Shown in pieces: positions 1 through 64,000 of a DNA stretch of 64,000 nt. The notes under the pieces are model-generated. The model was not told the DNA's origin, made no database searches, and saw only the letters and a program-made list of their open reading frames with translations. The translations under genes were made by a program, and so were the position numbers. The stretch is taken from NCBI GenBank assembly GCA_002721275.1, contig PBJZ01000012.1, positions 44,995 through 108,994 on the forward strand. The letters are read 5' to 3'. This DNA is from Flavobacteriaceae bacterium (GTDB taxonomy: Bacteria > Bacteroidota > Bacteroidia > Flavobacteriales > Flavobacteriaceae). Each line of letters opens with the position of its first letter. Positions within the stretch are counted from its first letter, which is position 1.

Positions 1-366
1 ATGAAAATCAAAGAAATGTCTCCCAAAGATCACGATAAACATATTGCCTATGTGTCTCATCTTTCACATATATCTTCAATTATTTTGGGACAAACTGTTT
101 TGGAAAAAGAAAAGGATGAATCGGCAATTTTTGCAATGGCTGGAAGCGGATTCGCTTCAACTGTTAGGTTAGCAAAAAGTTCTCCTGAAACATGGAGTTC
201 TATTTTTGAAGAAAATGAGAAAAATATTTTAGAAACATTAACACATTATCTGTTTAATTTAGAAAAATTTAAAAATCTTATTGAAGAAAAAAAATATAAA
301 AATATCCATAAGGTAATTGAGAATACAAATAACATAAAGGATGTTTTAAAAGGAATTAAAAACTGA
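1..366 (+). CDS. tyrA: prephenate dehydrogenase, C-terminal part (5' end lies outside the window)
   Basis: HDKHIAYVSHLSHISSIILG...AGSGFASTVRLAKSSPETW is typical of the TyrA C-terminal helical domain; followed directly by DAHP synthase/chorismate mutase. Confidence 0.8.
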   Translation: MKIKEMSPKDHDKHIAYVSHLSHISSIILGQTVLEKEKDESAIFAMAGSGFASTVRLAKSSPETWSSIFEENEKNILETLTHYLFNLEKFKNLIEEKKYKNIHKVIENTNNIKDVLKGIKN

Positions 367-380
367 GAAAAATTATTAAT

Positions 381-1463
381 ATGAAAAATGATAAAAGTTT
401 TAAGTCGTGGTTAACAAATTTTGATCTAAACCATCCCCTGGTTATTGGAGGCCCCTGTAGTGCTGAAACTGAAGATCAAGTTTTAAAGATTGCTCATGAA
501 CTTAAGGGCTCTGATGTTACAGTATTTAGAGCTGGTATTTGGAAACCAAGAACACGTCCAGGAAATTTTGAGGGTGTTGGAGCAATTGGTTTAAAATGGT
601 TAAAGAAAGTTAAAGAGCAAACAGGTTTATTGACCGCAATTGAGGTTGCAAATTCTGCACATTGTAAACTTGCATTAGATGCTGATATTGATATATTGTG
701 GATTGGGGCTAGATCAACAGTTAGCCCATTTATAGTTCAAGAAATTGCTGATGCCTTGGATGGCACTGATAAAATAGTTTTAATTAAAAATCCTGTTAAT
801 CCCGATTTGGATCTTTGGTTAGGGGGTATTGAAAGATTATATAAGTCAAATATAAGAAAGCTTGGTGCTATACACCGAGGTTTTTCTACTTCTGGAAAAT
901 CTAAATATAGGAATAATCCTGAGTGGCAAATTGTAATCGAGCTGCAAAATAAATTTCCCGATTTGCCTATCATTTGTGACCCGTCTCATATATGTGGCAG
1001 AAGAGATCTGATTTTTGATATAAGTCAAAGGGCATTAGACTTGAATTTTGACGGATTAATGGTTGAATCTCACTGTGATCCTGATAATGCGTGGAGTGAT
1101 GCTAAACAACAAATAACACCAAATACTCTAATTCAGTTCATGAAAGATTGGAAAATTAGAGAAATAACAATTGCAGAGGAAAGTTATCAGAGTAGTTTAA
1201 AGAATTTAAGAGCTAAAATAGATGTAATTGACCAATCTTTGCTAGATCTTCTGGGAGACAGAATGAAAGTTGCTGAGAGTATTGGTGAGTTAAAAAAAAC
1301 AAAAAACGTTGCCGTTCTCCAAAATAAAAGATGGAATGAAATATTAGGAAAAATGATACTTGATGGGCAGGACAGAAAGCTAAGTGAAGAATTTATTTTA
1401 AGAATGTTCAAAGCGATTCATCAAGAGTCAATAAATCATCAACAGAATATTTTTAAGGGTTAA
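381..1463 (+). CDS. bifunctional 3-deoxy-7-phosphoheptulonate synthase / chorismate mutase
   Basis: VIGGPCSAET, FRAGIWKPRTRPGNFEGVG, CDPSHICGRRD motifs of DAHP synthase; C-terminal chorismate mutase helix (LRAKIDVIDQSLLDLLGDRMKVAESIGELK). Confidence 0.95.
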   Translation: MKNDKSFKSWLTNFDLNHPLVIGGPCSAETEDQVLKIAHELKGSDVTVFRAGIWKPRTRPGNFEGVGAIGLKWLKKVKEQTGLLTAIEVANSAHCKLALDADIDILWIGARSTVSPFIVQEIADALDGTDKIVLIKNPVNPDLDLWLGGIERLYKSNIRKLGAIHRGFSTSGKSKYRNNPEWQIVIELQNKFPDLPIICDPSHICGRRDLIFDISQRALDLNFDGLMVESHCDPDNAWSDAKQQITPNTLIQFMKDWKIREITIAEESYQSSLKNLRAKIDVIDQSLLDLLGDRMKVAESIGELKKTKNVAVLQNKRWNEILGKMILDGQDRKLSEEFILRMFKAIHQESINHQQNIFKG

Positions 1464-1474
1464 ATAAGAGTTTA

Positions 1475-2659
1475 TTACTCTAATGAGTTTTTAATCTGAT
1501 TACAGGCCTTGATAATTTGTTTTGCAGAAGCAGCGTATGATATCCGTATACAATTTGGATTACCAAAGGCATCACCACTCACTGTTGCCACGTGTGCATT
1601 TTCAAGAATAAAAAGTGAAAAATCTGTAGCGTTATTAATTAATTTATTTTTACATTTTTTTCCAAAGTATGATGATATGTCTGGAAATACATAAAAAGCT
1701 CCATTTGGTTTATTAATCTTGAAACCACTTATTTTTTTTAATAAACTAACTATCAAGTCTCTTCTATTCTCGAATTCATCTATCATGAATTTTATATTTC
1801 TGACAGGAGCATCTAGAGCTGCTATTGTTGCTCTCTGAGCAATACAATTAGCTCCACTTGTTATTTGTCCCTGCATTTTATTGCATGCCTTTGCAATCCA
1901 GCTAGGAGCACCTATGTAACCTATTCGCCATCCAGTCATCGCAAATGCTTTTGCAAGACCGTTAACAGTGATGGTTCTTTCGTACATTTCTTTTATGGAT
2001 GCAAAGCTAAAAACAGGAGAACCATAGTTGATATGTTCATATATTTCATCCGAAATTATGTATATATTTGGATGTTTTTTTAATACACTTGCAAGTTCTC
2101 TATATTCTTTTTCAGTATAAATAGATCCACTTGGATTATTGGGAGAATTAAATATAATTAATTTGGTTTTGGATGAAATAGCATCTTCGAGCTGATTGGG
2201 AGTTATTTTGAAATCAACATCAATGGAGGATGGAATAATGATTGGTTTTGCCTCAGACAAAGTAGAAATTGCAGAGTAGCTCACCCAGTATGGTGCTGGA
2301 AGAATTACTTCGTCCCCAGGATTAAGAAGTACCATACAAACATTTGCTATAGATTGTTTCGCTCCTGTTGAAACTACAATTTGGTTTAGATCATAATCTA
2401 AATTATTATCTCTTTTAAATTTATTTTTTATTGATTTTTTTACATCAATGTATCCGTCAACAGGAGAATAAGAATTGTAATTATCTTTTACAGCTTTAAT
2501 AGCTGCATCTTTAATAAAATCAGGAGTATTAAAATCCGGTTCTCCGAGACTCAGTCCAATCACATCAATCCCTTTTTCTTTTAAATTTCTTGCTTTGGCT
2601 GCCATAGCGAGTGTAGCAGAAACTGGCAAAGAATTGATTCTATTTGATAAAATTTCCAT
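1475..2659 (-). CDS. PLP-dependent class I/II aminotransferase (aspartate aminotransferase family)
   Basis: GLSLGEPDFNTPDFI, NSPNNPSGSIY, SDEIYEHINY, NGLAKAFAMTGWRIGY motifs. Confidence 0.93.
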   Translation of the reverse strand: MEILSNRINSLPVSATLAMAAKARNLKEKGIDVIGLSLGEPDFNTPDFIKDAAIKAVKDNYNSYSPVDGYIDVKKSIKNKFKRDNNLDYDLNQIVVSTGAKQSIANVCMVLLNPGDEVILPAPYWVSYSAISTLSEAKPIIIPSSIDVDFKITPNQLEDAISSKTKLIIFNSPNNPSGSIYTEKEYRELASVLKKHPNIYIISDEIYEHINYGSPVFSFASIKEMYERTITVNGLAKAFAMTGWRIGYIGAPSWIAKACNKMQGQITSGANCIAQRATIAALDAPVRNIKFMIDEFENRRDLIVSLLKKISGFKINKPNGAFYVFPDISSYFGKKCKNKLINNATDFSLFILENAHVATVSGDAFGNPNCIRISYAASAKQIIKACNQIKNSLE

Positions 2660-2722
2660 AAAATTATTTCAATTAATTAGACAAGTTCACACCTCATTCA
2701 TATTTTTGTTAAAAATAATATT

Positions 2723-3346
2723 TTGGATCTTTTAGAACAATATTTTTCAGACCTATCTTATGAACAAATTGAACAATTTTCTCAACTAAATAATTTATTA
2801 AAAAATATAAACTCTAAAATCAATCTAGTTTCAAGAAAAGATATTGATTTCTTGTTTGAAAGACATATTATTCACTCTCTAGGGATTGCAAAATTTATAA
2901 AATTTAAACCCAAAACTAAGATTTTAGATGTTGGGACAGGTGGAGGATTTCCTGGCATTCCATTGTCTATTGTTTTCCCAGATGTTAAATTTTATTTGAT
3001 TGATGGCATTGGAAAAAAAATTGACTCTGTAACAAGTATAGTAAATACACTTGGTTTAAAAAATATAACAGCCTTAAAAATAAGAGCAGAAAATTATACT
3101 CAAAAAGTAGATTTTGTAGTTAGTAGGGCTGTTTCTCGAATGGAAAAATTTGTTCCACTTGTTTCCAAAAATATTAAACTTAATGGTTTTAATAACATAG
3201 ACAACGGAATTATTTATTTGAAGGGAGGAGACTTAAGTTACGAATTATCGGGTTTTTCTGCATCAAAGGAAATTAAACTATCAAATTATTTTAAAGCCAA
3301 ATTCTTTAAAACAAAAAAAATTGTGTATATACCTTTAAGTCGTTAA
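2723..3346 (+). CDS. rsmG: 16S rRNA (guanine527-N7)-methyltransferase RsmG
   Basis: ILDVGTGGGFPGIPLSIVFPDVKFYLIDGIGKK motif; TTG start. Confidence 0.9.
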   Translation: MDLLEQYFSDLSYEQIEQFSQLNNLLKNINSKINLVSRKDIDFLFERHIIHSLGIAKFIKFKPKTKILDVGTGGGFPGIPLSIVFPDVKFYLIDGIGKKIDSVTSIVNTLGLKNITALKIRAENYTQKVDFVVSRAVSRMEKFVPLVSKNIKLNGFNNIDNGIIYLKGGDLSYELSGFSASKEIKLSNYFKAKFFKTKKIVYIPLSR

Positions 3347-3357
3347 TTTTTTGAATT

Positions 3358-5001
3358 TTATTTCAAAAATGGATATTTATAATCTGTAACCTGAACGAAA
3401 TTTTCTTTAATCATCCTTGGAGAAATCCATCTCAAAAGATTGAAAACAGATCCTGCTTTATCATTTGTTCCAGAGGCCCTTGCTCCGCCAAATGGTTGTT
3501 GACCAACAACAGCCCCTGTTGGTTTATCATTCAGATAAAAGTTTCCAGCACAATTTTCCAAAGCAGTTATTGCTTCATCTATAATATACCGATCCTCACA
3601 AAAAACTGCTCCAGTGAGTGCATAAATTGATGTCTGATCAACCAATTTAAGTGTTTCATGCCATTTCTTGTCATCATAGGAAAAAACTGTAACTAATGGA
3701 CCAAATAGTTCTTTTTCCATAGAAAAGTAATTTGGATTTGAAGTAGTTACAACAGTTGGTGAAATAAAATATCCTATACTTTTATCATATGAGCCTCCAC
3801 AAAATATATCAGCCTCACTATCAGCATTTATTTTGTCAATTGCATTGACGATTCTATCAAACGCCTCTTCATGGATGACTGCCGTGACAAAGTTTCCTAG
3901 GTCATCAGGTGAACCAATTTTGATAGTATTTAATTGACGTTTTACTTCATTGAGAATTTTTTCTGTTTTTGATTTAGGAAGATAAACTCTTGAGGCAGCA
4001 GAACATTTTTGACCTTGGTATTCAAATGCCCCCCGAACTATAGCCGTAGCTACCTCATTAATATTAGCAGAGGAGTGAGCAATTATAAAATCTTTACCCC
4101 CAGTTTCCCCAACAATTTTGGGATAGGTTTTATAATTTGAAATATTAGATCCAATTTTCTTCCAAATATTTTGAAAAACAAAAGTAGAACCTGTGTAATG
4201 GACTCCTGCAAAATCTTTAGAGGCTAGGACAGTATCAGTTATCATTTCTGGGTCACCCATAACCATATTTATTACACCATTTGGGAGTCCTGCAGCTTCA
4301 AATACTTCCATGACGACCTGTGCGGAAAATATCTGATGATCACTAGGTTTCCAGACAACAACATTTCCCATCAAAGCAGCGCTAGCAGATAAATTTCCTG
4401 AAATCGCTGTAAAATTGAAAGGGGAGATAGAATATATGAAACCCTCTAAGGGTCTGTAGTGTAATTGATTCCACATACCCGGACTACTTTCAGGTTGATT
4501 TTGATATATTTCTTGCATATAAAAAGCATTAAATCTTAAAAAATCAATGAATTCACAAGCTGCGTCAATTTCAGCTTGATGAACAGTTTTTGATTGTGCT
4601 ATCATTGTTGCTGCAACAATTCTATTTCTGTATGGACCTGCCAATAAATCGGCAGCTTTTAAAAAAATTGAAGCCCTTCTAGTCCAATGCATTTTCGACC
4701 ATTTATCCCTGGCTTTTAGAGCACTTGAAATGGCAGTTTTAATTTGGGTTTTATTTGCAATATGATATTCTCCTAATATATGTTTGTGATCATGAGGGGG
4801 TGTCATTTTTTTTGTCGAATCTCCCTTTAAATTTTCACCATTAATTTTTAGAAAAACTGTTATTTTTTTTTTGTAAAGTTCTTTATAAGTATTGAGAACA
4901 GATTTTCTTTCTGGACTCCCTTTGGCATAATCCAAAACTTCCTCATTTGATGGATATGGAATATTAATATTGCTGTTATTCATGATTCTATTTTTATTCA
5001 A
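3358..5001 (-). CDS. pruA: L-glutamate gamma-semialdehyde (1-pyrroline-5-carboxylate) dehydrogenase
   Basis: ALDH fold with YRPLEGFIYSISPFNFTAI, VGETGGKDFI, FEYQGQKCSAASRVYLPKS; 547 aa. Confidence 0.93.
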   Translation of the reverse strand: MNKNRIMNNSNINIPYPSNEEVLDYAKGSPERKSVLNTYKELYKKKITVFLKINGENLKGDSTKKMTPPHDHKHILGEYHIANKTQIKTAISSALKARDKWSKMHWTRRASIFLKAADLLAGPYRNRIVAATMIAQSKTVHQAEIDAACEFIDFLRFNAFYMQEIYQNQPESSPGMWNQLHYRPLEGFIYSISPFNFTAISGNLSASAALMGNVVVWKPSDHQIFSAQVVMEVFEAAGLPNGVINMVMGDPEMITDTVLASKDFAGVHYTGSTFVFQNIWKKIGSNISNYKTYPKIVGETGGKDFIIAHSSANINEVATAIVRGAFEYQGQKCSAASRVYLPKSKTEKILNEVKRQLNTIKIGSPDDLGNFVTAVIHEEAFDRIVNAIDKINADSEADIFCGGSYDKSIGYFISPTVVTTSNPNYFSMEKELFGPLVTVFSYDDKKWHETLKLVDQTSIYALTGAVFCEDRYIIDEAITALENCAGNFYLNDKPTGAVVGQQPFGGARASGTNDKAGSVFNLLRWISPRMIKENFVQVTDYKYPFLK

Positions 5002-5070
5002 ATTTATGCAATTGAAAATAATTATTTATGATTTTGAATAGAGGTTTTTTTAACCAACATTATATTCAAA

Positions 5071-6327
5071 TTAGTTAAATATATTTCTTGAGTTTAATTC
5101 TTTAAGACCAATTAGTTGGTCATAAATTTCCCCAGGGGGTCTATAATAAACTAAAATTTTATAACTATTTTCTGTTTGATAATAATTTCCAGAAATAAGA
5201 TTGAAATCCCAATTTGATTTTGTTTTTGCTACATATTTATAATTGTAATAACCCTGTTTTAATAAAATTTTTAACTCATATGCTTCTAGTGATTTATTGT
5301 ATATCATAAGATTTTGATCGTCGGGTTCATAATTATTAAAATTTCCCATTACATATATTTTGGTTTCAGGAAGCTCGATACTTGCAGCCAGAGTGAAATG
5401 AACCCAACTATAATCAGATTCAATATCAGGATTTTGAGAACCTAAAACTGTTCTGATCTCAAATTCTCCGTTTAAATCTTGGTAAAATGAATATGGAGAG
5501 TATTTTCTTGGAATATCAGTGTACAGATAAACATGATAAACTTCTTCGAGATTTATAAAACTTGTATTTAATCCATTAATTCTTAGGTCCTTTGTGTCAA
5601 AAAAAAGAAATTCGTTACCACTTTCAAAGCTAGAAATTATGTCATACCTAAATTTTAATATTTTATTTTCCTGATATTGAGGTTTTAGTTTTGATATTTT
5701 ATTAAACCATTGATCATTTTGTAATATAACTATCTTCAAATTGTTATTTGGATTTTTAATATATCCCACTTTGTCTTGAACAATTTCAAATCTTATATTG
5801 TGGTGAGTTAAAAAAAGGTTTAAATCTCTAGTCCTATATACATTTCCATCGACATCAATTTTTGGTTTTACATATAAAAATTTTCTTGAAAATTGCAGTT
5901 CATCATCTGTATTATAAACATTTATCATATAGTTCCCAGATAATTTTAATTGTATCAAATTATTTGGAATTTCGAGTTTATAATTGGTGTATCTTTTTAG
6001 AGTATTAAATGAATTTTTAAAATTTGAAATACGAATATTATCAAGTCCGTTTAAGTATTCATTTTTAAACAAGTTTGACTCTGACCAGTCCGAATTGTGA
6101 TATGAAATTTTATAATAATAATCGTTCTCATTTGCAGTTAAGTCATCAAATGATAATTCAATTTTTTCATCACCAATTATAAAAGGTAGAGTACCTTTTT
6201 GGTTGTAGTTTTTTAATTTTATAGATTTTAGGAAAGGTGGTGTAAATTCCAAAACCGAACTAATTAAACCATGATGAAAGTTTAGTGTGTTAAAACTTAA
6301 CAAGAGAATTATTATGAGAGTTTTCAT
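5071..6327 (-). CDS. DUF5103 family secreted protein (type IX secretion system plug-like)
   Basis: signal peptide; DUF5103-like C-terminus (YVMGNFNNYEPDDQNLMIYNKSLEAYELKILLKQGYYNYKY); divergent from nqrA. Confidence 0.75.
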   Translation of the reverse strand: MKTLIIILLLSFNTLNFHHGLISSVLEFTPPFLKSIKLKNYNQKGTLPFIIGDEKIELSFDDLTANENDYYYKISYHNSDWSESNLFKNEYLNGLDNIRISNFKNSFNTLKRYTNYKLEIPNNLIQLKLSGNYMINVYNTDDELQFSRKFLYVKPKIDVDGNVYRTRDLNLFLTHHNIRFEIVQDKVGYIKNPNNNLKIVILQNDQWFNKISKLKPQYQENKILKFRYDIISSFESGNEFLFFDTKDLRINGLNTSFINLEEVYHVYLYTDIPRKYSPYSFYQDLNGEFEIRTVLGSQNPDIESDYSWVHFTLAASIELPETKIYVMGNFNNYEPDDQNLMIYNKSLEAYELKILLKQGYYNYKYVAKTKSNWDFNLISGNYYQTENSYKILVYYRPPGEIYDQLIGLKELNSRNIFN

Positions 6328-6444
6328 TATTTTTAAAATTACAAATAATAAAATTTAAATGATTATTTAACTACATGTTATTTAGAATTAATATAAATAA
6401 AAAATTTCCTCTTTGAATCTCTTTTTCAATCTATGTTTTAAGAT

Positions 6445-6452
6445 TAAATTTG
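6445..6452 (+). promoter_or_regulatory. candidate Bacteroidetes -7 box TAAATTTG upstream of nqrA
   Basis: exact TAnnTTTG match followed by CAT, 29 bp before nqrA ATG. Confidence 0.5.
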
Positions 6453-6481
6453 CATGGTTTTTATGATTAATTATAACTCAA

Positions 6482-7828
6482 ATGTCCAAAGACATATCCT
6501 TTAGAAAAGGAGCAGATATTAATTTAAAGGGAAAGGCTAAGAATTTTATTAATGATAAGATTACTTCTCAGTCATATGCTCTTCAACCTGATGACTTTTT
6601 TTCACTAACTCCCAAACTTGAAATTAGAGAAAATGATTACGTATCCCAAGGTTCACCAATATTTCATGATAAAAAAAATCCAGAAATTAAATTTGTTTCA
6701 CCTGTTTCGGGAATAATATCCAATATTGTTAGGGGACCAAAGAGAAAAATTGAAACTATTGAGATTGAATTGAATGGAAATAAAAAAATAGTTCATGACA
6801 TTCCAAGTAATCCTGATAAGAAAAGCATCATTGAACTTTTAACGTTAAGTGGTTGTTGGCCTTTTATAAGGCAAAGACCATATAATGTGATTGCAAATCC
6901 CGGTGATATTCCAAGATATATTCTTATTTCTTGTTTTACTTCAGCCCCACTGGACGTTGATTTTGATTTCATATTAAAGAATAATCATGAAGACTTCCAA
7001 AGAGGGGTACAAATACTGAATAAGCTCACAAAAAAAAGTACGATTTTGACTGTTAATTCTAAATCAAAGAATTTATTTAACAACATAAATGATGTTGATG
7101 TTGTTGGTGTTAGTGGACCACATCCTTCTTCAAATGAAAGTGTTCAAATACAAAAAATCTCTCCAATTAACATGGGAGACAAGGTGTGGGTGATAAGACC
7201 CGAGGATGTAGTTAACATTGGTTTATTTTTTAAAACAGGTACTTACACTGCTCAGAGAACAGTTGCAGTAGCTGGGAGTTGTATCAAAAATCCTCAATAT
7301 TTTAGGACAAAAATTGGAGTTAAAATTGATGATTTAATAAAAATAGCCAAATTAAATAAAAAGAGAGATATCAGATTTATTAATGGAGATGTTTTGTCAG
7401 GATCTTTGACCTCCCAGGATGGTTATATTGGATTTTATAACAACCTCCTTTCGGTTATCCCAGAAGGAAACAAATATCGAATGTTTGGATGGCTACCTTT
7501 TGTTGATAATGATATCCCTAGCCTTTCAAAAACAAGTTTTTCATGGTTGTTCCGAAATAAAACTTTTGACATTGATACCAATTTGAATGGTGAAGAAAGG
7601 GCTTTAGTAGTGACTGGTGAAATGGAAAAAGTTTTTCCAATGGATATCTATCCCATGCAACTATTAAAAGTATGTATGACTGGTGATATTGAAAAAATGG
7701 AAGCGTATGGAATTTATGAGGTTGTGCCTGAAGATTTTGGTTTAATTGATTACTCATGTACTTCAAAAATTGAAGCTCAAGAAATAATATCCGATGCAAT
7801 TGAATTGATGATAAAAGAAGTAGGTTAA
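6482..7828 (+). CDS. nqrA: Na+-translocating NADH:quinone reductase subunit A
   Basis: family sequence (FRKGADINLKGKA...); first gene of six-gene nqr operon. Confidence 0.95.
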   Translation: MSKDISFRKGADINLKGKAKNFINDKITSQSYALQPDDFFSLTPKLEIRENDYVSQGSPIFHDKKNPEIKFVSPVSGIISNIVRGPKRKIETIEIELNGNKKIVHDIPSNPDKKSIIELLTLSGCWPFIRQRPYNVIANPGDIPRYILISCFTSAPLDVDFDFILKNNHEDFQRGVQILNKLTKKSTILTVNSKSKNLFNNINDVDVVGVSGPHPSSNESVQIQKISPINMGDKVWVIRPEDVVNIGLFFKTGTYTAQRTVAVAGSCIKNPQYFRTKIGVKIDDLIKIAKLNKKRDIRFINGDVLSGSLTSQDGYIGFYNNLLSVIPEGNKYRMFGWLPFVDNDIPSLSKTSFSWLFRNKTFDIDTNLNGEERALVVTGEMEKVFPMDIYPMQLLKVCMTGDIEKMEAYGIYEVVPEDFGLIDYSCTSKIEAQEIISDAIELMIKEVG

Positions 7829-7837
7829 ATTTACAAT

Positions 7838-8995
7838 ATGAAATTTTTAAGAAAAAAACTTGACGATATAAAAAGACCTTTTGCAAAAGGCGAAAAGTGG
7901 GAAAAGCTAGCTCCTGCAATTAATGCATTTGATACCTTTTTGTTTGTGCCTAATCATACTACTAGTAGGGGTTCGCACATACGAGACGCAGTTGATTTGA
8001 AAAGAACTATGGTTACAGTAATTATTGCATTAATCCCAGCATTAATATATGGAACATATAATACTGGGTATCAATACTTAATTCAAACAGATTCTAATTT
8101 TACTTTTTTTGATGCATTTATTCATGGTTCATTTAAGATTATACCAATGATTGCTGTTTCATATATAGTTGGTCTTACAATTGAGTTCGCCTTTGCAGTT
8201 TACAGGGGTCACGAAGTAAACGAAGGATATCTGGTCACTGGGATGTTAATTCCTATGATAATGCCAGTAGATATTCCTCTGTGGATGGTCGGAGTATCAG
8301 TAGCTTTTGCAGTCATCATAGCAAAAGAAGCCTTTGGTGGAACTGGAATGAATATTCTTAATCCAGCACTTACAGCAAGAGCTTTTGCTTTTTTTGCCTA
8401 CCCAACTTATATGTCAGGAAATAAGGTATGGGTTTCAGAGGCCAGTATGGTTGATGGCATCTCTGGAGAAACTATTTTGGGGAGTTTGGCAGCAGGTCAG
8501 CAAATAGCTTATTCAACTATGGATATGTTTGCAGGTTCAATTCCAGGATCAATTGCGGAAACTTCTACATTATGGATTATAGTTGGTGCACTAATTCTAA
8601 TAATAACTGGCGTAGGAAGTTGGAGAATTATGGCAGGTGGGGTTTTAGGCGCATCAATAATGGCTATTTTATTTAACTTATGGGGTGCTAATTCACTAAT
8701 GAGTTTTAATTGGATGAATCATTTGATTGTTGGCGGTTTTGCATTTGGGATTGTTTTTATGGCAACAGATCCTGTTTCTGCAGCACAAACTCAAAAAGGA
8801 AAATGGATTTATGGTATACTGGTTGGAGTATTTTGTATTATGATCAGAGTGTTTAATCCTGCTTATCCAGAAGGTGTTATGTTAGCAATCCTGTTAATGA
8901 ATGTATTTGCCCCCACAATTGATCACTATGTCTACAATTCAAATATTTTGAAAAGAAAAAAGAGGTGGGAGCTTTCTAGAATTAAAACAACTTAA
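7838..8995 (+). CDS. nqrB: Na+-translocating NADH:quinone reductase subunit B
   Basis: MVTVIIALIPALIYGTYNTGYQ, GGTGMNILNPALTARAFAFFAYP, MATDPVSAAQTQKGKW. Confidence 0.97.
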   Translation: MKFLRKKLDDIKRPFAKGEKWEKLAPAINAFDTFLFVPNHTTSRGSHIRDAVDLKRTMVTVIIALIPALIYGTYNTGYQYLIQTDSNFTFFDAFIHGSFKIIPMIAVSYIVGLTIEFAFAVYRGHEVNEGYLVTGMLIPMIMPVDIPLWMVGVSVAFAVIIAKEAFGGTGMNILNPALTARAFAFFAYPTYMSGNKVWVSEASMVDGISGETILGSLAAGQQIAYSTMDMFAGSIPGSIAETSTLWIIVGALILIITGVGSWRIMAGGVLGASIMAILFNLWGANSLMSFNWMNHLIVGGFAFGIVFMATDPVSAAQTQKGKWIYGILVGVFCIMIRVFNPAYPEGVMLAILLMNVFAPTIDHYVYNSNILKRKKRWELSRIKTT

Positions 8996-9002
8996 TTTAC
9001 AA

Positions 9003-9734
9003 ATGAACAGAGATAGTAACGCATATACATTTTTATTTTCCGCAATAATGGTTGTTGTAGTTGCAGCAACTTTAGCTACAACCTCGACTTTACTAAAGGA
9101 TATTCAAGCTGAGAATGTTCGTAAAGAAAAAATGCAAAATATACTTGCTACAATTGGAGTTGAAGTTGACCGTGAAGAAGCGGAACAAGTCTACAATAAA
9201 TACATTTTAGAGGAGTTATCATTGAAGTCTGATGGATCCATTGATAAAAATATTGATGCTTTTAAACTAAATTTAAGTGTTGAAATAAAAAAACCCAGAG
9301 AAAAACAAAGGTTCCCGATATATTTAGCCGAGGTTGATTCATCAACATATTATATTGTTCCACTAAGAGGTTCAGGTTTGTGGGATGCTATCTGGGGATA
9401 TGTAGCCTTGGAAGGTGACAAAAATACTATTAAAGGTGCAGTTTTTGATCACAAAGGAGAAACAGCTGGCCTAGGTGCTGAAATAACTCAAAACTGGTTT
9501 CAAAATAGTTTTAAAGGCGAAAAGGTTTTGGATAAGCAAGGTAAGCTAGTCGGAGTAAATGTGTCAAAAACTAATAATGATCCTAAGGGGAGAGATAAAA
9601 ACGATAACGAGGTTGATGCTATTTCGGGTGCAACAATAACTGGAGATGGTGTTACTGAAATGATAAAAGAGAGGCTTCAGAATTACTTGCCTTATTTCAA
9701 TTCACAAGAACAAAAAATTGCATACACTGATTAA
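9003..9734 (+). CDS. nqrC: Na+-translocating NADH:quinone reductase subunit C
   Basis: single N-terminal TM, FMN-binding domain, covalent flavin motif DAISGATIT. Confidence 0.96.
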   Translation: MNRDSNAYTFLFSAIMVVVVAATLATTSTLLKDIQAENVRKEKMQNILATIGVEVDREEAEQVYNKYILEELSLKSDGSIDKNIDAFKLNLSVEIKKPREKQRFPIYLAEVDSSTYYIVPLRGSGLWDAIWGYVALEGDKNTIKGAVFDHKGETAGLGAEITQNWFQNSFKGEKVLDKQGKLVGVNVSKTNNDPKGRDKNDNEVDAISGATITGDGVTEMIKERLQNYLPYFNSQEQKIAYTD

Positions 9735-9736
9735 AC

Positions 9737-10426
9737 ATGTTAAAGAATAATATTAAACATACACCTAAAATTTTCTTTATAAATGAAGAAATAGAACCAT
9801 TATTATCAAAAAAAAATAGGGCGTTGTTAATAGATCCTATGGATGATAACAATCCCATAACCGTTCAAGTATTAGGAATCTGTTCGGCTCTAGCAATCAC
9901 TGTTCAATTGAAGCCTGCAATTGTGATGAGTGTATCTGTAATGGCTGTTATGGCTGCAAGTAATGTTATTATTTCTCTTTTGAGAGATTTAATACCCAAC
10001 AGAATCAGAATTATTGTTCAGCTTGTTGTTGTTGCTTCGATGGTTATATTAGTAGACCAAGTTTTGAGAGCCTTTGCTTACGACGTCAGTAAGGAGTTAT
10101 CGATTTTTATTGGATTGATAATTACAAATTGCATTGTAATGGGGAGACTAGAAGCTTTTGCATTAGGAAATGGGGTGTGGAGGTCCTTCTTGGATGGTAT
10201 TGGAAATGCTGCAGGTTATGGTTTTATTTTGATTATTGTTGCATTTTTTAGGGAATTATTTGGATCTGGAAAACTTTTGGGTTATCAAGTTATTCCTGAA
10301 TTTATTTATGATATGGGATATGTTAATAATGGACTTATGCTTTTGTCGCCTATGGCCCTTATAACTGTGGGGTTATTTATATGGTTTCAAAGATCTCGTA
10401 ACAGAACATTAATAGAAAAGAGTTAA
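9737..10426 (+). CDS. nqrD: Na+-translocating NADH:quinone reductase subunit D
   Basis: NqrD/RnfE-type membrane protein (TNCIVMGRLEAFALGNGVWRSFLDGIGNAAGYG). Confidence 0.96.
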   Translation: MLKNNIKHTPKIFFINEEIEPLLSKKNRALLIDPMDDNNPITVQVLGICSALAITVQLKPAIVMSVSVMAVMAASNVIISLLRDLIPNRIRIIVQLVVVASMVILVDQVLRAFAYDVSKELSIFIGLIITNCIVMGRLEAFALGNGVWRSFLDGIGNAAGYGFILIIVAFFRELFGSGKLLGYQVIPEFIYDMGYVNNGLMLLSPMALITVGLFIWFQRSRNRTLIEKS

Positions 10427-10429
10427 TTT

Positions 10430-11047
10430 ATGGAGGGATATCTAAACCTTTTTGTCAAAAGTATCTTTATAGAAAATATGATTTTTGCATATTTCTTGGG
10501 TATGTGTTCTTATTTGGCAGTTTCTAAGACCGTTAAAACCGCTCTTGGTCTTGGATTCGCAGTAATATTTGTTTTGGCTATAACAGTTCCAATTAATTTT
10601 TTAATTGATAACTATTTACTGAAACCAGGTGCCCTAAAATGGCTAGGAAGTGAGTATGAACTGATAGATTTAAGTTTTTTGAGTTTTATTATGTTTATTG
10701 CAGTGATTGCTTCCATGGTTCAACTAGTAGAGATGATTGTTGAAAGATTTTCACCAGAGCTGTATGGAGCATTAGGTATATTTTTACCTTTAATTGCAGT
10801 TAATTGTGCAATTTTGGGTGGATCATTATTCATGCAACAAAAGGATTTTTCAGGAATTTCAGAATCAGCAGTATATGGTCTTGGTTCAGGAATTGGTTGG
10901 TTGTTAGCAATTGTTGCTATAGCTGCTATCAGAGAAAAAATTGCCTATTCGAATGTGCCAGCACCACTCAGGGGATTAGGAATTACATTTATTATTACAG
11001 GTCTGATGGCACTGGGTTTTATGAGTTTTATGGGAATTAAATTATAA
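10430..11047 (+). CDS. nqrE: Na+-translocating NADH:quinone reductase subunit E
   Basis: NqrE/RnfA-type membrane protein ([38 protein letters not shown]). Confidence 0.96.
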
Positions 11048-11051
11048 CATA

Positions 11052-12347
11052 ATGGATTATACAGTCATTGCCGCGAGTATTATTGTTTTTTTAATTCTTA
11101 CTTTTTCTTTAGTAGGAATTTTATTGGGAGCAAAAGCTAAGTTATTACCCTCAGGTCCCGTTAATTTGAAAATTAATGGAGATAATGAAATAGAAGTTTC
11201 ATCAGGTGGTACACTTTTATCTACATTAGGTAATAATAAAATATTTTTACCTTCAGCATGTGGTGGAGGTGGAACTTGCATTCAATGTAAATGTCAAATA
11301 TTAGATGGTGGAGGTGAGATTTTACCTACTGAAAAACCTCATTTTTCAAGAAGAGAAATAGCAGAAGGTTGGAGACTAGGATGTCAAGTAAAGGTCAAAC
11401 AAAATATGGTTATTGAAGTTCCAGAGGAAATTTTTGGAATAAAAAAGTGGGAAGCAACTGTTGTTAGAAATTGGAACGTTGCTTCATTCATAAAGGAATT
11501 TGTAGTTGAACTACCAGAGGAAATGGACTACAGGGCTGGCGGATATATTCAAATCGAAATTCCAAAGTGCGAAGTCAAATATGACGAAATTGATATTTCT
11601 GCCCATCCTGAAGAGCACCCTGGTGAGGAGAAAAAATTCAAAATGGAATGGGACAAATTCGATTTGTGGCCTTTAGTTATGAAGAATCCTGAAACTGTTG
11701 AGAGAGCATATTCAATGGCTTCTTACCCTGCAGAAGGTAAGGAAATCATGTTAAATGTCAGAATTGCAACACCTCCCTGGGATAGAGAAAAAAATAAATG
11801 GTCAGATTTAAATCCAGGTGTTGCTTCATCTTATATTTTTTCAAAAAAAGCTGGTGACAAGGTAACTATCTCTGGTCCATTTGGAGAGTTTTTTATAAAC
11901 GAGTCAGAAGCGGAAATGTTATATGTAGGAGGTGGGGCTGGAATGGCGCCCATGAGATCACATTTATATGAACTTTTCAGAACAATAAAGACTGGAAGAG
12001 TTGTAACTTTTTGGTATGGCGGTCGTTCAAAACGGGAATTATTTTATTTGGAACATTTTAGGGCTTTAGAGAAGGATTTCCCAAATTTTAAATTTTATGT
12101 GGCATTATCTGAACCACTACCGGAAGATAATTGGATTGAAAAAAATGGTTTAGATGGAGAAGGAGATGGCTTCACTGGTTTTGTTCATCAAGTTGTAATA
12201 GATAACTATTTATCAAAGCATGATAGTCCAGAGGACATAGAAGTTTATTTTTGTGGACCTCCATTAATGAATCAGGCTATTGAACGAATGGCAGAGGATT
12301 TTGGTGTTCCACCAGAAAATGTTAGGTTCGATGATTTTGGCGGGTAA
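11052..12347 (+). CDS. nqrF: Na+-translocating NADH:quinone reductase subunit F
   Basis: 2Fe-2S motif CGGGGTCIQCKC, FAD/NADH domain, YVGGGAGMAPMRSHL, VYFCGPPLMNQA. Confidence 0.97.
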   Translation: MDYTVIAASIIVFLILTFSLVGILLGAKAKLLPSGPVNLKINGDNEIEVSSGGTLLSTLGNNKIFLPSACGGGGTCIQCKCQILDGGGEILPTEKPHFSRREIAEGWRLGCQVKVKQNMVIEVPEEIFGIKKWEATVVRNWNVASFIKEFVVELPEEMDYRAGGYIQIEIPKCEVKYDEIDISAHPEEHPGEEKKFKMEWDKFDLWPLVMKNPETVERAYSMASYPAEGKEIMLNVRIATPPWDREKNKWSDLNPGVASSYIFSKKAGDKVTISGPFGEFFINESEAEMLYVGGGAGMAPMRSHLYELFRTIKTGRVVTFWYGGRSKRELFYLEHFRALEKDFPNFKFYVALSEPLPEDNWIEKNGLDGEGDGFTGFVHQVVIDNYLSKHDSPEDIEVYFCGPPLMNQAIERMAEDFGVPPENVRFDDFGG

Positions 12348-12359
12348 TCTTTTTATCTA

Positions 12360-12710
12360 ATGCTATCAGATCAGGATCTACATAATTTAGCAATGAAGAC
12401 AGTTGGAAATTCATTAAAGAAATGTGGTTTTGAATTTTTATCTGTGAACTCAAAGATGAAAAAAGACCCTCAGTTCGTTTGTCTAAAAAATAAAAAACTT
12501 CATTTCTTTATCGTAAGAGCCATAAAATATCCTGAGAATCCAAAAAATTTTGATCAAACTTTAGCTAAAAAAATAAAAAAACATGCTCAAAACTATAATG
12601 CATACTCATATTATGCTGGAGTTGGTATAGCAAATTCAGAAAACTATGAAGAAGAAATTAAATTAGATCAGCCATATGCAATCAATTTTGAAGGTTGGAT
12701 TAAATTATAG
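12360..12710 (+). CDS. conserved small protein of unknown function between nqrF and apbE
   Basis: co-directional 116-aa ORF with short gaps on both sides in the nqr operon. Confidence 0.65.
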   Translation: MLSDQDLHNLAMKTVGNSLKKCGFEFLSVNSKMKKDPQFVCLKNKKLHFFIVRAIKYPENPKNFDQTLAKKIKKHAQNYNAYSYYAGVGIANSENYEEEIKLDQPYAINFEGWIKL

Positions 12711-12719
12711 TTATCATAT

Positions 12720-13721
12720 ATGAAAATAATTTTAATTCAACATTTAATGTTAGCTAGTTTATTAATTGTAACAACAAACTGTCAAGTTAATAAAGGTCCC
12801 AAAATTATTAATGGTAACGCACTTGGAACAACATATACAATAAAACATGATTCCAATTTAAGTAATAATGATTTGATTTTTGAAATAGATAATATCTTAG
12901 AAGATATAAATAATTCAATGTCAACGTATGATAAGGATTCTGATATATCAAAAATCAATAATGGATATCTGATTCAAGTAGACCAATATTTTAGAAAAGT
13001 ATATGAAAAATCATTTGAAATTTGGATACAAACAGGTGGTGCATTTGATCCTACAGTTGGATCTCTGGTAAATGCCTACGGTTTTGGTCCTGATCAGAAA
13101 AATATAAAGCCACTATCAGAAACTAAAATTGATAGTTTATTACAATTAACAGGTTTTGATAAGATAAAGTTAGATGATAATGGAGTTATAGTTAAATCCA
13201 ATAAAAATGTTAAGCTTGACTTTAATGCCATAGCTAAAGGATTTACTGTTGACATTATTTCAAAATATATTGAAAAACAAGGAGGTAAAAATTTTTTAGT
13301 GGAAATAGGAGGTGAGATCTTTGCAAAAGGTATTAATCCAAAAAATAATCAACCATGGAAAATTGGCATAGAATACCCTGATTCAAGCTCTCTAAAAAGA
13401 AAAAATTATGACATTTATTCACTAAATGATAAGGCAATTGCAACTTCAGGTAATTATCGACATTTTAGGTTGGATAAAATTACTGGTAAAAAGTTTTATC
13501 ATACTATAGACCCAAGAACAGGGAAATCTGTTCAATCAAAAATATTAAGTGCTTCTGTTATATCTTCAGACTGTATAACTGCTGACGCTTGGGCAACAAG
13601 CTTGATGGTTTTGTCTCTTAATGAGGGGATTAATTTGGTTGAAAGTAATAGTAACATAGAAGCATTGTGGATAATTTCTACAGATAGTGGATTTAAGTCG
13701 GTTTTTTCTTCTGGTTGGTGA
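12720..13721 (+). CDS. apbE: FAD:protein FMN transferase (lipoprotein)
   Basis: lipoprotein-like N-terminus (LLIVTTNC), DFNAIAKGFTVD, TSGNYRHF, HTIDPRTGKSVQ; downstream of nqr genes. Confidence 0.93.
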   Translation: MKIILIQHLMLASLLIVTTNCQVNKGPKIINGNALGTTYTIKHDSNLSNNDLIFEIDNILEDINNSMSTYDKDSDISKINNGYLIQVDQYFRKVYEKSFEIWIQTGGAFDPTVGSLVNAYGFGPDQKNIKPLSETKIDSLLQLTGFDKIKLDDNGVIVKSNKNVKLDFNAIAKGFTVDIISKYIEKQGGKNFLVEIGGEIFAKGINPKNNQPWKIGIEYPDSSSLKRKNYDIYSLNDKAIATSGNYRHFRLDKITGKKFYHTIDPRTGKSVQSKILSASVISSDCITADAWATSLMVLSLNEGINLVESNSNIEALWIISTDSGFKSVFSSGW

Positions 13722-13731
13722 ATTTAGTTTC

Positions 13732-14502
13732 TCATTCGTTTAAAATATCTTTTATAAAGTTGTTTATTTTTTGGATTCCGTTTTTTTCAATATAATTGAT
13801 AAAAGCAGAACCAATTATTGCACCATTTGTGTATTTGGTTGCAGTTTTGAATGTCTTAAAATTACTGATTCCAAATCCAACAATAACAGGTGTTTTTAAT
13901 TTCATTGACTTAATTCTAGAAAAATAATCTATTTGTTTTTTGTTAAAGTCACTCTTTGCTCCTGTAACAGATGCACTACTTACCATGTAGATGAATCCTT
14001 TTGAAACTTTATCAATAAATCGAATTCTTTCGGGAGATGTCTGGGGTGTAATTAAAAACATATTATATAATCCATGTTTTTCAAACAAAAATTTGTATTC
14101 ATCATTATAAACATCAACAGGAAGATCAGGTATTATTAGACCATCAATACCAACAATTTCGCATTTTTTACAAAATTTTTTAATTCCATACTGCATTATA
14201 GGATTTAAATACCCCATTACAATTAATGGAATTTTAATTTCCTTTCTGATATTTTCTATTTGTTTGAAAAGTATTTCGGTTGACATGCCGTTTTTTAGAG
14301 CTTTTGATGAACTTTTCTGAATAGTTGGTCCGTCAGCTATAGGATCTGAAAATGGTAACCCTATTTCAATCATGTCTACTTTGGATAATTCAAGCTTTTT
14401 TATTATGTAAGATGTGTCATTAAGATTAGGATGGCCGGCAGAAAAATAAATTGAAAGTAATTTTTTTTCTTTTTTAAAAGCACCATCAATTCTATTTTTC
14501 AT
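13732..14502 (-). CDS. trpA: tryptophan synthase alpha subunit
   Basis: MIEIGLPFSDPIADGPTIQKSS, VGFGISNF motifs; ATGA overlap with trpB. Confidence 0.97.
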   Translation of the reverse strand: MKNRIDGAFKKEKKLLSIYFSAGHPNLNDTSYIIKKLELSKVDMIEIGLPFSDPIADGPTIQKSSSKALKNGMSTEILFKQIENIRKEIKIPLIVMGYLNPIMQYGIKKFCKKCEIVGIDGLIIPDLPVDVYNDEYKFLFEKHGLYNMFLITPQTSPERIRFIDKVSKGFIYMVSSASVTGAKSDFNKKQIDYFSRIKSMKLKTPVIVGFGISNFKTFKTATKYTNGAIIGSAFINYIEKNGIQKINNFIKDILNE

Positions 14503-15680
14503 AGTTTAAAATAATTAATAAAGGTTTCTAGATCTTTATCTCCTCTTCCAGAACAATTAAAAATTAAAATATCGTTAGGTTTAAATTGTTTAGATTCTAA
14601 AATTGCAAATGCGTGAGCTGTTTCAATTGCTGGAATTATACCCTCCATCTGTGATAAAGTTAATCCCCAATCCATTGCCTCTTGGTCAGGTATTGATATA
14701 AATTCAGCACGTTTTGATCTATACAGATGAGCATGAAGAGGACCAACACCAGGGTAATCAAGACCAGCAGATATTGAATAAGGCTCCGTAATTTGCCCAT
14801 CAATTGTTTGCATTAGCAGGGTTTTGCTTCCATGAATTATTCCTTCTTTACCGAGGGCTGACGTAGCTGCACTTTCTCCAGAATCTATACCTTTTCCTGC
14901 AGCTTCAACAGCAATAATTCTAACCCTAAAATCATTTAAATAATGATAATACAATCCAGCCGCATTACTTCCTCCTCCAACACATGCAATTAAATAATCA
15001 GGATAGTCTCTACCTTCCGTTTCTTTTAATTGAGTTTTAATTTCTTCACTAATAACTGATTGAAATCGTGCAACCATATCTGGATATGGATGAGGACCTA
15101 CAACTGAACCGATTATATAATGAGTGTCAACGGGATTATTTATCCAGTCTCGAATTGCTTCATTTGTTGCATCCTTCAGGGTCTTGCTTCCCGATTTTGC
15201 AGCAATCACTTTTGCTCCTAGCATTTTCATTCTAGCAACATTTGGAGCCTGACGCTTTATGTCTAATTCTCCCATATAGACAATACATTCAATTCCCATA
15301 AGAGCGCAAACTGTAGCCGTCGCAACTCCATGCTGACCAGCACCAGTTTCAGCAATAATCCTGTTTTTACCCAGTTTTTTTGCTAAAAGTATTTGACCAA
15401 TTGTGTTGTTAATTTTGTGAGCACCTGTATGACACAAATCTTCCCTTTTCAGATAAATTTTAGCATTATATTTTTTAGATAATCGCTTAGCAAAATAAAG
15501 AGGAGTTGGTCTTCCGACGTATTTCTCCAATAAGTCGTTAAATTCCTTTTGAAAATCTTTTTCAGAAATTATTTTTAAGTAATTTTTTTTCAATTCAGTT
15601 ACATTTGGATATAACATCTCAGGAATGAATGCTCCACCAAAATTTCCATAATAACCTTTCTTATCAATATTATAGTTCAT
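14499..15680 (-). CDS. trpB: tryptophan synthase beta subunit
   Basis: REDLCHTGAHKINNTIGQ, AETGAGQHGVATATV, CVGGGSNAAG. Confidence 0.98.
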   Translation of the reverse strand: MNYNIDKKGYYGNFGGAFIPEMLYPNVTELKKNYLKIISEKDFQKEFNDLLEKYVGRPTPLYFAKRLSKKYNAKIYLKREDLCHTGAHKINNTIGQILLAKKLGKNRIIAETGAGQHGVATATVCALMGIECIVYMGELDIKRQAPNVARMKMLGAKVIAAKSGSKTLKDATNEAIRDWINNPVDTHYIIGSVVGPHPYPDMVARFQSVISEEIKTQLKETEGRDYPDYLIACVGGGSNAAGLYYHYLNDFRVRIIAVEAAGKGIDSGESAATSALGKEGIIHGSKTLLMQTIDGQITEPYSISAGLDYPGVGPLHAHLYRSKRAEFISIPDQEAMDWGLTLSQMEGIIPAIETAHAFAILESKQFKPNDILIFNCSGRGDKDLETFINYFKL

Positions 15681-16296
15681 ATAATTTATTTTTAAATTCT
15701 TCTAATAAATTCAATTTTTTTAATCCAGGCTGGCTTTCAAATTTACTATTTACATCTACAGCGTATATTGGTAGTCTTGTCTTTTTTAAATTGATTAATT
15801 CATCAACATTTTCAATTCCGATTCCCCCACTTAAAAAAAATGGCTTTTCATATTTATAATCCTTTAAAATTGACCATTCAAAAACTGAACCATTTCCTCC
15901 CGGGAGTTTACCTTTTGTATCAAAAAGAAAAAAATCACATTGGTTTTCGAATATTTTCAATTCATCAAAATTAAAACTATCATCCACTTTGAAGGCCTTG
16001 ATTAACTCTATATTTTGTTTATTCATTAATTTAGCACAAAATTCAGGAGATTCATTACCATGAAGCTGAATTGCTTGAAGATTATGGTTTTCAACAGCTT
16101 TGGTTATATACTCAATATTTGAATCAACAAACACACCTGTTTTTTTTATTGTGTTTTTTAATAAAGGAATTTTATCTTTTATATATCTTGGAGAATCTTC
16201 CCAAAAAATAAATCCCATATAATCAGGTTCTATATTTTCAATAGATTTGATATTGTTTGATTCTTTCATTCCACAAATCTTAAGCTTCATTTTCAA
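15670..16296 (-). CDS. trpF: phosphoribosylanthranilate isomerase
   Basis: LKICGMKE, MGFIFWEDSPRY, QLHGNES, LSGGIGIENV. Confidence 0.95.
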   Translation of the reverse strand: MKMKLKICGMKESNNIKSIENIEPDYMGFIFWEDSPRYIKDKIPLLKNTIKKTGVFVDSNIEYITKAVENHNLQAIQLHGNESPEFCAKLMNKQNIELIKAFKVDDSFNFDELKIFENQCDFFLFDTKGKLPGGNGSVFEWSILKDYKYEKPFFLSGGIGIENVDELINLKKTRLPIYAVDVNSKFESQPGLKKLNLLEEFKNKLYEL

Positions 16297-17071
16297 TTCT
16301 TTTTATAAAGTTTAGAGCTGTTTCACCGGGATTTTTTGTCTTCATGAATTTTTCACCTATTAAAAATCCATCATATCCATATGATCTTAAATTTATTATT
16401 GATTCAGAGTTATCAATTCCACTTTCAGAAATTTTCAAAAACTCTTTTGGAATATATTCTGATAGTCTCCTGCTATTGTCCAAGTTCACATTAAATGTCT
16501 TTAGGTTTCTATTGTTCACTCCGATTATATCAATTGAGGGCATTAAAGACTTTTCAAGTTCTATTTGATTGTGAACTTCAAGTACTACTTCAATTCCGTA
16601 TTCTTTTGCAAGAAGTGAAAACTGTTTTATTTCTTTTCTTGATAGAACACTAGCGATTAATAGAATTGCATCGGCCCCGTTTGCTTTTGATTCGATTATT
16701 TGATATTTATCTATAATGAATTCTTTTCTAAGTAAAGGAATTGTAGTTGATGCTCTTGATAAATTAAGATCCTCAAGTGATCCACCAAAATATTTTTTAT
16801 CGGTTAAAACTGATATTCCTGATACTCCAGCATTTTCATAACCTTTTGTGACATTTATAATTGAAGAAAAACTGTTAATACTTTCTTTTGATGGAGATTG
16901 TCTTTTATGTTCAGCAATAATTCCAAATTTACTTTCTTTTAATTTTTTGACTAATGAATTAGTTTTATGATTAAAAAAAGGAGAGGATTTTAAGAAAGAG
17001 GCTGGAAAGTATTTCTTTTTTAATTCAATCTCAATTTTTTTATCAGTAATTATTTTTTCTAGAATTGTCAT
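16280..17071 (-). CDS. trpC: indole-3-glycerol-phosphate synthase
   Basis: FGIIAEHKRQSPSKE, GADAILLIASVL, IGVNNRNLKTF, SESGI; start placed at 17071 (MTILEKII), giving an ATGA overlap with trpD; the longer track ORF runs into trpD. Confidence 0.95.
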   Translation of the reverse strand: MTILEKIITDKKIEIELKKKYFPASFLKSSPFFNHKTNSLVKKLKESKFGIIAEHKRQSPSKESINSFSSIINVTKGYENAGVSGISVLTDKKYFGGSLEDLNLSRASTTIPLLRKEFIIDKYQIIESKANGADAILLIASVLSRKEIKQFSLLAKEYGIEVVLEVHNQIELEKSLMPSIDIIGVNNRNLKTFNVNLDNSRRLSEYIPKEFLKISESGIDNSESIINLRSYGYDGFLIGEKFMKTKNPGETALNFIKRIENEA

Positions 17072-18063
17072 TTTGAGCTCAAATTTTGTAAAATTTTTAA
17101 AGATTCTAATGCCTTTCCACTCAAAATGGATTCTCTTGCCATGAGAAAACCATCCATTGGATCGATATCTAATGCAGTTGATATAGCAATTCCGGCATTT
17201 GCACATACTACATTTTGTTGTGCTTCTGTTCCTTTATTTTGAATTACATTCATAAATATATTTGCAGAAGAAATAATATCTTCCCCACCTTGAATTTGCT
17301 CATGATTAATTTTTGGAACCCTGAAACTATCACTATTTAAAATCATTTCGTTATTATGCGTAAAAGCTTTGGTATTAGTCGTTAAAGATATTTCATCATA
17401 CCCATCCAAAGAATATAAAATTGTATAATTTTTATTGCCTTTTTGAAATAAGTAGTTATAAATTCTTGCCAATTCTAAATTAAAAACACCAGTTAACTGA
17501 TTTCTTGGAAAAGATGGATTAACTAAAGGTCCTAGCATGTTAAAAAAGGTTTTTAGACCAAGTTGTTTTCTTACAGGTCCTACATTTTTCATTGCTGGGT
17601 GAAATAGGGGTGCATGTAATATGCAAATTCCAGCTTTATCTAAACAATTTTTTAGAAAACTTTCATCATTAGAAAAATGAATTCCCAATTTCTCTAAAAC
17701 ATTACTTGATCCACATCCTGAGGATACGCCATAATTCCCATGTTTTGAAACTTTTATATCAGCACCAGCAGTGACAAATGAGGAGAGTGTGGAAATATTA
17801 AAAGTATTTTTCCCATCACCTCCTGTTCCACACAAATCAATTGTGTTAAACTCACTCAAATCAATAGAAATACACAAGTCAAGTAAAGCATTCTTGAATC
17901 CTTCTATTTCCTCAAGGTTGACTCTACGCATCATAAAAATTGTTAAAAACGATGCAATTTGACTATCGTTTAATTTTCCTTCTGCAATATTAATTATTAC
18001 ATCGTAGGCCTCATTTTTAGTGAGACGATCATGATTAATAAGTTTATTGAAAATATCTTTCAT
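17068..18063 (-). CDS. trpD: anthranilate phosphoribosyltransferase
   Basis: DLCGTGGDGKNTFNIST, KHGNYGVSSGCGSSNVLEKLG, NMLGPLVNP. Confidence 0.97.
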   Translation of the reverse strand: MKDIFNKLINHDRLTKNEAYDVIINIAEGKLNDSQIASFLTIFMMRRVNLEEIEGFKNALLDLCISIDLSEFNTIDLCGTGGDGKNTFNISTLSSFVTAGADIKVSKHGNYGVSSGCGSSNVLEKLGIHFSNDESFLKNCLDKAGICILHAPLFHPAMKNVGPVRKQLGLKTFFNMLGPLVNPSFPRNQLTGVFNLELARIYNYLFQKGNKNYTILYSLDGYDEISLTTNTKAFTHNNEMILNSDSFRVPKINHEQIQGGEDIISSANIFMNVIQNKGTEAQQNVVCANAGIAISTALDIDPMDGFLMARESILSGKALESLKILQNLSSK

Positions 18064-18066
18064 GTT

Positions 18067-18630
18067 TCAGGAATTTATCCAATTTTTAATTATTTGTTTT
18101 CCATTTTGAGTCAAAATTGATTCAGGATGAAATTGAACTGAACAAACATCATATTTTTTATGTCTCATTGACATTAGGTGACCATTTAGATCAAAAGAAG
18201 TTGGAACAAGGTCTTTTGGTAATGGTGTGTCAACTACCCATGAATGATATCTTCCAACACTAATTTTTTTTGGCAATCCATCAAATAATATATCATCTTT
18301 AACAATATTAATTGGTGTTGAAACACCATGATATACTTTATCTAGATTAATAAGTTTAGCACCAAACACCTCACCAATGGCCTGTTGACCTAGACATATA
18401 CCTAAGATTTTTTTAGTGGGGGCAAAAAGTTTAATAACTTCTTTTAGTTGGCCGGATTCATCAGGTATTCCTGGTCCTGGAGAGAGTAATACATTATCAT
18501 AAGACTCAATTTCATTTATCTTAAACCGATCATTACGTTTAACAATTACCTTACAATTTAGATCTTCTAGATAATGAACTAAATTATAGGTGAATGAATC
18601 GTAATTGTCTATTAAAAAAATTTTTTTCAT
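18067..18630 (-). CDS. trpG: anthranilate synthase component II (glutamine amidotransferase)
   Basis: IDNYDSFTYNLVHYLE, LLSPGPGIP, GICLGQQAIGE, VQFHPES. Confidence 0.96.
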   Translation of the reverse strand: MKKIFLIDNYDSFTYNLVHYLEDLNCKVIVKRNDRFKINEIESYDNVLLSPGPGIPDESGQLKEVIKLFAPTKKILGICLGQQAIGEVFGAKLINLDKVYHGVSTPINIVKDDILFDGLPKKISVGRYHSWVVDTPLPKDLVPTSFDLNGHLMSMRHKKYDVCSVQFHPESILTQNGKQIIKNWINS

Positions 18631-20030
18631 TTAATATTTTCAGCATTATTTAGAGCCATATCCAATGCACCTAATTTGTTGAATACTTCTTGTAATTCAT
18701 TTTCAGGAACTGAATCAGCAACAATCCCAGCTCCAGCTTGGTATTTCAATTCTTGATTTTTTGACAAAAAAGAGCGAATTATTATAGCATGATTAAAATT
18801 CCCATTAAAATCCATATACCCAATTGCTCCCCCATAAAAATCTCTTTTTGTTGTTTCATAACGATCAATAAGCTTTAAAGCACTATGCTTGGGTGCTCCA
18901 CTAAGAGTTCCTGCAGGAAATGTATCAGCCACAACTTGAAATGCTTTAACCTCTTTTTTCAATAGACAAGTTACTTTAGATACTAAATGAATAACATGGG
19001 AGAAAAATTGAATTTCTCTGTTTTTTTCTACCATAACACTTGAACCATTTCTACTTAAATCATTTCGTGCAAGATCAACTAACATAATGTGTTCACTATT
19101 CTCCTTAGGATCTTTTGCAAGTCTTAAGGCAGACTCGGTATCATTTTTATCATCTCCTGAACGTCTAAATGTTCCAGCTATTGGATGAATCTCTGCTTTA
19201 CCGTTTTCTATTATAATTTGAGCTTCTGGTGAGCTTCCAAAAATTTTGAAATTACCATAATCAAAATAAAATAAATATGGGGATGGATTTATTGATCTCA
19301 GTGATCGGTATACATTGAAATCGTCACCATGAAATTTTTGAGAGAAGCATCTAGATAAAACAAGTTGAAAAACATCCCCCCTAAGACAATGATTTTTTGC
19401 CTTAAGTACAAAATCAATAAATTGTTTATCAGTTAAATTCGAAGTTTTTTTATCAATTTTTTTAAAATGGAATGTACTAATATTATTATTTTTTAAAAGT
19501 TGCTCAACCAACTCTGTATTATGATTTTTTTCATATTTATGAGAGAAAATATGGGCTTCGTGGTTAAAAAGGCTGATGGCAATAACATTTTGATATATCG
19601 CGTAATATAAATCAGGAATATTACTGCTTGGTTTGTTATGATTTAGCTCTATATCTTCAAAATACTCTATTGCCTCGTGAGCTATATAGCCAAAAAGACC
19701 ATTACAAATGAATTTGAATTCATATTCTTTTGTTTTGAATTGTTTTATAAAATCTTGAATTTTTTCAGCAATATCAATATCATTAGAAATGTTTTCGGTA
19801 AACTTATTTCCATCAGGATATTCGGTAATTAGCTGTTTGTTTTTTATCTGTATTGAAGCTAATGGGTTGCAGCATACATACGAAAAGTTCTTATTATTTT
19901 TATCATACTCACTACTTTCAAGAAGTATACTATTAGGGAAAACATCACGTATCTTAAGATAAATACTAACAGGACTTAAAGTATCAGCGAGTATTTTTTT
20001 GTGTTCAGATTGAATATTAAAAGTTTTCAT
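18627..20030 (-). CDS. trpE: anthranilate synthase component I
   Basis: chorismate-binding domain: QLVLSRCFSQ, HPIAGTFRR, VDLARNDLSR, GTLSGAPKHSALKLID, GAIGYMDF. Confidence 0.97.
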   Translation of the reverse strand: MKTFNIQSEHKKILADTLSPVSIYLKIRDVFPNSILLESSEYDKNNKNFSYVCCNPLASIQIKNKQLITEYPDGNKFTENISNDIDIAEKIQDFIKQFKTKEYEFKFICNGLFGYIAHEAIEYFEDIELNHNKPSSNIPDLYYAIYQNVIAISLFNHEAHIFSHKYEKNHNTELVEQLLKNNNISTFHFKKIDKKTSNLTDKQFIDFVLKAKNHCLRGDVFQLVLSRCFSQKFHGDDFNVYRSLRSINPSPYLFYFDYGNFKIFGSSPEAQIIIENGKAEIHPIAGTFRRSGDDKNDTESALRLAKDPKENSEHIMLVDLARNDLSRNGSSVMVEKNREIQFFSHVIHLVSKVTCLLKKEVKAFQVVADTFPAGTLSGAPKHSALKLIDRYETTKRDFYGGAIGYMDFNGNFNHAIIIRSFLSKNQELKYQAGAGIVADSVPENELQEVFNKLGALDMALNNAENIK

Positions 20031-20042
20031 AGTTATAAAATT

Positions 20043-20071
20043 AAAAAGGCTTGTCGTTTAGACAAGCCTTT
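20043..20071 (-). terminator. candidate attenuator terminator hairpin immediately upstream of trpE
   Basis: on the - strand AAAGGCTTGTC-TAAAC-GACAAGCCTTT, a perfect 11-bp stem with 5-nt loop, continuing into TTTTTAATTTTAT; ends ~10 nt before trpE ATG. Confidence 0.8.
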
Positions 20072-20093
20072 GATATTTTCATAGGGATTGAAC

Positions 20094-20150
20094 TTAACGA
20101 TTGATATTCGTTTTTTCAAACCACCACTTATTTAATTTTTTGATATCCAT
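20094..20150 (-). CDS. candidate trp leader peptide MDIKKLNKWWFEKTNINR (18 aa, tandem Trp)
   Basis: ATG GAT ATC AAA AAA TTA AAT AAG TGG TGG TTT GAA AAA ACG AAT ATC AAT CGT TAA on the - strand, between a -7-like box and a terminator hairpin upstream of trpE. Confidence 0.8.
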   Translation of the reverse strand: MDIKKLNKWWFEKTNINR

Positions 20151-20154
20151 TTCA

Positions 20155-20162
20155 CAAATATA
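20155..20162 (-). promoter_or_regulatory. candidate Bacteroidetes -7 box TATATTTG for the trp operon
   Basis: - strand TATATTTG (+ strand CAAATATA), 4 nt before the leader-peptide ATG; no clear -33 TTTG. Confidence 0.6.
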
Positions 20163-20223
20163 CTTCTAAGTGTTAAAAAATAAAAATCTTTTAAAATATA
20201 ATTTTTTTAAAATAAATTGGAGT

Positions 20224-20231
20224 TACATTTG
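20224..20231 (+). promoter_or_regulatory. candidate -7 box TACATTTG for the rhodanese gene
   Basis: TAnnTTTG match 14 bp before ATG at 20245. Confidence 0.5.
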
Positions 20232-20244
20232 TTAAAATAATAAT

Positions 20245-20550
20245 ATGGATTTATCACAAAAAGATTGGATTTCAGGATTAAAATCTAATGAAAATTCAGT
20301 TTTACTTGATGTAAGATCAATAGAAGAACATACAAATGAACGAATCCCAAATTCTATTTTAATAGATATAAATAAACCGAAGGAGTTTCTTGAAAAATTA
20401 GAATCATTAGACAAAGATAAAAAATACTACATTTATTGTAGGTCAGGAAATAGAAGCTCTAGAGCTTGTCATATTATGAAAAGTATGGGTTACAAAAGCA
20501 CATACAATCTTATGGGTGGAATAATTGAATGGCAAGGTGATATTGAGTAA
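20245..20550 (+). CDS. rhodanese-like domain protein
   Basis: VLLDVRSIEEHTNERIPNSILID...YIYCRSGNRSSRACHIMKSMGY, active-site CRSGNRS loop. Confidence 0.93.
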   Translation: MDLSQKDWISGLKSNENSVLLDVRSIEEHTNERIPNSILIDINKPKEFLEKLESLDKDKKYYIYCRSGNRSSRACHIMKSMGYKSTYNLMGGIIEWQGDIE

Positions 20551-20782
20551 ATTAAAATCTTTGTTGTTTAAGATTAGACTTTTTTTTGAGCAAAACGGTT
20601 TGGGGGTTTGTTCAATAATTGCTAGGTTCCTCGGTTTAAGAGTAAAAAAACTCAGACTTTTATTTATTTATCTATCATTATTTACAATTCTTGTAGGACC
20701 AATAATATACTTAATCTTAGCATTTTTTATAAAAATTAAAAATTTCTTTTTCTATCGTAAGCCCTCTGCGTTTGATATATAA
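20543..20782 (+). CDS. PspC domain-containing membrane protein
   Basis: GVCSIIARFLGLRVKKLRLLFIYLSLFTILVGPIIYLILAFFI; TTG start at 20543 preferred over the longer ORF from 20525. Confidence 0.75.
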   Translation: MSKLKSLLFKIRLFFEQNGLGVCSIIARFLGLRVKKLRLLFIYLSLFTILVGPIIYLILAFFIKIKNFFFYRKPSAFDI

Positions 20783-20850
20783 ATTTGTAAAGTAAGATTC
20801 TTAATTATTTGAATTTTCCTTTATTTTATTGCATATTGCCGAAAAAAAAA

Positions 20851-22443
20851 ATGATATTTAAAAAACAAGAGGTATTTCTTTCGCTAATTTTAAGTATAAT
20901 TCCATCCTTAGTATCTGCTCAAGACACTAACAGTCTAGGTCTAGATGAAAGAATAAATGAAGCTTTTAAGCCAATTGCAAACTGGTTTGAGTCTGTAATT
21001 CTACATGATTTTCCTTTTACAGAATCAATTTTTGGAACAGGAATTCCGACGATCATCATATTACTAGTTGGTGGAGCGTTATTTTTTACTATTTATTTTG
21101 GGTTTGTTAATATTCGTCAGTTTCCTACTGCAGTAAACACTGTGAGGGGTAAATATGATTCTATAGAATTGAAAAAATCTAATAAAGTTGATGATACAAC
21201 TGGTGAAGTTTCACATTTTCAGGCCTTAGCAACCGCAGTTTCAGGAACCGTTGGTAATGGAAACATTGCAGGGGTTGCAATGGCAATTGCAATAGGTGGT
21301 CCTGGAGCAACATTTTGGATGATTTTATGCGGATTACTCGGAATGTCAACAAAATTTGTTGAATGTACACTGGGTGTTAAGTATAGAGATGTTGGTGAAG
21401 ATGGTACAGTTTACGGTGGACCAATGTACTATATGACAAAAGGATTAAATGAAATTGGCTATGGCAAATTAGGTAAACTACTTGCGATTATTTTTGCACT
21501 CTTGTGCATTGGCGCATCTTTTGGTGGAGGTAATGCAGCTCAGTCAAATCAAGCAGCTGTTCAATTAGTTAATTCATTTGGAATGACAGGTGGTAGTGCG
21601 AGAACAATAATTGGTTTAGTCATGATGATTTTTGTTGGAATTATCATAATTGGTGGTATAAAAAGAATTGCATCTGTAACTGAAAAAGTAGTACCATTTA
21701 TGGCTTTGTTGTATATAGTTGCATGTCTTTACATTATAATAACAAACATTACTTTTGTTGATGATGCATTTGGAATGATATTTAGTCAGGCTTTTAATCC
21801 AAGTGCAGGATTAGGAGGTTTACTAGGAGTATTAATAACCGGCTTTAGAAGAGCAGCATTTTCAAATGAGGCTGGAGCTGGATCTGCCTCAATAGCTCAT
21901 TCAGCAGTAAAAACTAATTATCCAGCTTCAGAGGGTCTAGTTGCTCTTCTTGAACCTTTTATAGACACTGTTGTTATTTGTACTATGACTGCCTTAGTAA
22001 TAATAATTTTTAACGGTGATAGTTCAATATTTGATTATGGTGGTGTCGGTGGTGTTGTGATGATTGATGGAGTGCCTGCTGAGGGAGCAAGTATCACTGC
22101 TGCTGCATTTTCTGAGTACATTTCATTTTCTGGACCGTTTTTAACACTAGCAGTTGTTCTTTTTGCCTTTTCAACCATGATCTCATGGTCTTATTATGGA
22201 CTTCAATCTTGGATGTATGTTTTTGGGAAAAGTAAAGTGTCAGGTTTAACTTATAAAATATTATTTTTAATTTTTATTGTCATAGGAGCTGCTGGTGATA
22301 TGTCATCGGTATGGGGTTTTTCTGATGCAATGATTTTAGGATTGGTTTTTCCAAATATGATAGGGTTATTTTTTCTCTTCCCAATGGTTAAAAATGAGTT
22401 ATCAAAATACATGAGTGCAATAGGAAAATCATTAAAAAATTAA
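20851..22443 (+). CDS. sodium:alanine/glycine symporter (AGCS family)
   Basis: HFQALATAVSGTVGNGNIAGVAMAIAIGGPGATFWMILCGLLGMSTKFVE, FRRAAFSNEAGAGSASIAHS; ATG at 20851 preferred. Confidence 0.92.
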   Translation: MIFKKQEVFLSLILSIIPSLVSAQDTNSLGLDERINEAFKPIANWFESVILHDFPFTESIFGTGIPTIIILLVGGALFFTIYFGFVNIRQFPTAVNTVRGKYDSIELKKSNKVDDTTGEVSHFQALATAVSGTVGNGNIAGVAMAIAIGGPGATFWMILCGLLGMSTKFVECTLGVKYRDVGEDGTVYGGPMYYMTKGLNEIGYGKLGKLLAIIFALLCIGASFGGGNAAQSNQAAVQLVNSFGMTGGSARTIIGLVMMIFVGIIIIGGIKRIASVTEKVVPFMALLYIVACLYIIITNITFVDDAFGMIFSQAFNPSAGLGGLLGVLITGFRRAAFSNEAGAGSASIAHSAVKTNYPASEGLVALLEPFIDTVVICTMTALVIIIFNGDSSIFDYGGVGGVVMIDGVPAEGASITAAAFSEYISFSGPFLTLAVVLFAFSTMISWSYYGLQSWMYVFGKSKVSGLTYKILFLIFIVIGAAGDMSSVWGFSDAMILGLVFPNMIGLFFLFPMVKNELSKYMSAIGKSLKN

Positions 22444-22475
22444 AAATCTTATTATTTTATTGTAGTTAGGTTTAT

Positions 22476-22483
22476 TATATTTG
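22476..22483 (+). promoter_or_regulatory. candidate -7 box TATATTTG for rpsU
   Basis: TATATTTGCAA 21 bp before rpsU ATG. Confidence 0.55.
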
Positions 22484-22504
22484 CAACCATAATTGATAAA
22501 TACT

Positions 22505-22699
22505 ATGCTAATTATTCCAATCAAGGAAGGTGAAAATATAGATAGAGCTCTAAAACGTTTCAAAAGAAAATTTGATAAAACTGGGGGAATGCGAGAGTTG
22601 AGGACACGTAAACAATTTCTTAAACCTTCCGTTAAACATCGAGCAAAAATCCAAAAAGCTCAATATATTCAACATCTTAGAGACAAAGAAAATCTTTAG
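22505..22699 (+). CDS. rpsU: 30S ribosomal protein S21
   Basis: MLIIPIKEGENIDRALKRFKRKFDKTGGMRELRTRKQFLKPSVKHR; ATG at 22505. Confidence 0.95.
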   Translation: MLIIPIKEGENIDRALKRFKRKFDKTGGMRELRTRKQFLKPSVKHRAKIQKAQYIQHLRDKENL

Positions 22700-22759
22700 T
22701 TTACGGGTACCTTTTAAAAATAAAAGCTGTAAATTAAATAATTTCTATATTCTATCATT

Positions 22760-23659
22760 TTGTCAACAATAGAAAATTTTTTAGAATACATTTCGCTTGA
22801 GAAAAACTACTCATCCAACACGCTTATTGCCTATAAAAACGATTTAAACAGTTTTTCAAATTTTTGTTTAGATGATTTTAACATAAAAAATATTGAAACA
22901 GTAAAATACAGTGAAATTAGATTGTGGATCGTTTATTTAATTAATCAAGGTAAATCTAATCGATCTGTAAACAGAAAATTATCAGCTCTAAGATCATTTT
23001 ATAAGTTTTTGGAAAAAACTTCTAATATCAAAACCTCTCCATTAGCATCACATAGACCACTCAAAATTGAAAAAAAAATACAAATGCCTTTTTCTGAAGA
23101 TGAGGTTTTTAAAGTTTTAAATGCAGATTTTTTTTCCAATAATTTTAAGGGATTATTAGAAAGAACGTTAATTTATACACTATATTTCACAGGTGCAAGA
23201 AGAAACGAGATTATTCAAATGAAATATAACTCTGTTGATGTCAATGAGCAAATTTTAAAAGTTTTAGGAAAAAGAAATAAAGAGAGATTAATTCCAATTC
23301 ATGATAAACTAAAAACCCAATTAGAAATATATCTAAATGAAAGACAAAAGATCAATAATTCTAATTCAGAAACCTTTTTTTGTTTTGAAAATGGCAATAA
23401 ATTAACACCAGAATTTGTGTATCAAACAGTTAATTTTTATTTTAACAAAGTATCATCCAAGGACAAAAAAAGTCCTCATATGTTAAGACATAGCTTCGCA
23501 ACCCATATGCTTAACCAAGGAGCTGATTTGAATGCAGTTAAAGGTTTGCTCGGTCACTCAAGTGTTGCTGCAACAGAAAGTTATACGCATACAAGCATGA
23601 AAAAAATAAAATCTATTTACTCTAAATCTCACCCCAGAGGATCAAATAAATCTGGATGA
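22760..23659 (+). CDS. xerC: tyrosine recombinase XerC
   Basis: 299 aa; R..HxLRHSFATHML, LGHSSVAATESYTHTS catalytic motifs; TTG start; downstream of rpsU as usual in Flavobacteria. Confidence 0.92.
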   Translation: MSTIENFLEYISLEKNYSSNTLIAYKNDLNSFSNFCLDDFNIKNIETVKYSEIRLWIVYLINQGKSNRSVNRKLSALRSFYKFLEKTSNIKTSPLASHRPLKIEKKIQMPFSEDEVFKVLNADFFSNNFKGLLERTLIYTLYFTGARRNEIIQMKYNSVDVNEQILKVLGKRNKERLIPIHDKLKTQLEIYLNERQKINNSNSETFFCFENGNKLTPEFVYQTVNFYFNKVSSKDKKSPHMLRHSFATHMLNQGADLNAVKGLLGHSSVAATESYTHTSMKKIKSIYSKSHPRGSNKSG

Positions 23660-23789
23660 TTAGATTACCAATTTCAATTTAATTATAAAGAAAGTTAAAT
23701 TTTAAAAACCTAGGGTCAAAACTAAAACAATCCCTCAAGTATATAAAATTAGTTGTGAAAATATCGATTGCTGTTTTGTTGCAAATGGT

Positions 23790-24014
23790 TTATATAACTC
23801 CGTGAATTGAATATCCCAGCACAAGCCCTAAAACAAACATAATCAATCCTTTTAAAGAAAAAAACCAACTGAAGTTTTCCTCCCAGGAATCAGGAATATA
23901 ATTTTGATTTTTATCTTCGAGTTTTCCTGTTCTTGTTGAATAGCCAGCATACCAATAAATAAATATAACCAGAATGGTTATAAAAATAATTGTCACTAAA
24001 AAATCGGTATTCAT
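23790..24014 (-). CDS. small membrane protein of unknown function
   Basis: two hydrophobic segments flanking TGKLEDKNQNYIPDSWEENFSW; start at ATG 24014. Confidence 0.55.
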   Translation of the reverse strand: MNTDFLVTIIFITILVIFIYWYAGYSTRTGKLEDKNQNYIPDSWEENFSWFFSLKGLIMFVLGLVLGYSIHGVI

Positions 24015-24150
24015 AATATAAATTATTTTATTGATCTTTTTCAAGTTATGAAATTTTTCATTCTCCACAAAATCATTGAAGAGATTCAAAAGGTCAATTT
24101 TTTTATTTGTTTTATTAATTGTGTTTCTTCTTTATTCACTGAAAGTATTT

Positions 24151-24158
24151 TATATTTG
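24151..24158 (+). promoter_or_regulatory. candidate -7 box TATATTTG for the tRNA cluster
   Basis: TATATTTGCC ~114 bp upstream of tRNA-Thr(TGT). Confidence 0.4.
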
Positions 24159-24271
24159 CCCTCGTTCATTGAAAACTATTTAACCAAAAAGTGCAATGGT
24201 GATATCATTAAAAAATATTACTTTAAAAACTTTATTGTTAATGTAAACTTTTTGTTCATCAATATTAGTAT

Positions 24272-24345
24272 GCCGATGTAGCTCAGCTGGCTAGAGCAGC
24301 TGATTTGTAATCAGCAGGTCGTGGGTTCGAGTCCCTCCATCGGCT
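24272..24345 (+). tRNA. tRNA-Thr (anticodon TGT)
   Basis: acceptor GCCGATG/CATCGGC, anticodon loop TTTGTAA, TTCGAGT T-loop; no encoded CCA. Confidence 0.97.
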
Positions 24346-24358
24346 CATTTTAGATATT

Positions 24359-24440
24359 GGGGAGATACTCAAGCGGCCAACGAGGGCAGACTGTAAATCT
24401 GCTGTTTTTAACTTCGCAGGTTCGAATCCTGCTCTCCCCA
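24359..24440 (+). tRNA. tRNA-Tyr (anticodon GTA)
   Basis: acceptor GGGGAGA/TCTCCCC, anticodon loop CTGTAAA, long variable arm; no encoded CCA. Confidence 0.97.
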
Positions 24441-24460
24441 CAAATATTTATAGTCTCTAA

Positions 24461-24533
24461 GCGGGAGTAGCTCAGTTGGTAGAGCGTCAGCCTTCCAAGC
24501 TGAATGTCGCCGGTTCGAACCCGGTCTCCCGCT
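24461..24533 (+). tRNA. tRNA-Gly (anticodon TCC)
   Basis: acceptor GCGGGAG/CTCCCGC, anticodon loop CTTCCAA; no encoded CCA. Confidence 0.97.
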
Positions 24534-24546
24534 CACAACTTTATTG

Positions 24547-24618
24547 GCCGATGTAGCTCAGGGGTAGAGCGTTTCCTTGGTAAGGAAGAGGTCACGAGTT
24601 CAATTCTCGTCATTGGCT
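24547..24618 (+). tRNA. tRNA-Thr (anticodon GGT)
   Basis: acceptor GCCGATG/CATTGGC, anticodon loop TTGGTAA; no encoded CCA. Confidence 0.96.
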
Positions 24619-24831
24619 CAAACAATAACTAGTTTTTCCTAGAATTTTTTGTAATTCAATCTTTTTTTACCGAATAAGATATATATCCCATAAATGATTA
24701 CTAATATCATCTAAAACTGAAGCTTTGTATGATGTGGTATCATTGCGAATGTATTTCTGTATTACCAGCTTTTTTTAAAGAATTACATTTATTGACGACA
24801 GAATGAATTTATAATAAGTTTCAAATTTTTT

Positions 24832-26376
24832 TTATTCCAAAATAGAGTCTTTTGCATACGAAAATTTTTTACCAATTATTGTCTCAAAATTATCAATCAT
24901 TTCCTCTAATTTTTTCAAATTTTTATTTGATAAATTTATTTTTTGTGAAGGGTCATTTTTTAAATTATAGAGTTTGTAATACTCAGAATTTCCAAGTTCA
25001 ATATTGACATTTTTTGATATTTCCTCCCCAATATATGGAGGTATCATTACCCAATCACCATTTCTGTAAGCAATTCTTGTAGTTGCCTCAATTATTAACT
25101 CATTTCTACCATTTCCTGAATTATCCAAAATCAACTCAGATAAATCTTTTCCATCCAGAGATCTGTGTTCAGATCCAATAATCTTTGCAATTGTGTTTAT
25201 TATATCAACTTGAGATATTATTTTATCAGAAACCGCTGGTTTAATTCTATTTTTCCAATAAGAAATAAATGGAACTCTTGTTCCTGCTTCAAATAAACTA
25301 TATTTTCCACCTCTTAACCCTCCTGAGGGTGTGTGATGTCCAATTTTCTCAACAGCATCATCATAATAACCGTCATTTAAAACAGGTCCGTTATCACTGG
25401 AAAAAATTATCAAAGTATTTTCTAAGATTCCTTCGGATTCAAGAGTTTTATATAATTCTCCAACACACCAATCAGCTTCGACTATTGCATCTCCTCTCGG
25501 CCCCATACCTGATTTACCTTCAAATCTAGGATGAGGTGTCCTCGGAACATGAGGCTGCTGAAGTGAATAGAAAAGAAAAAATGATCTGTCCTTGTTTTTC
25601 TTTATATAATTTTTGGCTTTTTCTAAAAAATGATCAGCCATATCAATATCACTCCATTTAGCACTCTCTCCACCTTTCATAAAACCTATTCTTGGTATAC
25701 CATTTACTATCGAACCATTATGTCCGTGATGCCATTTTAATTTTAAAAGTTCTGGATTGGCTTTACCAGTTGGTTGGCCTTGGAAGTTTGTTTTAAAATC
25801 TACTTCAATAGGATCATCAAGATCAAGATTAACAACCCTTCCATTTTCAATATATACTGTGGGTACTCTGTCTTGTGTGTCAGGCATGATGAAGGAATAA
25901 TCAAAACCTAATTGATTTGGTCCAGGCGATATTTCAATATTATAATTTATTTTATTTGATCCAAGTCCTAAATGCCATTTACCCACTATACCAGTTTGGT
26001 ATTTATTTTGCTTTAAAAGTTTTGGAATTGTTACCATATTAGTATCAATTATTAATGAACCTCCAGTAATTATTTTGGCTTCCTTATTTCTCCAAGGATA
26101 TATTCCAGTCATTAGTCCATACCTACTTGGACTGCAGGTTGCAGATGAGGAATAACCATTTGTAAATCTTATTCCTTCATTAGCTAATTTATCAATATTT
26201 ACAGTATTTAAAATTCCGTTTTCATATGCACTTACATCTCCATACCCCAAATCATCTGCATAAATTATTATAATATTTGGATTTTTAACAAATTCAGGCC
26301 TATCTGAATTACAATTAACCATTGTACTAATCAGAATAATTAAAGATATAATATTATTGGGTTTAATCTTTAACAT
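24832..26376 (-). CDS. sulfatase (type I, formylglycine-dependent), probable lipoprotein
   Basis: NIIIIYADDLGYGD, SATCSPSRYGLMTGIYPWR (CxPxR), GKWHLG, SSDNGP; lipoprotein-like signal ending VNC. Confidence 0.93.
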   Translation of the reverse strand: MLKIKPNNIISLIILISTMVNCNSDRPEFVKNPNIIIIYADDLGYGDVSAYENGILNTVNIDKLANEGIRFTNGYSSSATCSPSRYGLMTGIYPWRNKEAKIITGGSLIIDTNMVTIPKLLKQNKYQTGIVGKWHLGLGSNKINYNIEISPGPNQLGFDYSFIMPDTQDRVPTVYIENGRVVNLDLDDPIEVDFKTNFQGQPTGKANPELLKLKWHHGHNGSIVNGIPRIGFMKGGESAKWSDIDMADHFLEKAKNYIKKNKDRSFFLFYSLQQPHVPRTPHPRFEGKSGMGPRGDAIVEADWCVGELYKTLESEGILENTLIIFSSDNGPVLNDGYYDDAVEKIGHHTPSGGLRGGKYSLFEAGTRVPFISYWKNRIKPAVSDKIISQVDIINTIAKIIGSEHRSLDGKDLSELILDNSGNGRNELIIEATTRIAYRNGDWVMIPPYIGEEISKNVNIELGNSEYYKLYNLKNDPSQKINLSNKNLKKLEEMIDNFETIIGKKFSYAKDSILE

Positions 26377-26424
26377 AAAAATTTATTATTTTGAAAAAGG
26401 GTTGTTTAAAATTATAAACATGAC

Positions 26425-26769
26425 TCAAAAATTCGCACGATCTAAGTATAGAATTAATGCATTTATTATTGTATAAAAAAGTGCTGGAATGGTCATTTTA
26501 ATGGAATCCCCAATCTTAAATCTCACATATACACCGTATGTCATCATAATTGTGAGACATAATGATGTTATTAAAATTAATTGCTCATAAAATAATCCAA
26601 TCAATAAGCCGGCTCCACCCATAAGTTGAAAAAAACCAATCATATACCTGTAATCTTTGTATCCCCATCTTTCATATTCTTTGACCATTTGTTTTGAAAG
26701 AAAAGAGTTTATTCCATAAACTAAGAACGAAATTCCACTAAATAAGATCAAAAATAATTCTAGATACAT
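26425..26769 (-). CDS. DoxX-like small integral membrane protein
   Basis: 114 aa, four hydrophobic segments, KEYERWGYKDYRYMIGFFQLMGGAGLLIGLF. Confidence 0.65.
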   Translation of the reverse strand: MYLELFLILFSGISFLVYGINSFLSKQMVKEYERWGYKDYRYMIGFFQLMGGAGLLIGLFYEQLILITSLCLTIMMTYGVYVRFKIGDSIKMTIPALFYTIINALILYLDRANF

Positions 26770-26770
26770 T

Positions 26771-27115
26771 TTAAAGTACTCCTAGATTGACTCCTGCGAC
26801 AAAAAGTGAGAGTAAAAGAAGTGTTAGAGAGGGTATATATTTGATTAGTGGGTTTTTAACTGAAATATGAGCCAATTGAGCGCAAATCATTAAAAAAGCC
26901 ATTGACAATGAAGAGATTAATACTACTTTGTCATAAAATATTCCAACTATAAGAAGGGTTGATAAAGCAATTTTTGTAGCTCCAACAACATTCCTAACTA
27001 AATCAGAAAGACCATATTGAACAAATTCTTTTACAATATTGTCGTATCTCAAGACCCAAACGTTGATTACAGATACTGCGATTATTATTTGGCAATAAAT
27101 AGCAATTTTTTCCAT
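26771..27115 (-). CDS. DoxX-like small integral membrane protein (paralogue of its neighbour)
   Basis: 114 aa; KEFVQYGLSDLVRNVVGATKIALSTLLIVGIFYDKVVLISSL aligns with the adjacent ORF. Confidence 0.6.
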   Translation of the reverse strand: MEKIAIYCQIIIAVSVINVWVLRYDNIVKEFVQYGLSDLVRNVVGATKIALSTLLIVGIFYDKVVLISSLSMAFLMICAQLAHISVKNPLIKYIPSLTLLLLSLFVAGVNLGVL

Positions 27116-27167
27116 AAATACAATTTACGGAATTTATGTATATATTTAAATTTAATTATTATAATAA

Positions 27168-27599
27168 ATGAAGAAAATTTTTAAGATTTCTTATTTAGTG
27201 ATTGCAATTACATTAGTTTTGTTGGGTTTGAGATGGATGATAGTTGATGAACCTTGGATGCTAGATAAAGTAGCAAATGAAGAAAGGTTGGGTATGACAT
27301 TCGATGAATTATTTCAAAATGATATAAACAAAACTCTACCAGATTATTTAAAACAGATATATAGATTCTTTGGTTTATGGGTAATGATTATAGGTTTTTT
27401 TGTTTTGGGATTATCATCAAGTTTTATGATAGAAATAAAAAAAATAAGGATTATTCTCCTTGCTTGTGTTGGTTTAATGTGTTACTCAGGACTAATGCTA
27501 GCTTTAATCTGGATTCCAAAGTCACCTTTTGTTTATTTGGGATGTTCCATGGTAGCAATTCATGTGTTGACTTTCTATTTACACACAAAGATATCATGA
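27168..27599 (+). CDS. integral membrane protein of unknown function
   Basis: 143 aa with four predicted hydrophobic helices; divergent from the DoxX-like pair. Confidence 0.55.
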   Translation: MKKIFKISYLVIAITLVLLGLRWMIVDEPWMLDKVANEERLGMTFDELFQNDINKTLPDYLKQIYRFFGLWVMIIGFFVLGLSSSFMIEIKKIRIILLACVGLMCYSGLMLALIWIPKSPFVYLGCSMVAIHVLTFYLHTKIS

Positions 27600-27608
27600 A
27601 GAAAAAAA

Positions 27609-28715
27609 TTATTTTCTCATGACTTTATTGTAAACTTTTAATGTATTTAGAGCACATATTTCATTTGTAAAATTTTTTCTTAGGGTTAGCAAACCGTTTT
27701 TGCTAAACTTATTTTGGATGTCATCGGAATACATCATTTCTTTGATTTTCTTAGCAAGGTTTTTATAATCTTTTATCTTTATTAAGCTACCATTTTTTCC
27801 GTCAGATATAACCTCAGGAATTCCTCCAGCAGAAGTTGAAATAACAGGGGTTTTATAATAAAAACTTTCTAATATGCTCAGAGGTAAACCCTCCCTGATC
27901 GATGAAATGCAGAAACAATTAAATTCTGTTAAATATGAGGATGCGTTATTTTTATGACCAATCATTTTTATGAATTTCGATATCCTTAATTTTTTAATAT
28001 TGTTAGTATATCTATTAGTTAAATTTGTGTGATTACCTATTTGAAGGCAAAATATATTAGTTTCTTTGAGATTATTAGTTAAGTAATGAATGGCATTAAT
28101 TAATGTGTTCAAATCTTTTGCTCTAGAGTGATTTGCGATTGACCCAATGATAAAAGTTTTATCATCTAGATTAAATTCTTTTCTAATATTGAGCGATGGA
28201 GTTATTTTAAGTCTATTTAGATTTATACCATCATATACTATGTTTAATTTTAATTTATTTTTTTTACTCAATACTTTAGAAAAGTTTTTTTTGACTGCTT
28301 TTGAAACACAAATAAACTGATCAATTCTTTTAAAGTTATACTTTATTTTGCTTAAAAAACTAGATGAATCACTAATTCCTTTTTTTGAAAATACTGAACC
28401 AATTTCTTTATTAAATATTATTTGAAAAAGTAAAAATGTCCCAACCGAATTGCTGGTGTGCATGTGAATTATATCGATTGAATAATCTTCTATAATTCTA
28501 TTTAATCTAAGGGCTAAGCTAATTGAATAGGTACTTTTTTTTTGTATTGAAATTTGTTTTATTTTATTCTTTAAACAGTATTTATTTATTGCACTTTCTT
28601 TAAAACAAAATATAATATTATTAGTATTTAAATTTTCCAGTTCAGGAATAAGGTCAATAAGTTGTTGTTCATTGCCTCCCCATACCATAGCGTGTGATAA
28701 ATGTAGAATTTTCAT
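27609..28715 (-). CDS. glycosyltransferase family 4-like protein
   Basis: ILHLSHAMVWGGNEQQLIDL, IGSIANHSRAKDLNTLINA, CISSIREGLPLSILESFYYKTPVISTSAGGIPEVISDGKNG. Confidence 0.9.
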   Translation of the reverse strand: MKILHLSHAMVWGGNEQQLIDLIPELENLNTNNIIFCFKESAINKYCLKNKIKQISIQKKSTYSISLALRLNRIIEDYSIDIIHMHTSNSVGTFLLFQIIFNKEIGSVFSKKGISDSSSFLSKIKYNFKRIDQFICVSKAVKKNFSKVLSKKNKLKLNIVYDGINLNRLKITPSLNIRKEFNLDDKTFIIGSIANHSRAKDLNTLINAIHYLTNNLKETNIFCLQIGNHTNLTNRYTNNIKKLRISKFIKMIGHKNNASSYLTEFNCFCISSIREGLPLSILESFYYKTPVISTSAGGIPEVISDGKNGSLIKIKDYKNLAKKIKEMMYSDDIQNKFSKNGLLTLRKNFTNEICALNTLKVYNKVMRK

Positions 28716-28746
28716 TAAAGTGCTACTTAAACAAAGTAATCAGCAA

Positions 28747-31023
28747 TTAACTATTTATCGCTGCATTTTGTTTTTTTATTAAATTAAGCGCAGAGCCTTC
28801 TTTATACCATTCAATTTGCTGATCATTGTATGTATGGTTGGCTTTAATTATATCTGATTTTCCGTCTGAATGAATAATTTCAATTATTAATTGCTTTTTT
28901 GGGCTGAAATTGTCCAGATCAACAAAATTAAATGTATCATCTTCCATTATTAAATCATAATCTGACTCATTATTAAATGTTATTTCAAGCATACCTTGTT
29001 TCTTTAAATTAGTTTCATGAATTCTTGCAAAAGATTTAACCAAAACAACCCTTACCCCAAGGTGCCGTGGTTCCATTGCTGCATGTTCTCTTGATGACCC
29101 CTCACCATAATTGTGATCACCAACTACGATAGAAAAAATATTGTTTTTCTTATAAAATCTTTGTGTATCTGGAACACCTCCATACTCTCCGTTTATCTGA
29201 TTTTTAACGAGATTGGTTTTCTTATTAAATGAATTGACTGCACCTATTAGGCAGTTGTTGGATATATTATCTAAATGACCACGAAATCTTAGCCATGGGC
29301 CTGCCATTGAAATGTGGTCAGTTGTACATTTTCCGTGAGCTTTTATAAGTAGTTTTAAACCATAAAGGTTTTCACCGTCCCATGGTTGGAAAGGTGAGAG
29401 AATTTGAAGTCTTTCTGATTTACTAGCAACTTTAACTATTATGTTTGATCCATCTTCAACTGGTTCCAAGTAACCATTTTCCTTGACATCAAAACCTAAT
29501 TTTGGTAATTCAATTCCTTCAGGTGGGTCAAGAAAAACTTCATCACCATTTTCATTAATAAGTTTGTCTTTTATTGGATTAAAATCTAGTCTTCCAGAAA
29601 TCGCAACTGCTGCCACAATTTCTGGAGAGGCAACAAAAGCGTGAGTATTTGGGTTACCATCTGCTCTTTTAGCAAAGTTTCGGTTAAATGAGTGAATTAT
29701 TGAATTTTTTTCATGATTTTCAGCTCCATCTCTAGCCCATTGACCTATACATGGACCGCACGCGTTTGTAAATATCTTCGCATTTAATTCTTCAAAAATA
29801 CTTAAAAGCCCATCTCTTTCAGCGGTATATCGAACTTGCTCAGAGCCAGGGTTTATCCCAAAATCAGCTTTGGTTTTTAATTTTTTATCCAGTGCCTGCT
29901 TTGCAATCGAGGCCGCTCTTGAAAGGTCCTCATATGATGAGTTTGTGCATGAACCAATTAGACCCCATTCAATTTTCAAGGGCCATTTATTTTCTTTAGC
30001 CTTTACTTTCATTTCAGAAACTGGTGTTGCAAGATCCGGTGAAAATGGACCATTAATGTGCGGTGTTAATTCGTCCAAGTTTATTTCAATTATTTGATCA
30101 AAATATTTTTTTGGATTTTCATATACTTCTTTATCGGCTGTCAAATGCTCTTTCACTTTATTCGCGTAAGAGGCAACATCATCCCTTCCTGTTGCTCTTA
30201 AATATCTTTCCATTGAGTCGTCGTAACCAAAGGTTGATGTTGTTGCTCCAACCTCAGCTCCCATGTTGCAAATTGTCCCCTTTCCAGTACAAGAAATTTC
30301 TTCTGCGCCATCACCAAAGTATTCTATTATATAACCTGTTCCACCTTTCACAGTTAATATTCCTGCCACTTTTAAAATAATATCTTTAGGGGCAGTCCAT
30401 CCGTTTAATTTTCCTGTTAGTTTGACACCAATTAATTTTGGAAATTTTAGCTCCCATGCCATTCCAGCCATAACATCTACCGCATCAGCTCCACCGACTC
30501 CTATTGCTAGCATACCTAAACCACCAGCGTTTACAGTATGAGAGTCAGTTCCAATCATCATTCCTCCAGGAAAAGCATAGTTTTCAAGTACAACTTGGTG
30601 TATAATACCTGCACCTGGTTTCCAAAATCCTATTCCGTATTTATTTGAAACTGATTGTAAAAAATTAAAAACTTCAGAACTTGCTGAATTGGCAGCCTTT
30701 AAATCGTCTAATGCACCTGCTTTTGCTTGAATCAAATGATCACAATGTACTGTTGTTGGCACGGCAACTTTTTTCTTACCAGCTTGCATAAATTGAAGAA
30801 GAGCCATCTGAGCGGTTGCATCTTGGCATGCTATTCTGTCTGGAGCAAAGTTCACATAGTCGACTCCTCTCTCGAAGCTTTTATGAGTTTTATTATCCCA
30901 AAGATGTGAATATAAAATTTTTTCTGAGGCAGTTAATGGTTTTTTTAAAATGGATCTGATTTTACTCACTGTCTTACCTAAAGACTGATAGTGATTCTTT
31001 ATCATTTTAATATCAAAAGCCAT
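28747..31023 (-). CDS. aconitate hydratase (mitochondrial-type, ~758 aa)
   Basis: [69 protein letters not shown]. Confidence 0.96.
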
Positions 31024-31238
31024 AGATATTTTCTTTGTTATTTGGCGAAATTAAACTAAATATTGGGTATCTGAAAGTGAGTAAACAGAAAATTTTATTA
31101 AAAAAGTTTTATTACCACATTATAAATTAATTATCAAAAAAACTTTTATAAAGTAAAAATTAAAATTGATTCTTAAAATTGATGTCAAATAAATTTGAAA
31201 AAAAACGAGAATTATAAAGGCCTATAGATTTTTTTTTT

Positions 31239-31246
31239 TAAATTTG
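31239..31246 (+). promoter_or_regulatory. candidate -7 box TAAATTTG for tuf
   Basis: TAAATTTGCAC after a T-run, 33 bp before tuf ATG. Confidence 0.55.
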
Positions 31247-31279
31247 CACCCTCTAAAAACAATTAAGAAAAAATCAATT

Positions 31280-32467
31280 ATGGCTAAAGAAACTTTCGAT
31301 CGGTCAAAACCTCACTTAAACATAGGTACTATAGGCCACGTAGATCATGGTAAAACAACTCTTACAGCTGCTATTACAAAGGTTTTAGCTGATGCTGGAT
31401 TATCAGAGGCGCAAAGCTTTGATCAGATAGATAATGCTCCTGAAGAAAAGGAGCGCGGGATTACAATTAATACATCTCATGTTGAATATCAGACAACAAA
31501 TAGACATTATGCACACGTAGATTGCCCAGGTCACGCGGATTATGTCAAGAATATGGTCACTGGTGCAGCACAAATGGATGGTGCAATACTTGTTGTAGCT
31601 GCAACTGATGGTCCAATGCCACAGACAAGAGAACACATATTGTTGGGCCGCCAAGTAGGGGTACCCAGAATTGTAGTATTTCTGAATAAAGCAGATATGG
31701 TTGATGACGAAGAATTGCTTGAACTAGTTGAAATGGAAGTAAGAGAATTGCTGTCCTTTTACGATTATGATGGTGATAATACACCTGTTATCTTAGGCTC
31801 CGCTTTGGGAGCTTTAAACGGTGAGCAAAAATGGGTCGACACTGTCATGAAGCTAATGGAAGAAGTTGATGGATGGATTGAATTACCAAAAAGAGACGTG
31901 GATAAAGATTTTCTAATGCCAGTCGAAGATGTATTTTCAATTACCGGAAGAGGTACTGTTGCTACAGGAAGAATAGAAACTGGTGTTGCAAATACAGGTG
32001 ATGAAATTGATATTATCGGAATGGGTGCTGAAAAATTAAAATCTACAATTACAGGTGTTGAAATGTTTAGAAAAATTCTGGATCGAGGCGAAGCCGGTGA
32101 TAATACTGGTATATTGCTTCGTGGGATTGAGAAAACTGACATAAAAAGAGGTATGGTGTTGTGTAAAGTTGGTTCTGTGACACCACATGCTAAATTCAAA
32201 GCTGAAGTGTATATACTAAAAAAAGAAGAGGGCGGACGTCACACTCCTTTTCACAACAATTACAGACCACAATTTTATGTAAGAACAACAGACGTTACAG
32301 GAAATATTAATCTTCCTAGTGGTGTTGAAATGGTTATGCCAGGTGACAATTTAACAATTGAAGTTGATTTGATTCAACCAATTGCATTAAGTATTGGTCT
32401 TCGTTTTGCTATCCGTGAGGGTGGAAGAACGGTTGGAGCAGGTCAAGTAACTGAAATATTAGATTAA
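31280..32467 (+). CDS. tuf: translation elongation factor Tu
   Basis: [36 protein letters not shown] at 31280 preferred over the upstream extension. Confidence 0.99.
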
Positions 32468-32525
32468 AATTTAATTGATGCCCTAAAGAGTAATGGGAAT
32501 AAATCTTATTAGTCTTATAATTTAT

Positions 32526-32598
32526 ACGGGTTTAGCTCAGTTGGTAGAGCACTGGTCTCCAAAACCAGGTGTCGGGAGTTCGAGTCTCTCAACCCGTG
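32526..32598 (+). tRNA. tRNA-Trp (anticodon CCA)
   Basis: acceptor ACGGGTT/AACCCGT, anticodon loop CTCCAAA; between tuf and secE as usual in Bacteroidota. Confidence 0.97.
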
Positions 32599-32617
32599 CA
32601 TTAAAATTAATTTTTGA

Positions 32618-32812
32618 ATGACAACGATAGTAAATTTTTTGAAGAATTCATTTGAAGAGCTACAAAAAAATGTCTCTTGGACGCCAAGAGAAGAGCTGCA
32701 ACGTTTGGTTGTAGTCGTTTTATTATTTTCTGTCATGTTCTCACTTGCAATTTGGGGTGCAGATTCAGTGTTGTCAAGAATAGTGAAATCATATTTTGAA
32801 ATTATAAACTAG
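32618..32812 (+). CDS. secE: preprotein translocase subunit SecE
   Basis: FLKNSFEELQKNVSWTPREELQRLVVVVLLFSVMFSLAIWGAD; position before nusG. Confidence 0.93.
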   Translation: MTTIVNFLKNSFEELQKNVSWTPREELQRLVVVVLLFSVMFSLAIWGADSVLSRIVKSYFEIIN

Positions 32813-32813
32813 T

Positions 32814-33365
32814 ATGACTGAAGTTAGTAACAACAAGTGGTATGTAATTCGTGCGGTGAGTGGTCAAGAAGCCAAGATCAAAGACTATATATTTACTGAG
32901 ATTGAAAGGCTTGGGTTTTCAAAAAAACTTGAGGATATACTTGTCCCAACTGAAAAAATAGTCCAAATTCGCAACGGAAAAAAAATAAGTAAAGAACGTA
33001 CATACTTTCCAGGATACATTATGATTAAGGCTGATTTATCTGGAGAACTACCTCACGTTATAAAGTCAGTCACAAACGTTATAGGCTTCTTGGGTGAAAC
33101 AAAAGGAGGAGATCCTATTCCTTTGAGACCATCTGAAGTTAATAGAATGCTTGGAAAAGTTGATGAGCTATCTCTTTCAACCGAACAAATAAACATACCT
33201 TACGCTGAAGGCGAAAATATAAAGGTTATAGATGGTCCCTTCAATGGCTTTACTGGTGCAATTGAAAGAGTTAATGAAGACAAAAGAAAATTAGAGGTCA
33301 TGGTAAAAATATTTGGCCGTAAAACACCCCTAGAATTGAGTTACATGCAAGTCGAAAAATTGTAG
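32814..33365 (+). CDS. nusG: transcription termination/antitermination factor NusG
   Basis: KWYVIRAVSGQEAKIKDYI, YFPGYIMIKADL, KOW domain IDGPFNGFTGAIERVNED. Confidence 0.97.
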   Translation: MTEVSNNKWYVIRAVSGQEAKIKDYIFTEIERLGFSKKLEDILVPTEKIVQIRNGKKISKERTYFPGYIMIKADLSGELPHVIKSVTNVIGFLGETKGGDPIPLRPSEVNRMLGKVDELSLSTEQINIPYAEGENIKVIDGPFNGFTGAIERVNEDKRKLEVMVKIFGRKTPLELSYMQVEKL

Positions 33366-33380
33366 AAAACACCTAATAAA

Positions 33381-33824
33381 ATGGCAAAAGAAGTAGAAAA
33401 AGTTTTAAAAGTACAAGTAAGAGGCGGCGCTGCTAATCCTTCACCTCCTGTAGGTCCAGCGCTTGGAGCAGCTGGTGTCAACATAATGGAGTTTTGTAAA
33501 CAATTTAATGCAAGATCTCAAGACAAACCAGGAAAAGTTTTGCCAGTAACAATAACAGTATTTAAAGATAAATCTTTCGAGTTTGTTATAAAAACACCTC
33601 CTGCAGCAGTTCAACTAATGGAAGCGGCGAAAAAGAAAAAAGGTTCTGGTGAACCAAATAGAAATAAAGTAGGTTCAGTCACATGGGATCAGATTAAAAA
33701 AATTGCAGAAGATAAAATGCCAGATTTAAATGCTTTTAATATCGAATCTGCTATGAAAATGGTTGCTGGTACTGCTAGATCAATGGGTTTTAAAGTACAA
33801 GGAAATGTACCTTTTAAAGAATAA
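33381..33824 (+). CDS. rplK: 50S ribosomal protein L11
   Basis: [34 protein letters not shown]. Confidence 0.98.
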
Positions 33825-33829
33825 GTCTA

Positions 33830-34519
33830 ATGGGAAGAATTACAAAAAATCAAAAAGATGCTAGATCTAAAATTGATAATTCAATTTTTTACAGTCTTGA
33901 AGATGCTGCCAACATGATTAAAGAAATTTCAAAATCAAAATTCGATGAGTCTATTGATATAGCTATGAGACTTGGTGTCGATCCAAAGAAAGCTAACCAA
34001 ATGGTTCGTGGTGTTGTAACTTTACCTCATGGGACTGGAAAAAATCTGAGTGTTCTGGCGCTCGTTACACCTGATAAGGAAAATGAAGCCAAGCAAGCAG
34101 GTGCTGATTACATTGGTTTAGATGAATATTTACAGAAAATAAAAGATGGTTGGACTGATGTTGACGTTATAGTTACAATGCCGAGCGTGATGGGTAAATT
34201 AGGTCCTTTAGGAAGAGTTCTTGGACCCAGAGGCCTAATGCCTAACCCCAAGACTGGTACAGTGACTATGGATATTAAAAAAGCAGTTTCGGATGTGAAG
34301 GGTGGAAAAATAGATTTTAAAGTTGAAAAAAATGGAATAATTCATGCGGCTATTGGTAAAGTTTCTTTTTCAGCAAAAAAAATATTTGAGAATGCTGACG
34401 AATTTATTAAAACAGTAATCAAACTTAAACCTTCAACAACAAAAGGAACATATGTTAAAAGTATTTTTATTTCAACTACCATGAGTCCTAGCATTGCGGT
34501 TGAAGCTAAATTCTCATAA
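33830..34519 (+). CDS. rplA: 50S ribosomal protein L1
   Basis: [47 protein letters not shown]. Confidence 0.98.
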
Positions 34520-34528
34520 AGAAAAAAA

Positions 34529-35044
34529 ATGAATAAAGCCGAAAAAATAAAAGTAATTGATAATTTGACACTTAGTTTGTCCAGCTCTAAAAATCTATAT
34601 TTAGCTGATATATCAGGACTTAATGCATCTCAAACTTCTGACTTGAGACGTGCGTGCTATAAAGCGAATATTAAATTATCTGTGGTTAAAAACACAATGC
34701 TTTCAAGAGCAATAGACGCATCAGACAAAGATTTTGGTGAAATACCTTCAGTCTTGAAAGGAAATACATCATTAATGTTTTCTGATACTGGAAATGCTCC
34801 CGCCAAAGTCATTAAAGAATTTAGAAAGAAAAATGAAAAACCAATCTTAAAAGCTGCATATATTGAGGAAGCAGTTTATATTGGTGACAGCCAGCTTGAA
34901 GCCCTAGTAGCTATAAAATCACGTGAGGAACTTGTTGCTGAAGTTGTTGGATTATTACAATCACCGGTTAAAAGTGTTATTTCAGCATTGAAGTCAAGTG
35001 GAAATAACCTATCAGGAGTATTGAAAACGTTATCAGAGCGTTAG
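34529..35044 (+). CDS. rplJ: 50S ribosomal protein L10
   Basis: L10 family sequence, position between rplA and rplL. Confidence 0.96.
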   Translation: MNKAEKIKVIDNLTLSLSSSKNLYLADISGLNASQTSDLRRACYKANIKLSVVKNTMLSRAIDASDKDFGEIPSVLKGNTSLMFSDTGNAPAKVIKEFRKKNEKPILKAAYIEEAVYIGDSQLEALVAIKSREELVAEVVGLLQSPVKSVISALKSSGNNLSGVLKTLSER

Positions 35045-35097
35045 TCTGAAAAAAAAAGTTAAAGTGAAAATTAAAAATAAATTTAAAAATTAGTAAA

Positions 35098-35478
35098 ATG
35101 GCAGATATAAAAGACTTTGCAGAGAAATTAGTAAATCTTACAGTAAAAGAAGTTAATGAACTTGCGACAATACTTAAGGATGAGTATGGAATTGAACCAG
35201 CAGCTACCGCGGTAGCGGCTTCAGTTCCAGCAGCAGGTGGAGAAGCTGGTGGTGGCGCAGATGAAAAAACAGAATTTGATGTTATTTTAACTGCTGCGGG
35301 AGGATCGAAGCTTGCTGTAGTAAAGTTAGTCAAAGAGTTAACAGGATTAGGATTAAAAGAAGCGAAAGGCTTAGTTGATGAGGCGCCAAGTCCAATTAAA
35401 GAGGGTGTTGCCAAAGATGAAGCTGAAGGTCTTAAAAAATCTTTAGAAGAAGCTGGAGCAGAGGTAGAGCTCAAATAA
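35098..35478 (+). CDS. rplL: 50S ribosomal protein L7/L12
   Basis: [42 protein letters not shown]. Confidence 0.98.
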
Positions 35479-35501
35479 TAAGATTTAGTAATAAATATTC
35501 T

Positions 35502-35538
35502 AAATATCCAAGATTGGATATTTGAGAAACTAGTTTCT
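35502..35538. repeat. two adjacent inverted repeats in the rplL-rpoB intergenic region
   Basis: AAATATCCA-AGAT-TGGATATTT (35502-35523, 9-bp perfect stem) and palindrome AGAAACTAGTTTCT (35525-35538). Confidence 0.75.
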
Positions 35539-35572
35539 ATTTTCAAAATTATTTCAACTTAAAACCTTAAAA

Positions 35573-38500
35573 ATGTCCAGTACAACTCAAAACAGAACAA
35601 ATTTTGCAACCGCAAAACATACTCCAGATTACCCAGATTTCCTTGATATTCAAATAAAGTCTTTTCAAGATTTTTTTCAACTTGAAACTAAATCAGACGA
35701 AAGAAATGAAGAGGGTTTGTTTAATACTTTCAAAGAAAATTTTCCAATTACTGATACTCGAAATCAATTTGTGTTAGAGTTTTTGGATTATTTTGTCGAT
35801 CCACCTCGATATTCAATTCAGGAGTGTATTGAAAGGGGGCTTACATATTCAGTACCTCTAAAAGCTCGTTTAAAATTGTATTGTACAGATGTAGAACATG
35901 AAGATTTTGAGACTATTGTACAAGATGTTTTTTTAGGAACAATCCCCTACATGACACCCAGCGGAACTTTCTGTATTAATGGAGCTGAAAGAGTAGTTGT
36001 TTCTCAGTTGCATAGGTCCCCAGGAGTATTTTTTGGACAATCTTTCCATGCAAACGGAACCAAACTTTATTCTGCAAGAGTAATCCCTTTCAAAGGTTCA
36101 TGGATAGAATTTGCTACTGATATAAATAGCGTTATGTACGCATACATTGACAGAAAAAAGAAATTACCTGTAACAACTCTCTTCAGAGCTATAGGTTATG
36201 AGAGTGATAAGGATATTTTAGAGATTTTTGATCTTGCTGAGGAAATCAAAGTTTCTAAGTCCGGTTTAAAAAAAGTTTTAGCGAGAAAATTAGCTGCTAG
36301 AGTTCTTAAGACTTGGCATGAGGATTTTGTTGATGAAGACACCGGTGAAGTTATTTCAATAGAAAGGAATGAAATTGTAATTGACCGGGATACTGTTCTT
36401 GAAAAAGAACATATAGATCAAATTATTGACTCTGGAACAAAAACTATTTTATTGCATAAAGTAGATGCTCACATGTCTGATTATGCAATTATTCATAACA
36501 CTCTTCAGAAAGATCCAACCAATTCGGAAAAAGAAGCTGTCGAACACATTTACCGTCAACTTAGAAATGCTGAACCCCCTGATGAAGATACTGCCCGTGG
36601 AATAATAGATAAATTATTCTTCTCTGACCAGAGATACAATTTGGGAGAAGTTGGTAGATACAGAATGAATAAAAAACTTGATGTAGAGGTTGAAATGGAT
36701 AAATTGGTTTTAACAAAATTAGATATCATAACAATAATTAAGTATCTAATTGAGTTGATTAATTCAAAAGCTGAAATAGATGATATTGATCACCTTTCTA
36801 ATCGGAGAGTTAGAACCGTTGGAGAACAATTATCTTCACAGTTCGGTGTTGGGTTAGCAAGAATGGCGAGGACTATCAGAGAGAGAATGAATGTCAGAGA
36901 TAATGAGGTTTTTACACCAATAGATTTAATTAATGCAAAAACTTTATCATCAGTTATAAATACTTTTTTTGGTACTAATCAACTCTCCCAATTTATGGAT
37001 CAAACCAATCCATTAGCAGAATTAACTCATAAAAGAAGGCTTTCTGCTTTAGGCCCTGGCGGATTATCAAGGGAAAGGGCTGGCTTTGAAGTTAGGGATG
37101 TTCATTACACTCATTATGGAAGATTATGTCCAATCGAAACTCCAGAAGGACCCAATATCGGTTTAATATCCTCCCTGGGCGTTTACGCAAAAGTTAATAA
37201 TTTAGGATTTATTGAAACACCATACAGAAAAGTAAAAAATGGTAAGATTGATTTAAATGAAACAACTTACCTTAGTGCTGAGGAAGAAGAAAATAAACTC
37301 ATTGCTCAGGCTACAATACCATTTGATAAGACCGGAAAAATAACAAGTGATAGAGTAATAGCTCGTGATCAAGCTGATTTCCCAGTTGTTAATCCCGATA
37401 AAATTAATTACACAGATGTAGCACCAAATCAAATAGCATCAATATCAGCGTCCTTAATTCCTTTTCTGGAGCACGATGACGCAAATAGAGCTTTGATGGG
37501 TTCAAATATGATGCGACAAGCTGTACCTCTTCTCAAGCCAGATTCGCCGATTGTCGGAACTGGACTTGAATCACAAGTAGCAACTGATTCTAGAATTTTA
37601 ATTAATGCTGAAGGTGACGGCTTCGTTGAATATGTAGATGCAAATAAGATAACAATCAAATATGATATTTCAAAGAAGGAAGAAATGGTCAGGTTTGATA
37701 GCCCTGTTAAAGATTATGAATTGATAAAGTTCAGAAAAACAAACCAAGGCACATGTATAAATCTAAAATCAATAGTCAAAAAAGGAGATAGAGTTGTCAA
37801 GGGACAGGTTTTGTGTGAGGGTTATGCTACTGAAAATGGAGAATTAGCTCTAGGAAGGAATATGAAGGTTGCATTTATGCCATGGAAGGGTTATAATTTT
37901 GAGGATGCTATTGTGATTTCTGAAAAAGTTGTAAGAGAAGATATTTTTACCTCAATTCATATTGATGAATATTCTTTAGACGTTAGAGATACAAAGCTAG
38001 GTACGGAGGAATTAACTGACGATATTCCAAATGTTAGTGAAGAATCAACTAAAGATTTGGATGAAAATGGAATGATTAGAATCGGTGCCGAGGTAAATCC
38101 AGGAGATATTTTAATCGGTAAAATTACACCAAAAGGTGAGTCTGACCCTACACCAGAAGAAAAATTGTTGAGAGCAATTTTTGGCGATAAAGCAGGAGAT
38201 GTTAAAGACGCATCTCTCAAAGCACCCCCATCACTTCATGGAATAGTTGTTGATAAAAAATTATTTACTAGATCTTTCAAGGATAAAAGAAAGAGAAATC
38301 AAGATAAACAAGAGTTGCAAATATTAGAAGAAAGCTATGATCAAAAATTCCAAAATTTAAAAGGAATTTTAGTTGAAAAACTCTTTGCAATTGTGAATGG
38401 TAAAACATGCCAAGGAGTTCAAAACGACCTAGGTGAAGATGTTTTACCTAAAGGAAAAAAATATACTTTAAAAATGCTTTCAGGGGTTGAGGACTACACT

Positions 38501-39382
38501 CACCTGACAAAAGGATCTTGGACAACATCTGATGATACAAACTTTATGATTGAAGATTTGATCCATAATTACAAGATCAAAGAGAATGATTTGCAGGGTT
38601 CCCTTAGAAGAGAGAAGTTCACGATTTCTGTTGGTGATGAGCTACCTGCTGGTATTTTAAAATTAGCAAAAGTATATATTGCCAAAAAAAGAAAATTGAA
38701 AGTTGGAGATAAAATGGCAGGAAGGCATGGTAATAAAGGAATCGTAGCGAGGATAGTTAGGGAAGAGGAAATGCCTTTTTTGGAGGATGGAACTCCAGTT
38801 GATATTGTTTTAAATCCATTAGGAGTACCCTCGAGAATGAATATAGGACAAATATATGAAACAGTCTTAGGTTGGGCTGGACAGAACTTAGGTAAGAAGT
38901 TTTCTACGCCAATTTTTGACGGAGCATCGATAGATCAAATTAACAATTTGACCGACGAAGCCAAAGTCCCAAAATATGGTCACACTTATTTATTCGATGG
39001 CGGAACAGGAGAACGATTTGATCAACCTGCAACCGTTGGTGTCATATATATGTTGAAATTAGGTCACATGGTTGACGATAAGATGCATTCTAGATCGATT
39101 GGACCATATTCATTGATTACACAACAACCATTGGGAGGAAAGGCCCAATTTGGTGGTCAACGTTTCGGGGAAATGGAGGTTTGGGCTTTAGAAGCTTATG
39201 GAGCCTCTAGTACATTGCAAGAAATATTGACAGTAAAGTCTGATGATGTTGTAGGAAGAGCTAAATCCTATGAGTCAATTGTAAAGGGAGACACCCTTCC
39301 AGAACCAGGATTACCAGAATCTTTTAACGTATTAATGCACGAGTTAAGAGGTTTAGGGCTTGATATTAGATTAGAAGAATAA
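35573..39382 (+). CDS. rpoB: DNA-directed RNA polymerase subunit beta
   Basis: 1269 aa; [55 protein letters not shown]. Confidence 0.99.
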
Positions 39383-39410
39383 AAACAAGAACCATAAATA
39401 AATTATTTAA

Positions 39411-42400
39411 ATGGCCAGAATAAACGAAATAGTTACTCAAAAAAAATTCAATAAAATAGTTATAGGACTCTCATCTCCAGAAGTAATTCTGAATAATTCC
39501 AGGGGAGAAGTTTTAAAACCGGAAACTATAAACTACAGAACCCATAAACCCGAGAGAGATGGATTGTTTTGTGAGAGAATTTTTGGTCCTGTCAAAGACT
39601 ACGAATGTGCTTGTGGTAAATACAAAAGAATTAGATATAAAGGTATTGTTTGTGATAGATGTGGAGTTGAAGTGACTGAAAAAAAAGTAAGAAGAGACAG
39701 AGTTGGACACATAAATTTAGTTGTTCCAGTCGCTCACATATGGTACTTTCGCTCATTACCAAATAAAATAGGTTATCTACTTGGACTACCATCTAAGAAG
39801 TTAGATATGATAATTTATTACGAAAGGTATGTTGTTATTCAACCTGGTGTTGCTTTGAACGCAGAAGGAGAGCCTTTACAGAAGATGGATTTTTTAACTG
39901 AAGAAGAATATTTAAATGTATTAGAACAAATTCCAAATGAAAATCAATATTTAGAAGATAGTGACCCTGAAAAGTTTATTGCAAAAATGGGTGCCGATTG
40001 TCTTATAGAGCTTCTTGGGAGAATTAATTTAGAAGAACTTTCCTACGAGCTCAGACACAAAGCTAACACGGAAACCTCAAAACAGAGAAAAACAGAAGCA
40101 CTTAAAAGGCTACAAGTTGTGGAGTCTTTTAAAGATGCTAATAGTAGACGGGAAAACCTACCTGAGTGGATGGTTATGAAAGTTATTCCTGTTATTCCAC
40201 CAGAGCTTAGACCCCTAGTACCACTTGATGGAGGAAGATTTGCCACATCAGATTTAAATGATTTATACAGAAGAGTCATAATCAGAAATAATAGGTTAAA
40301 AAGATTAGTAGAGATAAAAGCACCTGAGGTTATTTTGAGAAACGAAAAAAGGATGTTACAGGAATCTGTTGATTCTCTATTTGATAATACAAGGAAGTCA
40401 TCTGCTGTAAAAACTGATTCAAACAGACCATTAAAATCTCTTTCAGACTCTCTGAAAGGAAAACAAGGTAGATTTAGACAAAATTTACTTGGAAAGAGAG
40501 TAGATTATTCTGCAAGATCAGTCATTGTTGTTGGTCCAGAATTAAAACTATATGAATGTGGACTTCCAAAAGGAATGGCAGCAGAGCTTTACAAGCCATT
40601 TATTATCAGAAAACTCATAGAACGTGGAATAGTTAAAACTGTCAAATCAGCAAAGAAAATAATTGACAGGAAAGAGCCAGTTGTTTGGGATATCTTAGAG
40701 AATGTTTTAAAGGGTCATCCAGTTTTATTAAATAGAGCACCTACTCTTCATAGGCTGGGTATCCAGGCTTTTCAACCAAAATTAATAGAAGGTAAAGCAA
40801 TTCAGTTACATCCCCTTGTTTGTACTGCATTTAACGCTGACTTTGATGGAGATCAGATGGCTGTTCATTTACCCCTTGGACCTGAAGCTATCCTAGAAGC
40901 ACAGATGCTCATGTTAGCCTCAAATAATATATTAAATCCAGCTAATGGATCACCAATAACGGTGCCATCTCAAGATATGGTTTTAGGACTCTACTACATG
41001 ACCAAAGGAAGAAAATCAACTAAAGATAGATCTGTGAAAGGTGAGGGATTAACTTTTTATTCTGTTGAGGAAGTTCATATTGCACATAATGAGAAAAAAG
41101 TTGAACTTAATGCACATGTAAAAATCAGAGCTAAAGACTTTGACTCAAAAGGCAATTTAATTTACAAAATTATAGAAACTACTGTAGGAAGAATTTTATT
41201 TAACGAGGTAGTCCCAGAAAATGCAGGTTTTATTAACGAGGTATTAACCAAGAAAAACTTGAGAGGTATTATTGGAAAAATTTTGAAAGTAACTAGTGTT
41301 CCTGAGACTGCTGATTTCCTGGATAAGATCAAAAATATGGGATATGGTTTTGCTTTTAAAGGAGGGTTGTCATTTAGTTTGGGAGATATAATTATACCTC
41401 CAGAAAAATTAAAAATGATAAATGAAGCTAATGGTCAAATAGAGGGAATTGTTGGTAACTATAACATGGGTCTTATAACTAATAATGAGAGATATAACCA
41501 AGTTATAGATGTCTGGACCTCAACAAACGCTACACTCACTGAATTAGCTATGAAGAGAATTTCTGATGATCAACAAGGATTTAATTCTGTTTTTATGATG
41601 CTCGATTCAGGAGCTAGGGGTTCTAAAGAACAAATAAGACAGTTAACAGGTATGAGGGGTTTAATGGCTAAACCAAAAAAATCAAATGTTGGTGGAGGTG
41701 AAATAATTGAAAATCCAATCCTTTCCAACTTCAAAGAGGGTTTATCTATCCTGGAATATTTTATTTCAACACACGGAGCCAGAAAAGGTCTAGCTGATAC
41801 TGCCTTGAAAACTGCTGATGCAGGATACTTAACAAGAAGACTGGTTGACGTATCACAAGATGTGATAGTCAATAATGAAGATTGTGGTACATTAAGAGGA
41901 ATAACAGTTCGAGCATTGAAAAAAAATCAAGAAATTGTTGAAACACTTGGAGAAAGAATACTTGGAAGAGTATCATTGAAAGATATTTCCGACAAGTCAT
42001 CGAAAGTTATAGCTAAGGCTGGTGATCAAATTACAGATTCTATTATTTCGTCAATAGAGCTAGCTGAAATTGATTCTGTAGAAGTAAGATCTCCTTTAAC
42101 ATGTGAAGCTAAAACAGGAATATGCGTTAAGTGTTATGGTAGAAACTTGGCAACAGGGAAAATGGTTCAAAAAGGAGAAGCAGTGGGTGTTGTGGCAGCC
42201 CAGTCTATAGGTGAGCCAGGAACTCAGTTGACACTCAGGACTTTTCATGTTGGTGGTGTTGCAGGTAACATATCTGAAGAAAACAAGCTTATGGTTAAAT
42301 ATGACGGAATCGCTGAAATTGATGATCTAAAGACTGTCAAAGGAAAAGATTCCGATGGTAAAAGTGCTGAAATTGTCATTTCAAGAACAGCTGAAATCAA

Positions 42401-43712
42401 AGTAATAGATAAAAAGACAAGCAATACTTTAAGCACTAACAACATTCCTTATGGATCTTCAATTTTCATAAAAAATGGCGATAAAGTTTCCAAAGATGAC
42501 TTAGTTTGTTCTTGGGACCCATTCAATGGAGTTATTGTCTCTGAATTTGCAGGAAAAGTTGAGTTCGAAAATATAGAGCAAGGGGAAACATATCAAGTCG
42601 AAATCGATGAACAAACAGGTTTCCAAGAAAAAGTAATATCTGAAACAAGGAATAAAAAGTTGATTCCAACACTTTTAATTAATGATAATAAAGGCAATCT
42701 TTTAAGATCATATAATTTGCCTGTTGGTGCTCATTTAATTGTTGATGACGGAGTCAAAATTAAAGAGGGTCAAATTTTAGTTAAAATTCCAAGGAAATCC
42801 GCAAAATCTGGAGATATAACCGGTGGCTTACCGCGGGTAACTGAGTTATTTGAGGCAAGAAATCCATCAAATCCTGCTGTAGTGTCAGAAATTGATGGTG
42901 TTGTTTCCTTTGGTAAAATTAAAAGAGGAAATAGAGAAATAATAGTTGAATCAAAATATGGTGATATTAAAAAATATCTAGTTAAGTTATCAAATCAAAT
43001 ATTAGTTCAAGAAAATGATTTTATTAAAGCAGGTATGCCTTTATCAGATGGATCTATAACACCTGTTGATATACTGAATATTAAGGGTCCATCTGCCGTT
43101 CAACAATATCTAGTAAATGAAGTTCAGGAAGTATATCGTTTACAAGGTGTTAAGATTAACGATAAACATTTTGAAGTTGTTGTCAGACAAATGATGAGAA
43201 AAGTCAAAATTAATGAACCAGGTGATAGTATGTTTCTTGAAAACCAGCTTGTATTTAAATCTGATTTTATTGAGGAGAATGATAATTTATTTGGAAAAAA
43301 AGTAATTGAGGATGTTGGTGATTCAGAATCCTTTAAACCAGGACAAATGATAACTTCACGTCAACTGAGAGATGAAAATTCGCTATTAGTAAGAAATGGT
43401 AAATCACCCATTGTTGCTCGCGAAGCATTTACTGCGACTGCGAAACCGGAACTGCAGGGTATAACTAGAGCTTCTCTACAAACAAAATCATTCATATCCG
43501 CAGCATCTTTTCAAGAGACAACAAAAGTTTTAAATGAGGCTTCTGTGAACGCCAAAGAAGATCGTCTTGCTGGGTTAAAGGAAAACGTTATTGTAGGACA
43601 TAAGATACCTGCAGGTACTGGATTAAGAAAGTATAAAGACATAATTGTTGGCTCTAAAAGTGAGTACAATAGTTTATTGATTTCGAAAGAGGAAGAAATG
43701 TTAGAAAATTAA
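39411..43712 (+). CDS. rpoC: DNA-directed RNA polymerase subunit beta'
   Basis: 1433 aa; [15 protein letters not shown], zinc-binding [23 protein letters not shown]. Confidence 0.99.
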
Positions 43713-43714
43713 TT

Positions 43715-44023
43715 ATGACAAAAATAAATCAGCCAAAAAAAGTTAATATACAAATTGATAAAAAGGTTGCTGAGGGTAGTTATTGTAACTTAGCTATAAT
43801 AAATCATTCCGTTTCTGAGTTTGTTGTTGATTTTGTTAATTTAATGCCTGGTTCCCCTGAGGCTAGGGTTAAATCAAGAATAATATTGACTCCTGAACAC
43901 GCTAAAAGATTTCAAAAAGCCCTTGATGAAAATATTAAAAGATTCGAGAAAACGAGAGGTGATATAAAAATTAATGATACACCTTCTATACCATTAAGTT
44001 TTGGAACTCAGGGTGAGGCATAG
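43715..44023 (+). CDS. DUF3467 family protein
   Basis: 102 aa, NLAIINHSVSEFVVDFVNLMPGSPEARVKSRIILTPEHAKRF; directly after rpoC, usual Bacteroidota context. Confidence 0.85.
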   Translation: MTKINQPKKVNIQIDKKVAEGSYCNLAIINHSVSEFVVDFVNLMPGSPEARVKSRIILTPEHAKRFQKALDENIKRFEKTRGDIKINDTPSIPLSFGTQGEA

Positions 44024-44034
44024 CATAGATTTAA

Positions 44035-45624
44035 TTAGTACTCTGAAGAATTATAGAATTTTATTGAGGAATATTTTTCTTTTGTCATTTCAAGTGAAAA
44101 ATATGAATCTGCTAAATAAACTAATTTTCCATTTTTGTCATTAGCTAAAAATTTTTGTTTAATTTTTTTAAACTCATCAATTTCGATTTGATCAGCCTTT
44201 TCAATATCTACCCAACACGCTTTGTAAACGTTTATATTTTCAAAGTCACATTTTGCTCCATATTCGTTCAGTAATCTATACTGTATTACCTCGAATTGGA
44301 GAAGTCCAACTGCCCCAATAATTTTTCTATTATTTAAATTTAGAAAAAATAATTGAGCAACTCCCTCATCCATTAATTGTATAATCCCTTTTTCTAGTTG
44401 TTTAGTTTTCATTGGATCTTTGTTATTAATATATCTGAAATGTTCAGGTGAGAAACTAGGTATTCCTTTAAATTTAATTTTTTCTCCCTCAGTCAGAGTA
44501 TCACCAATTTTAAAATTACCAGTATCATGTAATCCAACTATATCTCCTGGATATGAGGTGTTTATTATTTCTTTTTTTTCAGCAAAAAATGTATTTGGAC
44601 TTGAAAACTTATACATTTTATTTTTTCTAACATGAAGATATGGTGTATTTTTTTTGAAAACTCCTGAAACAATTTTGACAAATGCAACTCTATCCCTGTG
44701 TTTTGGATCCATGTTGGCATGGATTTTAAAAACAAATCCTGAAAAACTTTTTTCCTCAGGTTTAACTAACCTGGTATCACATTCTTTTGATCTTGGTTTT
44801 GGAGCTATATCAATGAAACAGTCAAGTAGATCTTGAACACCAAGATTTTTTAAAGCAGAACCAAAAAAAACTGGTTGAAGTTTTCCAGACAAATAATCCT
44901 TGATTTTAAATTTAGGGTAGACCTCAGTTATAAGCTCAATTTCATCCTTCAATTTTCCAATTAAGTCTATACCTATGTAATTCTTTAGTTGTTCATTTTC
45001 AATAGAATTATAAATTATTTTATCTAATTTATCATTGGTTTTTTTATCACTAATTAACTCAACTTTATTTTTCCAAATATTAAATATTCCTTTAAATTCG
45101 TATCCCATTCCAATCGGGAAAGTGAGTGGAGTAATATTGAGTTTTAATTTAATTTCTATTTCGTCAATTAAATCGAACGCGTCTTTTCCCTCTCTGTCTA
45201 GCTTATTAATAAATACTATTATAGGAATTGATCTCATTCTACAGACCTCAACTAATTTTTTAGTTTGCTCTTCAACTCCTTTGGCAACGTCAATTACTAC
45301 AATAACTGAATCCACCGCGCTTAGTGTTCTGTATGTGTCTTCAGCAAAATCTTTGTGCCCTGGAGTATCAAGAATATTTATTTTTTTATTACAGTAATTA
45401 AATGCTAAAACAGACGTTGTTACTGAAATTCCTCTTTGTCTTTCAATTTCCATAAAATCGCTTGTTGCAGCTTTTTTTACTTTATTTGATTTAACCGCAC
45501 CCGCTTCTTGAATTGCTCCTCCAAATAATAGAAGTTTTTCAGTTAGTGTTGTTTTTCCAGCATCGGGATGTGATATTATGCCAAAAGTTCTTCTTCGATC
45601 TATTTCGTTTAAAAACTCCATCAA
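44035..45624 (-). CDS. prfC: peptide chain release factor 3
   Basis: RRRTFGIISHPDAGKTTLTEKLLLFGGAIQEAGAVK, DFMEIERQRGISVTTSV. Confidence 0.97.
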   Translation of the reverse strand: MMEFLNEIDRRRTFGIISHPDAGKTTLTEKLLLFGGAIQEAGAVKSNKVKKAATSDFMEIERQRGISVTTSVLAFNYCNKKINILDTPGHKDFAEDTYRTLSAVDSVIVVIDVAKGVEEQTKKLVEVCRMRSIPIIVFINKLDREGKDAFDLIDEIEIKLKLNITPLTFPIGMGYEFKGIFNIWKNKVELISDKKTNDKLDKIIYNSIENEQLKNYIGIDLIGKLKDEIELITEVYPKFKIKDYLSGKLQPVFFGSALKNLGVQDLLDCFIDIAPKPRSKECDTRLVKPEEKSFSGFVFKIHANMDPKHRDRVAFVKIVSGVFKKNTPYLHVRKNKMYKFSSPNTFFAEKKEIINTSYPGDIVGLHDTGNFKIGDTLTEGEKIKFKGIPSFSPEHFRYINNKDPMKTKQLEKGIIQLMDEGVAQLFFLNLNNRKIIGAVGLLQFEVIQYRLLNEYGAKCDFENINVYKACWVDIEKADQIEIDEFKKIKQKFLANDKNGKLVYLADSYFSLEMTKEKYSSIKFYNSSEY

Positions 45625-45713
45625 TTTTTAATTTTGACAAAAGTATTCAATTAAATTTAAAGAATTTTAGCAAGTAGGTTTTTGTTTAAATTATAGGTAT
45701 TTTTGAATAATTA

Positions 45714-46250
45714 ATGAAAGAAGAGGTAGTGATTTTAGTTGATTCTGAGGACAAAGTTTTGGGAACTATGCCAAAACTAGAAGCCCATGAAAAAGGAATT
45801 CTTCATAGAGCCTTCTCCGTTTTTCTATTCAATTCAAAAAAAGAACTTTTGCTTCAACGCAGAGCAGAAAATAAATATCATTCACCCGGCTTATGGACTA
45901 ATACATGTTGTAGCCATCAGAGATTAAATGAATCTACAATAGAAGCTGGAAATAGACGTTTAATGGAGGAAATGGGAATCACTTCCGATCTTAAAAGGGT
46001 TTTTACTTTTAAATATAAAACTGAATTTGATAATGGTTTGATTGAGCACGAATTAGATCATGTTCTTTTCGGATATTCTAATGATTCACCAAATATAAAT
46101 CTAGCAGAGGTAAGTGCTTGGAAGTGGCTAGATGTAAAATCAATTGAAAATGATATAATAGTAAATCCAAATTTGTATACTACGTGGTTTAAAATTATTT
46201 TTGATAGATTTAGTGATTATATAAAAAAAAATGAGAGTTACAGTAAGTAG
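45714..46250 (+). CDS. idi: isopentenyl-diphosphate delta-isomerase (type I, Nudix)
   Basis: HRAFSVFLFNSKKELLLQRRAENKYHSPGLWTNTCCSHQ. Confidence 0.95.
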   Translation: MKEEVVILVDSEDKVLGTMPKLEAHEKGILHRAFSVFLFNSKKELLLQRRAENKYHSPGLWTNTCCSHQRLNESTIEAGNRRLMEEMGITSDLKRVFTFKYKTEFDNGLIEHELDHVLFGYSNDSPNINLAEVSAWKWLDVKSIENDIIVNPNLYTTWFKIIFDRFSDYIKKNESYSK

Positions 46251-46644
46251 AAAAGCACATTTTAATGCAGCACACAGATTGTACCGATCTGATTGGAGTG
46301 ATGAGAAAAACAACCTAGTTTTTGGTAAATGTTCTAATGAACATTTTCATGGACATAATTATGAGTTAATCGTAAACGTTAATGGAGAAATTGATCCTGC
46401 AACCGGTTTTGTTATTGATATGAAGGTATTAAAAGATTTAATCAAAAATGAGATTGAAAATAACCTTGATCATAAAAATCTCAATCTTGAAGTACCTGAA
46501 TTTTTTAATTTAAACCCCACTGCAGAAAATATAGCAGTTGTTATATACAATAAACTTATACCGCACTTATCAAAAGATCAATTATTAGAAATTATTCTTT
46601 ACGAAACACCAAGAAATTTTGTTAAGTATTCGGGAGAAAAGTAA
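46231..46644 (+). CDS. queD: 6-carboxytetrahydropterin synthase / 6-pyruvoyltetrahydropterin synthase family
   Basis: HFNAAHRLYRSDWSDEKN, FGKCSNEHFHGHNYEL, LDHKNLN. Confidence 0.9.
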   Translation: MRVTVSRKAHFNAAHRLYRSDWSDEKNNLVFGKCSNEHFHGHNYELIVNVNGEIDPATGFVIDMKVLKDLIKNEIENNLDHKNLNLEVPEFFNLNPTAENIAVVIYNKLIPHLSKDQLLEIILYETPRNFVKYSGEK

Positions 46645-46648
46645 AATT

Positions 46649-46918
46649 ATGGCAAGTATAAGAAACTTAAAAAAAGAAATGAACAACTCAATAGGATCTT
46701 TAATTGAAGATATTTATTCATGGGAATTAAATAATCCTAAAGTTGACATAAAAAAAACCGAAAGTTTAATCGATGAATCAATTGTTTTATTTGATAGGCT
46801 TATCATTGATTTAAATAAGCGTGATAAAAATAAACCTAAACTATTTTATAATAGTATTAAAAAAAAATTAGATTCAGAAATTGAAAAGATAAGTCTTAAA
46901 TTGTCAAAACTCAAATAA
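46649..46918 (+). CDS. small charged helical protein of unknown function
   Basis: 90-aa ORF co-directional after queD, ATG at 46649. Confidence 0.55.
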   Translation: MASIRNLKKEMNNSIGSLIEDIYSWELNNPKVDIKKTESLIDESIVLFDRLIIDLNKRDKNKPKLFYNSIKKKLDSEIEKISLKLSKLK

Positions 46919-46921
46919 AAA

Positions 46922-47647
46922 TTATTTATTTAATTTTCTATTCCTTTCTAAAATCTCAAAAAAAAGTTTTCCATACCTCGATTTCTTTACTTCTTCAGTC
47001 ATTTCCTTTGCAATAGTATCCATATAACCAGGATTTGCATTACTCATCTCTGAAATCATTATGTATGGTGAAACTATATTATTAGCATTGGACCTTGCAA
47101 AATTTAAAGTATATAAATATCTTCGCTTAGTGAGGTTATCTAATCTTTTTTTGAAAGAGTCAACTAGTAAATTATTTTGATTTTTTTGAGCTTCAAGGTA
47201 ACTTTTAATTAATTCGAGATTTTGAATGTTAAATTTTCTTGACACTGATTTGTATTCTTCCAGTAAATCATTATTTTTTGATCCCCTAATTATTGAGCTA
47301 CTCTCAAATGTGTTAAGTCTTGTATTTATTTGTATTTTACCTGTTGAGCCAAAGAAAATAATTTCATCGTTGAGTGTATCTCCATCATCTTTCTTAAGTT
47401 GAATTTTGAATATTTCGGGATCTTTAATTTTTGAACTCAGTACAAACATTTCATTTTTTTCTATCACAAATGAATCAACTATTGAAAATGAGGAGTCAAC
47501 AACTTTTTTTAAATAAAGGGTACCCTTTCTTAAACCTTTTACACTTCCATTAATTTCCATCAAGCTTTTATCGGTTGTATTACATGACTTTAAAGTCAAT
47601 ATTAGTGTGAGTACTATTATACCGAAATGATAAAAATAATTTTTCAT
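46922..47647 (-). CDS. DUF4369-like secreted/lipoprotein
   Basis: N-terminal signal ending LKSC; INGSVKGLRKGTLYLKKVVDSSFSIVDSF resembles DUF4369 N-terminus. Confidence 0.7.
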   Translation of the reverse strand: MKNYFYHFGIIVLTLILTLKSCNTTDKSLMEINGSVKGLRKGTLYLKKVVDSSFSIVDSFVIEKNEMFVLSSKIKDPEIFKIQLKKDDGDTLNDEIIFFGSTGKIQINTRLNTFESSSIIRGSKNNDLLEEYKSVSRKFNIQNLELIKSYLEAQKNQNNLLVDSFKKRLDNLTKRRYLYTLNFARSNANNIVSPYIMISEMSNANPGYMDTIAKEMTEEVKKSRYGKLFFEILERNRKLNK

Positions 47648-47650
47648 ATT

Positions 47651-49906
47651 TTAAATATTTAACCAGTAAGTTAGTTTTAAATTTAGACTTCTCAATCTTG
47701 GTACTAAGGAGTTTTCAATAAAGTAATTATCATTATAAACAATATATAAGTCTGATAAGGGTGCAAATCTCCATTGAAGCCTTGAATTAATTCCCAAATT
47801 TTCTGACTGTGAACTAAATTGAATATAAGAGGACCAGAATAAATTTTTTGTGAAAGTGAAATCAATCTTGGGTCTAACTAACCATATGTTTTCGGAGGGA
47901 AATGCATTGCCCAAGTCGATGTGATCATAGTTTATAGACAGTGTTGTTGTCATATAAGGTTGAAACCTAAGATTAAATCTATTTTCAATAGAATATTTTG
48001 TACCTGTATAAAATTCACCAAATTCAGGTTCTATTTGATAATAAAACTTTTTTGCCTCGTTAGATCGGTAGTTAAATTTAATACTGGAATATTTATATGT
48101 TTTCCCGGCAGGAATTGGATTTTCTGGATTTAGTCCAGTTGGATCGAAGTCATTGTATAAATAAGTATTCCTGTTATATAGACGAATATCAAAATTTGAT
48201 TGGTTCTTAAACCTAAGATTTATTGAAGGGGAAATAGTTCTATCTGAATTTTTAAAATTGTCGTTCGGTCTGTAATATGACCACATCCCAATATCTAAAT
48301 CAACTTGAATTAGTTTATCTCTATTTGGATAAAATTTTAGCTTGTATTTTGGTGTGACTTTAAAAAGGTCAGTTCTTCTGACAAAACCAAGATCTGACTT
48401 AAAGTCTTCACCTATAAATGAGCCTCCAAGTTCGAGTGTATTATTTCTAGTATTTCTAACAATTCTTCCACCAAAACTTTCGTCATCATCATCTCGATTT
48501 GAGTCAGGTTTAAAGGATTTATGGAAATAAAACTTACCAACATATTTATTATCATTTGATGCTAAATTATAATCAAGACCAATAAGTCTGTTAAACTTAT
48601 CATTAAACTGAGTAAAATCATAATCTTTTGTATTTTCTCTGTTTAGTATAATTAAGCTAAGATTTGAACGAGAAAACATTTTTTTCTGGAGAGAAAAAAC
48701 AGTATTGTTGTTGGAGGGAATTTGATTTTTAATATCTTCATCTGTTACCATATGTAAAAATCCAATTCTCCAGTTTTCGTCAATTTTACCGCTTAGTCTT
48801 GCACCAGCAACGATTTTATTTTGAATATTATTACCATCCAAATCTTTAGCTACTCCAATCCTTCTTGAAAAAAAAGGTCTTCCATCTCTTGAATCTCCAT
48901 AGTTTGAAAATAAATCACTATTTTGAATAAAAAATTGCCGCTTTTCTGGTAATCTAATTTCAAAACGAGTTAAGTTTACAACCTGGTCATCTACTTCCAC
49001 TTGAGAAAAATCTGGATTCAAAGTTAAATCAAGATTTAATCCATTTCCAATTGGAACCTTTATATCCCCCCCATAGCTTAAATTATTTGATTTAGATTGT
49101 TTTTCAAAATCTTTTGATTTAATAGTATTTAAGTAAGGAATAAATGCAAGTGGAGCCATTGATTTTTCTAGAGGATCCTCGAAAATCATTTTTCCTAGAA
49201 ATGCTAAATTAATAATCATTTGATTTCTTGAAACGGGACTCCAGACAGTTCGCTCGTTGGTATTGGAGTCAAATCTATATATATTGAAGCCCCATGAATT
49301 TGACCCTTCAGGAAAATTAAGAAATTTAATAGGTATTTTAACCTCATTTAGAATATAATCGTCATAGACCTCTGATTCACATTCCCATTTAACATCCCAT
49401 GAACTATCAGTATCTCTACCATAATCATTTCCGCCGTTAAAAACTAATGATTCACGTTGTGTTCCTGCTGGAGTGACCCCGAAAAAATATGCATTTGTGT
49501 TATCGTTAAATGTATCAAAAATAAAAGAAACATTATCAGCTGCCCTACCTTGATAGTCTCTTCTTAGTGAGGGTATAACATATTTTTTACTACTTGTAAC
49601 CGATTTTATTAATAAATAAATATTTTCATTATCCCTTAATGCTTTTACAAAAGTTTTATTTGTTGCTTTAGCACTATCAGAGGGAAACCATTGAGTAAAA
49701 TCTCCAACTTCTTTAGCAAAATTCCATGATTCCTCTTGAGCTCTACCATCAACGGTAATTTTTTGATCGATAGTTTTAACAAAGATTTCTCTTTTTTGTT
49801 GAGTATGTGATTTGTTTGTTAAAAATAAAAAAAGAAATGTCAGTAGAATTCTTAGTGAATTGCGCCTAATGGAATAAGTTTTTAATTCACTAATTTTTTG
49901 AATCAT
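47651..49906 (-). CDS. DUF5916 domain outer-membrane-type protein with CBM9-like N-terminus
   Basis: IDQKITVDGRAQEESWNFAKEVGDFTQWFP followed by beta-rich C-terminal region; 751 aa. Confidence 0.8.
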   Translation of the reverse strand: MIQKISELKTYSIRRNSLRILLTFLFLFLTNKSHTQQKREIFVKTIDQKITVDGRAQEESWNFAKEVGDFTQWFPSDSAKATNKTFVKALRDNENIYLLIKSVTSSKKYVIPSLRRDYQGRAADNVSFIFDTFNDNTNAYFFGVTPAGTQRESLVFNGGNDYGRDTDSSWDVKWECESEVYDDYILNEVKIPIKFLNFPEGSNSWGFNIYRFDSNTNERTVWSPVSRNQMIINLAFLGKMIFEDPLEKSMAPLAFIPYLNTIKSKDFEKQSKSNNLSYGGDIKVPIGNGLNLDLTLNPDFSQVEVDDQVVNLTRFEIRLPEKRQFFIQNSDLFSNYGDSRDGRPFFSRRIGVAKDLDGNNIQNKIVAGARLSGKIDENWRIGFLHMVTDEDIKNQIPSNNNTVFSLQKKMFSRSNLSLIILNRENTKDYDFTQFNDKFNRLIGLDYNLASNDNKYVGKFYFHKSFKPDSNRDDDDESFGGRIVRNTRNNTLELGGSFIGEDFKSDLGFVRRTDLFKVTPKYKLKFYPNRDKLIQVDLDIGMWSYYRPNDNFKNSDRTISPSINLRFKNQSNFDIRLYNRNTYLYNDFDPTGLNPENPIPAGKTYKYSSIKFNYRSNEAKKFYYQIEPEFGEFYTGTKYSIENRFNLRFQPYMTTTLSINYDHIDLGNAFPSENIWLVRPKIDFTFTKNLFWSSYIQFSSQSENLGINSRLQWRFAPLSDLYIVYNDNYFIENSLVPRLRSLNLKLTYWLNI

Positions 49907-49972
49907 TTATTAAAAATAAATTAGGTACAAATTTAAGTATATTTCAGTTAAGTAATTCTAATTTTTAAATTT

Positions 49973-51853
49973 CTACTTAATGAACTCCAGGCTTCTTTGT
50001 AAAAACTTAGTTAATGCCTCCCCTTTAAGAAGACCTTGAGACAATTTAGCTAAATCCATCCCTTGATTTATGAGTCTTTCTCTTTTTTTTGCAGTCTTAG
50101 TTTCAAGAATTTGAGTTATTAATTCATGATTAGTATTCACAAGCAGTGTATACATCCCAGGCATATTGTTTCCCATCATTCCTCCGCCACCAGTTTGTTG
50201 CATCTCTTTCATTCTTCTCATGAACTCCGGCTGAGCAAGGACAAAAGGTAAGGACTTGCTTTCCATTGGTTCCAATTGAACCATGTATCCGCTCTCTTTT
50301 ACAAATTCTTCTATCATTGGCTTCAGTTTATCTTTTTGTTTATCGTTCAGCTTTGAGGCAATAGATTCTTCTTTCTTAATTAAATTTTCAATTGAGTCAC
50401 CGTCTACTCTGCAAAAACTTATTTTTTCTTTACTAGTTTCCATTTTTTGAATTAAATGTGATATAATAGGAGAGTCTAAAAGAAGGACCGTATAGCCTTT
50501 TTCCTCAGCATTTTTAATGTAACTGTGTTGATCTTCTATATCATTTGTATACAGTATGATCAATTTTCCATCTTTGTCTGTCTGGACAGGTTTTATTTTT
50601 CCCTCTAATTCAGAATAAGTGTAGTACTTTCCTGTAGTTGTTGGGTATAAAGCAAACTTATCAGCTTTATCAAAGAATTTATCCTCACTTAGCATGCCAT
50701 ATTCGATAACAACTTTTATATCATTCCATTTTTCTTCGAAGGATTTTCTGTCTTTTTTAAATAGGCTATTAAGCTTATCACCAACTTTTCTTGTGATATA
50801 ATTACTTATTTTTTTAACAGCACCATCAGCTTGCAAATAACTCCTAGATACATTTAGTGGGATGTCAGGTGAATCAATCACTCCCCTTAATAATGTCAAA
50901 AACTCAGGAACAATGCCTTCTACATTATCAGTTACAAAAACTTGATTTTGATACAATTGAATTTTATCTTTTTGGATATTAATGTCATTGTTGATCTTGG
51001 GAAAGTATAGTATTCCAGTCAGGTGAAATGGATAATCAACGTTTAAATGTATGTTAAACAATGGGGGTTCAAATTGTGAAGGATAAAGTTCCCTATAAAA
51101 ACTATTATAATCTTCATCACTTAAATCTTTTGGTGTTTTTGTCCATGCAGGATTTGTATTATTTATTATGTCATCAACAGTTTCTTTTTTTGGTTTCGCA
51201 TCTTTTGGTGAACCTTTAGGAAGAGGTAAGTCTATTTCTTTAGAACCAAATTTGATAGGTATAGGCATAAATTTATTGTACTTAAGTAAAAGTTCTCGTA
51301 TCCTTGATTCTTCTAAAAACTCTTTTGAATCCTTAGAAATATGAAGAATTATTTCAGTTCCTCGTTCTTTTTTTGATGATTTGACTAAAGTATATTCAGG
51401 AGATCCATCACATGTCCAATGAGCTGCTGGTTTTTTTGTGTGACTTTTAGTTATAATCTCAACTTTGTCTGCTACCATAAAAGCAGAGTAAAAACCAAGA
51501 CCAAAATGTCCTATTATTCCAGAATCTTGTGAATCCTTATATTTTTCGAGGAACTCTTCAGCACCAGAAAATGCAACTTCATTTATATATTTATTCACCT
51601 CGACATCAGTCATTCCGACTCCTTGGTCAATTACATGTAGTGTCTTATTTTTCGAATCTAGTTTAATTTCGATTTTAGGTGTTCCGATATTACCTTTAAT
51701 TTCTCCAATACTGCTCAAATGTGTGAGCTTCGTGGTTGCATCCGTTGCGTTTGATATTAGTTCCCGTAAAAAAATTTCGTGATCGCTATAAAGAAATTTT
51801 TTAATAAGTGGAAATATATTTTCAACTGCAACGTTAATTTTACCTTTTGACAT
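49973..51853 (-). CDS. htpG: molecular chaperone HtpG (Hsp90)
   Basis: DHEIFLRELISNATDATTKL, IGHFGLGFYSAFMVADKVEI, LNVSRSYLQ. Confidence 0.98.
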   Translation of the reverse strand: MSKGKINVAVENIFPLIKKFLYSDHEIFLRELISNATDATTKLTHLSSIGEIKGNIGTPKIEIKLDSKNKTLHVIDQGVGMTDVEVNKYINEVAFSGAEEFLEKYKDSQDSGIIGHFGLGFYSAFMVADKVEIITKSHTKKPAAHWTCDGSPEYTLVKSSKKERGTEIILHISKDSKEFLEESRIRELLLKYNKFMPIPIKFGSKEIDLPLPKGSPKDAKPKKETVDDIINNTNPAWTKTPKDLSDEDYNSFYRELYPSQFEPPLFNIHLNVDYPFHLTGILYFPKINNDINIQKDKIQLYQNQVFVTDNVEGIVPEFLTLLRGVIDSPDIPLNVSRSYLQADGAVKKISNYITRKVGDKLNSLFKKDRKSFEEKWNDIKVVIEYGMLSEDKFFDKADKFALYPTTTGKYYTYSELEGKIKPVQTDKDGKLIILYTNDIEDQHSYIKNAEEKGYTVLLLDSPIISHLIQKMETSKEKISFCRVDGDSIENLIKKEESIASKLNDKQKDKLKPMIEEFVKESGYMVQLEPMESKSLPFVLAQPEFMRRMKEMQQTGGGGMMGNNMPGMYTLLVNTNHELITQILETKTAKKRERLINQGMDLAKLSQGLLKGEALTKFLQRSLEFIK

Positions 51854-52004
51854 AATAATTATTTTTTTTATTATATCACAAAAAAAATACCAATTCTAAA
51901 AAGATGACAATTTGACATCAATCCTTCTCGTAGTAAAAACTTTAGTATATTGACAATTTAATGTTTAAATTATTTTAAATAAATTGCGTTAACAAACCTA
52001 GTAA

Positions 52005-53012
52005 ATGTATAATTCAAAAATAATTGGATTAGGGAAGTATCTTCCTAAAAACGTAGTTACAAATAATGATTTATCAAATACTATTGATACTTCAAATCAA
52101 TGGATAATTGAGAGAACTGGAATTGAAGAACGAAGGCATATTGTTAAAGGAGATGGAAATTCAACTGCCTCTATGGGAGCTGCTGCGGCAAAAATTGCAA
52201 TTGAAAGGGCGAATATTTCAACTAACGATATAGACCTTATATTATTTGCTACATTAAGTCCAGACTATTACATGCCAGGTTCAGGAGTATTAGTTCAGAA
52301 AATTTTAAATATCCCCACTTGTCCAGCAATGGATATCAGAAACCAATGTTCTGGTTTTGTTTATGCTATCGCAACTGCAGACCAGTTTATAAAAACAGGA
52401 ATGTATAAAAATATTTTAGTTATTGGGTCCGAAACTCAGTCAGGAGCAATAGATAAAACTACCAGAGGAAGAGATATTGGTGTTATTTTTGGAGATGGTG
52501 CAGGTGCTGCTGTTTTATCAAGAACAAATTCAAAAATTTCAAATATTATGTCATCACACCTACATTCAGAGGGTGAGCACGCAGAGGAATTGATAATGGA
52601 AAGCCCAAACATGAATAAGTGGGTTACAGAGATTGTATCTGATAATGACCCAGATGATCTTTCTTATTACCCATATATGAATGGAAAGAATGTTTTTAAA
52701 AATGCAGTGACACGTTTTGAAGAGGTAATAAATACTGGATTAAAATACAATAATCTTAAGCCCCATGATATCAAACTTTTAATTCCCCATCAAGCAAATC
52801 TCAGAATATCTCAATTTGTTCAAAAAAAATTTAATTTAAGAGACGATCAGGTTTATAATAACATAATGAGGTATGGAAATACGACTGCAGCATCAATTCC
52901 AATTGCTTTAACTGAGGCATGGGAAGAGGGTAAAGTCAAAGATGGAGATTTAATTGTGTTGGCGGCATTTGGCGCTGGTTTTGCATGGGGAAGTAATGTC
53001 ATAAAATGGTAA
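52005..53012 (+). CDS. fabH: beta-ketoacyl-ACP synthase III
   Basis: KIIGLGKYLPKNVVTNNDLS, MDIRNQCSGFVYAI (active-site Cys), PHQANLRI, YGNTTAASIPIAL. Confidence 0.93.
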   Translation: MYNSKIIGLGKYLPKNVVTNNDLSNTIDTSNQWIIERTGIEERRHIVKGDGNSTASMGAAAAKIAIERANISTNDIDLILFATLSPDYYMPGSGVLVQKILNIPTCPAMDIRNQCSGFVYAIATADQFIKTGMYKNILVIGSETQSGAIDKTTRGRDIGVIFGDGAGAAVLSRTNSKISNIMSSHLHSEGEHAEELIMESPNMNKWVTEIVSDNDPDDLSYYPYMNGKNVFKNAVTRFEEVINTGLKYNNLKPHDIKLLIPHQANLRISQFVQKKFNLRDDQVYNNIMRYGNTTAASIPIALTEAWEEGKVKDGDLIVLAAFGAGFAWGSNVIKW

Positions 53013-53377
53013 ATTGTATAAAAAATACATTGATCATTGGTGCTTCTTTAAACCCCCAAAGGTATTCTTATAAGGCAACAATTAAATTAATTGAAAAAAA
53101 AATAAAAGTTTTTTTAGTAGGAAAAAAAAGGGGGAAAATAAAAGGATTTAATGTTTATGATAAGTTTCCTAAAATAAAGAATATAGATACAATATCTATC
53201 TACATTAAGCCGAAAAATCAGTCGTGTTACACAGATGAAATTATAGATTTATCTCCGCGCAGAATTATTTTTAACCCTGGAACAGAAAATCCCGCTTTGT
53301 TTAACAAATTTACTTTGAATGGAATAGCATGTGAAAATTCCTGTACTCTTGTTTTACTTTCGACCAATCAATATTAA
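53006..53377 (+). CDS. CoA-binding domain protein
   Basis: TLIIGASLNPQRYSYKAT...RRIIFNPGTENPALFNKFTLNGIACENSCTLVLLS. Confidence 0.82.
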   Translation: MVNCIKNTLIIGASLNPQRYSYKATIKLIEKKIKVFLVGKKRGKIKGFNVYDKFPKIKNIDTISIYIKPKNQSCYTDEIIDLSPRRIIFNPGTENPALFNKFTLNGIACENSCTLVLLSTNQY

Positions 53378-54841
53378 ACCAATAAAAGTTATTAGACCAT
53401 TGATTGGTAGTAATTCGTATCCAAATTCGTATCCCACAAGATTAATAGATGAAACAATTCCAAAATAATAAAGAATATTTGGAAGACTGATTATAAAGAC
53501 CGATAAAAAACTAATAAAAAAAACTTTTTTATCATCGATTTTAAAATTTGTGAATATTCCTAGGGCAAATATTCCTAAAAGAGGCCCATAGGTGTATGAA
53601 GCGAAAGTTAATAAGCTATCTATAACATTCCTATCTAAAATATATTTAAAAATTATCACTACAACAATCAATAAAACACTCATACAAATATGAGTTATGA
53701 TTCTGATTCTTTTTTGTTTTTTGGCATTGTATTTTTTTAAATTTAAAAAATCCATGCAAAAAGATGTCGTTAACGAAGTTAATGCGCTATCTGCACTGCT
53801 ATATGCTGCAGCTACCAAACCTAAAATGAAAGTTATTCCAACAACTGGGCCCAAATTGTGATTTAATGCAATTTCAGGAAAAAGTAAATCTGTATTTTTT
53901 TTACCTTCAAAAAGAGGAATATTAATGTTCATTTCATAGGAATAAGTGTATAATAATGTACCAAGTAATAAAAATAAAAAAGTAACAAAAACTAAAATAA
54001 AACTAAAAACAATCATATTTTTTTGAGCAGATTTTAGATCTTCACAAGCTAGATTTTTTTGCATCATATCTTGATCAAGTCCTGTCATGCAAATTGTAAT
54101 AAAGGCACCACCTATAATCGACTTTAGGAAGTAATTACGTTCAGTAAAACTTTCAGTAACCCAGAGCTTACTCATTTTATTGAATGAATTACTTTCAAAA
54201 AAAGACGCTATACTGTAATTCAATTCGTTTAGAATGAAGTATATAGAAAGTATTAATGATAAAATCATTAATGTTGTTTGTATAGTGTCAGTCCAAATAA
54301 TTGTTTTTATACCACCCCTAAATGTGTATGCCCATATGAGTATAATTGAAAAAAAAACAGTGATTTCAAATGGTATATTCCAAAATTTAAATATGAATTG
54401 ATACAATACTAATGCAACCAAAAAAAGTCTGAATGAGGCACCCATAACTCTAGAAATAAAAAAGAAAAATGCCCCAGTTTTCTGAGTTTGTGGACCAAAT
54501 CTAATATTTAAATATTCATAAATTGATGTTACTTTATTTTTATAATAGATGGGTAATAAAACGTAAGCAACTACAAAATATCCCAATAGATACCCAATAA
54601 CGACTTGAAAATATGTTAATTGTGATGATTCAACCCAACCAGGCACCGATATAAATGTAACACCGGATAAACTCGCACCAACCATACCGAAAGCAACTAA
54701 ATACCATTTTGCTTTTTTGTCAGCATTAAAAAAAGTGTTATTTGATGCTCTTATACTTGTGTATTTTGATATCACAATCAATAACAAAAAATATCCTAGT
54801 ATAATAAATAATGTGATCTCTGGTGACTGCATAAATTGCAA
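53354..54841 (-). CDS. sodium:solute symporter family (SSS) transporter
   Basis: AFGMVGASLSGVTFISVPGWV, GGIKTIIWTDTIQT, GLVAAAYSSADSALTSLTTSFCMDFL. Confidence 0.92.
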   Translation of the reverse strand: MQFMQSPEITLFIILGYFLLLIVISKYTSIRASNNTFFNADKKAKWYLVAFGMVGASLSGVTFISVPGWVESSQLTYFQVVIGYLLGYFVVAYVLLPIYYKNKVTSIYEYLNIRFGPQTQKTGAFFFFISRVMGASFRLFLVALVLYQFIFKFWNIPFEITVFFSIILIWAYTFRGGIKTIIWTDTIQTTLMILSLILSIYFILNELNYSIASFFESNSFNKMSKLWVTESFTERNYFLKSIIGGAFITICMTGLDQDMMQKNLACEDLKSAQKNMIVFSFILVFVTFLFLLLGTLLYTYSYEMNINIPLFEGKKNTDLLFPEIALNHNLGPVVGITFILGLVAAAYSSADSALTSLTTSFCMDFLNLKKYNAKKQKRIRIITHICMSVLLIVVVIIFKYILDRNVIDSLLTFASYTYGPLLGIFALGIFTNFKIDDKKVFFISFLSVFIISLPNILYYFGIVSSINLVGYEFGYELLPINGLITFIGLILIGRK

Positions 54842-54895
54842 AATTCAAAGATATAAAAACCTTTTTTCCATACTATATTTTTGTATTTTTACTTA

Positions 54896-55513
54896 ATGGA
54901 TTTTTCTTCAAAATTATTAGCTGATGTTGTTAGTGAAATATCTAGATTACCAGGGATTGGTAAAAGATCTGCTCTTAGACTAGCATTGTATCTTCTAAAA
55001 CAACCAAAAGAAAATACATTATTATTGTCTAAATCACTCGAAAAATTTAGATTAGAAATTGATTATTGTAAAAAATGTCACAATTTATCTGAAAATATAA
55101 TTTGTGAAATATGTTCTAATGAAAAAAGAAATCACAAAATACTTTGTGTTGTTGAAGATATCAGAGATGTCATGGCCATAGAGGGCACGAATCAATACAA
55201 CGGATTATATCATGTTTTAGGTGGAATAATTTCACCAATAGATGGGATTGGTCCCAGTGATTTAAATATTGAATCATTAATAGAAAAAGTCAATTCAAAT
55301 GAGGTTGAAGAATTAATTTTTGCTCTCAGCAGTACTTTGGAAGCTGACACTACAAATTTTTATATTTACAAGGCACTATCAAAATATGACATAAAAATAA
55401 GTGCAATTGCAAGAGGTATCTCTGTTGGAGATGAATTAGAGTATGCTGATGAAGTTACATTAGGCAGAAGCATTTCAAGACGAGTGCCTTACGAGAGCTC
55501 AATTTCTGAATAA
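54896..55513 (+). CDS. recR: recombination protein RecR
   Basis: [56 protein letters not shown]. Confidence 0.97.
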
Positions 55514-55559
55514 CTAGTTCATGGTTATAATTTTGGTATTTTTGTTTTAACAAATAACT

Positions 55560-56942
55560 ATGGGAAAATATTTTTTGAAACTTCCAAAAATGGGTGAAAG
55601 TGTTGCTGAGGCCACATTAATATCCTGGCTCAAGGATGTTGGGGACAATATAGATGTAGACGAGTCCGTAGTTGAGATCGCAACTGATAAGGTTGATTCG
55701 GATGTTCCTTCTGAGTTTCCTGGTAAGCTGATCGAAAAGCGCTTTAAAGTTAATGATGTTATAAAAGTTGGTGAGGTAATCGCAGTTATTGAAAGTGATG
55801 AAATAGCAAGTGAAATTAATCAAGAGCAAGAAAATTCTAATATTAAGACAGGGAATATTTTAAAAGTTGAACAGAATCAAAACAGTCCTGATACCCCAGA
55901 TCAAAATGAAATTGGTGATATCACAATTAAAAATAATGATGAAAAAGAAATATCAGAAATTACTTTTAATGCAGGTATTAAGACGCAGAAATTAATTGAT
56001 GAGGCAAAAGAAATTTCAAATTTCAATTTATCAAGTCAAAATAATTTTTTATCACCATTAGTCAAAAGTATAGTGAATAAAGAAAACTTATCAAAGAGCG
56101 AACTTTTGAACATTTCAGGAACAGGAAAAAATGGTAGGATTACCAAAAAAGATATCCTTGAGTATTTGAAAACTAGAGATTTTGCTTCAAATGGACAAAA
56201 ATTAAAACAACCAGACAATAAAATTATTGATTCTGATGATCAAATAATAAAAATGTCTAGAGTTTCCAAGCTCATTTCTAACCATATGATTAATAGCCAA
56301 AATACCTCGGCCCATGTTCAAGCATTTATTGAGGTTGATGTTACAAATTTGTGGAATTGGAGAGAAAAAATAAAACAGTCTTTTTTTGATAACAATAATG
56401 AGAAATTAACCTTTACACCCCTCTTTATACTTGCAGTGATTAAAGCTCTCCGTGAATTTCCAATTTTAAATAGTTCAATTGATGGAGACACGATCCACAA
56501 AAAACGAAATATTAATATAGGAATGGCGACAGCAATGGATGACGGAAATTTAATAGTGCCAGTAATTAAAAATGCAGATTATCTAAACTTGATTGGTTTA
56601 ACAAAAGCTGTAAACGATTTATCAGATAGAGCTAGAAAAAATAAATTACTACCCGATGAAGTCAAAGATGGTACTTACACGGTAAGTAATGTTGGAAATT
56701 TTGGTACTTTAATGGGGACGCCAATAATTAACCAACCGCAAGTAGGGATTCTAGCAGTTGGAATTATTAGAAAAGTTCCCTCTGTCATCGAAACGGATAA
56801 AGGTGACTACATTGCAATTAGAAAAAAATTAATTTTATCTCATAGTTTTGATCATAGAATCATAAATGGGGCAGTTGGAGGGAATTTTATTAAATATATT
56901 TCGGATTATCTCGAAAATTGGGACTTAAATTATTCTTTTTAA
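55560..56942 (+). CDS. 2-oxo acid dehydrogenase E2 component (dihydrolipoamide acyltransferase)
   Basis: lipoyl domain KMGESVAEATLISWLKDVGD...EIATDKVDSDVPS; C-terminal catalytic domain SHSFDHRIINGAVGGNF. Confidence 0.95.
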   Translation: MGKYFLKLPKMGESVAEATLISWLKDVGDNIDVDESVVEIATDKVDSDVPSEFPGKLIEKRFKVNDVIKVGEVIAVIESDEIASEINQEQENSNIKTGNILKVEQNQNSPDTPDQNEIGDITIKNNDEKEISEITFNAGIKTQKLIDEAKEISNFNLSSQNNFLSPLVKSIVNKENLSKSELLNISGTGKNGRITKKDILEYLKTRDFASNGQKLKQPDNKIIDSDDQIIKMSRVSKLISNHMINSQNTSAHVQAFIEVDVTNLWNWREKIKQSFFDNNNEKLTFTPLFILAVIKALREFPILNSSIDGDTIHKKRNINIGMATAMDDGNLIVPVIKNADYLNLIGLTKAVNDLSDRARKNKLLPDEVKDGTYTVSNVGNFGTLMGTPIINQPQVGILAVGIIRKVPSVIETDKGDYIAIRKKLILSHSFDHRIINGAVGGNFIKYISDYLENWDLNYSF

Positions 56943-56943
56943 A

Positions 56944-57726
56944 ATGAGGTTAAAAATTAAAAGACCCCTTTGTTTTTTCGATCTAGAAACAACAGGAATG
57001 AGTATTACAACCGACAGAATAGTTGAGATGGCTGTTATTAAATTACACATAGATGAAAAAGTAGAAAAAAAGGTATGGTTAATTAACCCAGAAATCCCAA
57101 TTCCTTTGGAAGTTTCTGCAATCCATGGTATAACTGATGAAATGGTTTCAAAAGCACCAACTTTCAAACAATTATCAAAATCGATTTATGATTTTATAAA
57201 AGGATGTGATTTAGCTGGTTATAATTCTGATAGATTTGATATACCCTTATTGATGGAGGAGTTCTTGAGATCTGAAATTGATTTTGAAACAAAAAATTTA
57301 AAAACAGTTGATGTTCAAACAATTTTTCATAAGATGGAGCAAAGAAATTTATCAGCTGCTTTAGAGTTTTACTGTAATAAAAAAATCGAAAAAGCACATT
57401 CTGCTGTTGTAGATACCCAGGCAACATTCGATGTTTTGATGGCCCAGTTAGAAAGATATGATAATTTGGAACCTAATATATCTTCTTTAAGTGATTTTAC
57501 AACAAGAAAAAAAAGTGCTGATTTCGCTGGATACATAATATATAATAAAGATGATGTAGAATGTTTTTCATTTGGAAAACATAAGGGGAAAACTGTTCAA
57601 GAAGTTCTTGAAAGAGAACCAGGATATTTTGGATGGTTGTTGAATGCAGACTTTCCTTTATACACAAAAAAAATTTTAACAAAGATAAGAGTTAGAAATA
57701 GTAACTTAAAAAATAAAGAACATTGA
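56944..57726 (+). CDS. 3'-5' exonuclease (DnaQ/DNA pol III epsilon-like)
   Basis: CFFDLETTGMSITTDRIVEMAVI, NPEIPIPLEVSAIHGITDEMV, AHSAVVDTQATFDVL. Confidence 0.92.
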   Translation: MRLKIKRPLCFFDLETTGMSITTDRIVEMAVIKLHIDEKVEKKVWLINPEIPIPLEVSAIHGITDEMVSKAPTFKQLSKSIYDFIKGCDLAGYNSDRFDIPLLMEEFLRSEIDFETKNLKTVDVQTIFHKMEQRNLSAALEFYCNKKIEKAHSAVVDTQATFDVLMAQLERYDNLEPNISSLSDFTTRKKSADFAGYIIYNKDDVECFSFGKHKGKTVQEVLEREPGYFGWLLNADFPLYTKKILTKIRVRNSNLKNKEH

Positions 57727-58334
57727 AAATTATATGTATTGGTAGGAATTATTTTGATCATATTAAAGAATTAAACAATCATAAGTCAAAGGAACCTTTG
57801 GTTTTTCTTAAACCTGACTCTTCAATAATACAAAAAAATAGCCCTTTTTTTATCCCTTCATTTTCAGAGAATATTCACCATGAGATTGAGATACTTGTGA
57901 AGATTTCTAAAGTAGGTAAATATATTGATAAAAAATTTGCTCATAAGTATTATGAGTATATATCTGTAGGGATTGATTTTACGGCTAGAGACATTCAAGA
58001 TGATTTAAGAAAAAAAGGATTTCCATGGGAAATATCTAAAAGTTTTGATAATTCTGCTTTGATAGGAAAATGGATGAGTAAATATGATATCGACGATATT
58101 AATAACATAAATTTTCATTTAACCAAAAACAGTGAAATCTGTCAAAATTCGAATTCATCAAAAATGATCTGGAAAATAGATGAAATTATATCTTATGTTT
58201 CTCAGTTCTTTACCCTCAAAATTGGAGATATTATTTTCACAGGAACACCCTCAGGAGTTGGTAAATTAAATGAAGATGATGTTTTAGAGGGCTATATTGA
58301 GAACTTTAAATGTTTTAATGTGAAAATTAAATAG
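57723..58334 (+). CDS. fumarylacetoacetate hydrolase family protein
   Basis: IGRNYFDHIKELNN, HHEIEILVKISK, GIDFTARDIQDDLRKKGFPWEISKSFDNSALIG, GDIIFTGTPSGVG; TTG start. Confidence 0.92.
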   Translation: MKIICIGRNYFDHIKELNNHKSKEPLVFLKPDSSIIQKNSPFFIPSFSENIHHEIEILVKISKVGKYIDKKFAHKYYEYISVGIDFTARDIQDDLRKKGFPWEISKSFDNSALIGKWMSKYDIDDINNINFHLTKNSEICQNSNSSKMIWKIDEIISYVSQFFTLKIGDIIFTGTPSGVGKLNEDDVLEGYIENFKCFNVKIK

Positions 58335-58337
58335 ATT

Positions 58338-59603
58338 ATGCTTGCTGAGATAATCAATATTGGTGATGAAATTCTTATTGGTCAAATAGTAAATACAAAT
58401 GGTGCTTTTCTTTCCAAAGAGCTAAGTTCAATTGGATTCAAAATTTCTAAAATAATTTCAATTTCTGATAAAAAAGAAGATATAATCGAAACTATTGAAA
58501 GATCAAGGAAAAGTTCAGATTTAATAATTATTACTGGTGGTTTGGGACCAACAAACGATGATATAACTAAGCATACATTGACAGCTTATTTTAAAGATAA
58601 ACTTATTCGTAATAATAAAATTCAAAGCCATATTGAAGCTTTATTTAAAAAATTTATTACCACACCAATTGTTAAAATGAATATTGATCAAGCATTATTA
58701 CCATCGAAAGCAAAAATTTTTAGAAATGAATATGGAACAGCATCTGGAATGTGGTTTTCTGAGAATGATATTGATATAATTTCACTACCTGGAGTTCCTT
58801 ATGAAATGAAAGCACTAATGATCGACTCGATTTTACCACAGCTAAAAATAAAATTCAAAAGACCGTTTATTTATAATAAAACACTTTTGACATATGGACT
58901 GGGAGAGAGTGCAATAGCTGAGAGGATAAGTGAATGGGAAAATAAGCTTCCAAAACATCTAAAGTTTGCATACTTACCAAGTCTAGGTAGGGTTAGACTT
59001 AGACTTTCATTATCCGGAGAAAATAAAATGGTTGTCAAAAGTGAGGTTAATAAATACGTATTAACTCTAAAAAAATTGATACAAGACATCTATGTTGGTG
59101 AAGAAGATGACGGTTCAATTGAGTATCATATTGCAAAAATATTAACTGAAAATCGTAAATCAATATCCTTTGCAGAAAGTTGTACTGGAGGTTTGGTTTC
59201 AGCGAGAATTACAGCAATTCCAGGAGCATCAAAATTTTATAAAGGCGGTCTGGTTGCGTATTCAAATCAAATTAAATCTTCAATTCTTAATATCCCTGAC
59301 AAATTCATTGAAGTTAATGGAGCGGTTAGTTCAAAAGTTGCTGAACTAATGGCTATTAACATAAAAAAAAATTATAATACAGACTATTCAATAGCGACAA
59401 CAGGTAACGCAGGTCCTACCTCAGGGGACTTAAAATCAAAAGTTGGACATGTTTATATTGCAATTGCCACCCCATCAAATGTTTTTGTTAATTTTTTCAA
59501 AATGGGAAATCACCGAGAGAGGGTAGTTGAAAAAACAGTAAATAAGGCCTTTGAAATTCTACTTAAAATATTAAAAAATGAGTACAATTATAATATTGAA
59601 TAA
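58338..59603 (+). CDS. cinA: competence/damage-inducible protein CinA family
   Basis: EIINIGDEILIGQIVNTNGAFLSKEL, ITGGLGPTNDDITK, ISFAESCTGGLVSARIT. Confidence 0.95.
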   Translation: MLAEIINIGDEILIGQIVNTNGAFLSKELSSIGFKISKIISISDKKEDIIETIERSRKSSDLIIITGGLGPTNDDITKHTLTAYFKDKLIRNNKIQSHIEALFKKFITTPIVKMNIDQALLPSKAKIFRNEYGTASGMWFSENDIDIISLPGVPYEMKALMIDSILPQLKIKFKRPFIYNKTLLTYGLGESAIAERISEWENKLPKHLKFAYLPSLGRVRLRLSLSGENKMVVKSEVNKYVLTLKKLIQDIYVGEEDDGSIEYHIAKILTENRKSISFAESCTGGLVSARITAIPGASKFYKGGLVAYSNQIKSSILNIPDKFIEVNGAVSSKVAELMAINIKKNYNTDYSIATTGNAGPTSGDLKSKVGHVYIAIATPSNVFVNFFKMGNHRERVVEKTVNKAFEILLKILKNEYNYNIE

Positions 59604-59604
59604 G

Positions 59605-59635
59605 TTTTGTAACTAAACAAAAAAATGTAAATTTG
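59605..59635 (+). promoter_or_regulatory. candidate -33/-7 promoter TTTTG-N18-TAAATTTG for rpmB-rpmG-DUF4295
   Basis: TTTTG 59605-59609 and TAAATTTG 59628-59635 with 18-bp spacing, upstream of rpmB. Confidence 0.65.
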
Positions 59636-59664
59636 CATCCAATTTATTTTAAGTTTTTTACTTA

Positions 59665-59901
59665 ATGTCAAAAGTTTGTAACATAAGCGGTAAAAGAGTG
59701 ATGTTTGGAAATAACAGATCTAAAGCTATGAATAAAACTCGTCGAAGATTTAATATAAATCTAGTCAGAAAGCGTTTTTATATACCTGAGGAAGATCGAT
59801 GGGTTACCTTAAATATCAAAGCATCTGTTTTGAAAACGATCAATAAAAACGGCATTTATGCAGTTTTAAAGCGAGCTCAAGAAAAAGGCCAACTTAAATA
59901 G
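59665..59901 (+). CDS. rpmB: 50S ribosomal protein L28
   Basis: [39 protein letters not shown]. Confidence 0.97.
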
Positions 59902-59908
59902 TATAACT

Positions 59909-60091
59909 ATGGCAAAAAAAGGAAACAGGGTACAGGTAGTATTAGAGTGTACAGAGCACAAGAGTTCAGGAAAGCCTGGTACTTCAAGATACATCACTAC
60001 TAAAAATAAAAAGAATTCTCCCGATAGGTTAGAAATTAAAAAATTTAATCCCATCCTTAAGAAGATGACTCTACATAAAGAAATTAAGTAA
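59909..60091 (+). CDS. rpmG: 50S ribosomal protein L33
   Basis: [60 protein letters not shown]. Confidence 0.97.
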
Positions 60092-60094
60092 GTT

Positions 60095-60493
60095 ATGGCA
60101 AAGAAATCAGTAGCATCGCTCCAAACAGGTTCAAAAAGGTTGACAAAAGCAATAAAGATGCAAAAAAAAGATGGGTCTGATTCTTACAGCTTTGTTGAAA
60201 AAATTATTGACCCAAAATTTGCTAAAGACTGGCTAGCTGGTAAACCCATCCTTTCTCAACAGATAACGCCTAAGACAAATGATCCTATCACCGAAAAAAA
60301 ATCTGTTGCGAATGATGAACCTCTTACAGAAAAAAATGCCGCAAAAGAACAAATTTCAGTTGTAGATGAAAAGGTAGATGACAAACTATCACAAGAAAAT
60401 GATGTGATAGAGGAAAAGCCAATTGTTGAAGAAACGACAACAGACAAAAAGTCTGTCGAAGATGATAAGGGCGATCAAAATAATACTAATTAG
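60095..60493 (+). CDS. DUF4295 family protein (Bacteroidota-specific ribosomal protein bL38 type) with long acidic C-terminal extension
   Basis: MAKKSVASLQTGSKRLTKAIKMQKKDGSDSYSFVEKIIDPKFAKDWLA core; position after rpmB-rpmG. Confidence 0.88.
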   Translation: MAKKSVASLQTGSKRLTKAIKMQKKDGSDSYSFVEKIIDPKFAKDWLAGKPILSQQITPKTNDPITEKKSVANDEPLTEKNAAKEQISVVDEKVDDKLSQENDVIEEKPIVEETTTDKKSVEDDKGDQNNTN

Positions 60494-60599
60494 TCATTCC
60501 ACTATTTATCACTTTCCAATAATATCCGTAATGTAAAGTAGATATTGTCCATTGTAATTAAAAGTTTACTTTTACAATAATATTAAAGCATAATGGATA

Positions 60600-61841
60600 A
60601 TGGGTATTTTTAAATCGATTAAATCTTTTTTTACAGGAGATGAAAGTGAAAAAAAATCCGTAGAAAAAAAAGAGTTAAATATTGATAAATCTCAGTCTAA
60701 AAAAAAGACAAAAAAATCAGTATCTAAAAAAAAATTAGATCTTCCTAAAAAAGAATTTTTAAAAGAAAAATCCAAAAAGGTTTCAACTCGAGAACCTCTG
60801 AAAAAGAAAGTTCCTAAACTAGGATCAGTTCCCAAAGTAGATCCAGTTCCTGAACCAGGATCAGTAAATAAAGCAGATCCAGTTTTAGAGCCAGAGCAAA
60901 TTTCCAAACTAGATTATGATATACAATCTACTGACAGTTTGGATAAGGGATTAGAGAAAACAAAAAAATCATTTTTTTCGAAGTTGGGTAATCTTTTTAT
61001 TGGAAAAAATAAGGTTGATTCAGACACTCTAGATGAATTAGAGGAGGTCCTTATTACATCAGATGTGGGAGTTGATACAACTATTAAAATAATAGAAAAT
61101 ATAGAAAGTAGAGTTGCAAATGATAAATATGTTGGTAAAAAAGAACTAAATGCCATACTGAAAGAGGAGATTTCAAAAATTCTCATTGATGTCAATTCTG
61201 ATATAAATTCTGATTCGTCAACTGATTTTAAACCTTATGTTATAATGGTTGTTGGTGTTAATGGTGTAGGTAAAACAACTACAATTGGAAAATTAGCACA
61301 TGCCTATAAAAATAAAGGAAAAAAGGTAATACTTGGGGCTTCAGACACATTCAGAGCAGCAGCAATAGAACAACTTCAAATTTGGGCGGATAGAGTTGGG
61401 GTGAAATTAGTCAAACAACAAATGGGCAGTGATCCAGCATCAGTTGCCTTTGATACACTTAAATCTGCTAAATCTCAACAAGCTGATGTTGTTATAATAG
61501 ATACTGCTGGTAGATTACACAACAAAGTGAATTTAATGAATGAACTTGCAAAAATTAAGAGAGTAATGCATAAAATTATTCCAAACTCTCCCCATGAAGT
61601 ACTTTTGATTCTAGATGGATCTACTGGTCAAAATGCGTTTGAACAAGCAAAACAGTTTTCATCCGCAACTGATATTTCTTCTATGGCTATAACAAAGCTA
61701 GATGGCACTGCTAAAGGAGGAGTAGTTTTGGGGATTTCCCATCAATTTAAAATTCCTGTAAAATATATCGGAATTGGAGAGAAAATTGAAGACTTAAGGT
61801 ATTTTGATCCTAAATCTTTTGTAGAGTCTTTTTTTAGATAA
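60600..61841 (+). CDS. ftsY: signal recognition particle receptor FtsY
   Basis: NG domain: VVGVNGVGKTTTIGKLAHAYKNKGKKVILGASDTFRAAAIEQL, DTAGRLHNK, TKLDGTAKGGVVLGI. Confidence 0.97.
   Translation: MGIFKSIKSFFTGDESEKKSVEKKELNIDKSQSKKKTKKSVSKKKLDLPKKEFLKEKSKKVSTREPLKKKVPKLGSVPKVDPVPEPGSVNKADPVLEPEQISKLDYDIQSTDSLDKGLEKTKKSFFSKLGNLFIGKNKVDSDTLDELEEVLITSDVGVDTTIKIIENIESRVANDKYVGKKELNAILKEEISKILIDVNSDINSDSSTDFKPYVIMVVGVNGVGKTTTIGKLAHAYKNKGKKVILGASDTFRAAAIEQLQIWADRVGVKLVKQQMGSDPASVAFDTLKSAKSQQADVVIIDTAGRLHNKVNLMNELAKIKRVMHKIIPNSPHEVLLILDGSTGQNAFEQAKQFSSATDISSMAITKLDGTAKGGVVLGISHQFKIPVKYIGIGEKIEDLRYFDPKSFVESFFR
60822..60929 (+). repeat. imperfect 36-bp tandem repeats within ftsY (12-aa units GSVPKVDPVPEP / GSVNKADPVLEP / diverged third)
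   Basis: GGATCAGTTCCCAAAGTAGATCCAGTTCCTGAACCA (60822-60857) and GGATCAGTAAATAAAGCAGATCCAGTTTTAGAGCCA (60858-60893). Confidence 0.8.
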
Positions 61842-61874
61842 TATTGTAATATATCTTTATGAAAAATCCTTATT

Positions 61875-63479
61875 ATGAGGGCATATAAAATTCCATTTAA
61901 TTCTTTAAAAATATTTTCAAATTTAATTGAAGATTACTTAAAAGAAAATAACATACTAAAGTCATTTATTACATCTTATCCTAGTCTTGAATCAATATCT
62001 AATTTCTCTGAAACCAAATTAAAAAATTATCCAAGTGGCAATAGGGTAAAACTAAATGAGGTTTTAAGAGATCAATATTCAGAAATCAATTGTTCTGAGA
62101 AAGTAAATAATAATCTAAATTTATTATCAAAGTATAATTCAGTAACAATAACAACTGGTCACCAATTGAGTTTAATGACTGGACCGCTTTATTTTATTTA
62201 CAAAATAGTTAGTGTAATAAAGTTGACTAATCAATTAAACAAAAAGAAAAATGGTTACAGATATATTCCTGTTTTTTGGCTTGCCTCTGAGGATCACGAT
62301 TTTGAAGAAATCAGAAGTTTTTATTACAAGAAAAAAATTATATCATGGCAACAATCCAAATCAGGTGCTGTAGGAGAATTAACATTAGAAAAATTAGATT
62401 GCTTAAGATTGTTTATGGACCACGAGCTTGGAGATTCAGAATCCTCGAAATCCATCAAAAAATTGATTGAAGAATCTTACTTATCTAGTAACACTCTTGC
62501 AGAAGCAACCTTTAAATTAGTCAATAGTCTTTTTTCGAGATATGGACTAATAGTATTAGACCCAAACTCAAAAAAATTAAAGGAGCTGGCAATTAATTAT
62601 TTTAAGAATGAGTTACTTGATCAAAGTTGTAATAAATTCGTAAATATTCAAACAAATAAAATAAAAGAAGCTTATGACTTTTCCTATAAACCTCAAGTTA
62701 ACCCCAGAGAAATCAATCTTTTTTATTTAAACAACGGTAAAAGAAAGCGAATTATAAAATCTAAAAATGGATTTAAATTAATTGGTTCTTCTAAGGAATT
62801 TAGTTCTTCATCAATTATAAATGAACTATTGAATTTTCCAAATAGATTTTCTCCAAACGTTTTGATGCGCCCACTTTTTCAGGAAATAATTTTACCAAAT
62901 GTCTCATATGTTGGTGGTGGGGCTGAAATAGCATACTGGTTACAGTTAAAGAATCTTTTTGAATTTCAAAAAATCCCATTCCCTATTTTACTTATTAGAG
63001 ATTCATGCTTATTAGTTTCTTCTCAAAATCTAAAAAAACTCAAAAAACTCAAAATTTCCACGGTTGATCTATTTAAAGGAAAGGAATTAATAAAAAAAAA
63101 TCTTACACTTAATATGTCCAAAATCAATATGGATCTTCAGTTTCTCAAGTCTAAACTCGATTCACAGTTTAAATATTTAGAGGAGTTGGTAAGTAAGACC
63201 GATTCATCCTTTTCTGGTGCTGTTAGAGCTCAAAAAGCCAAACAATATAAAGGTATAGATAAATTAGAAAAACGTCTTTTAAAAGCTCAAAAAAGAAAGC
63301 TAAATGATGAGATTATGAGTTTCGAAAAAATTCATAATATCTTATTTCCTAATGAAAAGCTTCAGGAACGAATTGAAAACTTTTTTGAATACTATGATCA
63401 AATAGGTGACGATCTTATCCCTCAACTAATTGAAAATTTTGATCCAATAAATAAATCCTTAACAATTTTAGAGTATTAA
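61875..63479 (+). CDS. bshC: bacillithiol biosynthesis cysteine-adding enzyme BshC
   Basis: TITTGHQLSLMTGPLYFIYKIVSVIKL, YIPVFWLASEDHDFEEI, VLMRPLFQEIILPNVSYVGGGAEIAYW. Confidence 0.95.
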   Translation: MRAYKIPFNSLKIFSNLIEDYLKENNILKSFITSYPSLESISNFSETKLKNYPSGNRVKLNEVLRDQYSEINCSEKVNNNLNLLSKYNSVTITTGHQLSLMTGPLYFIYKIVSVIKLTNQLNKKKNGYRYIPVFWLASEDHDFEEIRSFYYKKKIISWQQSKSGAVGELTLEKLDCLRLFMDHELGDSESSKSIKKLIEESYLSSNTLAEATFKLVNSLFSRYGLIVLDPNSKKLKELAINYFKNELLDQSCNKFVNIQTNKIKEAYDFSYKPQVNPREINLFYLNNGKRKRIIKSKNGFKLIGSSKEFSSSSIINELLNFPNRFSPNVLMRPLFQEIILPNVSYVGGGAEIAYWLQLKNLFEFQKIPFPILLIRDSCLLVSSQNLKKLKKLKISTVDLFKGKELIKKNLTLNMSKINMDLQFLKSKLDSQFKYLEELVSKTDSSFSGAVRAQKAKQYKGIDKLEKRLLKAQKRKLNDEIMSFEKIHNILFPNEKLQERIENFFEYYDQIGDDLIPQLIENFDPINKSLTILEY

Positions 63480-63542
63480 AACGATTTTTTTCATAAGTAT
63501 TATTTAAATTTTTCAGCATGATAAATAATTGTATTTTTACCT

Positions 63543-64000
63543 ATGGAAGATAAAGTTTTGATACTTGATTTTGGATCTCAATACACTCAACTAATAGCAA
63601 GAAGAGTTCGAGAGCTGAATATATATTGTGAGATTTTCCCATTTAATAAACCTTCAATCAATTTTAGTCTCTATAAAGCTGTTATTTTATCTGGTTCACC
63701 TCACTCAGTGCTAAATAAAAACTCTCCACATATTGATCTTTCTGATATCAAAGGAAAGATACCTTTGTTAGGAGTGTGTTATGGTGCTCAATATTTAGCC
63801 AACAACTATGATGGCTTGGTAAGCCATTCTAAAACAAGAGAATATGGGAGAGCTAATTTAAAAATTGTTGATTCTCAATCTATTTTTTTTGATAATATTT
63901 CAAATGAAAGCCAGATTTGGATGAGCCACAGTGATACAATCAAAAAGCTTCCTCATAATGCGAAGATTATAGCTAGTTCATCTGATATTGAAAATGCTGC
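63543..64000 (+). CDS. guaA: GMP synthase (glutamine-hydrolysing), N-terminal part; truncated by window end
   Basis: open frame from ATG 63543: [34 protein letters not shown]...[10 protein letters not shown]; absent from the ORF track because it has no stop in the window. Confidence 0.95.

Follow-up and report, generated by a model that had tools for sequence, protein, structure and literature searches.

What lies between the promoter and the first gene of the trp operon in this flavobacterial genome, and does it belong to a regulatory family that is already known? The question arises from a short intergenic element in the 64,000-nucleotide stretch of DNA analyzed here (the window), where a first-pass annotation had proposed a tryptophan attenuator ahead of trpE. 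The minus strand reads base for base as that annotation described it, with an 18-codon leader open reading frame (ORF) containing TGG TGG and, beyond it, a perfect 11-bp hairpin (20071-20045) that has a 5-nt loop and runs into a U-rich tract, so that an intrinsic terminator stands between the leader ORF and the first structural gene (Table 1). The hairpin ends 15 nt from the trpE start, and the downstream genes follow the order trpEGDCFBA.

Table 1. Features of the trp leader element and trp operon in the window.
Feature	Position	Strand	Basis or remark
Sigma-A type -7 box TATATTTG (consensus TAHHTTTG)	20155..20162	-	sequence; homologue counts
Predicted transcription start, A of the leader ATG	20150	-	4 nt from the box; prediction
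Leader peptide ORF MDIKKLNKWWFEKTNINR + TAA	20094..20150	-	ATG at 20150, TAA ending 20094
Tandem Trp codons TGG TGG	20121..20126	-	within leader ORF
Segment 1: GGUUUGAA (20122-20115) + AACGA (20112-20108)	20108..20122	-	MFE fold, pairing probability
Segment 2: core UCGUU (20100-20096), then UUCAAUCC (20092-20085)	20085..20100	-	fold and comparative
Terminator 5' arm (segment 3) AAAGGCUUGUC	20061..20071	-	sequence, homologues, covariation
Terminator loop, 5 nt	20060-20056	-	sequence
AACGA: loop end and first two 3'-arm bases; antiterminator partner of segment 2 core	20054..20058	-	comparative, fold
Terminator 3' arm (segment 4) GACAAGCCUUU, then U-rich tract	20045..20055	-	sequence, homologues, covariation
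trpE (PF00425 + PF04715)	18627..20030	-	start at 20030; domain scan
trpG (PF00117)	18067..18630	-	domain scan
trpD (PF00591, PF02885)	17068..18063	-	domain scan
trpC	16280..17071	-	start taken at MTILEK; ORF open to 17206; named from position and translation
trpF (PF00697)	15670..16296	-	domain scan
trpB (PF00291)	14499..15680	-	domain scan
trpA (PF00290)	13732..14502	-	domain scan

The element occupies the space between trpE and a divergent gene, a short ORF at 20245-20550 on the plus strand that is rhodanese-like by eye (CRSGNRS) and shares its intergenic region with the trp leader. Because this neighbor is divergent, the hairpin cannot serve as its terminator. A generic repeated hairpin was likewise ruled out, as the pattern GGCTTGTC-N3-8-GACARGC occurs at a single site in the genome itself and in each of seven relatives.

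The arrangement is not what chance would produce in sequence of this composition. When the 214-nt intergenic region was shuffled 20,000 times with its dinucleotides preserved, a short ORF with consecutive Trp codons appeared in 35 shuffles, a comparable terminator in five, and both in the proper order in none; nowhere else in the 64-kb window is a short ORF of this kind followed by a terminator. RNAfold, which the first-pass annotation had suggested running on 20150-20031, gives a free energy of -28.4 kcal/mol (z = -4.7, with 0 of 200 shuffles equally stable), and the minimum free energy (MFE) structure includes exactly the 1:2 and 3:4 helices drawn there by hand, the 1:2 pairs existing as written.

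To place the element among its relatives, we compared 187 trpE upstream regions, 107 of them loci from relatives and the genome itself and 80 from named public genome contigs, with some genomes represented in both sets. At 172 of the 187 loci trpE is preceded by a short ORF in which Trp codons cluster, a few of these probably being chance ORFs, and about 160 of the 172 also have a terminator before trpE. Nearly all 172 homologous leaders hold pairs or triplets of Trp codons while the remaining peptide is variable, so that the conserved part of the leader peptide is the regulated amino acid; the refuting conditions set out in the first-pass annotation, as far as they can be computed, all came out in its favor. 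Most homologues have a U-rich tract after a GC-capped stem, and the distance from hairpin to trpE ranges from about 10 to more than 100 nt. The loci that depart from the standard leader include contig ends, single-Trp leaders (L152, L171) and five genomes of 600 kb that belong to one genus. In three of these reduced genomes (L119, L125, L126) the Trp-rich leader ORF is absent and a decayed GGCTTGTC...GACGGCC hairpin still stands before trpE, as if the terminator had outlived the sensor of the switch. Of 151 genomes of the family, 141 contain the element according to model R1, a covariance model built from the window and 18 relatives (19 sequences); within the genus it lies upstream of trpE in six of seven genomes, the seventh (68% complete) having no trpE match.

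The first-pass annotation had left open whether such an arrangement had been described for this lineage, and clearly it has, as the Bacteroid-trp RNA (RF01692). In 2010 that RNA was listed among candidate cis-regulatory elements of Bacteroidetes (Weinberg et al., PMC2864571), and it was later described as the counterpart of the Escherichia coli trp leader before the Flavobacterium psychrophilum trp operon (PMC6414381), and the F. psychrophilum transcriptome holds clues for leader-peptide attenuation before amino-acid operons (PMC9723704). RF01692 matches the window element over the full model length and on the same strand, in register at the AUG, the consecutive Trp codons UGGUGG and the terminator arm GGCUUGUC, and the element lies directly upstream of the Bacteroidetes trp biosynthesis genes trpEGDCFBA. 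The match reaches 28.4 bits, the gathering score being 49 (E = 0.23 over all 4227 families, or about 5e-5 for one family, obtained by division); the element is therefore not listed at that threshold, and we claim no formal Rfam membership for it. Relatives in the same genus also fall below the gathering score (33-38 bits) and many genomes of the same family lie above it, with 57 of 150 relatives at or above the cut-off and some match in 94 of 150. The nearest records are marine Flavobacteriaceae. As the score falls short of 49 bits, Rfam misses this divergent lineage. We claim that the element is homologous to the Bacteroid-trp RNA and functions as an attenuator; as trp leaders of Bacteroidetes are already known under that name, the window is a divergent representative of a switch known for the group, real and largely expected. 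The element also draws weak sub-threshold hits from other, unrelated Rfam families (mir-7445, SpR14, cyano_het and others), several of them on the opposite strand, and these were rejected. A second RF01692 match in the same genome (C19:153207, 25.9 bits) has no Trp ORF and was taken as noise, as were several further matches near threshold away from trp genes.

The antiterminator is where the original drawing needed correction. It paired UCGUU and AAGUU of segment 2 with AACGA and GGCUU; these pairs exist and the UCGUU:AACGA core is supported, but the structure as drawn is worth just -1.9 kcal/mol, and the best pairing of segment 2 with the terminator (-9.3 kcal/mol) keeps the outer UCGUU:AACGA helix with different inner pairs. 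Across the alignment of 19 sequences, 93.7% of the cells of the core are paired and two of its pairs have changed on both sides, but pairing in the AAGUU:GGCUU half reaches 53% and is weakly supported; for the 2:3 structure as a whole, slid controls never exceed 52% of cells paired. Three pairs of the 3:4 terminator are likewise changed on both sides, and covariation in both the 2:3 core and the terminator exceeds that of shuffles and slid controls. Across 150 distinct homologues, at least six contiguous pairs between segment 2 and the terminator loop and 3' arm were found in 121 (shuffle mean 11.8, maximum 20), with no excess for two control targets. This longest-helix test replaced a fixed 6-nt frame, in which only 41 of the 150 matched fully, since the exact position of the core varies by one or two bases. 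The common helix in relatives is UCGUGA:UCACGA, at the place where the window has UCGUU:AACGA. The comparative evidence thus supports an antiterminator core in which segment 2 pairs with the terminator loop and the start of the 3' arm. The 1:2 helix is statistically weaker than 2:3 (mean z of -1.6 vs. -2.4): a simple helix of at least six pairs between segment 1 and the core occurs in 99 of 141 homologues against a shuffle mean of 60, a modest excess.

Folding of the window sequence reproduces the exclusion between these helices, and the predicted switch behaves as it would have to if a ribosome stalled at the Trp codons blocked 1:2 and allowed 2:3. With the transcript extended to 20053 and segment 1 masked, the antiterminator has a probability of 0.997; with segment 1 free it falls to 0.149, and 1:2 pairing (measured as 20110:20098) rises to 0.85. 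Once the transcript is complete, the terminator (-16.1 kcal/mol) always outcompetes the antiterminator (about -9.3 kcal/mol), which has an equilibrium probability of about 1e-8, so the switch must be kinetic and co-transcriptional.

Flavobacteria lack Shine-Dalgarno sequences and the leader start codons vary among homologues, and translation of the leader ORF is for both reasons something that we infer. The sigma-A type box precedes the in-frame leader ATG in 117 of 148 homologues (shuffle mean 19), at a spacing of 3-5 nt in 45 homologues (shuffle mean 6.9), the spacings clustering at 4-5 nt with a second cluster at 17-19 nt. As the sigma-A box of Flavobacterium occupies positions -12 to -5 (PMC9723704; PMC6847099), the box TATATTTG would set +1 at the A of the leader ATG in the window, and the leader ORF is predicted to be leaderless, with transcription starting at or next to its ATG. 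Leaderless mRNAs are a small minority in the group, accounting for 5.5% in F. psychrophilum (PMC9723704).

Taken together, the best-supported reading, in which we have very high confidence, is a ribosome-mediated transcription attenuator of the trpEGDCFBA operon, and the first-pass interpretation is supported with a corrected antiterminator and a predicted leaderless start. From the observed anatomy, conservation, covariation and in-silico switch we infer a response to tryptophan, in which the trp genes are most likely read only when tryptophan is low. Transcription would begin at or beside the leader ATG. When charged tRNA-Trp is scarce, a ribosome would stall at the two Trp codons and cover segment 1, leaving segment 2 free, and its UCGUU core would pair with AACGA in the terminator loop and at the top of the 3' arm as these emerge from RNA polymerase, so that the terminator would fail to form and trpE would be transcribed. 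When tryptophan is plentiful, the ribosome would translate as far as the stop codon overlapping segment 2, and the 11-bp terminator would form; with no ribosome, pairing of segments 1 and 2 would have the same outcome, and in either case transcription would end before trpE.

Three alternatives to this reading were weighed. The great stability of the terminator over the antiterminator at equilibrium, and the similar hairpins that some reduced-genome relatives (L119, L125, L126) keep without a Trp ORF, would suit a constitutive partial terminator that lowers trp expression irrespective of tryptophan, with a short ORF that is untranslated or irrelevant. However, such a terminator leaves unexplained why consecutive Trp codons are kept at 172 of 187 loci in an otherwise variable peptide, why the antiterminator core covaries with the loop, and why the combination arises by chance less than once in 20,000 shuffles, and we consider it very improbable. 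Translational attenuation, with the alternative folds hiding or exposing the region of the trpE start, draws on the mere 15 nt between hairpin and trpE in the window, but the U-rich tract after the GC-capped stem in most homologues argues against it, and the variable distance from hairpin to gene is not tolerable for masking; its probability is extremely low. A leader that binds protein or tRNA (TRAP-like, T-box), or a small-molecule riboswitch, would also place structured RNA before trp genes, but at the element no further Rfam family attains its gathering score and the conserved features are Trp codons in an ORF, not a binding site, so that this explanation has a vanishingly small probability.

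Beyond the standard arrangement, attenuators of this type occur in several variant forms among relatives. Two Trp leader ORFs, each with its own terminator, stand serially before trpE in Flavobacteriales and Bacteroidales (L114 in G093, L118 in G108, L127 in G125, and L207, L210, L212, L217 and L218). A Bacteroid-trp-like attenuator precedes a monofunctional aspartokinase at L233 (G028:C56:17500-19200, minus strand) and L253 (G150:C76), scoring 77 and 59.8 bits with model R1, in both examined genomes of one genus. These leaders carry Lys codons instead of Trp, (TTG)KLINILNKKDKKVHLRRTS and (TTG)YILSFKKGKKQHIP, and from their sequence the aspartokinase leader looks like a trp attenuator with its specificity changed to lysine. 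A limited literature search returned nothing directly relevant on tandem trp attenuators or lysine leader peptides in Bacteroidetes. At L232 (G039:C1:738136-738267) the leader MTNNNTWWSNSKFYLKR and a terminator precede a DAHP synthase (PF00793), and Trp attenuation thus probably reaches the first step of aromatic synthesis. A leader with three consecutive Trp codons precedes a TrpB-like gene (TIGR01415) at L235 (G059:C4:293201-293332), in a genome without a trpE match, and at L215 a tRNA-like sequence, recognized by eye, lies between the Trp leader and terminator and trpE, which might disconnect the attenuator from its operon.

These features may define a distinct Bacteroidetes subtype, which we propose tentatively and with somewhat less than even confidence: a leaderless leader mRNA, an antiterminator that nucleates on the loop of the terminator and the upper part of its 3' arm and acts only kinetically, and a scaffold that can be re-specified (to lysine before aspartokinase, in one genus) and serially duplicated. 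With the window, a regulatory RNA that has been predicted but little tested is extended to a divergent lineage of marine flavobacteria beyond the reach of the current Rfam model, and the Bacteroidetes version gains a concrete antiterminator model, backed by covariation, that is absent from Rfam's. The predicted leaderless start and the Lys variant raise direct, testable questions about attenuation without a Shine-Dalgarno sequence and about changes of amino-acid specificity.

Among known systems the closest is the Bacteroid-trp RNA itself, which shares with the window its position before trp genes, a leader ORF with consecutive Trp codons, a 1:2-type hairpin over those codons and the terminator arm GGCUUGUC. 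It differs in that many relatives have three Trp codons where the window has two, and in that the Rfam model ends at the 5' arm of the terminator, without the 3' arm or the antiterminator, both of which are derived here. The E. coli trpL leader of Proteobacteria is alike in logic, with tandem Trp codons, alternative 1:2, 2:3 and 3:4 pairings and a U-tract terminator before trpE; however, there is no detectable sequence kinship, and no proteobacterial trp leader family is among the Rfam matches of the window. Moreover, the antiterminator core of the window involves the terminator loop together with the top of the 3' arm, not mainly the 5' arm, and its promoter box (TAnnTTTG), lack of a Shine-Dalgarno sequence and predicted leaderless ORF set it further apart. 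For this last feature the parallel is Sinorhizobium meliloti rnTrpL, which begins with its own leader ATG and yields a terminated transcript (PMC7298713), an arrangement similar to that predicted in the window, although in an unrelated phylum and sequence.
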